A DNA stretch of 64,000 bases from Lytechinus variegatus (lineage: Eukaryota > Echinodermata > Echinoidea > Temnopleuroida > Toxopneustidae). Positions within the stretch are counted from its first letter, which is position 1. Each line of letters opens with the position of its first letter. A program made the position numbers and the translations under genes. The stretch spans positions 16,452,402-16,516,401 of the forward strand of contig NC_054756.1 in NCBI RefSeq assembly GCF_018143015.1, written 5' to 3'. Positions 1-64,000 of the stretch are shown piece after piece. The notes beneath the pieces are model-generated. The model ran no database searches. It was not told where the DNA came from and saw only the letters and a list, made by a program, of their open reading frames with translations.

Positions 1-1510
1 CTCTAGGTAAAAGACTCTTGTGTATTTTTCTCTCAATTATCATTGAATACCCTGTTTCTGAATAAGTTAAGAATAAGTTAAATCTTAAAAAGATGCATAA
101 ATAAGATGATGGTGAAAATTTGATGCATTCAAAAGGTATGCTAATGCTGAATAATCTATAGCACATAAATATAAATGTGAATGGAATGAAGGGTTGGTGT
201 CGCAGAATCTAAAAATGGCGCTGAATACAGACATGCTTGACATTTTTCAACTTGAAATTATCAAGAACAATTGCAATCTTCATTCAGCTTCCATTATTCA
301 TTAGATTTTATCTTCTGTTAAATCTTGTGCCTGCTCTTGATAAATACAAGTGAAATAATGTCAAGCATAAGATTCATTCAGCCTCATTTTAAGATAAATA
401 TTTAGTTTAAGATGGGATAAGGATTTCTCATTTTGATTGACCAATTAAATGAGATACCATCGACAGACGAATAAAATCGTTCCGGTAATCATTCTTCACA
501 AAACTACAAATAATCCTTGGAAATGTATACACAAGCACATACTTATGTTAACAGGAGATTAATCGGAGATTGTATAAACCTAATAATTATTGAGCAAATT
601 CTCTCCCAGGTATAACTCTGTGAGCTAGAAATGAAGTCATGACGTCGAAAAAAATGAAAAGACCACTGTTGCTGACATATTGCAGATTGCACACACTAGA
701 ACAACCAAAAAAAATCCTGCATAAATAGAAGACATGAATACTTTCCCCAAAAAATGCAAATCTATAAAATCAGAAATGGAAACAAGATGTACCTACAATT
801 CAAACAAAATAAATTGGTGGTATGTGAATGAAAACTGACGGTTATAAATGTTGAATACTGTATCAACCAAAACAATCAGGTGCGGTATAAACTCAAAAGG
901 AGTTGGAACAGAATTTTCAAATACTACCTTCCAGGTAGTCCTGAAATTCTGTGCCAAATGATTCCATGAAATGAATAGAAATACCTGTAAGCATGACATA
1001 TCTACAGACACGGTAATTCTAAATAAACAATTGTACACTTGACCATCCACTGACAATTTTCAGCATTCTCTGTTTTCAGCCTAGATTACATATTTCAATA
1101 CATTACTCTACGTAAACTATATTATAACTTACTAGATCTATCTATGACAATATATACAGCATTGATTTCAAAGACTTTCAAATGAAACCATTACTTAAGC
1201 TATCGAATCTAGACCTAGTGCGGCCGTGGCATATCTTCAGCAATCACGTCATCACCAACTGTCCGAAGAGGCCAAAATAGATGAGTTCATGTCTAATAAT
1301 TTGTTTAAATAATTGAACTAGACTGTTAATTGTCGATAATCTCACAAAATTTCAGGAGCCTTAATGGTCTCACTCAATTCATTTGATATTGAACTATCAT
1401 TATAAATAGAATTCATTTACAATTATATCATAGCTACAAAATATAAGTTGAACTTATTGAATTTGTTTTGTCTAAAAACAATCTATCTGCTGAAACTCTC
1501 CAAGGACTGG
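1..1510. other. AT-rich non-coding flank
   Basis: I see no gene, RNA or clear repeat here. The open frames are short, low in complexity and match no family I know. It lies beyond the 3' end of TDH and may include distal 3' sequence of that gene or plain intergenic DNA. Confidence 0.5.
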
Positions 1511-1847
1511 TGGCCGTTTCTTAAAGCTGTTTAAAGGTTAAGAGTGACTTTAAGAACAACTAATGATTCTTTCTTGTAGTAAGTCATATTCACCATTGAA
1601 TGTTCATTGGTAATTATTTAACACGTAAGAAAGGATCACCAGTCGTTCTTGAAGTCGCTCTTAACATACGAACTAGTGGATGTTTCATAAAGCTGTTGTA
1701 AGTTAAGAGCAACTTTAAGAACGACTGGTGATCCCTTCTTGTCGAAAATGGTATATTTATTGGCGATGTTTTAGCGGGTAAGAAGGAATCGCCAGCCATT
1801 CTTAAAGTCGCTCTTAACTTACAAACAGCTTTATGAAATGGCCCCCA
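1511..1847. mobile_element. Foldback MITE pair (family 1: GGCC...CATAAAGCTGTT ends)
   Basis: Two adjacent foldback copies lie at about 1511-1675 and 1677-1847. Each opens with a form of TTTCATAAAGCTGTT followed by AAGTTAAGAGC, and closes with the inverted form ending in AACAGCTTTATGAAATGG. The middle carries the inverted pair ACGACTGGTGATCC / GGATCACCAGTCGT. A third copy is at 52552-52733. There is no coding capacity, so this is a non-autonomous DNA element. Confidence 0.7.
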
Positions 1848-2241
1848 GCTATTAAATGAAACACCCACCTGGTCTTGACACCACTAACAGTAGATGAACT
1901 ATAATTCTGATTACACCTACTCACCCTGTTAAATATCATATTACAATATTCTGTACAGAAGTGTATAAAAAGAAAGAGCATAAATGCATAACTTTCATTT
2001 CTTCTTTGATTTCTACCTTGTAAAAATATACTTCTTCATATCATTCACACATGACTAACTCCTCGATCTTCTGCATATATGTGATTTCCACTGCAGCGGT
2101 CATCATAGTCATAACATTAGTGGCAAGTCCCAGTTGCTTTGTATTAAAGGATGAAAAGCCATTGTGTGTCTGCAAAACTTTTTTAAATACTTTATGCAGA
2201 AGACTTCACACCAAAGAAGTGAATAAATATTTCAGTTTTAA

Positions 2242-8407
<6,166 letters not shown>

Positions 8408-8426
8408 CCTGTCTGCAGATTGATAT

Positions 8427-11400
8427 CTACATGTAAGAAGAGATTCAGAAAAATGTTTTTTTTTTTCAATTAATGAAAATAAAATTGCAGGCTGTAAAAA
8501 TATCCAAGGAAATCTATAATTCATATGCAATATTTCTTTACAACTGCGCATGGTAGTGTTTCATTCTACAGTGTATGTTTTTTTTTCTTTTCTTAATTTT
8601 GAAAACCAAAGAATGCAATGTTTGAAATGTTTGATTGATAAGTATAGAAAATAAGCTAATACAAACTTTACAAACCAAATCGGTACAGTAGTGGCTAAGG
8701 TCTTTGTGCAAATAATGTGAATGGGATCTTGTATACTCTGTAAACATTTCTTGATAAACATTGTTGGTTTACATGTATTTACTTAGTGCAGGCTTACAAA
8801 TTCAACAGGTACATGCAAAGAGTTATTATTGAAAAAAATAATCAAAATTCTTTAAAAGCCATTTAATGAAGTAGTATCAAGCATACTGTTATAATGTTTA
8901 TTTGCAGACCACAATATCAGAAATTCCATTTTTGCAGACATAATGAGACTGTATGACTAGTATACATTAAATATACATAATGTAGCGCTTTACGTTAACA
9001 TGCTCAAAGCACTTCACAATGACAATAAATAAAATTCTGCTCTCAAAGTGCTTACAAAAATATAACTTACTTAGGGATAATATTGAGAAAATATGTTTTT
9101 GGCTTATTTTTGAAAACTCATAACATGTACAGACATTGACACAGAGACTATTCCAGATAGATTAAAAAAAAGTTTTGAACAACTGGTTTTGCTTTCAAGA
9201 ACAGGATTTTCCTCATCCTGCATGGCTGTTGAAAATAAAAAGAAAATAATGCCCTAGGATTAAATTACTAATTCCTGGAAATCATACAGAACATATATCA
9301 CATCGCAAACTATATCTTGAGTGATTTCATGTAGTAAATCTTATTATTGTATGTGCACACTGTACATATAAATGTATACAAACATAAATTAATTTTGAAT
9401 GAAGTGCAGAAACAAACCCCCCCCCCCCCCCCGCCCCACAATAAAGGTAATGAATACAATACACAAAATAATAATGATAAATAGTTCATGATAATTCTTT
9501 TGTAAATTAAGACACTGTACAAACTACAAAATTTAAAATCATCAATATACTGCCAAATTGAATGAACTACATGTACAAGATCATTCAAATAAAAAAAAAC
9601 TTGTACAAAAAAGAAAGGAAAACAATGGAAGACAAATCTATATACATGTACATTGTACATGTATGTACTCTCTAAAAAATCGAATAAATTTTGATAATAA
9701 AAAAAATAAGTAGAGAATGATTGGTGATTTTTTTCACAAACTTTGCACAAAATCGTTTTTCAATTAAAAAATTCAAATAATGTCATCATGGTATCAGTCA
9801 TATATAGCACATTCTGAATATACATGTATATGATCATTATCGTCATACCAGCAAGTGTGTAAGAGAGCTAATTCAGATCTCAAGCGATAAATTAGGGGTG
9901 CAGAGAGTTGATGAGTCCACAAAGACACATGGTGTGTTCATGGTACCAGTTATAACCTATGAATAATGTCATCATGGTATCAGTCATACACCACATTTGT
10001 TGTTTCAAAGATAGGTCTGCGATCAATTAATCTAACATCCTGCTTTCTACTCTACAGAAAGAAAGATATTAAAGGGGAAGTTCACCTGCATGATATTTTG
10101 GTTATATAAAAGCAGGAAAATTAGAGAAAAATACTGATCCTTGTTTAGTGACTGCAATGAACTTATACTAAATCTGGGCCCTGCAAAATGGTTATGATAC
10201 ACGTAAAACAGCAAGTTTTACTGGTCGTTGTAGGTTCTAAAGTGTCCATGGACAACTATTTGACTGGCCAAAGTACATGTAAGTCTGCAATAAATGGCTA
10301 GTAATTAATTTCTTCGATAAAACCCGCCACGAGATCTTTAATTTTTCACTTTATTCTAAATTTTAAATAAAAAGAACTAGATCCCAGTAAAGCTAATAAT
10401 TATTCCCTTTTGGTCCTAAAAGCACCAAAACATAAAAAATACACTTAAAAGGAAAAAAAAAGCAGTGCCTTACTTCGAGTTCAGCTGTCGTAAACTCCCA
10501 GTATATCTGATGGTGTTATAATACACAAACATATGGCCATTGGAAAAACTTTTGGGTCGAAACCATTGGCCAATCAGATCATCCCTTCTATCTCGGGTTG
10601 AATTGCTTGTCCATCATACGCAAGCAACAAACATTCAACTCATGGAAACATCCGGGCACTGTAAGTGACGAGGGGTGGAGTCTGTTGTCACTTTCATGAA
10701 TATTCAGAACCAAGATGGCAGCTTACAGGCTACAAAAAGTGATTGGAATCTCATGAAGAAATTGATGTTAACCATTTTCCAGGCAGTAATATAGGGTAAG
10801 AAATTAGTTCAAAGGGACCATACAAATATGGCCCTCATAATAGGTTATGTACTTTGGTAATAATGATCAGATTAAACTTGTTTGTGGGGGTTCTTTTTAA
10901 CTTTGCAATATCTGCCATTGAGTCCCTGTACAAAATCAAGTAAGAAATTCGGTCTCTGTAATTTGTGAGTGCAGACAACAGAGTTCAGAAGAACAAATAA
11001 CAAAGACCAAACTTTTGGTCTAGTACAGTACCTGTTTACAACCCCCCCCCCTGTCTAGTCTAAATACATTCAAAAGACTATTGGACATTCATTGGTCCAA
11101 CTTTCACTATGTAGCACGTGATCCAACTCTTTCTTTAGCGTACCCTCAAAGCTGTAGCATCTGTAAGAAGCGACCGGAAGACTTTCAGGACTACCTTCTC
11201 TTCCGTATATTGCTGATGCTGATGTAATAAACAGAAGAAAAGAAGACAATAAAAAAAGAATCCTCACCCTCCTGAGAGCTGACCGCAAATGAATATGGTA
11301 TATGTAGCCTGTAAGTCTAAATTAAACAAAGTGCATGTACATGTAGATACTGATTGTAGGCATTAACGGAAAGACAAGACAAGTCCTTAAACTTTAAATT

Positions 11401-11566
11401 TCACTCTCGAGTTCTTTCACACTTCAAGCCCAACTCAAGTCCAAGTGCATGTAGATCTACTGTACATCTAGACTAGATCTGATTAGTCTAGAATAGATCT
11501 AGATCTTACGTAACGCCGGGTCCTAAGTTAGAGTTAGACTAGGCCTACATGTATATAGTCTAGGCC
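8427..11566. other. TDH upstream / intergenic region
   Basis: Expected to hold the TDH 5' non-coding exon and promoter, neither of which I could place. Visible items are a SINE tail fragment (about 8975-9060, GCGCTTTACG type), poly-C runs at 9417-9432 and 11041-11050, a 27-bp direct repeat (9776 and 9963), and one TTAA-type transposon end at 10069. The minus-strand frame at 9310-9750 is low-complexity Phe/Tyr-rich translation and not a gene. Confidence 0.5.
10069..10150. mobile_element. One end of a TTAA-flanked MITE
   Basis: Begins TTAAAGGGGAAGTTCACC, the same terminus as the complete element at 41005-41442. No matching right end was found nearby, so it is truncated or its far end has diverged. 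Confidence 0.5.
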
Positions 11567-12066
11567 CCGGGGGGGGGCACTCGACCAAAAATGTGGTGGG
11601 GGTGTGCCGCGGGCGAGACAAAAAACGGGGGCCTTGGAGCGGGCTTATTGTAAAAAGGAGGGTCCTCGGAACGGGCTTCGGAACGACAAATGTTTGTGAA
11701 AACGGGGGTCCTTGGAACGGATCGCCAGCGTGTGAGTGCGTATGCATCCCTATGGAACGGTCATGCGTGCATGATGCAGCTAGCGCGGCCTCCGCCGGGG
11801 AGCTCTGCGGCCGCTTTTCACCAAAATTCGACTCATTCAATGCGATCGGAGCGGCGTAACGAAAAATATGCGAAGCTTTGGAGCGGATTTCCCTCTTCTT
11901 TTTTCTCGATAAGAAGAAAATGCTATGCCTTGGAGCGGCTTCCTTTGTTCTTTTTCTCAACAAGGCAAAAATGCTATGCCTTGGAACGGAAATTTGAGTG
12001 TGAAAATGGGGGTCCCCTCCGCGGCACATACCCACTATGCATTATATACTGAGTGCCCCCCCGGGG
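11567..12066. mobile_element. 500-bp TIR element with 8-bp target duplication
   Basis: The termini are inverted repeats of about 16 bp (CCGGGGGGGGGCACTC at the left, its near-complement GAGTGCCCCCCCGGGG at the right). The flanks are identical 8-mers, TCTAGGCC at 11559-11566 and 12067-12074. An 8-bp duplication fits hAT-type insertion. The interior repeats CTTGGAGCGG and CTTGGAACGG phrases and holds no transposase. The long open frames inside (for example 11523-12035 minus) are by-products of its GC-rich repeats. Confidence 0.75.
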
Positions 12067-12091
12067 TCTAGGCCTAGTTAGACTAGTTAGA

Positions 12092-12260
12092 CAACTGGGC
12101 GTTGTGGCGTGCGCCTGTAATCCAAGCTGTTGGGAAGTTACAAATTGATGCAGAGGTTCGAGCCCTGGTCACGTCTTTCGGATGGTGACATTAAAGGTCG
12201 GTCCCAGACGTAAATAATCATATCTGATTGATACACGTCTGACAAAACTCAAATAGATCT
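12092..12260 (+). repeat. SINE with 7SL RNA/Alu-like head, copy 1
   Basis: The head GGGCGTTGTGGCGTGCGCC continues into TGTAATCCAAGCTG and TGGGAAG, colinear with the 5' Alu domain of 7SL RNA and with Alu (GGGCG..GTGGC..GCCTGTAATCCCAGC..GGGAGG). A pol III B box GGTTCGAGCCC lies about 40 nt further on. The body holds CTTTCGGATGGTGAC and GGTCGGTCCC, motifs resembling cores I know from invertebrate tRNA-type SINEs. The end is near GACAAAACTCAAAT. A second copy is at 18212-18384 on the other strand, so this is a family and not a single 7SL gene. Confidence 0.65.
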
Positions 12261-12986
12261 AGTTTATACACACACACACACTTCATCAAAATTCAAATGA
12301 TCAATTGTTGCAAAGACAAAGTAAATCCATGAATTATCACTATAAAAACATTTATCTATCTGATTCATAGATTTTAAGACATAGGAAATAAAACAGATAG
12401 GATCAGTTTCAGGTTTTTATTTTGTCAGTTACGTGGGCGAACACACTGGGTCAGTACACCCAAGACCACCGGGCCGGGAAACGTCCCAGAGCTCGGGCGT
12501 TGGTCGCGATCACGTACACAGTTCGACTATCGCTCGAGTTCGGCAGGTACCGGTACCATACAAGGATTGAAGGAAATTAAGAGAATTAGAATTAAACAGC
12601 TCTCAGTTGAATGCACTGCTTAGTTTTAGCTTACCCAAAATGAGTCTTTCTTATACAACAATAACACAAATCCAACTTCCTTGAACAGATACAGATTGTG
12701 CCCTTCTTTTCTGAAAAGCTCAACACCAACAATTTCCCCCCGCAAATCAAGTGAATGGAAAATTAAGCACCACACATGGATTGTTGCGTAGTAAGAAATC
12801 ATGATCAATACGATCCGGCGGCGCGGCCGGCGCGGCGGTATCACGTCGGCCAAGCCCCCGAGAATGGACCAATCAGGTACAAGAATTGGACCACACCACC
12901 CGGCACGCCTTTTGATGGTAGATCTCTGTTTCAAGTTCAAGTTCACGTCTTTCTATGCAGCTGCACTTCTCTTTCTTTCTTTAACT
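12261..12986. other. Intergenic stretch with a GC-rich block
   Basis: No gene seen. A GC-rich patch at 12430-12560 (CACTGGGTCAG, GGTACCGGTACC) and another at 12805-12900 sit in AT-rich DNA. A short CA microsatellite is at 12270-12281. The GC patches may be repeat fragments; I do not recognise a family. Confidence 0.35.
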
Positions 12987-14348
12987 CAGTGGCGTAGCTA
13001 CTGGGGGGGGGGGCACGTGCCCCCCTGAGATTTGGTGTGCCCCCAGGTGCCCCCCCCCCTGAAAAAATTGGCAGAGCAAAAAAAAATAGGAAAAAGGGAG
13101 AAAGAAGAAAAGAAAAAAAAGAAAAAAGGAAAAGAAGAAGAAAAACAAAAGAAGAGGAAAATAAGAAAAGGAAGACGAGTGAATGAAATAATGTGAGGGG
13201 AAGACTTGCAAAAAAACCCCCAAATCTTTCATGTTGCTACATAAAATTTTTGCTTGCGTTTCTCGCCAGAATTACCTTGTCGATGAGATTCATATCTTGC
13301 TCAATAAGCTGATATGGAGCAAGTTTTGAAGTCAATATAAAACATATTTTAGCTCGGACATCAAGCTTTTATTATTTTTTTTCAATAACAAATTTAAGTG
13401 CTCTCTAAAATGTCCGTTTTATGATCTACAGCATTTTAAGCTCACGGTGCGTTGTCACATTGTTTGATTTGCCAAGTTCCTATTTTCATGATTGTGTACA
13501 TGTATTCCATAATGTTCCATTAAACAAATGTATTCAGAATGCCCAGATTCTAGGTCTAAATCTAAAACATGCGCGATACCCTGCATGATCTTTATTCAGA
13601 AAGTACTTAAATTATCCAGTTTCACATCAGAATATCAATAATTACCTGCTCACGTTTTACGATCGCATTATTAATGATACCCAATTAACTATATCCTATT
13701 TATGATTTACAAAATATGAGCAGAGTGTCCCACTTTTAGGTCTAAAAACTCAATTTTCTTCCTCTCGCGCTTCGCGCTCGCATCAATTGTTTAGTTACAT
13801 ACCTATCCCATTCATTAATTAAAAACGTGCTTAAACTTACCCTTTTTTAGGTTGGAATGTCAAAAGAAAATTGCTCTCGCTTCGCGCTCGCATTATTATA
13901 TACCATCTTTGTGGGTAACTGTAAGCAGTCCTTAACTGGTCCCTTTTCGAAAATGCTAGAACAGCCTAAATTTCTGCTCGTGCTTCGCGTTCGCAGTAAC
14001 CATTTAGTTACATACGAATCTTGTTCAGGATCACACATAAAATTGCCCAGAATATTAAATTTTCAAGACAAGATACATGAAAGTAAAAAAAAAAATCGCA
14101 CGCGCTTCGCGCTCGCACTTTTTATAAGGCTTAGGAGATTATTTCGTGTTTATGTTGGTTTATAAGAATAAAAAAAAGAAGTGACTGATCGGGAAAAATA
14201 TAGGTGAAGATAATTTCGGGCCCCGTCCCCTATTGGCGAGAGTCGGATCAGCCCTTATATACACACACACCGGAAAAAATGGTGCCCCCTGATAAAGCAA
14301 GGACCACCCAGTGCCCTCCCAGGAAAAAAAATCCTAGCTACGCCAATG
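12987..14348. mobile_element. TIR element with CAGTGGCGTAGCTA ends
   Basis: The left end CAGTGGCGTAGCTA (12987-13000) and right end TAGCTACGCCAATG (14335-14348) are inverted copies differing at one position. Subterminal poly-G and GTGCCCCC tracts occur at both ends. The interior has a purine-rich A/G tract (13070-13190) and four spaced copies of a CGCTTCGCGCTCGCA-like motif (about 13767, 13876, 13980, 14102). No coding capacity and no clear target duplication, so the exact ends are provisional. Confidence 0.55.
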
Positions 14349-15699
14349 CTTTTACTTCTTCAGTTCTTTCACCCTTACTTTTTTTGAATTTCTTTAAAGC
14401 ACTGGCGTACAGAGGGCGTGGGAGGCCAGGTGGGGGGGTTATGGTTCCACAACCAATTAAAGAAGATATCAAAGTACCCGGGGGCGGAAAAAAATAAGAA
14501 AAACTAAAGGAAACGAAAAGGAAAAAGGTGAAATTGCTCAATATAATGCCAAAATATATCATGTAATTGTAACTTCATCTTTAAAAGGCATAACATTTTT
14601 CTAGCTCCTGAGTTTTTTTTTTCACATTTGCCATATTATGAGTGTTTGGTTTACTACGGGGTTTCCCACTGCGTTGATGCGGCGTTGATGTTGTGTAAAA
14701 CCTAAAATATATACATGTGCAGTGCCATGCTGAAATAGAATGACTGAATCTCGAGAGGTTTCGGGGGCTCCTCGACACAAATCTAATTTTGTGAGAGATT
14801 TCGACATAATATTAAAAAAATATCATATTTCCCCCATTTTCCGTGTCTTTCTTTTTTCTCCTTTCGTTCTTGGTCGTGAGGGTCCATGCCCCCAAGCCCC
14901 CCCCCCCCACCTGTACACTAGTGATCGAAATTATCAATGTGGGCATGGTGGGGGAGACAAAACCTATAGTCGATAAAAGATCAGGATGCACTCTTTTTCT
15001 TTCTTTCTTTCTTTTTTATAGAAGACATGTAGGCCTTTTCACTATCCCAATTCCAATTACTTTACTGGTAAATCTGCGTCATAAAATAAATTCAGAGTCT
15101 ATATTTATATTTTATGACGCAGATTTACCAGTAGAAATTGGAATTGTGATATTTCAGGATCAGGAAAGCCTGCAGTTTAAAGGGCAGGCGACACGTGTAA
15201 CGAGAAAATGAAACATCAACGAATGATATTAACATGAGTCATGTATTTTCTACCTTTCCCGTGACGCTCACCCACGCTATCAATCACCCTCAGTCATGCA
15301 GTTGCTTAGAAATTTGAGACAAGAAGACTTGAACCAGTAAATATCGTGAAAATCAAATTTCCAAGAAACTAATAACATTTTGAGCCCATCTTTAATAACA
15401 AACAAACAAACAATAAAACCCATTTGATTTTCAGAATGAATTCTGATATTGAAACATCCATCAAACTCTCATTTTTCCGCTCGAATTGTTCTATCCTGTT
15501 CATGATTGCAAAAATTGTTCAATTTTTTTTTGTTTAAGTCGGGATGTCAAAAATTTTCAGCTCCCGCTTCGCTCTCGCATTATTTAACTTTTGAAGTATG
15601 TATCGTAATCCGATCGTAATATCGTATAACTTCAAACATTGCCAAGAATGTTTTCAGGACAAAGTACATGAAATTTCCAAAAAAATTTAGGTTGCTCTC
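14349..15699. other. Repeat debris with G/C runs and a hairpin
   Basis: No gene. It contains another ACTGGCGTA-type element end (about 14400), poly-C runs, a strong 100-bp hairpin (15046-15147), and two more copies of the CGCTTCGC/CTCGCA motif (about 15563 and 15690). Confidence 0.45.
15046..15147. repeat. Near-perfect hairpin
   Basis: Arms of about 40 nt (15046-15088 and 15108-15147) are inverted copies with a few differences. The shared core is GGTAAATCTGCGTCATAAAA. The loop is about 19 nt. It looks like a small foldback element. Confidence 0.75.
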
Positions 15700-15706
15700 C
15701 GTGCTC

Positions 15707-17390
15707 GCACTATATAGATATAAGTGACAGCCCACGAGACCGAGGGTCCGCGAGACCGAAGGCCGAAGAGACCGACTCCCCCCCCCCTTCATCAGGTGCC
15801 GCGGTCGAGTGTGTGTTTAAGGAGCCTCGTTGCAGCGGCGTAACAGGTGCCTGTTTTCTGAGGGGGAGGGGGCAGAGCCAAATATTTCCCAGTAATTCGT
15901 CTGTACAATTAGTGGCATAACTAGGATTTGCAGTTTAGGGGGCAGTAGTGAGCACGGGAAGTGTGTTCCGGGGGGGGGGTGCAGGGCGGGGAGTGTACAC
16001 CCCCCCGCGAAAAGCGCGGAAGGTCCGACGTACGTTCCTTTGAATTGTTCTTTACCTGCTCTCGCTCATCTTTAATACGTCCTCTGCCTGTTAACGGAGG
16101 GGAGGAGGGGGGGGGGGGACAGATTCGAATTGCGGAAGCTCCAACGTTTCTTTGAATCGTTCCTTGTCTGCATCCGCTCTTCTTACATTTTCTGCCTAAA
16201 ATGGGGAGGGGCACACCCGGGGGCACAACAAAAAACTTCCCGTTAACTAATTCTAAAATTAGTGGCAAAGCTAGGAATTCAAGGGGGAGGTAGTCAGCAC
16301 GCGAAGCGCGTGTGAAATTACTGAGTGAGCGCACCGCGTTCAGGGGGGGGGGTGCTTGGAGGGAGAAGCTGCATGTGACGATCCCTTGAACTATTCCTTG
16401 TCTGCTCTCGCTCGTCTTACGTTCTCCTATACATTTTTATTTTCTCTTTCACGTTTCCCCCTTTTTTCGGGGGGGGGGGGGTGGCATTTTTTTGCTACGA
16501 GGATGTATAATCAGTTAATAAGATAATAGAGGCCTAATTATTCATTTATTCATAAATTAATTCATTCATTCAACTATTCTTTAACAGATTCATTTCTAAC
16601 ATTATTTTTTTTATAGATAACATTTCAGCTTCTGCCGGAGTATAATTAGACTGGGAATAGTTTGCAAAAATGCTTTTCATAATACTACGAAATCGGACAC
16701 ACCATCCCCCTCTCACTTCATCGTCTAATGAAATCTCTGAAGAAATCTACACCACCGAGGTGAAACCAAAAATGTTACAACAATTAGACTGATGAACCCA
16801 AATACAGTGGCGCCGCATCCGAGGTGGGCTGTTGCAAATTAAAAAAAAAGAAAAATCAGAAATATCCTAACCATATTTTGCATAGAAACGCACACACTCA
16901 TCCCACACACTGATAGACACAGACCACATTCAAATAAATTGGATATTCTTTCAAGTTCTATTCCTCTGTCATGTCTGTACTTTTCTCATAGCTCTTTTAC
17001 TTTCAATTTCTCCTATCGTTCCTCTTGAACCCCCCCCCCCCATCTCTACATTTCTGTTCCTCTCTAATTTTGTTAACATCTTAATAATTTCGCTTTTTTT
17101 CCTTCGTGATTTTGTCTACGTCCCCCCCTAGGAGAGCGCTTTTATGCGTGGAGTATGGTTGGTGCTTCGCACGATTCGCGTGCTCACCACAGCCCAATAA
17201 AATGAAATCCTTCTGGACTTAGTTACCGGCCGGGACTCCGTATATTGACTCTACCCCCCCCCCCCCCCCCGAAAACAGACATACGCCGCTGCAGCGAGGC
17301 GCTTTAAACCACTCGTCACCTGATGAAGGAAAAAAAGTAGGTCTCGCGGGCCTTCGGTCAAGTGGTCGGACCCATTATATCTAAGAAGTG
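15707..17390. mobile_element. Element bounded by long inverted arms (about 1.7 kb)
   Basis: The arm at about 15707-15872 (AGATATAA, then GGGTCC, CGCGAGACC, CCTTCATCAGGTG, GCAGCGGCGTA, CTGTTTTC) recurs inverted at about 17262-17390 in the same order (complement of CTTAGATATAATGGGTCC through TGCAGCGGCGTATG). The interior holds AGTGGCATAACTAGG- and AGTGGCAAAGCTAGG-type modules beside long poly-G runs. No transposase frame was found. The arms are diverged, so this is old. Confidence 0.5.
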
Positions 17391-17529
17391 TTAGAATTAC
17401 CCCTGTTAGAGAAACAAGCATTAACTTTGAGCCCCCGTTCCGGGAAATCGGGCCCCTCATACTTTAGCGAAAGCTGGATCTGCCCTTGCTGTAGTACATA
17501 ATATCTATAAGCAGGGGAGAGTTCACTCC

Positions 17530-19085
17530 CCCCCCCATAGGCGGCGGAAGCGGGGGGACATATCCCCACTAAATTTGAGGTGGGGGACGATCCCCCCTAA
17601 TTTTTTTCTTGATAACCTTTTTTTATGGTCAATTTTGTTTCCTGCGTAGCGCGGAGTTTTTGGTGTTTCATATAAAATTAATATGAAAAGGAAACGTCTC
17701 TCTTGTCTCTATAGTACCTATATCAGCTCCAATTCAGTTGACAATATTGTGATTTCGAACCTTTTTTTCAAAAGTGATTGTGAGCGAATACATATAAAGG
17801 GAATACAATGGAGGAAATTAAAATAATAACCCTGCGCGAAGAGCGGAAGCTAAAGCGTTTCTTCAATTTTTCGCCATTAAGAGGGTCCCGTAAAAAGATA
17901 TTCTCAAATATATATTGAATATTTCCCTTGGAAAGATCAGATTTGATAACAAACAATTTAGCGACAGTGCATAACTCGCAAAACAGATCGAGAAGAAGTG
18001 TATATGCCGGAAGAAAGATATTCCTCCCCGTGCAGAGCAATGAAACTCTAAAATTTCAAAGGGCGGATGTTTCATCAAAATATATCTCTACCCCATCGGC
18101 TCTAATTCAATTGATTTTCTAAGATTATTGAACTTCATTACAAGGAAAATAGTGGGCAAAAAGTCGAGACTTCTGTGATTTAGTGAAATTATATAATTGT
18201 GTGTGTGTATTTTAGTTTTGTCAGAAGTGTATCAATCAGATATGATTATTTACGTCTGGGACCGACCTTTAACGTCACCATCCGAAAGACGCGACCAGGG
18301 CTCGAACCTCGAACCTCTGCATCAATTTGTAACTTCCCCACAGCTTGGATTACAGGCGCACGCCACAACGCCCAGTTGTGGCGTGCCTAATTTCTTTGAC
18401 TTATCCTGAAGCGCTTCATTTTGAATTATAAAGAAACATTCAACATTTCAAACCGAGTGCACAAAATAGGACTGGAGATGAACGTGCAGGGAAGTGACTT
18501 GAAGTTTAATATAAATATTGTACTTTTTTATATGACACGAATTTTATACCTTCTTTTTAAATTAGGAACCTGTTTGCCCCCGAATTATGGTTGTTTAGTA
18601 ATGAGCTGAAAAGCGGGAGAAGTTGACTTTATGGAGGTGACGGCAGAAATTGATATAAAGATTTTACCCGCCTGGAACCGACCCGTCCAGAAGTTGCGCG
18701 ATCAATTAAAAAAAAAAAGATAACTTCATGTACTTCGGCCTAATTTTTACTCTAATTCCATGCTATAAAGTATACATTTGAACTTTGACTGGCAAGAAAC
18801 ACATATAGCTGAGGTGGAAAAATAGGGTTAAAGAAAGGTTGGGGGGATAATTGAAAACTTCAATATTATAATTTAACTGCGCGCGCAGCGCGAAAGCAAA
18901 ATTCATATATTAATTTAGAGCAAGAGGGAAGGAGTTTCTCTTTTGAGAAAAAAAAGAATAAAAAACACAAAGCTACCTTTCTTCCCTTTTCCTTTTCTCC
19001 TCTCCTTTTCCTTTTATTTTTCTTTTTGGGAACGTTTTTGGGAGGGGTTACCGCCCCCACCGCCCCCTGGCTACGCACCTGCCTT
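17530..19085. mobile_element. Old composite element (GGCGGCGGAAGC start)
   Basis: The left part AGGCGGCGGAAGC is followed by GGGGGGACATATCCCC. The right part has CCACCGCCCCCTGG and GCTACGCACCTGCC. The same GGCGGCGGAAGC opening recurs at 62379. The interior is AT-rich with GCGCGAAGAGCGGAAGC and CGCGCAGCGCGAAAGC motifs, and a 7SL-like SINE is nested in it at 18212-18384. The open frames within are not protein-like. Confidence 0.4.
18212..18384 (-). repeat. SINE with 7SL RNA/Alu-like head, copy 2
   Basis: On the minus strand it reads the same head (GGGCGTTGTGGCGTGCGCC), B-box region, CTTTCGGATGGTGAC and GGTCGGTCCC body as copy 1, with only scattered differences. The B-box stretch carries an extra direct 9-bp duplication (GAGGTTCGAGGTTCGAGCCC). 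It ends near GACAAAACTAAAAT, followed by a short CA run. The B box and head are otherwise kept, suggesting fairly recent mobility. Confidence 0.65.
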
Positions 19086-19597
19086 TTTAGTCTCTGATTT
19101 CTTTTCGGTTACCTCTTAAGAAGTGTTCGGCACCGCACCAGCCGCCCCCACCCCCTATATCAGGGTCCCTAAAAGTACCACATTGGACCGGTCCTTCCTC
19201 AGTAACCGTCCCCCTCCCCGACTAGTCTTTTGCCAGCACAAACTGGACCGTTTTGGAGATACGATTTACGATAATTCCATAATTTGTACCCTAATCGCGT
19301 CATGATTTACAATTTACCTTGATTATATTTTCTATTTTAATTGGGGGAACTTGAGAGGAAGCGATAACTTCTGGAATCCATTATTGAATCAGAAAGCTAA
19401 GATTGCGATTCTTCTCTTTCTTATATGTGGTAATATAAGACTACGCTGTGGGATGGGCGAATTATGTTGATCACCGATTGTGCATTGTGTCATCAGATTT
19501 TCATACATGCCATAATTTGCGGACGACAACTACAGTTCCAGGACCAGATTAAACCCAGATGTATTTTACAAGCATTCTGTCATAATATCTCAACAAT
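19086..19597. promoter_or_regulatory. Putative CC2D1 promoter / 5' UTR region
   Basis: This 0.5 kb separates transposon debris from the CC2D1 start codon. An in-frame TAA at 19583-19585 lies 12 nt before the ATG and closes the frame, which supports the chosen start. I see no convincing TATA box or CpG island, so the promoter role rests on position alone. Confidence 0.35.
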
Positions 19598-22500
19598 ATG
19601 TTCGGAAGAGGGAAGAAAAGCAGCGGTCCACCAAAGTCTGATCAAGTTCGAAAGGTACGTACCCTTAATTTAAATGATATCGATCTATACGGTATACCGT
19701 GAGCACAATGTATGCTCAACTTTAGCGATATAGCGAGGTGCAATTCTAATATCGGGTATCACAGAACCGTAAAAAATACACGCTTTGCGCGTGTATAAAA
19801 TTCGCTTGCGCAAATAATAGTAGTTGACTCTGAGCCACCATCCTGCCTGTGGGAGTGTGGAGAATCGACTACAGTGGGACAGGTAGGACTATAGTATTAA
19901 TAGTATCCCAATGGCAATGCTGTATTGAGCACACACTTAAAAAAATCATTAAAATTTCACTTTTGTGACCAAAATGATTAATTTCCATGCATTTGCAATT
20001 CAATTTTCGTTAGTAACATAGTCATAGTCATAGAATAATTTTTTTATTGACCAGACTCTCCAGAGCGCTAAAAATAAATTGAATTTTTGCCTTTTTTGGC
20101 ATATTTTTCTGTATGCCCTCTATTGGTGTAAAGTAAATATGGCAAGAAAATTTTTATTTTTCAAGAGCTCTCTATTTTTATTACTAATTGAAAGAATCAA
20201 ATTTACTTAAGAGCCAAGTTAATATATAATGAAAATCTGTTATGGAAACTGACAGTGTAAAAAAAATCAAGCATTTGTCCAAAAGCATGAGAGAAAATAA
20301 TCCAACATTGTCAACCTTATTTTGCCACACAGATATAGTCATAGAGATGTAACTGAGAACAAGGTTATCTCGTAACCTTGTTCATTGAATGAGTAGCGCT
20401 AATGCAGTTTCGCTTTGGCAGATTTCGAGCAAATTTCCCCACCAGAATTTGTTCACAAATGTTATGGTAAGTTTCTCAGTCACATATTTTCAAGATCAAT
20501 ATGCCCACCGCTTTTCCAAATAACTCGATTGAGAACAGCTGTATTTTCATTTTGACTACTCACTCGTGCAGCCAGACTGCCAGACATTGTCACTGGTTGC
20601 TTGGATTATGGTAGTTGGATTCAATAATGATTAATATTGATATGGACTGAACTAAAGGTAACAACCAAAGATACCTGTGCCACGCCATATTATTAGGTTC
20701 ATTCTCCCCTCTTTTAAATGTACCATGATATCGTCATTAAAAATGTGATAAAAGATTTTACTTTTGATTTGTATTTCACAGCCACAGGCTACTGACATGT
20801 TTGGCATGCCTGACCTTTCAGCCTATGCTGTCAAAGAGGAGTTTGATGTGTCCAACGAGGCATTGGAAGCCGAACTAGCTGCCCTGCTTGAAGAGGAAGA
20901 CGATGCCCCAAAGATGACCAGACAACGTAGACCAGCTCCTGCCCAGCCAACCAAGTCGGGTAAAAGTCAAACTCACTGTGACTATAGATGTATGGCTAAC
21001 AATATATGCAGCCAGTAATAAAAAAGATCCCCATCTACCTCAAACTGCACCATATGCTTTCATTTTATTATCAGCTACGCATAGTACAAACAATAATATT
21101 CATTCTTGTTTAGCTTAAAAATATCAAGGTTTATATCCCTTGCTTAAAATTGTTACTTTGAGAGTGTACACAAGGAGAAAATGAATAGTTTTACTAGGAA
21201 AAAAATGTTTGCCATGAAATGTTCATTTTCCTTGCTGACATCGTGCATCATCCATTTTTCCCGTAGGGAAAAAAAAACCGAACTATATACATTTTTTCTG
21301 CCTGCCCCTCCCCCATACACTGCTGCGCATGGCAGCTCAAGGCATTGTGTGCATCTCACTGGGTGCACCTTGCAGGGGGTGGGGGGGGGGATAGGGGGAT
21401 GCCAAGCAATCAGCATTTTCAAATCCGAAATCTGAGATTTTTCACAAGTTACTCGAATTTTTTTTTTTTGAGGTAATGATGAATGATACAGGTTAGACAA
21501 GTAGAAGGGATACATGTATATAAAACAAATTTACATGTACAATGACTTATTCTCGATACAGGCAAAAACTATTCACACTCAGGAACATCAGTAGAATCCC
21601 TTCTCCCAAAGGGTGTCGTTGCTGTTTCTTCGATTTGAATAGTATCAGCCAGATCCTTGAGAGTCCTATTATATTTGTATACTATTTACATGTAATGTCC
21701 CTATGCTCTTCCATAGAGACTTGAATATTATTCAGGCTCTGGCACAGCAATCCTGCTAGGTACCCATTTAATATTAATAATAATAACCCGCTTTTATATA
21801 GCGCTTAATACATCAGAACAGCGTGTCTAAGCACTTTACCGATATATTATTATCCTCGTCATTGGATTCAATCAGTCATTCTCGCACACAATGTATGCAC
21901 ATCCTCCACTCCCTTGGGAGAATTCCAGTCAGTCGCCAGTGTGGCGCACACAGTACTGGACATTTATCTTGCCTACATGGTAGGTTGAGTGATGGGGCAA
22001 CAGCGTAGTAGGACTCTGGTTGGGTGGGGGGGGGATGGATGGACTAATGGTATATTTTATCCTCTTCTAAAATCAAGAATCCAATATGGGAGATTGTTTC
22101 CATATTTGCAAGAGCCTGCTTTTCCTGAATTTTGCCCCTAACCTTCCTTTGATTGACCGCACAGGCCAATCGACCGTTTACTCAGAGGAACCAAGGTAGT
22201 ATTTCCTAAAGCTAAATATTTGTTAAGTTATAAGATTGAAGAAGGTTTAACGTTGATGGAGAGGTAGGAAGTATTTTCTTGCTCAAGTTGTAGGGAATTT
22301 AGTAGCATATAGTATACAATGTAGAAAGTTAATTTGCTATTACAACACATAGATCCTTGGCAGCTGATCGGATGTATACGCATCACGTGACATTTAGTGG
22401 AATGAGCTATAGCATGCCAAAACATGACATCCATGCAATAGTCGACTATTGCATGCTCCAGTAGGAGCCAGCCGTGCACTAGTCGACTATTGCACACTCC

Positions 22501-23809
22501 AGCAAGAGAGCAGGCAGTTCAAACTCAATAAATGTGCATACCATGGCCTGCGCCTCCACAATAACTGCATGCGCGAAGGCCTACCCGAATCACTGCACTT
22601 CATACACCACGCGCAGATGAAATAATATTCAACAAAATAAAAAGGCTAAAAAGTTAGACCTGATATTCCTAGCCCTATTCCTTCATAGGCCAAATACTTT
22701 TTATAGTTCGATCCATTTTGGTAATAGGTCTAGACGATGTCTTGGAATCGTGTGTTGCATAAAACAACTGTTAAACGTGTTGTCATTCGTGCGACTGTTC
22801 AAATATTACATTCGGTACAACTTGAAGCAATCTATTCAACTCCGCTTTGTGTCGTTGAATAGATTTTTTCAACTTGCACCCTCATGTAATATAAAAAACA
22901 ATCGCACTTGACATTGAATATTTGCATACCGGTATTATTGTTCTCTCTAAGCTGATCCCATGAGGCAGATTGATGCAATGGCCGCACAAGCCCTGAGGGA
23001 CACTGACGATGATCCTGATGATGATGATGAGGATGAGGATCTTCTTCTGGTAAGCTATAAGGATGAAATGCTATTCCATAGTCCTTGGTCCTCTTTCATT
23101 TAGGCTTTCATTGTATCTTTGTCATTATACACCTACCATGGTAACAGGATCTAGCAGCTAATGACAATCAAGGTTTACATGGTAGTTCCCATAATGGTAA
23201 AGATACCTTTATTGTAAAGTCTGTATGCAATAGGTCCACATCCTGTTGCTTATTACCGCAGTTGTTGAATACAGAATATCCTTCATGTAAGTCTGTTACT
23301 ATTATACAACAAGAATTCATGAATATTATGGGAGAGGGTTGAATTTGATGTGTAGGATATTTGTTTACATAATTTTGTTACCATGGAACCTACGGGTTGA
23401 TTTTACCTAAACGCTTCTTGAAAAATTGGAAATGCCTTATAAGGCATTGTCAGAGTGAATAAAGCAAATTATTTTCTGTTTTCATAGAAGACATTAATTC
23501 ATCCATGAAAAAAGACTGTCATGTATGATGTATGATATTTCCTTGGTCCTATACATGCAGGCGGAGCTTGCCGATATCACACAGGAGTCGTCAGAGACCC
23601 TCACCCCTCCCAGCACCCAACAGAAAAGGACCCCTAGTCCTACTCCTAGCCCAAAGATGACAACTAGACCTACTCCACAGCCTAGCCCTGCTTCACAGTC
23701 TGCTCCAGCCCCAGGGCTTAGGCCAGGTCCCTCTAATGTCAATCGGAGTCCTTCACCAGCTCGGAAAGCAGCTCCTAGTCCTGTAGCTCCAAGTCCCGCC
23801 CAAACACAG
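19598..23809 (+). CDS. cc2d1a: CC2D1 exons 1-4: acidic N-terminus and Ser/Pro linker
   Basis: Exon 1 encodes MFGRGKKSSGPPKSDQVRK. Exon 2 gives MFGMPDLSAY and an acidic helix (EALEAELAALLEEEDDAP), matching the ELEAEFLALV region of vertebrate CC2D1A. Exon 3 is an Asp/Glu run (DTDDDPDDDDEDEDLLL), as in the family. Exon 4 opens AELADI and is then an 80-residue Ser/Pro/Thr-rich linker, likely disordered. Residues about 1-194. Confidence 0.9.
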
Positions 23810-26800
23810 GTATTGTATACATACAATCAGCAATTGTAATTCCTGACATACCAAATTTGATCAAATCTTTTTGTTTCATCATATATTTACATTTGAATAA
23901 TTACTTTCCATAATGATTTAAGCTTTATTTGCATTGCCTCTATGACTATAATAAATGTAGATCTACATGTAGATTCATCCTACTGACACATTTTCTTTTC
24001 TTTTTTGAAATTAGGAACCATCTGAGCCAGCAGACATCAACACTGTGCTCCAGCAGCGTGCACAGTCTTATCAGCAGGCCATCGCTGCCGCTGAGGCAGC
24101 GGGTGAGAGTTCAAAGGTCAGGAGGTACAAGCGTCAGCTCAAGACGCTACAAGATATGCTGAGGAAGATAAAGCTGGGTAAACCCATCGATAAGGACGAG
24201 ATTCCCCCTGAGGTTTGTGTACCCAAACCAGCTGCAGATCAGCAACCTCCTCCCCAGGAGAAGCAGCCAGTGCCTGAAGCAGCTCCAGTAGCAGCAGTGT
24301 CTCAACCAATCTCTTCCCCAGCAGTGCAACCAGAGCAACCAGACACTGCCCAAAGCAAGAGTGCAGGTAATGAAGAGTGGAAAGGTGAAAGTGCAATATT
24401 TGGTTCAGGCCTGACAATTTGATAGTTTTTTTTACAAGAGGGCCACTTTCTTTAGAGCACATTTTTGTATTACAGCACACACTGGCAAAATGTGGCCATC
24501 CATCTCAAAACTTCAAGTAAATCACTAGAATGAATGAATTTTGAGATCTGTTTTAAGTTTTGAAAAGCAGATCATAAGCTTGGAAATGATTATTATTATT
24601 TATTCGGCAAATAATATTAAAAATTACATTTCAGTGTAAATAATAAAAAATAAGAAATATCAACCATTGGCACGCTAGGGACAGAAAAAGTTAACTTAAT
24701 TACTTTGGCATAAAGCCTCCTGTCCCAGTTCCAATGGTTGATTTACAATACATATTAATAACTAAACAATAAAATACTCATAGCTTGTCTAAGTTGATCA
24801 ACAATAAATCACACAAATATTTTATTTCCTGAACTAAAAATTTTAGTGAGAGCTTCACAGAATGTGGGGAAACTGCTGTTGGTATTTGGTTTGGAAATAA
24901 CGATGACAAAGAAACCACTCACTTTGGGTTTAATTTTGTAACTTCCAACTCCGACAAAATGGGCAAAATTTGCCTTTCAAATATGTATATATTTCCTATA
25001 CCACAAATCTCTCTTGGCTTATTTTAGAAAAACTTGCTTGGTGACCTATTATTTGTTTTGAGCTGGAGGGTCACAAATGGAAAAGGACCCAAAAACATCC
25101 AAAGCTAGCTAGATTGGCGTTGAGGCCTGGGCCCCGTTGCATAAAAGTTACCATTATGGTAACAGTGCCATCCAATGATATCTTTCATGGAATCCTTGAT
25201 TTTGATTGGCTGATGAGCATTGTTGCCATGGTAAAGGACCCCAAAATATCCAAAGCTAGCTAGATTGGCGTTGAGGCCTGGCCCTAGAAGACCCTAATTA
25301 AATAATGATATTATATACTGTTGTGAATTGAGCAGATGCTGATCAGCTGAAGTTGATAGGTGTGAGGAGAGACCAGTACAAAATGGCTGCACTACTTGCC
25401 AAGAGATCAGGTGACATGAAGACTGCCGCAGAACATCTCAAGGTTTCCAAGGTAAAGATGTGCAGTATATGAATATTGGATTGTGTTGCACTTTTAGATT
25501 TAACCAGCATTTATAAAAGGGACAAGGCATAAAGTAATATGCACTGTTCATGATGTATACATTTATGAGAGTTGAAATCTTTACTCTAATCACAGTTACT
25601 TTGAGAAGTTTCACAAACCAGACTCGTGACCAAAATAACTTTACCTCATTGTTGGTGATGATTTACAGAGAGGAGGGAGTTGATAACACAGCATGGGTTT
25701 GGTAGAGGAGAAAGCAGCATCACCAGCTAATTCATAGGTACATTTACTTTGGACAATTTTGAAAACAAGTAGACGGCGCTTGAAGGATATTTTTTCTCGA
25801 CCTGTTACCTTTTTATTTTCACCCCCAGCAATTTGATCTAGTTATCAAAGCCTTAGAATCAGGTCAGCAGGTTGACCTCAGTGAGATGCCTGGTCCTCCT
25901 TCCCAACCAGCACCAGCAGCTCCTCAGCAAGCTCCAGTTCCACAACCTCGGGCGCCTGCTCCAACAGCTCCTGGTCCCAGTCCATCAGCAGTTCCTGGTC
26001 CCGGTCCATCAGCAGCTCCTGGACCAGGACCCTCAGCAAGCTCCGAGGAGGAGCCACCTACTCCCAAGACGGATCTTGAGGCCATGCTTCAGAGGAGAGG
26101 GGTGTATAAGAGCATGGCTGACAAGGCAAAGGAAGAGAATAACGACTCCAAAACTCGTAGGATTGGTCGCATTGTCAAGGTTCGTAAAGAATCCTAAGTT
26201 GGTTCCTTGACAATTAGATTGTTCTTTGGGCCTGATGTTGCCATCCTAAAATGATGAAAAGTGCCCATGACTGCCACTTAAAAAACAATACTTTTATTTG
26301 TTTTAAAGCACAAGCGAATTAAATATGAAATAACACTATTCTTAAATCTGTCCATGCCACTTAAAAACAATAATTATTATTATTTTCTTTTTAAAGCACA
26401 AGCTAATTAAATATGAAATAACACTATTCTTAAATCTGTCCATGTTGGGAGCTAAAGGGAATGTGTTGGAGGGGAGTCTGTGAATTCGCACAATAAGTCC
26501 AAATCACAAATACATTTGACTGCTATGTCTCCTGACTTGCAAAAATTTCAAATATAAATTTGTGACAAGCGTGTATGCTGTTCCAATTTTACACAATTTT
26601 TTTTGTAAAGTGCATGTCAGCCCCAAACTTGCTCAAAAACATGTTTTCATACATATGTGTAATTCCAATGCAAATTCAAACCTAATGCAAACCTTAATTC
26701 ATAAATGTGTCATTACTTGTTCTTTTGCTGACATAAATTAATTTCATGTTCATGATAATGAGAGAGAAGAAAAGGTCCCTGTAATGTTCAAAGTAAAGTC

Positions 26801-29800
26801 ATTATTATTTCAACACAGCAATACGAGGATGCCATCAGAAAGCAAAAGTTAGGCAAGCCAGTTGATCTGTCCGAGCTGCCTAGCCTTCCAACATTCCCGC
26901 CCTTCCCATCCCAAGCTGGCGGCCAGACTGCCCCATCAGTAGCCCAGGCAGCTGCCCCAGTGGCACCCCCGGCAGCAGCAGCCCCTGTAGTATCAGCTGC
27001 AGCGGGGGCTTGTGCCCCTCCCTCCAGGACTACTGGACAAGCGACCCAACCAGCTGCTTCAAGACCTCCGGCACCTACAAGACAAATGTCAGGTGAGCAT
27101 TACAGGAAACGATATTTTTTTACTAACTAGTGTTATCCCTGTAAGCTACCAAATCCTTGTATATGATTGGCTCAGCGCAAAGTTGATAGCATAAATCAAT
27201 TACTATAAGTTTCATGAAAGCACTCCCTTGTGGAGTAGTCGTTGGTGCATATCAGGAAAGAGTATGCCATAAAGAATTGTATTTTTGAAGTGGCTGAAGA
27301 AATGTAAATTCACTTATCTTAGAAATATATTAAAAGAAAATTCCGTAAAAATTATGTCAATAATATTAACATCAATAGGTATATTTAGCACGACCATTGA
27401 ATGTGTTTACTGTACTCTGTGTAATACTTGGTATCATCAATGTATTATTGCACTGGCTGAAGCTGAGCCACCATGTAGGCATTAATGATCATGCAATAAT
27501 CATGCAATAAAGAAAAGGGATTTACTGAGTTAAAAACTGACAAATCAATGTATTGATGGGTTTATGTGATTCATGCATTTACCAAGCAAGTGGGACTGTG
27601 GAAGATCACAATGCAAAACTTCCCAATTTTCTAGCTTGAATTTGTCTGCCTGATAGTGAGTGAAGACCATACATATTTCGTAATATTTCTACCAGTCTCT
27701 GACAAAAAGTATTTAGCAGTCATTTGCAAAAAAATAAAAAATAAAAAACATACTCCAACTCTGGCCTAGTGGTTAAAAGCTTGTTTGATTAGTTTGAATA
27801 ATGTAAAGATATTTCTTGCTTGCATCCAATGGCTTCTGTTTTTTTTCTTTGTATTGTGCAGCTAAAGAGAACATGTACCAGCGGAATGTAGCCATCTTGA
27901 AAGACAGGATAGCACAGTTTAGAAAGCTAGCATTGGAAGCGAAAAGGAGGGGGGACATATACGAGGCTAAAAGATTACTCAAGATATCTAAGGTACTTCA
28001 TCATATACAAAATGTATTTACAAAATGTTGATGCATTATTGATGATGATCGCAATGATGATAGCGATAATGCTGTTGCTGCTGCTGCTGCTGATGATCTT
28101 CATGATGATAATGATAATGATGATCATCGTCATCTTGATAATGATGGTAAATCAATTGAATAAAGGCTTAGAATATATTTTAGAAGATGCTTTCAAGGAA
28201 AATTATTTGAGAAGTATAGATTGAAATTCTCTGAGAAGAATGCCATCGATATTTGTTATTTTAAGTCCTAATTGTTAAATATCTGAGAGGGATAGGAGTT
28301 TGATGGAAGTTGTGGTCTTTCTTTATGCTGAAGGTACCGGTCCCAGGTAATCTGACATATTACAAATTTTCAGTTTTTGTTAATTGAACAGTATATACCC
28401 CTCCTGTTCCACCACTTTCATCATCATCAGGATAGCTTTCATCATTATTGTACAATGCCTATTTAGCTTGTTGTACATGAGCAAATGGGATGCTGATTGT
28501 CAAAAGTTTGTACCTTTTCAGGGCTTACTGGTTTAAATGCGCATTGCTGCTTCAAATCAGATGTGCGTTTGAGGGATTTTCCTTTTCTCTTTCAATAATT
28601 CTTTAACATAGGAAATATCTATTATTTGTTTTTTCGCAAAATTCTGGGGCGTTGTACAACACGAATAGCGAATATTCTTATTCATGCAATGGTGCGAGAT
28701 TTCGCATTCAGTGAAAAAAAAAAGATTCTCTGTTCAACTTTCCTATATCTCGTTGAATAGAGTTTCTTCTTTTCACCGAATATGAAAACTGGCATCATCC
28801 TAGTCATCTTCACCATCATTGTCCTCGTCTTCATCTACATTATCATCATTATAATTATCATCATCCCCACCATGATGACCATCATCATCATTGCAGCACC
28901 ATTATCATTGATTTCACCGTCATCACAAGCAACAACATTGCCATAACTATCACAATTTAATACTATTCCCCTAGTTTACATCAAAACCATACTTGCCATG
29001 TTTCTGCTCTTTAATGTTTTCATTTTAACTCATTCAAACTCGTCGCAAGACGAGGTCAAACTACCTTGTAGGCTGATGTATCTTTGATGGGAGGGGTTGG
29101 TGATTTGTCCCCTAGGAACAGCTTGTTACTTATTATTGATAATATTGTAATCCATATGTTCAATAACCATTCAAATTTTTATTTAGTCATAACACCATTT
29201 TGTTATTATTATTGGATATATTGCCAATTATCATTTATTTGTATACATTGTATTAATATATTTGTAAATTTGTTGGTAACCATCAAGCACCAAATTTCCT
29301 TTTCATTGGAGAATAAATTCAATTCAAATATTTGTACTTTAGGAAATCGAGCCAATGTTGACTGCTGCTGAAGGAGGCCTGCCTGTAAACCTTGACTCAG
29401 TAAGTGAATAATCATGAAGATGAATCGGTAGAGGTGTTGTAGACAGGACTCCAGAGTCCAGACTGAGAACCTCAAGGCTTAGGGTTCAAATCCCATCCAA
29501 GTACTATTATCTTATATCAAGAAATTTCTTCTTTTTTCAAGCAGACTAGTATTTAAGGATGCTGAAAGTCTTCATCAACCAATGATATGATTCCATATTA
29601 TTTGCAAGACATTTGATATGTACAATTCTTGACGAAATATTTGTGACCCTGTCGTTAAGTTATGTAAAATGTATTTCATTTTATATTGCCAGATTAATTG
29701 GGAACCGCTCTGTCAACCAATATATGCCAGCCATTTTTGTACCATTTTTTTGTTTAACTGTTGAAAGATTTAAAAGATCCTTCACAGTCTGGTTTAGCTT

Positions 29801-32800
29801 AATAGGCTATGGTCTAACTTTGTGCTGAAATTATGGAGAGCAAAATACTTAAACATTTCCTTACATTGTATGTTTCTTATGTTTACTCTGCTTTTTTCCG
29901 AACTTATTAATGGTGAAGAAATCTATCGTTTTTATCCTTCCAAAACAGTTAAGAATGATTTGAGAGAAAAATGAGCCGATATTACATCGAAATTCTACTG
30001 TTAGAGATTTATGCCACTATTGGCTATCCATAGTTAAATCACAACTCGACACCATAGTTTAAATTAAATCCGACTTCAGAATCCGGGCCATTATGTTTGA
30101 ATGAACATCAACTTCAACCTCAGTATTTCCATATCATGTGATATCATTTAGTAAGACTTGTTAGCTGTGTGATCATAAAGAGATGCCGGTGTCATTGGTG
30201 TAATCAAAGATATAAGGGGAAGACTGGACGCTGGCGATTTTTTTTTTTAACGGTCACTTTCATGCGTGGGGAAGGATGCCCAAGAGCATTGTGTAGGTAA
30301 ACTTGCATTTTGACAAAGTTTTGTGAATAAAACATATTCAGAAAATGATAGAGGGGTGATAGAAGGAAAGCAGTAGCGGCATAGGAACATGTATCCACCT
30401 CTTTCCTAGACATCTCTAAAAGATTTATTTTTTGCTAATTTTGTTTTAAAAACTTGAAATATGAAAAAACGCCAAACCCTTCACCACTTTCATTTTCCCC
30501 ATATGTTATATACGCAACCCGAAACGTATATAACATGGTATACCTAGCAAACGCTGTTGGGCACCCATTTTTGAGCATTTCATTTCTTGCTGTATTGAGT
30601 GTCCAGTCTTCCCCTTATAGTGTCCTTGGTGTCCATCATGTCATGTTCTTCTACCTGCCCGTCAATCAATCAGATACCGAAGCTTCCTCGCAAGGAGCCT
30701 GAAGCGGTCTCGCCTCCGACATCACCGGAGCCGGACGGAGATTTTGAGATGGTTGCTGATGGCAGTGCAGAGGAGGTCTATAAAAGACTGATAGCCACCT
30801 TGAATAAACAAATTGAGGTTAGTGAGCCTTTTCACAAATAAATCAAATAGTGATTTTCACTGACTATTTGTTATAAGCTATTGAAATCCTTGCATCGGAT
30901 TGGCTCAGAAGACGATTTATGCAACACTCCCATCTTGCAAAGAGTTGCGATTGATCCGATCAACCACAACTATGGAAAGCCAGCAACGTCAACATCTAAA
31001 ATGCATGTTTGTTCAAAATATTTTCTTAAATATGCAGCTTGTTCATGCATTCATTGCTCCTTTCTTGAAAAGTTAGGGTGCTTCTTTTTGTTTACAAAGG
31101 ACATTGAGCAAATTTTTTGTAGAAAAAAATATAACACTGAATATGACATTTGAGGTTGGTCGGGGCCTGTCTTCCAGAGAGTTACGATTGATCCGACCAA
31201 TCACAACTATGGAAAGCGAGCAAAGTCACCAAATAAAATGCCTGTTTTTTCAAAATATTTTCTAGATATAAATGTATAACCATAAATTCATTGATTTCTT
31301 TACAATTTGGTGTCTTTTCCTTTGTTTACAAAATACATTTTGCAAAGTTTCTGTAGAAAAAAATATGACATGGATGGATCTCCATAGAGTTACGGTTGAT
31401 CCAATCAAACTCTTTGTAAGATGGAGCCCTGATCAATCATAACGTGAGACAGGGTCCAGGTTTTATTTCTCTGATTTTACTCTTTCTGGTCAATCATATC
31501 CTTTTTCATACTGGAGTACCCCATCAGTTATTACTTATACTTTGTATCAACCCATTGCATCTACATGCACCCTTTTGAAATATTTTTTTTATTTTATCTG
31601 CAGTTATGTGAAGCTAATGCAAAGGTGTATGGGAAACTTGGCAATATCAAATCAGCTAAGAGGTAATAATGGTTGGTTTTATTCTCTTTGGTTTTATTGT
31701 TATTATTTTTTATTTTCATCATTTTTATTACCGCAGTTATCATCACCATAACCATCATCATTGGATTTTGCTTGACTTCAATGATTTCACTGTATTTTTA
31801 TATTTCCAATTCTTTGGCCTAATCAGTTTTGTTTTCCTTGAAATTCTGTGACTTCTGTGTTCTTCTTGAATTCCCAAATTTTTTTCTCTATCACAGAAAA
31901 CTATGGACTTTAACCCTTACTTAACTTGGGGGGGGGGGGGGGTGTCAAATTGACCCCCCCTGACAAATTTTGTCACTATGCCGCCTTGATGATTTTTTTT
32001 TACCAGACTGCTCGCCAACTTTTTTCTTTCAAGTTTTGCGCATCGTTTGAGACCAAATTTGCGACGCACTGGAACTTGTTTCCAAAAATTGCACAATAAT
32101 GTGTGTCAAATTCTGAAAGGGGGTCAAATTGACCCCAACAGTATATCCTGGTCTGAAATAGCCCTGTTAAATTAGGGTTAATATACCCCCGTTTGGATCC
32201 TGTATAATAAAGCTTAATGATTGATCGTTGATTTCATTGATTGCAATGGTTATTGTGTATGATCAGTCATAAAAATCAGATCAATTGCTTAGCTTTATAT
32301 TACCAGGCCCCTGGATATGATTGGTTACTCTTTTGCTTTTGTTTTTTGGACAGGTTTGAAGAATTCAAAGATTCATGTCAACAAGACATAGATTTACTGA
32401 TCTCAAAGCAGTCTAGAGGAGAAACCATCCCGAGGCACCATTATGAACAACGAACACTGCCCTCTGTCAGGTAAGTTTAGAAAGGTCCTGACACAATGAA
32501 TCTATTCATGCAAGTAATCATGATATTTTCATCAAACTTTCATGTGAACCTCTATTTGGTTCTGGGCCAGTAAACGAGCATATCAAATCTGTAATGCGTA
32601 CATGCAGGATAGTTTTGTAGTCCTTCGTAGTCCTAACATTTATTTGAGAAAAATTTTGCACATGTTTGGTATCTTCGTAGTCCATTTTCCTCAAAATTTA
32701 TGTATTATTTTTATTAGTAGTCTGAACTAAGGGTGAGTTTGGGGAGGGGGTGGGGGTCAATGGTAAACTTTCAAGTTTATTTCATATCATCTCACAGCAA

Positions 32801-35800
32801 AACAAGATGATACCCATACAAATAGATTTTCAATTCCATGACAACATGCAATGTAATAATAACAAAACAAACTAGGTTTGGCAAGCGGAAACAAAATGTA
32901 AGATTTTTTTTCTCATCTTTCATATTGTAAAGGGACAGCTGAAGAAATGGAGGGATACTACTTTAATCAACCAAACTTCAGACTGTTCCTTTGCTAATGG
33001 CTTATTTTTCATGATGTAATGTTTTATCATGCTTTGTCCAACAGGGTCTGTCCAGACGTAAAGGAGAATGAGGCTGAGATAACCATTGTACAGGGATTGC
33101 AACTACATTGCCCTAATGGTAATTTGAGAATCTTATTCTGGTATACCTTTTCCTTTTATAAAATGGTTTTTCATCAAGCAGTTTTTTTAAAGCTACGCAC
33201 TGATTAACGCATGACTGGAACATGTTCTAACTTATAGGTGCTTAGTCAAATACATCTGGTCACCAGTCATGTGTGAGTTATTAAACAGCTTTATGAACCA
33301 TGCTCCAGTTTCCCTTGTATAATTGATCTCTTGCTTGAATGGGAATTCCCTGCTTTTGTAGTCACAGAAGTAGTTGTGATAGTAGTAACAGCAATGGCAG
33401 CAATAGTAGTAGTTGTAATAGTATAAGTAGAAGAAGAATAACTAGAAGTACTATTAGTATTTGAAGTATAGGAGGTAGGAAAAGTAGATTGAAGAGGTAG
33501 ATTATGAAGAAGTAGTATTCAAGTGATAGGAGAACATTCTTTATCTTATTTTTAAAAATGAAATAAGCAGAAGTAGTGTCTGGTGGTCATTCATAGCACT
33601 GCTCTATAAATCTTCTTTGCATCATGATATCAGACACATAATAAAATGATAATAGTAATTATTATAATAATAATAATGAAAATACTAACAATAGTAATGA
33701 TAATAATAGTAAATAATAACAACAATAATAATACAAAAAAATAATAGCAGCTCTTGTAAAGCACATATCACATTATGATATAACGTCCCTGTGGGCTTCC
33801 AATAATATCAACTACTTAGACATAACCTACTGCAATCATAATCATATTTACTTTTTCTCTTTGTTTTTCAGAGAAAGATTCAAAAGACATTGACACCTAC
33901 ATAAAGGCAGAATTCCCATACCCTTCTGTAAGTAACTGATTTTTATTTTCCTCATATTTGTTGACTGGTTTGAAAAAAAATCTAGCAGATTCTATTGTTT
34001 ATAAGTAATTTACCATCAGTTTCTCACTCAATTATTAATATTTAAATTCTGTACATGTAAAAGAGAGAACCTTTTCTTTTATAAAAAAATGCCAGGGCCC
34101 CTCTCATAAAGTTGAAATAGATTCAAATCAGACTCTAATTGAAAGTGATCTTAAAATCCCTTTAATTACAAAAAAAATTAACCTTGGTTTGAGTGTGGTA
34201 TAAATTTATCGCAATTCTTGACGGCCCACGGCAATCCTTTTATTCAAATACATGTATAAATTGTTTCTTTCTTCGATGGTTTGGAATGAAAAGACAGGAG
34301 GGGGTGGGGTATTTAACAAAGAGATAAGTTTGACTAATGGGGTGTTGCATGAAAATATTTGCAATCAATCGCAAATATTCTTCTGCAATTTTACAGTTGA
34401 TTGATCACTTTACCTTTAGCAAATCAGATTACACTCCTTGTTTCATAGAGCAGATTAGCAATCAATTGCAAATTTGCAATTAATTGCGTGGCATATGCTT
34501 GATTTCGCAAGTTTGTTGAAAGAAAATAGACTTGCAATTGATCGCAAGTTTGTTGAAACGGCCCATTATAGTCATTTTTTAATGTCAATGAGGACATGGT
34601 TTCTAATGGGTAACCTCATCGAAGAATACGCATTATAGTGTGCGTCATCTGAGCGTGATCGATGCTGGGATGCGTAGGGTACCGTATGCATCTAGGAAGT
34701 AGTCACACCTATAAAATATTGGTAAAACACAACCAGGAAATTAAAAATCTAGTTTGTACTTACATTTTGTTGTCAATTTGTATAGGATGATCCTCCGACC
34801 CACAAGACAGGCTGGGCGAAGGGAGCGGTTAATCCTCAATACAACTCAAGCTGCATGGTAGAGATCAACCGCGGCTCTAGGGCTTTCAACTCGGCTGTCA
34901 AAAGGAAAGCACTCAAACTAGAAATCATCTACAGCAAGTTAGTATAAAATAAAATCATATTTTACCAGCCACCCCAAACAAATGTAAGCTCATGCAGTTC
35001 TTTAAAATCAACCTGTTAGTAAACCTGACCCCCAGTTTTCTCTTTCTTGCCCAATGGAACCGCTCAAGCTGTTATTTTGTGAAAGCATTACAAAACTTCC
35101 AATGAATTAGAAAAGAGAAACAAAGCACTTCACGACTGTCACACATTAAGGGGTTCATACGTTATGGAATTTGCCTTCCTTACCAGCTGATGTTAGTCTA
35201 TTGATTCATTATAGCTCTATTTAAATTGTGTACATTCTGTCTTTGAATTCTTATAGAGGTTTATTACGAGGTCACAAGACGTTAGGCACTGCCAGCCTCA
35301 AACTTGCTGAATTGGAGAACAAATGCGAGCTTCATGAATCCATACCGGTATGTATCTTGATAGGAAAGGGGTATCTAATCATTGTTGGTATTATTAAAAT
35401 TTCTGTATATTGCATTGTTTCAGCAATCTCTCTGTTATTTATAGATGGCTATGACTCTCCACCTGAAGATATTGAAACAAAATGTTGCGAATGATTCCTT
35501 TAGATTCCTTTATGGAATTTCTTGTCTAATTTGATTGGAATTTTAGTGTGCTCACGTTTACAACTCTTTTTTCTAAATTATTTCTGATGAAATTTTTAAA
35601 CAAAACTTTAGTACTTTTTATTGTAGTTATAGTGTATATGGCAAGACTTTTATGTATTCACTTTCACATATGGGCTTTCCATAGATGAAAAAAAATTATA
35701 TGACAAGAGGACATCCATATGAAAAAGTAGAAAGGGGAGTTATTTGCCTTTGGCCTGGAACCAGTGTTTTTGATAAAAAAATTATTTTATAAAAGGTGAT

Positions 35801-38800
35801 ATAATTATGGCTCCTAATAATCAACCTGATTCGTGTTAATGTTCATGAGGAATTTGCACACATCCCATTCCATTGACTTCCTGGGTATTGGTGTTATCTC
35901 TTGAGGGTCTAACGAAAGTACAAAAAGTACCCTACTTAGTGGTTTTTTTTTCAATGTATCCGTAGAGGTGCCTCCTTGGTGCATACTAAATGTCACAAAT
36001 ATACAATACACGTGAAACAGGCCAACAAAATATGACATAAGGCCTTACAGTAGGTCAAACATCAGTGCAGTGCAGGTCTGTGGGTACCTTAGAGACATTT
36101 GAGACAGCTCAGCAGTTGGGAACGTAATTGGTCTCTGCGGTGTCACTGCAACTGATGAAGATGTCTTGGAGACATTGTGAAGACTGAAGAGTCTCTAAAA
36201 AAGTCTTTTGAAAATCAAGCATTTTCTTCAAAATTAAAGACTCCATCATTTTAGGAATTGTCTCAAAGACATCGCAAAAAAGTCTCTGCAGCTAGGCAAA
36301 TGTGGAGTCAGAAACGTGTCTCAAACTAGTTGCAAACCCAGTGACATACACCCTTGAATTCCAATTATGGAGAGATACACTCTCTGCATCTTGGGCTTGT
36401 ATTGACTTGATCATAGGGAAAAGTATCTTGATTTTGAGCATCGATTTTCTGCACCTTTCCTCCAGGGGCCCGTCATACAAAGAGTTACGATTGATCCGAT
36501 CAACCTCAAGTTTATGGAAATTTATCACTGTCATAATTTTTTCTGTAGAAAATTTGAACAATGTCCTTTGAAAACAAAAAGAAGCATTCTGCATTGTCAA
36601 GAAAACAATGATTATGTGAATATGCATCAGATCTAGAACATACTTTGAATAAACATGCACTTTAGCTGGACTTCCATAGTTGTGGTTGATCAGATCAAAC
36701 GCCATTCTTTGTAAGACCGGGCCCAGGTCAGCAGAGCAAACCTACACTGACCCCAACGTGAATTATGTACTTCATGTTTATGATGACTTTATTTTGATAT
36801 TTTTCGCTCCAAATTCTTCAGTTGATGGATGGAAGGAGAGAAATTGGTGGAAAAATAGAAGTGAAAATTCGCCTTCATCATCCTCTGTCTGGGCTAAAGG
36901 AAGATTTTGTGAAGGAGAAATGGCTTGTTGTTGACAGTGTTCATAAGAAAACAAAGGTATGTTGCATTACAAAGTCATCTTGTATTCAGACTTATACTCT
37001 GAAAATGTAACCTCTCAAGGGGTTATGTTTATAATGGGGTGCCAGTTGGTGACATGTTAAGACGTAATCCTGGTTTTTATTTAGAGGATTTATCTTGAAG
37101 AAACTAATTTGTTACTCTCCAGTACCTTTTTGCACTGATTTTCCTTGGTTGTACAATCCTTCATCGGAATGATACATTTTGCTCTTTACCCTTGCAATTA
37201 TCCATAATTCTGAGTTTACCCTGTTTTAATGCAAGGTCAGCTAGTACTCATTGGTGGTTGAAAGCTTATTTTAAATTTTGGTAAATCTCCCCAAAATGCA
37301 TGTCACTATTATATGCCCTGGAATAGTTTTACTGGATAAAATTCATCAATGTTACTTCAAACTAGAATATTTGTATTTTGTTTGCTTTTTTTAAAACCAC
37401 TTCTCGGGCATGGAATGGGCTGAAAATGTCAATATGTAATCTTTGTCTGTTACTCTCTTCTAGTCACTTAATGAATTTGTGCTAGGGTAAATGCTCAAAT
37501 GTCTATTTTGGAATAATAATCAATAGATTACCAAGAAAGTGCAACAGATAAGATGCAATTTCAAATTCGAATATTAATAGTTGAAGAAAGAGTCAATTGC
37601 CTCTGAACTTTTCTGACATTGGAATATTGGATGATACTTGAGTATAATTTAAATTATTGACCCTTTAACCCTTTTCACGCATACTTCCCACCATTGCATG
37701 CTCGGTTCCACGCAAACTTGAAATTAATTGAAAATTATTCAGCACAGAGGGGTTCATGGCCCAGCACACAAAGAGTTGACAATGCTTTTGACAAATGCAG
37801 GGTTTCGTTTGACCAATTATTACTTCTTTTACTAATTTATATGTGATATGTAAAAAAGAAATTATAAGTTTGTTTTTGTATAATTCCTGTTCCAGGTATC
37901 CAGCCCTCCTGCTGCAGCTTCAAAGGTAAATTTTATTCACTGATCATAGGTCACATGGGTAGTTTAGAGCAACATAAAATTTAAACAATGAAAGCATGAG
38001 CTTGTGATCTTCAATACCAAAATATGCATAAAGATTTTTTTTAAATTGAAAACTGTAATGTAGAGAGGATTTGACAACTTTAGCAAAAATATATATATTT
38101 AAGAATTTAGGCAAAATTTACATTGATTTTTCATAGTGGTATATTGAAATTTCTACTTGAGGATTCAGAATCAGCAAATAACTCTTTTGAGCCTATACCC
38201 TTAGACTAGAAATTTACTGTGAAAATGTCAAGGGGTTGTGATGCAGCCTTTCTGGACATTTTTTGGTGATATATGTGTTATACTAAAAAGAGCTATGCAT
38301 GTCACTGTAATTGGACATTAAGCAAAGCTACAGTGTATTTTACATTTTTTTTAATTTCACATCCATTTTTGATGAACTTTCAGTTTCATGCTAGTTGACT
38401 TTAACCTCTTTGTGCAAACTAAGTTGGAATATGGATAAAGTTTGAAATTAGCATAAATTGTGATCTATTGGTTTGTCTATACAGATATTTGATAGTTAGA
38501 ATAATAATAATATTGAACAGTTCTTGTATAGCGCATATCACAATTATGAATAATGTCTCTATGTGCTTCCAAAGGACTTGGATATTATTACCCTGGCTGT
38601 AGCTTGGCAGCCGTAATTACTAAGATTACAGCGCACACGCATTTCAAGGAATAAATTCCTGCCAGGTACCTGGGTTGAGATATGTTAGGGGCAGAATTGA
38701 GCATTGAATTGCGGGGTAGAATTGAGAATTTGTATTGAAGATGAATATTATAGTTTATTTATTTCTCTTCCACTTTTGTTTGTTATAGAAAACATCATCC

Positions 38801-41800
38801 TCATCTTCAGCCAGTGGAAGTTCATCTGGAAGTGGGCACAGGTGAGTTTGTTGTCTGTATTTGCTTGTTGGGTGGTGGTATATTCCCATCATTTCAAATT
38901 AATCCAAGGGGGTCTTTCATGAAGCTCTTTGTAAAGTTTTGCACAACTTCATGCGCGACTGGATCATGTTCTAAGGTGTTAAGTTGGCTAAACGGCTACA
39001 TATTTTAGCGCACAAAAAGGGTGCATAAAATCATTAGAAATTTACTACATGTAAGTGCTTTAGGAAACAATCACCAGGATCCCTATCTTCCAGGCTTACT
39101 CAAATATTTAGGAGTCATTTAAAAACATGGTTAGTTTCCTTATGGAATATGCAAGGTCTTCATATTTATCATTCATTTGTGTAAAATGGAGAGATTCTAT
39201 GAATTTTTATTACAAATAGCAAGTTTAAAAATTGTTGACTTTCTAGGTTATATACATTGGCACATTGCTGTTCAACTGCTTGCTATATTGTGCCTTCTAT
39301 TCAAATAAAAATTGAATTGAATTAAACTCAAAATTGCATTTTCTTTAATTTTTGCATTTAACCAAGTAAAAATAATATCAAGGAATTTTCTACTTCTTGA
39401 TTTGATATTTTCCCCTTTACATGGCTAAATCAGATATTATTGCCACAACTTCCCTCAAATTCTAAAAACATATAATTTATAAATAATCACATGAAATGTA
39501 AACATGGTTATTTGAGGTAAAGAATGGTTTGTGTGGTATTCTAACAAGACATTTCAATTAGAAGGGCTGTTAGAAACATGCTTATCTTAATGAGTGTGCA
39601 TTCAATTTAAAACACCAACCTACATAGGACACATAATGCAATCAATGTTTATGATGAGGCTAGATTAGGTCACTTCAGTAATTTTACTAGATCGTTCATT
39701 CAAAAGGGCAACAAAAGACAGAATAGTCTTAAATGCAGTGAATAGTTTTCCTGGTACACCATCGCATTTGCTCCATATTTTCAAAAGGTTGCTACACAAA
39801 AGATTTTTTTTGTGCAGCAGATTTTTACATTTGACTGTACAGAATTTAGTTGAGAACTTTTCTCTTTCGACCCAAATTACTAATCATATTTGATGAGGAA
39901 AATCATTCCGTGCAATATGTGTGCTGTGCTTGAGAACTTACAAATAAACTAACACACCAACATAAATGTAATCGTATTTATGTTTTGTGTTTTTACTCCC
40001 TGTAATGTCCATGTGTGTGCACACAGAAATAAAGATTCCAAAGTATGTGAAGTCACCTAGCTTAAAAGTACAGTAGCTGCCAGAAGACAAATAAAACAAA
40101 ATAAAAAATATGGCCAATAATGAATACTAGAAACAGAGCTGCCCACCGATGACACTCCTACTAAGTTTTCATCTACTTCATATCAGCTGATTAATAACTG
40201 AAATTAGATTAAGATTAAATTTTCTTACGATGTGGATATGGTGTGTGAGCTTGTTTTGGGGAAAATGAACCGTGTTGTAAGGTTTTCATATTGTTATTGA
40301 AAACTGTCTGAATGTGTACATGTCTTTCCTTAAAAATGAAATGTCAGATTTGACATTGATATTTATTTATTATCAATTCGGCAATTACAATATAAAATAA
40401 ATTTCAACAAAATATAAATATTAAGCAGAGCCGTAGATGGGTACATGTAGCTTAGCTGCCTGGGTATGGGGAAAAGCTAACTTGATAACTGACCCGAGGG
40501 TCTCCCTGCCTGACCAAGCTACATATGAATTTGTTATCGGAGAATTTGTAGTAACTTGCAATAATGAAAAGTTCAGTCAAGAATTGTTTTGTTAACTTTG
40601 TTATACCCTCTGTAGTTGGTTGGTGAATGTATATTGATTTGGGGTCATCTGTCTGTCCATCCGTCTGTGTCCTGTTTTTATTCTCATGATACTTAAATAA
40701 CCATTGGACAGATCAACTTCAAACTAGGTCCAAGTATGCATATATCTGGGAGGGATGTCAGGGTCAAAGGTCACATAGGTCATTAAATGCACTGTAATAT
40801 CTCATTCTTGTGATGACTGAAGAATGCATTGATCAACTTCATCAGTGGATTAACTTCATTAATAGAGTGACAATGATTTTATTAGATTTTGGGGTCATGA
40901 GTTCAAAGGTCACAGGGATCTTTGGGTACATGTATGTGTTTTGGCATTATATTTGGCACTGGTGCGCATAGAGCACTTGCACTTACTTCATTAAAAAATA
41001 GGTATTAAAGGGGAAGTTCACCCTGAAGAAAACTTTGTTGTAAAAATAGCAGTAAGAAAGTTTTGGATTTGTGACGTCGTAAACGAGCAGCTGTCCCATG
41101 CGTTATGTAATATAAAATGCGTGAATTTCAAATTTTGTATGGTTCCTGATGACTTAATTTTGTTTTCTATTCATGATCGGGTGTGAAATGATCTATTGAT
41201 GTACATAAGGTACAGTGAAAACCATTTTCAATTTTCTGAGAAAATGACATTTCATTGATTTTTTACCATTCACTATGTAGGAATGCTGCTTGCATATGAC
41301 ATCACAAATCAAATAATTGAAATTCTAATAACTTTTTAATTATTTGATGAATTTTTCTCAAACCTTCTGCAATATTTTTTCATTATTTTTTTTCTGCTAT
41401 TTTTACAATAAACTTTTTGTCAGGATGAACTTTCCCTTTTAAATGATGATCATGAAACATCATAGGAACTGCATGATTAAGAAATGGAAGTAAAGAAAAT
41501 AAAACATTCTATTAAGATATATATACCACAATCTCAAAATGAGTTTGAACAGAATCCAATAAAATGACCATCTAAATGTTTGTAGGTATGAATAAAAAAA
41601 TATATGTGCCAAATTGCTCTGGAAAAAAATGTGTAATTGTCGAGAAATTAGCAAAATAAGCTCAGAATTCCATCGAAAATCTGGTATTTTTCCGAACAAT
41701 ATTGATACACTGTCCCATGTATGCCTTTTTGTGCTAATGATCATCAGAATATCCAATTTTCAGCTAAGATTTCATGATTTCATAAAGATGGTTTATTTCA

Positions 41801-44800
41801 ATGTACCAGAGCTACATCTATGATAAACTGGTGGCAGTTAACCTTGATTTTGAATACTTTCTCAGGAAATAATTGTTTGCTTTAACTGCTGTCTTTTACC
41901 TTTAAAGTCTGCATCCATCCATGTAGTTCAAGTAATGATGTACATATGTAATGTTTGATCATGAATAAATGAGTGTTATCATACTGTGCATGCTATGTAT
42001 CACTACTTCATAAAAATATGCAAAAAATGAAAATGCCATGACTGTATAAGTTTGCATCAAATTTTGATGTAATTTTCGCTGTTATATTGCTTGACTGTAA
42101 TTTGAATTACCTTGACTTAGGGTCGACTTGGCGTTGAAGATAGTACTAGTAACAGTATTGTGTACCTGCCTTGTTAAAAAAAAACATATACAGTAAAAAG
42201 ATACAATTTTAATGTTTTTTTGTTCATGACAGGATGTAATATTCCAAATTAAATGGAATAACTCTTTTTATTAGATATTCAATTGCAAATATGCTTTAGA
42301 TATTTATTTTTAAAAAATCAAAGTTGATAGATTTTAAAGATTTCATACCTATTAGAAGGACGCAAATGATTTCTTGTAAAAAAATATAATATTCATGACA
42401 TCAATTAATGAACAAATACTTGTCATAACAACGTAGTATGAAGGTTTGTGTTTTTAGCATTGGAAACATGGATAATGATGAACAGCAAACATGAATTGAG
42501 TTATGATTAAACTCAAGTTCATATCATAGACAGATCATAAGCACTTATGATCTGTCTATGATGTGTGATGAAGCTGCCAATCATTGTTTTCTTGTAATCT
42601 CAATTCATCTGCTTACATGTACTGGATTCACTGTTAAATATATACAAATCATGTACTTTGTCTTCTCAAAGAATAAAAATGAACATATTGAAATGAATGA
42701 TTATGACACCATGTTAGAAACACGAAACATAAATTCAGAGACACACAGATTAATAATCTATTATTTTTCACTTTGTTTTGTCAGTTACAGTTGAAATCTT
42801 CTGCCTCAATTATTTCACCATCTTAATAAATAGCATTTATCTAATATTTGTATATATTGTAAGTAAATAAGCTATTGACACTATCATTTTATTTGTATGT
42901 ATTCAGTACTCGAAGGTTTTTATCTGTTTTTTCCACCTTGACGTAAATAAAAATAAGTTTAAGTAAGAAATATAAAGAAAATCATGTTTTGTAATAACTT
43001 GTTGTATGTGATGTGGGGGAGTGGGAGTGTGTCATTATAAAGCTAATGTAAGTTACGCAAAACTTTACCAAGAACCAGTGACGCTTTTATATTATGCTAT
43101 ATATTTTTTACAGACCATAACTCAGTAGCAGATCTACATGAGCTGATAAGTCAAACCTGTATTGTTGAAGATTTGTGTCACGGTGGACCATCCATAGATT
43201 AAACCACAAGCTTAGACCAGAGTTTAGCTTATACCTGAGTTCAGAATATTGGCCTTAAACAATACAAATTCCTCCCTGTCCATAAACCTGATTTACTGCT
43301 TTTTAGGAACAGTCTCACATTCACAGTGGATGGTAATTTTTACTCGGGGAATGAGTTGACGATTGGCACTCCATAAAAGGATGGTCTAAATTAACCCAGG
43401 GTTAAAGGGGAATGAAACCTTTGGAACAAGTAGGCTTGTGTTAAAACAGGAAAATCAAAGAATTAGAACAAAGAAAATTTGAGGAAAATCGGACAAATAA
43501 TGAGAAAGTTATGAGCATTTGAATATTGCAATCACTAATGCCATGGAGATCCTCCCATTGGCAATGCGACAAGGATGTGTGATGTCACATGTGAACAACT
43601 TTCCCTTTGATGGACTATAAAATACCCCCAAAATGTCTCTTCTTGCTCTTATGGTGATACAAACTCTTTATCCATGATGTATTCAATAAAAATCTGCATT
43701 ACATGCCCTCCTATAGAAAGAATACATGATCTGATAGATGTGATACATGTAAAAGAGGCAGTTTAAGTGAAATATACACTAAGTTAAAGGGATAGTTGTT
43801 CAAAAGTGACATCACAAATCTTTGTCACATTGCCAATATGAGGATCTCCATGGCATTAGTGATCGCAATATTCAAATGCTAATAACTTTCTCATTATTTT
43901 TCTGATTTTTCTCAAACTTTCGTTGATATGTTTCTTTGATTTTTCTGTTTTCACACAAGCCATCTTGATCCAAAAGTTTCATTCTCCTTTAAGTAAACCA
44001 TGGCTAGCAGAATACCATTCCTTGAGTACTACATATGTATCGTTTGATATACCAGTCTCCTCTACCTGAAACCTCACGTTTCTTTCTCTAAAAAAAATCT
44101 CCCATCTCTTGATTTTGAATGATAAAAGTAAAAGTGTTTGCAGTATCATTAGATGATGAAGCGCCCATTCCTATTAGTATATTTCCTTTTTTTTCATAGA
44201 TCTTGCTTTTCTATCTCTATCAGAAATTCTCTGTCTATTTTTTCCTTCAGAACGTCTGCTACTGATAGCATTGAAATACTTAAGTGGGAGATTGGAACGC
44301 TCAAGAAAAAGGTCAGTTGAGTTTTTCTTAAAGGACCAACACTGGTAGATTTAAAGACTCCAATCCAATGTTTTAATGAAGAGGGGATAGAGGGACGTCG
44401 TTTAAAGAAATTTGGATTTAAAATAAAAGATATTGGGTTACTGTCAGATGCATAAAAAGTAGCAATTGCTTCAAGGACAAGCAATTGCTAGCCAAGCAAA
44501 ATATCATGCCTTAGCAATTGCTTTATTTAGTATGCATAACCCTTTGCTTGTGCTTAGGTAAACCCTTTTCTTACCTTCAGAAAGCAATCGCTACTGTTTG
44601 AGATAAAGCGATGTCCTGCTGGTGTGAATGCAACTCACAAAACAAAAGTGGGACTAGACTGCAAATACGTGGCAGTGCAAAATACCCCTTCTCTCATGTA
44701 ACATCTTTCCCTTTAAGACGTGGTGTCAAACTATTCCTTTAACTTGTTTCTTATTAATAAATCTCTATATTTGGCATTCAGTTTGCACTTACCAGGAAGG

Positions 44801-47349
44801 AAACATGTAGACAAGTGTACACCTTTGGGTTCTCTTTCAGGCACATAAACATGATTATAAAATGTGAACATCCTGATCAAGTAAATGCTCAAGCTGATCT
44901 GATGGAGCTTGAAATAACCCCAAGCAAATGCTTAAAGATTGTTTAATGAATATCTTTCTATGTACTGCATGTGTAAAGTTTGTGGTCCTCGCCTATCTTC
45001 TTTTACTAGAATCTCGCACAGATACACGTATGCGCAGACAAAAGCACTGCACAGACTTAAGGGACCTTACCATATAAAAATATGTACAAAAAGTTACAAT
45101 CAATTGTGAATATTGATCATGGGCCCATTTCATAAAGAGTTACAACTGTGGTAACTTTAATGTTATGACAACTACCATGGAAACCTTCATTCTGATTGGC
45201 TGCTGAGCCCTGTTACCATGGTAGTTGCCATAATGGCAAAGTTACGATAGTTGTAACTCTTTATGAATTGGGCCCCATATCTCTATATGGTACACCTCAG
45301 ATTGCTGACATGCAAGCACACAAGCAGCAGGTCCCTAATGAATTTGCTATGAGCTACAGAACACTTCAAGAGAGATTACAGAAACTACAGATATTCTTGA
45401 AGGAAGGAGGGTCACAAGCTAGAAATGGTATGGTATTATTACTTTTATCAAAGAGCTTTTTAACTGGAACAAATTATTTAAAAAAAAAAGGGAGTTTGTT
45501 TTGACATTGAAATCTTAACCTAAGTTAAGTTTTGGAAATGTCATCATAACTGAGAAACTAGATGCACCTGTTTCGGGGAACTTGGACACAAGCATAAACA
45601 TGTAATCACTCATCATCATGCTTAAGTTTCAGGTGCCAAGATCAAGGTTAAAGGTTATTTAGGGTCAATGAACTTTGACCATGTTTGGGATATTAACATT
45701 GAACATTTTTAACCAAGATTAAGTTTTTGAAATGTCAGCATAACCTATTTTAAAAGTATAAGGGTCTTTTTAATGAAACTTGGACATCCCTTGTTAATTG
45801 AACGGATTGTTCTTGTTCACAATGTTGTTCAGATCTCAGATGTGTGTCACAACATATTTTTAAGTCTGACTGAACCATAAATATGCATTGAAATTTACAC
45901 TGTAAATGCAATAACTCATCACCTTGCTGCGACCTTTATCTTTTGACATTTGACCTTCATCTTTTTACCTTACACAAGGTTACATGCCTTGTCACCCAAC
46001 CTTCTTAGGTCAGGCCAAAGAGGCTGTCCAATCAGCTTTCTTGACTTTCACAGTATAGATATATGATGCTCTGTGAACTTTGAATTTTGTTTTACAGCAT
46101 ATTTAACAAGGTTACAAGCCCTGTCACCAAGCTTGCTAGCCCAGGCCAAGGAAGCTCTCCAAGCAGGCCAGAAGGAGAAGGCTTCCATGTTCATGACCAG
46201 GAGGAAACTTGTTGATGCAGAAGTAAGTTTTTTTAACACTAATGTAGCTCCTTGTTACCTTTGCTCCTCAACACCCCTTCCCCTCCCTTCTTCTCCTCGC
46301 TCCTCTTTATATGCCTCCTCATCCTCTTATTTCCCTCTCCTCCTCCTCTCCTACCCATCTTGCTTTCGCTCTCTGCCCCCTCCTAGCCCATGCAAAAGAA
46401 GCTCTTCATGACTAGGACAAAATTGTATTCATACAGAAGTAAGTTTTACAGAGAAGAATTTGTAATATGAATTTTGTACCTTGGCCCCTCCACTACTTTC
46501 CTTCTCAACCATCACCTTACCCCTCTCCCCTTGTTCCTTTTCCTCATCTGCTACCGATTCTCCTTTCACGCTCCCCCCCCCCCCCCCCCTCTTCAAAGCC
46601 CATGCCAAATAAGTTCTCCTTGCAGTTCATGACCAAGAGGAAATTTTATTCATTTTAAGTTTTACATGGAAGAATTTGTAATATAATTTTGTACCCTCAC
46701 CCCTCCCCTACTTTGCTTCTTCATCCCCCTTCCCCCCACTCTTCTTCCTCGTCCTGGCCCATTCCAAAGAAGATATCCATGTATTTTATGACCAAGAGAA
46801 CATTTGTTCATGCAGAAGTAAGTTTTACACAAGAATTTGTGATTTGAGCCCTGCCCCCTAACAACCTGCAATACGGCCATATCATGAAGAATGTGTTTGA
46901 TGAATTTACATCAGAGGGTGTTCATTGCACCACACACCTCGTTACTGGTCTACGATCCAATGTTCAAAGAAATCCGATTTTCCACCTTTTTGCAGATTTT
47001 TTGAGGTTCAGAATAGTTATAAGACTTCTGATATTAATATTTTAAGCAATTTTAAGCCTTTGTCTCAGAGTATAAAAATGGATTTATAATGACAGATGAT
47101 CAATGATTTAACTGAAGTTTAAATAGAGCTGGGCCTTGGATAAATTTCACTCATTTGTTGGCCATAAATAATGTCATTTGAATCATGTTTGTAAATTCAC
47201 TTTATTTTTTAGCATGGGAAGGCAATCTGCATTGAGCGTCCAACACTAGCACCAACCTTGAAATTAACTATTGTCATCAGAAATACTAACAAATTTCTTT
47301 CAACTCGCTTTCTTCATTCTTCCAGATTGCATCGTTATCAAGGAGATAG
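19598..47349 (+). CDS. cc2d1a: CC2D1 (Lgd family) coiled-coil and C2 domain protein, 24 exons
   Basis: Lgd/CC2D1 proteins bind the ESCRT-III subunit CHMP4/Shrub through DM14 repeats and limit endosomal Notch activation; vertebrate paralogues also act in signalling and gene repression. Exons: 19598-19654, 20782-20959, 22952-23049, 23561-23809, 24015-24366, 25336-25451, 25829-26179, 26819-27092, 27862-27992, 29343-29399, 30674-30817, 31604-31662, 32354-32470, 33045-33118, 33872-33927, 34786-34937, 35257-35347, 36822-36956, 37896-37925, 38789-38841, 44251-44311, 45301-45427, 46098-46222, 47326-47349. All junctions are GT-AG, phases join, and the total is 3111 nt (1036 codons plus TAG), against about 950 residues for human CC2D1A. 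The short last exon (IASLSRR) matches the vertebrate C-terminal pattern ending in Arg-Arg. I cannot tell the A from the B paralogue; an invertebrate would be expected to have one gene. Confidence 0.93.
20357..20383. repeat. Perfect 11-bp stem hairpin in CC2D1 intron 1
   Basis: GAACAAGGTTA and TAACCTTGTTC flank a 5-nt loop (TCTCG). It is isolated and its function is unknown. Confidence 0.7.
21769..22015 (-). repeat. SINE-like repeat, GCGCTATATAAAAG tail
   Basis: Read on the minus strand, it ends in AAGCGCTATATAAAAGC then GGGTTATTATTATTA, a tail type common to SINE/LINE repeats of marine invertebrates. Related tails occur at 8975, 33715 and 38496. It lies in CC2D1 intron 2. Confidence 0.5.
22432..22495. 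repeat. Two palindromes around AGTCGACT
   Basis: Positions 22432-22455 form a perfect 24-bp palindrome with core CAATAGTCGACTATTG. Positions 22474-22495 form a second, one-mismatch version (GTGCACTAGTCGACTATTGC). The spacer includes an inverted CTCCAGTAGGAG. They lie in CC2D1 intron 2. Confidence 0.75.
22765..22920. mobile_element. Foldback element in CC2D1 intron 2
   Basis: The left arm (GCGACTGTTCAAATATTACA then CAACTTGAAG..ATCTATTCAA) recurs inverted at the right (TTGAATAGAT, CAACTTGCA, TGTAATAT, CAATCGCAC). A related ATTCAAC/GTTGAAT palindrome with a hyphenated centre occurs near 28730-28760. Confidence 0.5.
24015..29399 (+). CDS. cc2d1a: CC2D1 exons 5-10: four DM14 repeats
   Basis: DM14-1 is in exon 5 (LQQRAQSYQQAIAAAEAAGE through LGKPIDKDEIP, about residues 203-258). 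DM14-2 spans exons 6-7 (RRDQYKMAALLAKRSGD to ESGQQVDLSEMPG). DM14-3 spans exons 7-8 (LEAMLQRRGVYKSMADKAKE to LGKPVDLSELP). DM14-4 spans exons 9-10 (LKDRIAQFRKLALEAKRRGD to GGLPVNLDS). An intron splits repeats 2, 3 and 4 after the same VSK, IVK or ISK position, as expected for exon-wise repeat growth. Linkers are Pro/Ala/Gln-rich with a PGPSPSA/PGPGPSA short repeat in exon 7. These repeats are the CHMP4-binding part in known family members. Confidence 0.92.
25083..25280. repeat. 48-bp direct repeats bracketing a MITE fragment
   Basis: A 48-bp sequence (centre AAAGCTAGCTAGATTGGCG) occurs at 25083-25130 and 25233-25280 with about three differences. Between them is a foldback fragment beginning GGCCCCGTTGCATAAAAG and ending GTTGCCATGGTAA. 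It lies in CC2D1 intron 5. Confidence 0.75.
26273..26444. repeat. Tandem duplication, about 85-bp unit
   Basis: Two adjacent copies (26273-26355, 26356-26444) share GCCACTTAAAAA, AAAGCACAAGC, AATTAAATATGAAATAACAC and ATTCTTAAATCTGTCCAT. Only a few differences separate them, so the duplication is fairly recent. It lies in CC2D1 intron 7. Confidence 0.8.
29420..29510 (+). repeat. tRNA-like SINE head in CC2D1 intron 10
   Basis: A perfect B box GGTTCAAATCC (29483-29493) follows about 60 nt of tRNA-sized sequence that includes TCGGTAGAGG. The acceptor stem does not pair well, so it is read as a SINE fragment and not a tRNA gene. Confidence 0.4.
30674..36956 (+). CDS. cc2d1a: CC2D1 exons 11-18: helical linker and C2 domain
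   Basis: Exons 11-13 (FEMVADGSAEEVYKRLIATL, then NAKVYGKLGNIKSAKRFEEF) match the QRPGPGLSQEAARRYGELTK to TTKFEKLAEDCKRSMDILKQ helical segment of CC2D1A. Exons 14-18 encode the C2 domain, about residues 728-897: ITIVQGLQL, FPYPS, AVNPQYNSSCMVEINRGSRA, HKTLGTASLKLAEL, GGKIEVKIRLHHPL and KEKWLVVD. The family C2 binds phospholipids and is of the kind that often lacks a full set of calcium-binding aspartates. Confidence 0.92.
30920..31425. mobile_element. Foldback MITE family 2 (AGAGTTACGATTGATCCGAT ends), compound
   Basis: The AGAGTTGCGATTGATCCGAT motif, followed by CACAACTATGGAAAG, recurs at 30942 and 31180, and the cluster closes with GGTTGATCCAATCAAAC then CTTTGTAAGA. This indicates two tandem or nested copies. 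Other copies are at 36465-36724 and 52790-52970. It lies in CC2D1 intron 11. Confidence 0.6.
31910..32181. mobile_element. TTAA-flanked MITE with GTCAAATTGACCCC motifs
   Basis: The left end TTAACCCTTACTTAAC and right end GTTAAATTAGGGTTAA are inverted copies flanked by TTAA, as in piggyBac-type insertions. A subterminal GTCAAATTGACCCC occurs near both ends (about 31943 and 32124). It lies in CC2D1 intron 12 and has no coding capacity. Confidence 0.65.
33655..33835 (-). repeat. AAT-rich microsatellite and SINE tail
   Basis: An ATAATAATA run (33655-33740) leads into GCTCTTGTAAAGCACATATC then ACGTCCCTGTGGGCTTCC. This is the tail type also seen at 38496-38700. It lies in CC2D1 intron 14. Confidence 0.5.
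34339..34564. mobile_element. Foldback MITE family 3 (GGGGTGTTGCA ends), copy 1
   Basis: Begins GGGGTGTTGCATG, with TTTGCAATCAATCGCAAATA inside, and ends with the inverted TTGCAATTGATCGCAAG and GTTGAAACGGCCC. Copy 2 is at 51556-51766 in inverse layout. It lies in CC2D1 intron 15. Confidence 0.65.
36465..36724. mobile_element. Foldback MITE family 2, single copy
   Basis: Begins GGGGCCCGTCATACAAAGAG then TTACGATTGATCCGATCAAC, and ends with the inverted TTGATCAGATCAAAC, TCTTTGTAAGA and CGGGCCC. The internal GAAAACAAAAAGAAGCATTC region matches the copy at 52790. It lies in CC2D1 intron 17. Confidence 0.7.
37896..47349 (+). CDS. cc2d1a: CC2D1 exons 19-24: Ser-rich linker and helical C-terminus
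   Basis: Exon 19 is a 30-nt in-frame microexon (VSSPPAASK). Exon 20 is Ser-rich. Exon 21 (TDSIEILKWEIGTLKKK) matches the vertebrate LAFDQERLERKILAL helix. Exon 22 (VPNEFAMSYRTLQERLQKLQ) matches VPPEVAQQYQDIMQRSQWQR. Exon 23 (LLAQAKEALQAGQKEKASMF then MTRRKLVDAE) matches DAAKEALYRRNLVESE. Exon 24 ends the protein with IASLSRR and TAG. The 5.4-kb intron 20 is the longest and holds several transposons. Exon 24 is short, so its call rests on an excellent pyrimidine tract, correct phase and a family-like end. Confidence 0.85.
38496..38700 (-). repeat. SINE fragment with tRNA-SINE body
   Basis: On the minus strand: CCAGGTACCTGGCAGGAATT, then GCGCTGTAATC and a tail GATATGCGCTATACAAGAAC followed by an ATT-rich run. 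The body resembles the SINE at 50990-51236. It lies in CC2D1 intron 19. Confidence 0.5.
40605..40930 (+). repeat. Dispersed repeat rich in AGGTCA half-sites
   Basis: Opens TTATACCCTCTGTAGTTGG and contains GTCTGTCCATCCGTCTGTG, then GGGTCAAAGGTCACATAGGT. This layout is common in marine-invertebrate repeats. A second weak relative is at 45540-45760. No reading frame. It lies in CC2D1 intron 20. Confidence 0.45.
41005..41442. mobile_element. Complete TTAA-flanked MITE
   Basis: Flanked by TTAA at 41005-41008 and 41439-41442. The terminal inverted repeats are about 45 bp (left AAAGGGGAAGTTCACCCTGA; right complement AAAGGGAAAGTTCATCCTGA), each followed by a form of AAACTTT.TTGTAAAAATAGCAG. Short length, TTAA duplication and no transposase fit a non-autonomous piggyBac-type element. 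It lies in CC2D1 intron 20. Confidence 0.8.
42491..42560. repeat. Adjacent palindromes
   Basis: Positions 42525-42560 form a palindrome with perfect 17-bp arms (CATAGACAGATCATAAG / CTTATGATCTGTCTATG) around 2 nt. Just before it, 42491-42522 has a weaker inverted pair (ATGAATTGAGTT / AACTCAAGTTCAT). It lies in CC2D1 intron 20. Confidence 0.8.
43402..43992. mobile_element. Large TTAA-flanked foldback MITE
   Basis: TTAA at 43402-43405 and 43989-43992. The left arm (AAAGGGGAATGAAACCTTTG, AACAGGAAAATCAAAGAA, ATGCCATGGAGATCCTC) is repeated inverted at the right (GAGGATCTCCATGGCAT, TTCTTTGATTTTTCTGTTTT, GTTTCATTCTCCTTTAA). It appears whole for a non-autonomous element. A one-ended relative begins near 50664. 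It lies in CC2D1 intron 20. Confidence 0.8.
45121..45275. mobile_element. Foldback MITE touching the exon 22 acceptor region
   Basis: Begins GGGCCCATTTCATAAAGAGT then TACAACTGTGGTAAC, and ends with the inverted GTTGTAACTCTTTATGAATT then GGGCCC. The middle includes GTTACCATGGTAGTTGCC. The element ends only 25 nt before CC2D1 exon 22. Confidence 0.75.
45965..46832. repeat. Decayed partial copies of CC2D1 exon 23 around the real exon
   Basis: Upstream, 45972-46040 resembles the first 70 nt of the exon (ACAAGGTTACATGCCTTGTC versus ACAAGGTTACAAGCCCTGTC; CAGGCCAAAGAGGCTGTCC versus CAGGCCAAGGAAGCTCTCC). Downstream, about 46398-46447, 46617-46668 and 46772-46832 resemble its last 50-60 nt plus donor (TTCATGACCAAGAGGAAA-like, then CAGAAGTAAGTTTTAC). 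Each downstream copy is followed by a CT-rich CCCCTCCC tract, so the unit is exon edge plus intron start, period about 160-220 bp. Confidence 0.75.
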
Positions 47350-48260
47350 AAGCTTTCAGGGTCAACCCAAGTGCCATGCTAAGATGAAAAATATAGAGTC
47401 TTGTTCTCCTAAGATTGACATCGATACCTGTGGAACACAGAGAGAGAGACCTGGAACATGTGTGATAAATGGTTACAATCAATTAACTTCAACCATTATT
47501 GTGATTACCATGGATTCCTTGATTGTGATTTGCTGTTGAGCCTCGTTACCATGGTATTTGCCATGATGGCAAATTAACATATTTGTAAGTTTTTATGTAG
47601 CCGACCCCGGGACTCCAAAACACAAAGGCCCGAATTCACAAAGGTGGTTTTGAAAACCCGCAGTTGAAACCATGGTTTCTGTAGATTTCATGTATACATT
47701 AAGCTTAATTTAGCGCGTATCGGGAATGTGTATAAAAATGCTGATGCGCACTTTTGTCACAGTGTGCCAAATTAATGCCTGTTACCATGGTTAGATACGT
47801 TATTTTATAAAATAGATGTAATTAATACAGGAAATCTGCATAAACTATGGACTCAACTGTGGGTTTTCAAAACCACCTTTGTGAATTCGGGCCAAAGGTT
47901 TTCAATGGATTGCAAATGGTGTATGAAAGAACCGTTTTGATTGGTTCCTTGTCAGTGCTTTGAAAAGGATGCTCATGCAAGACTGATCTTGATTAGTCAA
48001 TGCCACATAGCGAGTGATTACAAGCCTTTGCATTGAAGAGCCCAGACAGTGTTGATCAATAATTATATGTTGTATGAGATGATTTTTACTTGTATTTTTG
48101 TAAGAAATCTAGCTAGGTAGCAATGCTCAATGTTGTACAATGTATATTCAGGTGTAAAAGCATTGATATTCCTGTTATCCAGATAATATAGTTCAGATAA
48201 TATATTTATTAGCCAGATCATTGTTTTATAAGCAATAAAGTAAATCTTAAAAATAAACTT
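47350..48260 (+). other. cc2d1a: CC2D1 3' UTR with poly(A) signal
   Basis: Runs from the TAG to a canonical AATAAA at 48234-48239, the first good signal downstream. It contains two foldback pieces (about 47470-47600 and 47627-47893). The end is inferred. Confidence 0.5.
47627..47893. mobile_element. Foldback MITE in the CC2D1 3' UTR
   Basis: Terminal inverted repeats of about 40 bp: left GGCCCGAATTCACAAAGGTG then GTTTTGAAAACCC, right GGGTTTTCAAAACCACC then TTTGTGAATTCGGGCC. Only a few mismatches; no coding capacity. Confidence 0.8.
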
Positions 48261-49339
48261 TATGCACCTCGTAAGTTAAATATGGCACATATGTATGTCC
48301 CATTTTAAAAATACAACATTTTACTTGTGTATTATTTTGTACTACATGTATGTCAAAATGTATGTTATTATATTATTTGTTACTACCATCAATCATGAAT
48401 TCAATATGGTTGCCAAAGATTGAACATGTGTATTTATGTCATGTAAGAGAGTTTATTTATTGTACCTACTTGTCTGGCTTAATGAGATAACTATATCACA
48501 TGTTCATTACTATAATGTTATTCGCTCGAAGAGTTTATATAAATTGAAAAATATTTTATGAAATTAAGAATAATCTATGAAATCAGATATAAAATTTATG
48601 TAGATTCAAAATGTATAATCAGAATATAGTTGTATGTACCTCAGCATTTGATTGAATTAAATTGATTTTATTGTCCAATAAATGATGTTTCTCACTAGTC
48701 ACAAAATGGGGGTACAAATCACATATAATAATAAATCAGGGGGCAATTTCTGAAAGGACTTGTAATTATGGAGCACCAATTTCTTTTTTAATATAGAATT
48801 GACAGGTCGCATTTGGTTTTTGTAAGAAATTCATATATTTTTCTTTAATTTTTTGGCACATTTTGTTAATACAAGGAACCATATGAATTGGAAGTTTTGT
48901 AGAATTTCAAAGAAACTCATGTATAATCTTATTTTCAATATTGGATGCATCCTTCCCCATTCATATGAAGTATTTTTTGGTTGGAAAAAAAAAATTGTGA
49001 TTGAACAGAAAAAAAGACAATTAACATCTCCATAAATTATCTTATGGTTGGGAGAATACCCATTAGACACTTTTGGCATGCAATAACCCAGTTACGCATA
49101 ACTTTACCTACTGGTTTATGATCACCCCCCCCCCCCGTTTTTGAAGAGAAGTATGACTCTCTTGCCGAATTTAAATGCACTTTAATTGGTGGTATTGTAA
49201 TAATGCTATATATTAACCATTTTTATTTGAAGTAAAAGTTGACAGTATTGAGATACTCAGCATTATCCCCCACAATACATGGGTAGTGGTGTAGTAAGAA
49301 TGCTTTCATCTGTACGATATAATAAGACCTATATCGATG
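48261..49339. other. AT-rich intergenic DNA
   Basis: No gene, RNA or clear element seen. One poly-C run lies at about 49125-49137. Confidence 0.45.
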
Positions 49340-49830
49340 AGTCACTGTCATGGTATTTCCGGGCTGAAAATATTTATATCTAAATAAATAGAGTAAAATT
49401 TACAGAGCAAAATGTTGAAAATTTAATAAAAAATTGGAGAGCAAATAACAAAGTTATTGAATTTTAGAATTTATCAGTATTTTGTTATATGCACATCATG
49501 AATATTCATTAGGTGGGCTGATGACCTCACATCCCCACTTTCCTTTTTCTTATGTTACTACATGAAATTATAACTGTTTCATTTTGTCATGCATTTGTTA
49601 ATGATGGATCTCCTTTATGATGAAATAAATTGCAGCAATAAATAACTAATGCCCTTAATCAATTGTCAATCCAATTGTTTTAGTTCTTGGTAGAAAATTT
49701 TTGAATAAACCTAATTTCGTATGATAAAATAGAAAAGAACAAGTGGGGATATAGCATCATCAGCCCACCTAATGAATATTCATAAAGAAATACCTAGAAC
49801 TGTTTCACCTGAATAATATCCCCCGCCTGG
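49340..49830. mobile_element. Foldback element with TAATGAATATTCAT arms
   Basis: The arms 49496-49540 and 49740-49784 are inverted copies (CATGAATATTCATTAGGTGG then GCTGATGA; GTGGGGAT). The outer parts are weaker, so the borders are approximate. It lies between CC2D1 and Mos. Confidence 0.6.
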
Positions 49831-50989
49831 ATACCTTTAAACCTTGGTTAGCTTAGACCACAATTTTATGGAGTGTCGGTTGTCATTCAACATTTAAAAA
49901 AAAATCTTATCCTGCTGCAAATTTTTTCAGAAGATTAATTTAGTCTTAAAATGGGAAGAATAGACAAATATATTTTGGTGAATTGATATATTATGATTGC
50001 CACAAATATAGAAGAAATATGATGAAGTCCAGCATACCATAGGAGTGTGGTTTGAAAATTCTAGCTTAGACTAGGGTTAAACCAAGTATTAGTTCTCAGA
50101 ACACCACCCAAAGTATTTCCGAATTAATGAATTAATATGCTCATTTCATCTTGACCAAATTCATTCGTCGTTAGATGCTCTTTTATCGCTTAATTGCAAA
50201 GCTCGATTATTATACATAGAATTTTTCCTACAAATTACAGTATATTTTAATTCAGCCTGTGGTTTCCATGACTTCTTCTTTTCTATGAATTTGTTTTATA
50301 ATTTGTCTTTCCCAAATCGTCATGAACGTTTGATTTGATGTCTATTTGTCAGCTTTCTTATTAATTTCTTATCTCACACGATTTCTGTGTTTTGATTATA
50401 ATTTTTGCAATATTGAAGCTTTACCATCTTTCTAATGTTTTATAATAGATTGTAGATTATTACTGTTATGATTGTACTTCAAATAACTCCAAATGAAAGT
50501 AAGATCCTGAATTAAAGATCTTAAAACAGGAAAATCTTTGGTGTCTTTCTCTTTTATCCAAGTATCTAATGTACAAATCAACCTGTATTTTACAGAATAT
50601 TAAAAAAGAGTTGATGATGTGATTGCCAAAGTCTTTGGAAAAGATTTTAGTCGTATTTGAATTAGAGGGGAATGAAATCCTTGAAACTAGTTATATTGTA
50701 TATAATAGCAAAGTATAAAGAAGCATGTAACCGAAAGTTATGGAAAAAATAAGAGGAAAGTTAGGAGTGTTATTGTGAGTCATTCCATTCCAGAAATGCA
50801 AAACATCGTAAACCTCTAATCTTATCCATTTGTTTTTCTCAAACACAAAAACAAGGCATTATTTTGACCTGTTAGTAAGATTTGCTCCAACACTTGGTGT
50901 AAGTTTGTCTTGGCAGGGGAGCGACTGCCCTCTCTATGATATATCAAGTATTGAAAGGGGGGTAGGGAAAAAAGGAGATTTCTGGGTCA

Positions 50990-51236
50990 TGTAACTCTAT
51001 ATAATGTGATGTCTTTCGAATCCCACCATGGCATGTTTTCCTTCAGCAAGGAATTTACCCATATTGTGCTGCACTCTACACAGGTGAGGTAAATGGGTAC
51101 CCAGTAGGATCAATTTCTTAAATGCTCTTGAGTGCTGGAAGGCAGCTCGGGCTAAATCTGGGGTAATAATGATAATAATGCGCCGCAGAATAGATTATTT
51201 TTAGATAGATGGCGCAATATAAATGCCTATTATTGT
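50990..51236 (+). repeat. tRNA-derived SINE
   Basis: A B-box-like TTTCGAATCCCACC (51013-51026) is followed by CAGCAAGGAATTTACCC, GTGAGGTAAATGGGTACCC and a 3' end GGCGCAATATAAATGCC then TATTATTG. This is a classic invertebrate SINE layout. The tRNA part before the B box is eroded. Confidence 0.6.
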
Positions 51237-51555
51237 TTTCATATTACCCCAGTTCTCCAATTCATAAAAACATGACTGTCTTGTCCACTCCCTTCGTAAT
51301 CGAATAATCCTAGTGCCGTCCCTGTGACATCGGCCGAGTAATCCTTTTATTGTTTTTTTTAAGAAGAAAAGACATTCCTTTTCAACCTTCTCGAGAAGAG
51401 AAGAAGAAATTCATAATCTCAGAAAAGGCCAGATTTGATTAAAACTCGAATAAATTATATTGCTTTCTAATTCTTGCATATTAATATTTTGCAATTCTCA
51501 TAATTCAACACGTTTGGATCATATTCATGTATTACAAGGAGACTAATATACTAAT

Positions 51556-51766
51556 GGGGTGTTGCAAGAACCTTGCGATCGATTGCAAGTCTATTTTTGT
51601 TCCCGAAATCTAGCATATGTCGTGCAATTAATTGCAAATTTGCGATTGATTGCTTATCTGCTCCATGAAACACGGAGTGTAATCTGATTTGCTAAATAGA
51701 TCAATCAACAGTAAAAGTGCAACAGAATATTTGTGATTGATTGAAAATATTTTCTTGCAACACCCC
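51556..51766. mobile_element. Foldback MITE family 3, copy 2
   Basis: GGGGTGTTGCAAGAACC at the left and TTTTCTTGCAACACCCC at the right, with ATTAATTGCAAATTTGCGAT inside. It matches 34339-34564 in reverse. Confidence 0.7.
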
Positions 51767-52551
51767 ATAATTCCGCAAAAATAAATGTCATATATATAAT
51801 CCTTGTAAAAATATGCATATCAATTTTTTCTGGTTCGTTATTTCTGAAATTCTCATGGATTGTTGACATGGTTGGTGAGAAAAGAATCAATACAGTACTT
51901 ACCAAAAGACAACACAGCTGCTGTTTTCTCCAATGAGGGCAGGGCCGTGGAAAGGTCGTGAGAAAATACACTTTTGTGTGTTTATTTTCTTGATATTCAT
52001 GTATATATCTACACCCACAATTTTTTATTGGTCATCAGATCATAAACTTAATTATTAAAAAGAAAATAACTTTACTATAGACAAGGAGCTAAATAAATAT
52101 GGTATATACATTTAGAACGAAATTTAACCCTTTTTATGCATTGTATACTAAAGTACCTATGTTAACGAAATGTGAATGGCGCCAGCACAAATATCATTGT
52201 ACCACATGTAAAGCCCCATATTATTTGGGGGCTATATTTAGACTTAATAATCGCATTTAATTGTTTTATGATGGTATGTAGGCTGTTAAAAATGAAAACA
52301 TGATATGGATGAATTGAATTAAAATAATCAGGGGGCGGTGCCAGGCTATTTTGATACTGGGCAGGAGGGCCTCAAGGACGTCATTAACTAAATTGAATAA
52401 TTTTGGAAGACTGCAAAGATACATGATCCATCTAGTTCTTATTTTCTTAATTTTTATTACCATTTTTCCCCTTCTTTACTGCTGCTCCCACAACTTGAAA
52501 AATCAGAGGGCATTCGCTCCTGCTCCCCCAATGGTTGATGGTTCCGACCCT

Positions 52552-52733
52552 GGGGGCCGTTTCATAAAGCTGTTCGTAAGTTAAAGAGCGACTTGAAAAA
52601 CGACTGGCTATCCTTTCTTACGAGGTAAACCATCGCCAATTAACGTTTGGTGTATACCATTTAGGGCAAGAAAGGATCACCAATCGTTCTTAAAGTCGCT
52701 CTCAGCTTACGAACATCTTTATTGAACTGCCCC
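52552..52733. mobile_element. Foldback MITE family 1, copy 3
   Basis: Begins GGGGGCCGTTTCATAAAGCT then GTTCGTAAGTTA, and ends with the inverted CTTACGAACATCTTTATTGA then ACTGCCCC. Internal halves ACGACTGGCTATCCTTTCTT / AAGAAAGGATCACCAATCGT. Confidence 0.75.
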
Positions 52734-52789
52734 ATGTACTACAGGGTGTGTCAGGAATGGAGGTGGCTCCAGTGGGTATCTAGGCCAAT

Positions 52790-52970
52790 GGCCCCCTTCT
52801 TACAAAGAGTTACGATTGATCAGATCAATCTCAAGTATATGGGATCTACCAATGTCATAATTTTTCTTTAGGGAAATTTGCTCAATATCCTTGGAAAACC
52901 AAGAGGAGCATACTGCATTGTCAAAAAGACGGTAAATATATGCATTTACGTCTAGAAGTATCTTGAACAA
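52790..52970. mobile_element. Foldback MITE family 2, right end missing
   Basis: Begins GGCCCCCTTCTTACAAAGAG then TTACGATTGATCAGATCAA. The internal part matches 36465-36724 up to CTTGAACAAACTC, where LINE sequence takes over, so the right arm is lost or interrupted. Confidence 0.6.
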
Positions 52971-53205
52971 ACTCCAATTCTGTATTCTCTTCATTGGCTC
53001 CCCATACATCACCGTATCTCTTTCAGAGTTCTCATTCTCACCTTTACAATACTCAATGGCCAATCCCCAAAATATCTCACAGATCTCATTTCTTTACGTT
53101 CTAATACATACCTCCTCTAGACCTCTTCGTTCATCGTCTACAATGCAGTTAACTCCTGGACTGGCGTTTGAAATCACAATTCTTTCTGCAACAGTCCCCT
53201 GTAGT
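52970..53205 (+). mobile_element. LINE fragment (CR1/L2-like ORF2 C-terminus)
   Basis: One frame reads SLHWLPIHHRISFRVLILTF then TILNGQSPKYLTDLISLR, matching the LHWLP..R..FK.L.L.FK..NG.AP.YL.DL signature at the end of reverse transcriptase in CR1/L2-type LINEs. A stop follows NTYLL, and a frameshift leads to RSSSTMQLTPGL. It is a dead 5'-truncated piece of about 230 bp. Confidence 0.7.
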
Positions 53206-54312
53206 CGGGTTTTATTAGTATAAATGTATCATGATAAAGCATGACAACCAATATTGGCGAGTTTTAATCCAAATCTGAATGATGAAATTATAACAAAAGG
53301 GAAATAACATTGTTCCATGTTTTAAACCCTTCTTCCCTTGGTTTTGTTTAGTAAAATACATCCCCCCAAAAAATAAATAAAAATAGAGAGAGAACACCGC
53401 ACTGCTGTCGCCCTCTGTCCCCTGTAATACTGCCCAACTTTAATATAAGTAGCATTGGAATTTTTTTGGAATAAGTTTTATACAAAATTTGAAAAACGGG
53501 ACATTATAGATTTTGTTCCATCTCAGTCCCATCTCCAAACTTTGACAAAATTGCCCCCCCTAAGATGACAGACCTCCCCGCGCCTATTTTTTTTCATTGA
53601 TTGTAAGAAATGTTTTAGAGTAAGAGAAATTATCTGAAATACCGTTTTTATTGTCCAGCTGGGATTTCAGTAATTAACTGATAATCATTTTTAGGTCTAC
53701 CTACGTTTTCCGTAAAGGTTTGTCACACGTAATCATTCTTGATATTATTGTTATACCAAATATCTGTCTTTCTCTCTCATAACACACTTGTATCTTAGTA
53801 TTCACATTCCGTATGTTACTTTGCTGCCCAGGTAATTATATGAAAAAATGGATAGAATGACAAATGTTTAATAGAAAATGGTATTCGATTTAATAAATTC
53901 ATTCGTGTAACAAAAACCAGCAATATACATAATAGAAACATACAAAACATTATAGAAGATTACATTTAATTACATATGAAATAGACAAACATGATAAGAA
54001 AGTACAACTTTTTTTTTTTCAGATTCATTTAAAAGAGTTAATACGCCCGTTAATCATGTCTCGGAATATTTTGCCAAATTCGATTCATTATCAAATATCC
54101 TTCATTTTAATCAAACGATGATATTCCAGTTTACGTATACAAATTTAGTTTCCTTAAGATTGTTTTGACAATGTTGCATCAATTTGGGAATTATAGGACA
54201 TTAACCAGGCAACTTACAAATATAAAATTATTATAATAATCAATTAATCATAACCATGATTTTGTTGACATATGAAGAAGACAGGTGTTTGACCAGAGCA
54301 TACTGACCGATC
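53206..54312. other. AT-rich intergenic DNA
   Basis: No gene seen. A short C-rich patch lies at 53555-53580 (GCCCCCCCTAAG). The ORFs are short and not protein-like. Confidence 0.4.
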
Positions 54313-54459
54313 TGGGGTCCGTTGCTGAAAGAGTTGCGTTTAAACGCAAGTCAAAGAATCAATCGCAAGTCCCAAATGTGCGCTGTTGATTGGTTGAAAT
54401 ACAAGTTGCGCATGATTTTTAGAATTGCGATTGATTGCAACTCTTTCTGCAACGGGCCC
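54313..54459. mobile_element. Foldback MITE (GGGGTCCGTTGC ends)
   Basis: Left GGGGTCCGTTGCTGAAAGAG then TTGCG; right GCAACTCTTTCTGCAACGGG then CCC. Middle halves GCAAGTC/GACTTGC-like. Small and complete. Confidence 0.7.
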
Positions 54460-57400
54460 AGTTCTGATATCCGTATAGGTCAGTGCTCGGGTCCCGTCTT
54501 CACAAAGAATTGCGAGTTATCAATACCTTCTATGGAAAGCCAAATGGGCCTTATTTCCTTTTCCCCGTCAGAAAATGCACTTGGAAACAATGAAATAAAA
54601 AATATTGATTACTTGTTACTTTTATATATGCACGGTTATCTGTATAATTATATCTTTTGAAATGTGTAACTGAACGGTAATGATTGGTAATGGTGCTATG
54701 CATGGTTTCAATAGTTTTGTTGATAATAATTATGATCAAACGGAAATCCCCTAAATGCTGTTCCCAATATTTTTGAGGCATTACAACCCCAGGCCGCTCC
54801 GTAGAAGTACTGAAGTCCTACATGAAGGCCTATATGCAGGCCGCATTAAAATTGCAATTAACAATATTCAACTCGAAGGCAGTGGATATAAAACCTCGCA
54901 AATATAGCACGTACCATTAATGGTGTTTGTTAATATTAATAATCTTTTTTCGTCAGAATGGAGTTACTATAATTGCAACTTTACACCAAAAACCGTTCAG
55001 TTTTATACAATCATTTTTTTCCATTCAGAGCAGATCGATTTGTGTAGCCTTCGTACTCGCCCACGTAATGGTGCCTATATTCTGTTTCATACAATATGCT
55101 CCCACGCCCAGGCCGATTTTAATATGCCCTCTTCTTTTTTCAAATCATTATCGACAGACAAGCTACTCTGACAGAGTTTCTCTGAAAAACACTCGAACCA
55201 GAACCTTATACTACCAGCAACGATCCGTTTTAGAGGTTACATATAAAAGTTGCGTCTACATTATTATGAATGTGTTCATTCTTTCGATCAGTTCACGTAT
55301 ATAGTACTGTATATAGACTGGGTGTGTCCATACAGATTGAATTTAATGTCTGTTATGAACATGGTATGAACATCTGCTGTTAAATGATATGGCAGAGTCA
55401 AGAGTGACTACCCCTGCAATTACAAATGAACAATACCATCCATAATTATGGTGTCCAACATGACCCGAAACATGGGTTGAATAATGGCACGAGGTAAATA
55501 GGATAGACAAGTAATGGGCAGTTTGTTTGTATTAACATGATTAACACACTGCAAAACAATGTACATTGATTAGAAAGAACCAAGTTAAATACCAGTTTGA
55601 ATATGAAATACCGTGCTAACGTAAACTAACGAGTTTGTGATGAAAATACCGATTAGCCAGCGTTTTTGTTGCTGCTTATTTCAATTTTGTATTGCATTCA
55701 CGATTGTATTCAAAATTACTTTATACGCATAGTCAAAATCGGTCAGTGACTGATAGAAGTATCAATGATAAAAAAATATATAAAAACTGAACACAGAAAT
55801 TGAAGTTCAGCAAGAATATTCTTACTGGTGGCTTAATTGCTTTCGATATTGAGCTGATGTGAGGGAACAACTTCTTGTTTGACTGTGGTAGGCATAAGAG
55901 CCTATAATTTTCAACAGAACTGATAATATCAAAAAGGGTATTTTTTAATGGTTTTTAAGTTGAACCTGTGTGAATAAAAGAAACTCGTCGCTTAACACCT
56001 TCACCCGCCTCCCAGCTCCCTACACAATGACGACATTAAGAACGTAATGTGTGAAGTCAACCAGTGTTTCTTTTAGATGTTAACGAATTCAGAGTTAATC
56101 TTTAATGAAAAAAAAATAAAGTGTGTCTGAAATGTAGTGGGAGTAAATTTTGATTAAATTTGGAACGGAAAAGAGTATAATATTCGCTTTTTTTAGAGTG
56201 ACCCAATGATCAATCAAGCAGGACTGATGACTGAAGTCAAGAGTTGAAATTATAAACATTCACTCACAATTTGATAAAAGTCCACAATTATTATTGAAAC
56301 TTTATTCCTTCAAGTGTGAACCTTTTCAATGATTTATTTTGAGTAGTAAAGTACGTGGACTTGAGGTGATTGTGACAGTATGAGCAACCGGGGAGTAAAA
56401 ATTAAAGCGTGAACTACGACAATGTTCGGTCAAGCGGGAGAGCCTATCCGAGATAAAACTTGAAGTTCATAAGATCAAGTCTGAGAAATAATGAAAAAGA
56501 GTGAGTTATGAGAATATCAGACTTCTATGTACTTTATCCTAATTATGTAAAAGTTTATATGTGCCTCGCAAAAAGATGCCAATTAATGAATTAGGATTCC
56601 TGTTATACTTGTCCTATAGATTAACATGCAAACGACCATCTAATACTTCCATATCCATACCTTCTCCTCTAGCTATTCTCATGATTATGTCGAGATTTGA
56701 ACCATGTTAAAACGAGAATTTTCTTTTCCCCTTCAAACTTAAACATTAGAACAATCATGACATGATTAACGGTTACAAAAATATGATCACAATGTTTGTT
56801 TTTTTTCGATTTTTTTCTTTCATTTTCTGTTTAAAAAGATATACACATATGGTATACAAACGAGTAACGACTGTGTAGGCGTCTTTGAAAACAACACTTC
56901 ATGATAAAAGATATATTGCAAATTATTAAAAACAATGATTGATTGCTTCACTCGATATTATGCAAATCGATAAATTGATTTGTTTACACAAGACCTTGGG
57001 AACTAGCTCAGTAACCCAAATTCAAGCAGATAGCTGATAATTTCTTGTTCTCATTGAAACTCGTTTTAATTGTGCATAGTTAGTTCTGGTCATATCATTA
57101 TTTTATAGTATCATATTTTAATTCATTTTCTTCGATAAGTGGTGGAATTTAGTGGAAATTATTCAACTATTGCATAGATTGACGCCATCCACTTAATCTG
57201 GCCATAGAGCTATTACTAGCTCTATGATCTGGCTATAGGCCCATCCAAAAGTTCAAATAAATATGATAACAAATTGATTTGTAATAAAAAGCTCAATTGA
57301 TGCAAAAAATATTTTACTAAGCATAAAAAGGTAAGTAGGATTAATTTGGGGAGCATTAGATTTTTAATAGAAGAATAAGCAGTCAGGCTCCCCAGTGGAA

Positions 57401-57890
57401 TACCATTTGGATTATAATGCACAAAATGCTATTTGCGAAAGAGCCAATCATTGCGTCTGCAAATTTTAAAACATAACTAAGCAACCGATAGCCCATATGG
57501 AAGACGATACCATTTACAAATACTCGAGAGATAATGTACTTTTTTAGTACGGTAGGAAGACTGCATTCATATTGCTAAGACTTGAATTGCGTGTGAACTG
57601 TGTCCATTATATTACTATTTTTCCGACTGATATAGACTGTTGATATAGTCATTCTCGTGGGTCCCTGCCCAACACTTATGAAAAGTATCTACCATGCAGT
57701 TAAATCATAAATATGTAAAAATTATAAGATTACAATATTACATTTCAAACTTAATTGCATGAGTGGATCGAATTCCTTTGATAATTCAATGATCATCCCT
57801 TGAGGATATTGAAATCTATGTGAGGCAGTTCGTATCATTCCTCACTCTCATCATTACTTGGAACACCTACTCATTACAAATTATTGATCA
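54460..57890. other. Gene-poor intergenic stretch
   Basis: About 3.4 kb of AT-rich DNA with no recognised gene, RNA or clear transposon. A weak short palindrome is at 57194-57222 (CATAGAGCTA / TAGCTCTATG). Confidence 0.45.
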
Positions 57891-57894
57891 AACT

Positions 57895-58532
57895 AACCTT
57901 ATTGTGACGTCATAACTTTATTCATCTTCATCAAATCTATGAAATAGATACAACCGGACTTGCCTTTTATGTACCAAGTACTTCTTGTATGATTTCGTGG
58001 ATCTATGAAAGATCCCAAGGCACGTGCTTTAGTCAGCATAAAGTTGCCATAAAGATCGACGATAACAATGACTCCATATAGAGAGTATTTCAACAATGGC
58101 AGTCAATTACAATACAATATAAAAATTATTACAGGAGGATTTAAATCAAACAACGTGTAATATTATTAAAAACAAATTAAGTTAACAAAATCAGACTATC
58201 ATGGAGACCTTATTATGTCATCAAAGTACAATGTAACAAAGAAATTGCAATAATTGAGCATACATTATTTGTATTAAAAAAGCTGACCTCGAGGTCAGCA
58301 TGGTCTGCAATCATATACAACAAATTATATTTTGCAGAACCAACTCGAGGTTGACGGCATCGATGAGGTCAATGGAATGTCATCCAACGTGACTGCCACT
58401 GGCCAAAGAAGGCAGGTCAATGGTGTCAGGTGCGAAATAAAATCTTGCTCTGAAATTCCCAAACTTCAACCATCAATTAGCTGACAGTGATTGTCAGCAG
58501 TTAGATGGGAGTTCGGTCGTTGGTACTGTCGT
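57895..58532 (-). other. mos: Putative mos 3' UTR
   Basis: Downstream of the mos stop, the first AATAAA on the minus strand lies at about 57918-57923. The stretch contains four U-rich CPE-like motifs on the minus strand (at 58437-58442, 58273-58279, 58165-58171, 58119-58124). The transcript end is inferred. Confidence 0.4.
58282..58299. promoter_or_regulatory. 18-bp palindrome with paired nuclear-receptor half-sites
   Basis: GCTGACCTCGAGGTCAGC is perfectly palindromic and contains TGACCT and AGGTCA spaced by CG, an everted half-site pair. It lies 234 bp past the mos stop codon. Binding is not shown by sequence alone. Confidence 0.4.
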
Positions 58533-59789
58533 TCAAGCGACGTCATCGACACCGAGACGCATCTCCAGCTCTCTCATGATCTCCCTCGCAGTCGGTCGGT
58601 CTTCGGGTTGTTTCGGCCAAGCCTTCGTGATAAGACGGCGATACCAGTCGTTTTCTATCTCGTTCTCGTTGTCGGGGAACTTTGGTCGCATGTCCTTGGC
58701 GACGACCCCGAAGATGACAACATGATGATTCTCCCCTGCGTACGGCGTCTCTCGCGTTAACATCTGCCAAAGTGTGATCCCAAACGAATAGATATCGGCT
58801 TTGGTCGTAGGCGCGTCACCACACAACAGCTCCGGTGCACGATATCCGCAGGTACCAGTTAGGTAGGATCGATTTGTAGGGCTTCTGAGACCTTTGCCAT
58901 TCGAGCCAAAGACTTGTTGAGAACATCCATAATCACATAAGCGACAAACATCGTAATCATCGACAATGACATTCGCTGGCTTGACGTCCAAGTGAGCAAT
59001 GTTATGTGCATGGGTATATTGCAAGGCACGGATAATGTGAAGAGCGAAATTCGAACGGCGTGCCAGCGGCAACCTCTCTGAAGTTTCGTTGATCAGTTGT
59101 TGAAGGTTCCGCTTCCCCGCGTACTCCATGATGATAAAAGCACCAGCGTCGAAGTCTTCGACGGCACTTGTGGCTAGCACGTTGACGATGTTCTCGTGCT
59201 TTAAGTACAGGGCATTGACTTCCGCGCGAAAGCTCTGAAGCATCGCTGCGGCATTTGTCCTTCGTGGGCGCAGTACCTTGACGGCCACTCGTTGACCGCA
59301 GTACTTCCCGACAAACACTGATCCAAACCCGCCACTGCCAATCAAACCTTCCACATGAAAGTCATCCGTAAGAAGATCCCTTGGCCTCACTGACACAGTA
59401 TCATTGTTGTTATCCGTGACACAGTGGTATGTTGTCCTTGACGCATGCTGGTGCGTTATGATCCTAAACTTTGAATTCATAAGTGACTCCTCCATCTGAA
59501 ATTCACTGTCTCCTTTTAAAATAAAAGCACTCTGTAGTCCCACTGATTTTTTCCTCTTGTTAGAATTGTGACAATATACCTCTGCTGAGTGATATTCTCT
59601 TGTCTTAATCACACAGTCAGTGTGTCTCCTTCGTTTGAGATCAAACGTTTCTGAATCACAATCTCTGGGCGCTAAAAGGTTTTCAGTGGATATTGTCCTC
59701 TTCGAGCGTTGCAGGTATGCCTGATATATCCGCAGAAAGGCGAAATGCCGAGACAAAAGCCTTAGAATCACTTCAAATATTTTCGTCAT
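58533..59789 (-). CDS. mos: Mos serine/threonine kinase, intronless
   Basis: Mos is the oocyte MAPKKK that activates MEK and MAPK and controls meiotic arrest and maturation. The frame is a single 418-codon exon, as in vertebrate MOS. Kinase motifs: P loop GSGGFGSV (151-158), VAVK with K171, alphaC Glu190, catalytic loop HLDVKPAN (D268), DYG (286-288), YRAPELL (APE 318-320), and ADIYSFGITLWQM. HLDVKPANVI..DVCRLCDYGCS and KADIYSFGITLWQM closely match human MOS (HLDLKPANIL..DVCKISDFGCS; KADIYSFAITLWQM). The start is the first in-frame ATG at 59787-59789; the frame extends upstream to an in-frame TGA with no other ATG. The N-terminal extension of about 140 residues is basic, Ser/Thr-rich and longer than the roughly 60 residues of human MOS. 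The metal-binding motif is DYG, not DFG. Other kinases are much less similar. Confidence 0.92.
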   Translation of the reverse strand: MTKIFEVILRLLSRHFAFLRIYQAYLQRSKRTISTENLLAPRDCDSETFDLKRRRHTDCVIKTREYHSAEVYCHNSNKRKKSVGLQSAFILKGDSEFQMEESLMNSKFRIITHQHASRTTYHCVTDNNNDTVSVRPRDLLTDDFHVEGLIGSGGFGSVFVGKYCGQRVAVKVLRPRRTNAAAMLQSFRAEVNALYLKHENIVNVLATSAVEDFDAGAFIIMEYAGKRNLQQLINETSERLPLARRSNFALHIIRALQYTHAHNIAHLDVKPANVIVDDYDVCRLCDYGCSQQVFGSNGKGLRSPTNRSYLTGTCGYRAPELLCGDAPTTKADIYSFGITLWQMLTRETPYAGENHHVVIFGVVAKDMRPKFPDNENEIENDWYRRLITKAWPKQPEDRPTAREIMRELEMRLGVDDVA

Positions 59790-59797
59790 TGTTCTTG

Positions 59798-59857
59798 TCA
59801 GCTGTGACTTCCAATAACTCGAATAGAAAGGCACAGCAATGCGCTGGCAATTGTCAT
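59798..59857 (-). CDS. Upstream ORF (19 codons) of mos
   Basis: An ATG at 59855-59857 opens 19 codons (MTIASALLCLSIRVIGSHS) and stops at TGA 59798-59800, leaving 8 nt before the mos ATG. It is in another frame. If transcribed, it could limit translation or force reinitiation. The peptide itself may be unimportant. Confidence 0.35.
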   Translation of the reverse strand: MTIASALLCLSIRVIGSHS

Positions 59858-61260
59858 GTCAATCGAGTGAGAGTGAAAATGGTAATTGATTGTTAAGAAA
59901 ATCTCGGCATTTTGCGAGGCAAATGTATATGCTTCTCATCTGCATAACGATGTAAACAGCGACAGGTGCATAAAGTGGTCTAGACTTTTATTGATTTATT
60001 TCAGCCTACCCTGGGCAACCTAGTGGTGTTATTTTGTTTAAATGGGAACGCTTGATATTCCTGTCATCGCAGAATTGTAAATTTGAAAATAAAAGGCATG
60101 ATCAAAATACCACAGACATTGAAAGAAAGAGATACCGCAATCTGCAATCATATCCTTTGAAATGTCAATTTGAAGATTAATTCAGGAGTGTTTCATGACT
60201 TAGCTCATATTTCTGTGCCCTCATACTCATCTAACTGTCAGTGTATGCATGGTATGGTAGCTAGCAATAACACATCTCTGAAATCCAAGAATTTCGTGTT
60301 TCTTATCACATAGAGGCAGAAGTAACAGTGATAAGATTAATATTTTTCAATAAGGAATGCGATGCCAGAAAAGGGATGTTATCCAGCGTGAAGTACAGAA
60401 AAGTTCCAAAAATAACGACAGTCATTTATGATGAAAGTTTCGAATGTATATGATCAGGACATAAAGTCCATAGAGCAAGATCGATTTGTCAAGATAGTAG
60501 TCAACTCGAGGAGTTCGGTCTCGAAAATCCATTTACAATTTTCCAGTCGATCAAAAGTCCACATTGCATTAAAACGATTTGTCATTAGCCAAAGTATAAT
60601 TTTGCAAATAAAAATGAATGATGCTTATCCATGGGATGTTAGCATCTTTGCTAATTATTGTTGCGTCTCCTCGTTTATATTATGATCATCGCGTCTATGG
60701 TATTTCTGAAGTAGCTCTGGAGTAGCTCTGGAGGAATCTTCTGAAACTTGATCCTGGTTGAATCTTCGCAGTACAGTTGGATCCGTCACAGATTTGCCCC
60801 ATTGCAACCCCCAAAGTATTTCCATCAGCAAGGATTGCAGTAGAGCAAACACACTTTAAGCGGCTAGATATGGTTAATAATACAAGTATACAACTGTGGT
60901 ACACCCAAAACATGAACGATAAAGTAAAAGTCACTCTGTTGAATTGTCTGTAAGCTGGTAGAGCATAGGTCTCGATACTTGAAGCAATGACATTATCAAG
61001 GTAATACCGGCAAAACACATCCACACCCGTCAACCGACAGGCGTCGAATAGTAAGGGAGGCACGTTGGTAGTAATGTGTATGTATTTTTTATTATTTTTC
61101 TTACTGTATTACATTTCAGTATTGCTTTTCCCTGTGTATCAGTAATTGTGTTAGATGAGTAAAGACCATATGACAGGCGATACCAGCATATTTCATAGCA
61201 CACAAGAGATCGATTACCTATTATTGAGATTACAAGATAAAGGTGCGTATACTGTCGCTA
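59858..61260. other. mos upstream region, no clear gene
   Basis: It should hold the mos promoter; I see no clear TATA box. Minus-strand frames at 60655-60852 and 60695-61063 are the only ORFs of note and are treated as unproven. Confidence 0.4.
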
Positions 61261-61264
61261 TCCG

Positions 61265-61266
<2 letters not shown>

Positions 61267-61305
<39 letters not shown>
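61267..61305. repeat. TA microsatellite
   Basis: About 19 uninterrupted TA dinucleotides. Confidence 0.95.
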
Positions 61306-61308
<3 letters not shown>

Positions 61309-61479
61309 ACCATGAAGCTTAAGTTCACAGAATAATGACACAAGACATGAAGAACGGGTCAAGATAAGTGGTCTTTGATTCAACAATAATGACAATGGAT
61401 GTTCAGTCGACCGTAAATTATGATGGCACATTAATTTTTTTTATCATAGGTAGTGCTAAATCGAGATAACTGATGGAAA

Positions 61480-62378
61480 CAATAATTTTTTATTTGAAAA
61501 GATTAAAGCAAATGAGGGAGAAAATGGAAACTCAAAAGCAAAACAACGAAGCGACCGAGCTTGTCAGGGAGCGGCTTTTGCATTTAAAAAAAGTGAAATT
61601 GGAGGATATCGTGCACACTTTTGGCGATTTGTGTAAAAATATTCATTAAAAAATACAAGTTTTTCAAAGTGCCATTGAAATTTCGAAGCTACAGGGGGCC
61701 CAAAATGCTTGTAAGGCCATATACGCAGCGGAAGGGGGGGGGGGGGTAGTTGATTCCTCCTCCGCTGCGTATCCTTCCAAACGAACATTAATTTTTTTGT
61801 TACCTTGTTAACCCTTTCAAATTTTCAATGTTAACGCTCTTGCTTCAACAGTATGACCCCCCCCAACAAAAAAAATCATGGTCATAGGGGGCTAGGGGAA
61901 TCCAAAATACAATAAAAGGGGGATGGTGAGAGAGAGAGAAAGAGAGAGGGGGGGGGGCAGAGAGGGGAGAGGGAGAGTGGGGGTGCCGTAAGAAATAGAG
62001 ACAAACATAACTAGGCCTTCTTTCTTTCTTTCTTTCTCTCATTTTTTCATTCTTTCTTTTTCTTTCGCTTTTTCTTCTCTTTTCTTCTTTCATTTGCTTT
62101 TTAATCCCCCTCTACTTCCGTCCTTTCTTTCTTTGTCTCTTTCTCTTCCTCATTGTCACCTTCATCTTCTTATCTTTATTTTCTACCTTTCTTTAATTCC
62201 TTTCTTTCTGTTTTTCCCTGTTCTTCAAGATCTTCTCCCTTTCTTCTTCTGTTTTTTAATGTGTTTTTTTTCCTCCTCCTTTTCTATTTCTACCCTTTTC
62301 CCGTTATTCTCTATGTTCTTTCTGATCTTTGCAGATAATCATTCTTCATAGCATTTATCATCTGAGCCGACAAACATT
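61480..62378. other. Repeat debris with a long CT-rich tract
   Basis: Holds a 12-bp stem inverted pair (ATACGCAGCGGA at 61721, TCCGCTGCGTAT at 61761) around a G run. A G/A-rich tract (61915-61985) is followed by a pyrimidine-rich TTTCTTTC tract (about 62015-62325). The ORFs here are low-complexity. Confidence 0.5.
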
Positions 62379-62530
62379 GGCGGCGGAAGCCAAAAATTTT
62401 AGGAGGGGACAACCAAAAAAAAAAAAAAAGGGTCTCAACCCAAACATTTTAGGGGGGGACGTAGGAAAATCAATTGATAAGCAAAAAAAAAAAAAAAAAG
62501 GTCTTCAACAACAAATTTAGGGGGGACTGT
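62379..62530. mobile_element. Element terminus with GGCGGCGGAAGCC start
   Basis: Begins like the element at 17530 (GGCGGCGGAAGC) and carries two successive forms of AAAATTTTAGGAGGGGAC / AAACATTTTAGGGGGGGACG, with poly-A runs between. It leads straight into the iteron cluster. Confidence 0.4.
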
Positions 62531-62752
62531 TACACCCACAAATGTAATAATCGCCCACAAATGTAATAACGCCCACAAATGTAATAACACTTTACCCACA
62601 AATGTAATAACGCCCACAAATGTAATAACACTTTACCCACAAATGTAATAATTTCACCCACAAATGTAATAATGCACTTTACCCACAAATGTAATAATTT
62701 TTGATCGCCCACAAATGTAATAATGACTTTACCCACAAATGTAATAAATTTG
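62531..62752. repeat. Iteron cluster, CCCACAAATGTAATAA units
   Basis: About ten direct copies of CCCACAAATGTAATAA, all in the same orientation, separated by variable spacers of about 2-15 nt, several of which contain CACTTTA or GACTTTA. The unit is nearly invariant while spacing varies. Confidence 0.9.
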
Positions 62753-62835
62753 AAGGGATTTTTGGCAAATCCGTTCTAAGCTAAAATCGTAAAGTAATGC
62801 GTTCATTTAGCACAAACGTGCAAAGTCTCATTTCC

Positions 62836-64000
62836 TGACCCGGTTAATTAACAAATTATAATATAAGTCCAAAGTCTTTATTCCAAACTCGTTTTTTTCA
62901 AAATTATAATATAAATCCAAAGTCTTTATTCCAGACCCGGTTGTTTCAAAAATAATAATATGAGCCCAAAGTCTTTATTCCAGACCCGGTTGTTTCAAAA
63001 TTATAATATGAGCCCAAAGTCTTTATTCCAGACCCGGTTGTTTCAAAATTATAATATGAATCCAAAGTCTTTATTCCAGACCCGGTTGTTTCGAAAATAA
63101 TATGAGCCCAAAGTCTTTATTCAAGACCCGGTTGTTTCGAAAATAATAATATGAGCCCAAAGTCTTTATTCCAGACCCGGTTGTTTCGAAAATAATAATA
63201 TGAGCCCAAAGTCTTTATTCCAGACCCGGTTGTTTAAAAAATAACAATATAAGCCCAAAGTCTTTATTCCAGACCCGGTTGTTACAAAAATTATAATATA
63301 AATCCAAAGTTTTTTCCAGACCCTGTTGTTTCAAAAATTACAATATAAATCAAAAGTCTTTATTCCAGACCCTGTTGTTTCAAAAATTATAATATAAATA
63401 AATAGTCTTTATTCCAGACCCGGTTGTTTAGAAAATAATAATATAAGTCCAAAGTCTTTATTCCAAACCCGGTTTTTTGAAAAATTATAATATAAATCCA
63501 AAGTCTTTATTCCAGACCCGGTTGTTTCAAAATTATAATATAAATCCAAAGTCTTTATTCCAGACCCGGTTGTTTCAAAAATAATAATATGAGCCCAAAG
63601 TCTTTATTCCAGACCCGGTTGTTTCAAAATTATAATATAAATCAAAAGTCTTTATTCCAGTCCCGGTTGTTTCAAAAATAATAATATGAGCCCAAAGTCT
63701 TTATTCCAGACCCGGTTGTTTAAAAAATTATAATATAAATCCAAAGTCTTTATTCCAGACCCGGTTGTTTCAAAAATAATAATATGAGCCCAAAGTCTTT
63801 ATTCCAGACCCGGTTGTTTAAAAAATAATCAAATGATCCAAAAGTCTTTATTCTAGACCCGATTGTTTAAAAAATGATTATATAAGTCCAAAGTCTTTTC
63901 TCCAGACCCGGTTGTTTCAAAAATTATAATATGAGCCCAAAGTCTTTATTCCAGACCCGGTTGTTTAAAGAATTATAATATAAATCAAAAGTCTTTATTC
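62836..64000. repeat. 48-bp satellite array, continues past the window
   Basis: About 24 tandem units of 46-50 bp. The consensus runs CCAGACCCGGTTGTTT, then AAAATTATAATAT, then AAATCC or GAGCCC, then AAAGTCTTTATT. Two subtypes exist (ATAAATCCAAAG and ATGAGCCCAAAG). The last unit is cut by the window edge. Confidence 0.95.

Follow-up and report, generated by a model that had tools for sequence, protein, structure and literature searches.

Partial copies of a CC2D1 exon in its flanking introns as probable remains of half-exon tandem duplication

The introns on both sides of one exon of the CC2D1 gene in Lytechinus variegatus contain worn partial copies of that exon, here called echoes. We consider it very probable that these echoes are the remains of neutral half-exon tandem duplications, in which a short segment reaching from within the exon into the adjacent intron would have been duplicated head to tail. 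The analysis covered a window of 64,000 nucleotides of contig NC_054756.1, a second copy of the CC2D1 locus, and a sample of exons from the genome.

Echoes of the CC2D1 exon in both flanking introns

The intact exon (46098-46222, plus strand) is 125 nt long, has an open frame in phase 2 with a complete last codon, and is followed by the donor GTAAGT. We read it as the next-to-last exon of CC2D1; its number, 23, is the label of the preliminary description, and the gene name rests on a DM14 domain matched at 24034-24212 (Pfam PF21528, E = 6.1e-25) rather than on the exon itself. The window gave no matches in Rfam or tRNA scans.

Pairwise alignment of the exon with the upstream intron gave a score of 63, with 80.6% identity between the echo at 45974-46035 (plus strand) and the 5′ part of the exon (46106-46166). 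The edge of this echo inside the exon lies at about 46166, and a 1-nt insertion shifts its frame. Similarity is strong in the exon part and possibly extends beyond the acceptor into the intron, where it is weak (P = 0.041); the echo may represent a full tandem unit, intron part included. Comparison with the downstream intron gave a score of 58. None of 1000 dinucleotide shuffles reached the real score on either side (best shuffles 30 upstream and 32 downstream), and random stretches of the window (894 and 924) scored 28 at best, compared with the real 63 and 58. These data bear out the worn copy of the exon's 5′ part that the preliminary description had placed upstream, and the similarity that it had reported between the exon and its flanks survives both controls.

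Three echoes lie downstream, all on the plus strand, and derive from a source segment at 46136-46231 that comprises the 3′ part of the exon, its donor (GT at 46223), and the start of the intron; their edge inside the exon is at about 46136, and the exon itself is retained intact. Echo 1 (46383-46447) is 32 nt shorter than the exon, follows a pyrimidine tract and TAG, with a candidate acceptor at 46386/46387, and has an intact donor (GT at 46439). Echo 2 (46593-46663) contains the same unit, is 23 nt shorter, and has lost its donor to a small deletion. Echo 3 (46754-46826), also 23 nt shorter, has an intact donor (GT at 46818), and its acceptor-like AG has been lost (CTGG). The downstream sequence is thus a direct repeat of exon together with adjacent intron, forming one tandem array with a unit of about 160-220 nt that includes the exon 3′ part, the donor, and pyrimidine-rich intron (87% C+T at 46253-46382, plus strand). 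The units align with one another across all three parts and resemble one another more than they resemble the exon's own unit, so the three copies are most reasonably taken as a single exon-to-intron event. Tandem Repeats Finder (minimum score 40) does not list the array, presumably because its units are too diverged. Three worn copies of the exon's 3′ part, each with a donor, had been described here; the three copies stand, the donor is present only in echoes 1 and 3, and what had been taken for separate exon copies is the repetition of a whole unit, intron included.

A second copy of the locus, probably the other haplotype, lies 1.73 Mb away, at 18.23 Mb. Its exon is identical at 125 of 125 aligned bases, the single gap opening in that alignment arising from a one-base offset in the supplied coordinates. 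Four downstream echoes (A-D) are found there, compared with three in the window, and two units of this longer array are 88% alike; copy number therefore varies as in a minisatellite or other intronic array of head-to-tail units. Measured between common anchors, each of the seven downstream echoes in the two locus copies falls short of the exon: echoes 2, 3, C, and D by 23 nt, and echoes 1, A, and B by 32 nt. A search of the genome found the array unit at these two locus copies only, the counts being lower bounds.

Half-exon duplication and the frequency of echoed exon edges

Duplication of the end of an intron with the 5′ part of the following exon would leave the downstream exon intact, with an acceptor and a 5′ part stranded upstream of it. 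Conversely, duplication of the 3′ part of an exon with the start of the next intron would leave the upstream exon intact, with a 3′ part and a donor downstream. Because the mRNA can remain unchanged in either case, a half-exon duplication can drift to fixation; duplicating an entire exon, or a segment within one, would by contrast alter the protein. At CC2D1 both kinds would have occurred, in the simplest case once each. A loss of at least 23 nt would then have shortened the exon part of the downstream copy, probably as a single ancestral step that preceded growth of the array, and this copy would have been re-duplicated into the present units, perhaps through unequal exchange or slippage aided by the pyrimidine tract. 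We infer that the original events were neutral, and survival bias may be the reason that the visible cases sit at exon edges.

The preliminary description had named a second gene in the window with an echoed exon edge, and this was confirmed: upstream of threonine dehydrogenase (TDH) exon 5 (3715-3805, minus strand; the exon number is again the earlier label), an array at 3806-4326 (minus strand) holds at least four units that carry the acceptor with roughly 40 nt from the start of the exon. Together with sampled exons from elsewhere in the genome, seven echoed edges from five exons are available: CC2D1 (two edges), TDH exon 5, the myosin exons L058 and L062, and the aldehyde dehydrogenase exon L067 (two edges). 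In L058, the exon part is identical at 75/78 positions, displaced by 197 nt, and the sequence reveals both breakpoints, one of which lies inside the exon. At all seven edges, the acceptor and 5′ part lie upstream, or the 3′ part and donor lie downstream, although this rule was framed after the first cases had been seen and the seven edges come from only five exons.

The recurrence had been taken as a hint of a general process, such as replication slippage across exon edges or repeated unequal exchange, that leaves decoy splice sites behind. In its strong form, slippage or exchange favored at splice junctions would copy exon ends into introns genome-wide. An ab initio exon finder, trained on exons of the sample, lacked the sensitivity to model the genes of the window in full; because this left no exon count per window, a genome sample was used instead. 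It comprised 74 loci with kinase (30 of 130 rows), myosin head (30 of 72), and aldehyde dehydrogenase (14 of 14) exons, of which seven were removed as members of near-identical pairs, leaving 67 exons; rows of SNF (93), kinesin (124), and AMP-binding (15) are left out of this count. In-frame stops occurred in 19 of the 74 profile matches, probably where a match overruns the exon ends or bridges introns, so the sampled exon edges are approximate.

Five of the 134 exon-flank tests scored at least 28 and four at least 40; one of these four, L053, matches through an ATG microsatellite and was excluded. A cross-locus null (1608 comparisons) had a 99.9% quantile of 61.8, with outliers up to 390 that are probably related gene copies and were kept in, and by this null alone L067 (51) and L062 (41) would not exceed the 0.1% level. 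The calls relied instead on each flank's own inverted control (maximum 27 in 134), on an expectation from the number of duplications, and on a comparison with pseudo-exons. Twenty-four local duplications in 228 kb predict 2.3 matches on the 134 edges, and three were found by the same method. Among control segments of the flanks, 10/134 scored at least 40 as direct local repeats and 9/134 as inverted repeats, some of them of low complexity.

Echoes were thus found in 3 of 67 exons, whereas pseudo-exons (stretches of similar length in the same flanks) gave 3.46 ± 1.57 per 67, a comparison of little power given three events, approximate edges, and flanks that may contain other exons. In this small sample, exons are echoed about as often as any other stretch of DNA. 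The occurrence of echoes in two genes of one window and in sampled exons, and the fact that CC2D1 and L067 were struck on both sides, would fit a process directed at exon edges. However, the sample, as far as one of this size can tell, shows no excess of self-exon matches over controls, an outcome that the preliminary description had named as refuting its claim. Of 13 clusters of local duplication in the window, moreover, 10 touch no recognized exon edge (exons there being only partly known). Such a process is very improbable. What survives of the general claim is that local duplication left copies of exon edges, splice sites included, in the introns of two genes of the window, that the array changed length later, and that the pattern recurs elsewhere; an action on exon edges as such found no support.

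Conservation of the echoes and other readings

The GTAAGT donor is kept in two of three downstream echoes in the window and in three of four in the second copy, despite clear divergence elsewhere in the echoes. Such persistence would suit echoes retained as decoy or poison splice sites controlling how the last CC2D1 intron is removed: echo 1 combines a pyrimidine tract, TAG, and an intact donor, echo 3 has a donor as well, and the matching donors are intact in the second copy. In the preceding intron, the upstream echo is slightly more conserved between the copies than the surrounding aligned bases (61/62 vs. 438/476, p = 0.07), a possible sign of constraint; the stretch around it contains 477 runs of 62 bases, however, and 53 of these match its level. 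The downstream echo cores show no extra conservation between the copies compared with the rest (185/205 vs. 332/364, p = 0.76), and on this ground a function as decoys was rejected. Moreover, echo A, a counterpart of echo 1, is split by a 156-nt insertion, and echo 3 lacks its AG while its counterpart carries an in-frame TAG. We regard a retained regulatory role as very improbable.

Hardly any credence is left for decayed whole duplicated exons, for example mutually exclusive ones, since the echoes jointly span both halves of the exon but each is one-sided in both locus copies, as are those of TDH exon 5, L058, L062, and each side of L067. Whole tandem exon duplication is also contradicted by the state of the copies: only halves are present, the upstream one frameshifted and the downstream ones shortened. 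Two further candidates were discarded: a dispersed repeat or transposable element, because the unit was found at the two locus copies only, the counts being lower bounds; and a processed, RNA-derived copy, because the downstream echoes hold donor and intron and no echo is more than 0.7 kb from the exon.

Half-exon duplication thus offers a simple rule for a puzzling pattern: such duplications persist because the exon survives, at a rough rate of 3 in 67 exons. A broader reading, which we hold to be rather unlikely, is that they form a standing, variable supply of decoy splice sites, affecting several percent of exons, always on the exon-surviving side, with array length varying between copies and a fraction spliced at a low level, able to seed new introns or pseudo-exons. 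As they stand, the CC2D1 echoes look like ordinary genome debris.

Comparison with known systems

The class of half-exon tandem duplications is already in print. Exonize catalogued intronic and inter-boundary exon duplications in 20 eukaryote genomes, and the likeness lies in its exon copies within introns of the same gene, termed unannotated or degenerate exons (PMC12343006). Its method, as described there, applies an exon coverage cut-off and tblastx, a combination likely to miss most echoes that are 40-60 nt long, half-exon, and out of frame; the passages on these duplications report neither a side rule nor an intron-matched background rate (PMC12343006). Work on tandem exon duplications, including unannotated ones, likewise describes exon-like sequence found by similarity in introns or other DNA of the same gene (PMC9013439). 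It concerns duplicated exons, some of them expressed, whereas the CC2D1 echoes are halves without signs of coding use.

Internal tandem repeats have also been described in human segmental duplications, where they sit at exon-intron boundaries and vary in copy number from one paralog to another (PMC2812944). The repeat count alters the transcript there, while the CC2D1 array is likened to these repeats by its sequence.

A similar geometry is that of a potato tandem duplication reported to contain the 3′ end of an intron and the 5′ part of an exon, one breakpoint falling within the exon; splicing there uses the extra acceptor, which creates a new intron, and the same paper describes an 83-bp tandem duplication within a first intron that left the gene structure unchanged (PMC4974935). 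The CC2D1 copies, known here from DNA, differ in that they are decayed, include donor-side cases, and have grown into arrays. If decoys of this kind are ever used, such duplications would be a step before intron gain, as in potato (PMC4974935), or before the birth of a pseudo-exon, and a genome with many of them, of different ages, would allow that route to be timed.

Decayed copies flanking the CC2D1 exon

The intact CC2D1 exon occupies positions 46098-46222 of the window (+ strand, 125 nt), is open in phase 2 and has the 3' border ...GCAGAA/GTAAGT. The preliminary description had proposed that decayed partial copies of this exon, here termed echoes, lie on both sides of it, which alignment confirmed: local alignment of the exon with its flanks scored 63 upstream and 58 downstream, against maxima of 30 and 32, respectively, among 1000 dinucleotide shuffles and a top score of 28 among random stretches of the same window (894 and 924). 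The upstream echo (45974-46035) copies the 5' part of the exon (46106-46166), and downstream echoes 1 (~46383-46447), 2 (~46593-46663) and 3 (~46754-46826) copy its 3' part. Donors had been ascribed to all three downstream copies; those at 46439 and 46818 are exact, but in echo 2 the donor is gone.

The exon recurs, with 125/125 aligned bases identical, 1.73 Mb further along the chromosome within a second copy of the window genes (threonine dehydrogenase (TDH), CC2D1 and a kinase, order kept; C17:18185876-18244282, loci L004, L005, L082 and L018). Collinearity extends over window 36.7-56 kb or more. Nearly equal offsets (1.730 to 1.733 Mb) also separate the paired copies of the TDH stretch, which match at 99% across 625 bases, and of the kinase gene found at window 58.5 kb. 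Identity of the aligned blocks ranges along the region from 99% down to <80%. Many other genes were likewise seen twice on one chromosome, at distances of some Mb and in the same or the opposite orientation, suggesting that both haplotypes were kept in the assembly. A real duplication is the alternative reading; we take the second copy as the other haplotype.

In this presumed second haplotype there are four downstream echoes, A to D. C matches echo 2 (0.80) and D matches echo 3 (0.91); echo 1 has two counterparts, A (0.89) and B (0.85), which are 0.88 alike. No CC2D1 array was found elsewhere in this genome, beyond the two locus copies. Two insertions in the second copy are absent from the window: one of ~640 nt between the upstream echo and the exon (L004:8076-8711), and one of 156 nt inside echo A (L004:9058-9213) with inverted ends TGGGC.../...GCCCA.

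Taken as units, the downstream echoes align with one another not only in the exon part but also in the donor, in ~40 nt of intron and in a tract with 84-88% pyrimidine. The distance between one pair of anchors is 52 nt in the exon, 29 nt in four of the echoes (2, 3, C and D) and 20 nt in the other three (1, A and B). Every downstream echo thus lacks 23 nt or more of the exon, the exact gap position depending on the alignment. Judged from these alignments, the downstream echoes form one array rather than three separate copies. A single exon-to-intron duplication, shortened and then expanded, would explain the shared shortening with the fewest events and is favoured for that reason. The three window echo units bear only weak resemblance (identity 0.55-0.59) to the unit containing the real exon, as would be expected if the intron parts drifted on both sides while the exon was held constant.

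Several other repeats were observed. The TDH exon 5 array (window 3716-4340, - strand), unlike the CC2D1 array, appears equal in length in both copies, on the basis of one 99% match spanning all 625 nt. A 150-190-nt tandem repeat has ~5 copies in the second copy (L004:6600-7480) and ~2 in the window (45504-45744). The ends of window 47627-47893 look like mutual inverted copies (GGCCCGAATTCACAAAGGTGG...), resembling a foldback or MITE element, and its counterpart in the second copy also aligns to it in inverted orientation. Tandem arrays occupy 62535-64000; in one of them, which runs up to the window end, a 49-nt repeat has ~24 copies.

Constraint and coding potential of the echoes

Between the two locus copies, 185/205 bases of the downstream echo cores are identical, compared with 332/364 in the rest of the units plus 150 nt past the last echo (p = 0.76). 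The upstream echo is identical at 61/62 bases and the surrounding aligned bases (45500-46064) at 438/476 (p = 0.07); 53 of the 477 62-base runs in that stretch are equally well conserved. These comparisons give little sign of constraint on the echoes, with the upstream echo hinting the other way. As an exon, echo 1 would contribute 52 nt, a predicted frameshift. Echo 3 has no acceptor AG in the window; the AG is present in its second-copy counterpart, which however contains an in-frame TAG. One inserted base frameshifts the upstream echo.

Echoed exons and the duplication background

Exon 5 of TDH, a gene identified by similarity to solved threonine dehydrogenases, is preceded by at least four units, each with its acceptor and about the first 40 nt. 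A further 74 loci with kinase, myosin or aldehyde dehydrogenase exons and 1.5 kb flanks were sampled, and removal of 7 near-identical pairs left 67. Three of these exons are echoed: the myosin exons L058 (197-nt offset, 75/78 exon bases identical, breakpoints readable) and L062 (several units), and the aldehyde dehydrogenase exon L067 (echoes on both sides). At 7/7 echoed edges in five exons, including CC2D1 and TDH, acceptor-side copies are upstream of the exon and donor-side copies downstream. This geometry is obligatory for a tandem duplication cut through the exon, whereas randomly landing copies are not bound to it.

Across the 228 kb of the 67 loci there are 24 local direct duplications, predicting 2.3 hits on the 134 edges; the local-duplication method found three edges, and exon-flank alignment a fourth (L067 upstream). 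When pseudo-exons of comparable length (at most 900 nt) were placed 2000 times at random positions in the same flanks, they were hit 3.46 ± 1.57 times per 67, versus 3 for real exons. The window has 13 local duplication clusters, three of which touch a recognised exon edge. Thus, no preference for exons over flanks was seen among the 67 sampled loci, a small test with which a modest preference is still compatible, and the earlier proposal of a general process acting on exon edges was not upheld. Since exons show no excess over background, the general process appears to consist of short tandem duplications arising everywhere, of which those sparing the exon persist. Local tandem duplications near three sampled exons look young (L047:701-850, L017:1088-1398 and L054:1100-1404; 97-100% identical, units of 74-103 nt), which suggests that such duplication is still active in this genome.

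Comparison with published systems

No earlier statement of the side rule for half-exon duplications, those with one breakpoint in the exon and the other in the flanking intron, appeared in the titles and abstract openings among the matches listed, which covered few subscription papers; we do not claim that the rule is unpublished. Exonize catalogues degenerate exon copies in introns (PMC12343006), tandem exon duplicates occur unannotated (PMC9013439), and exon-intron boundaries can carry tandem repeats (PMC2812944). Intron gain in the potato RdRp gene (PMC4974935) has the same topology as the case described here but a different outcome.
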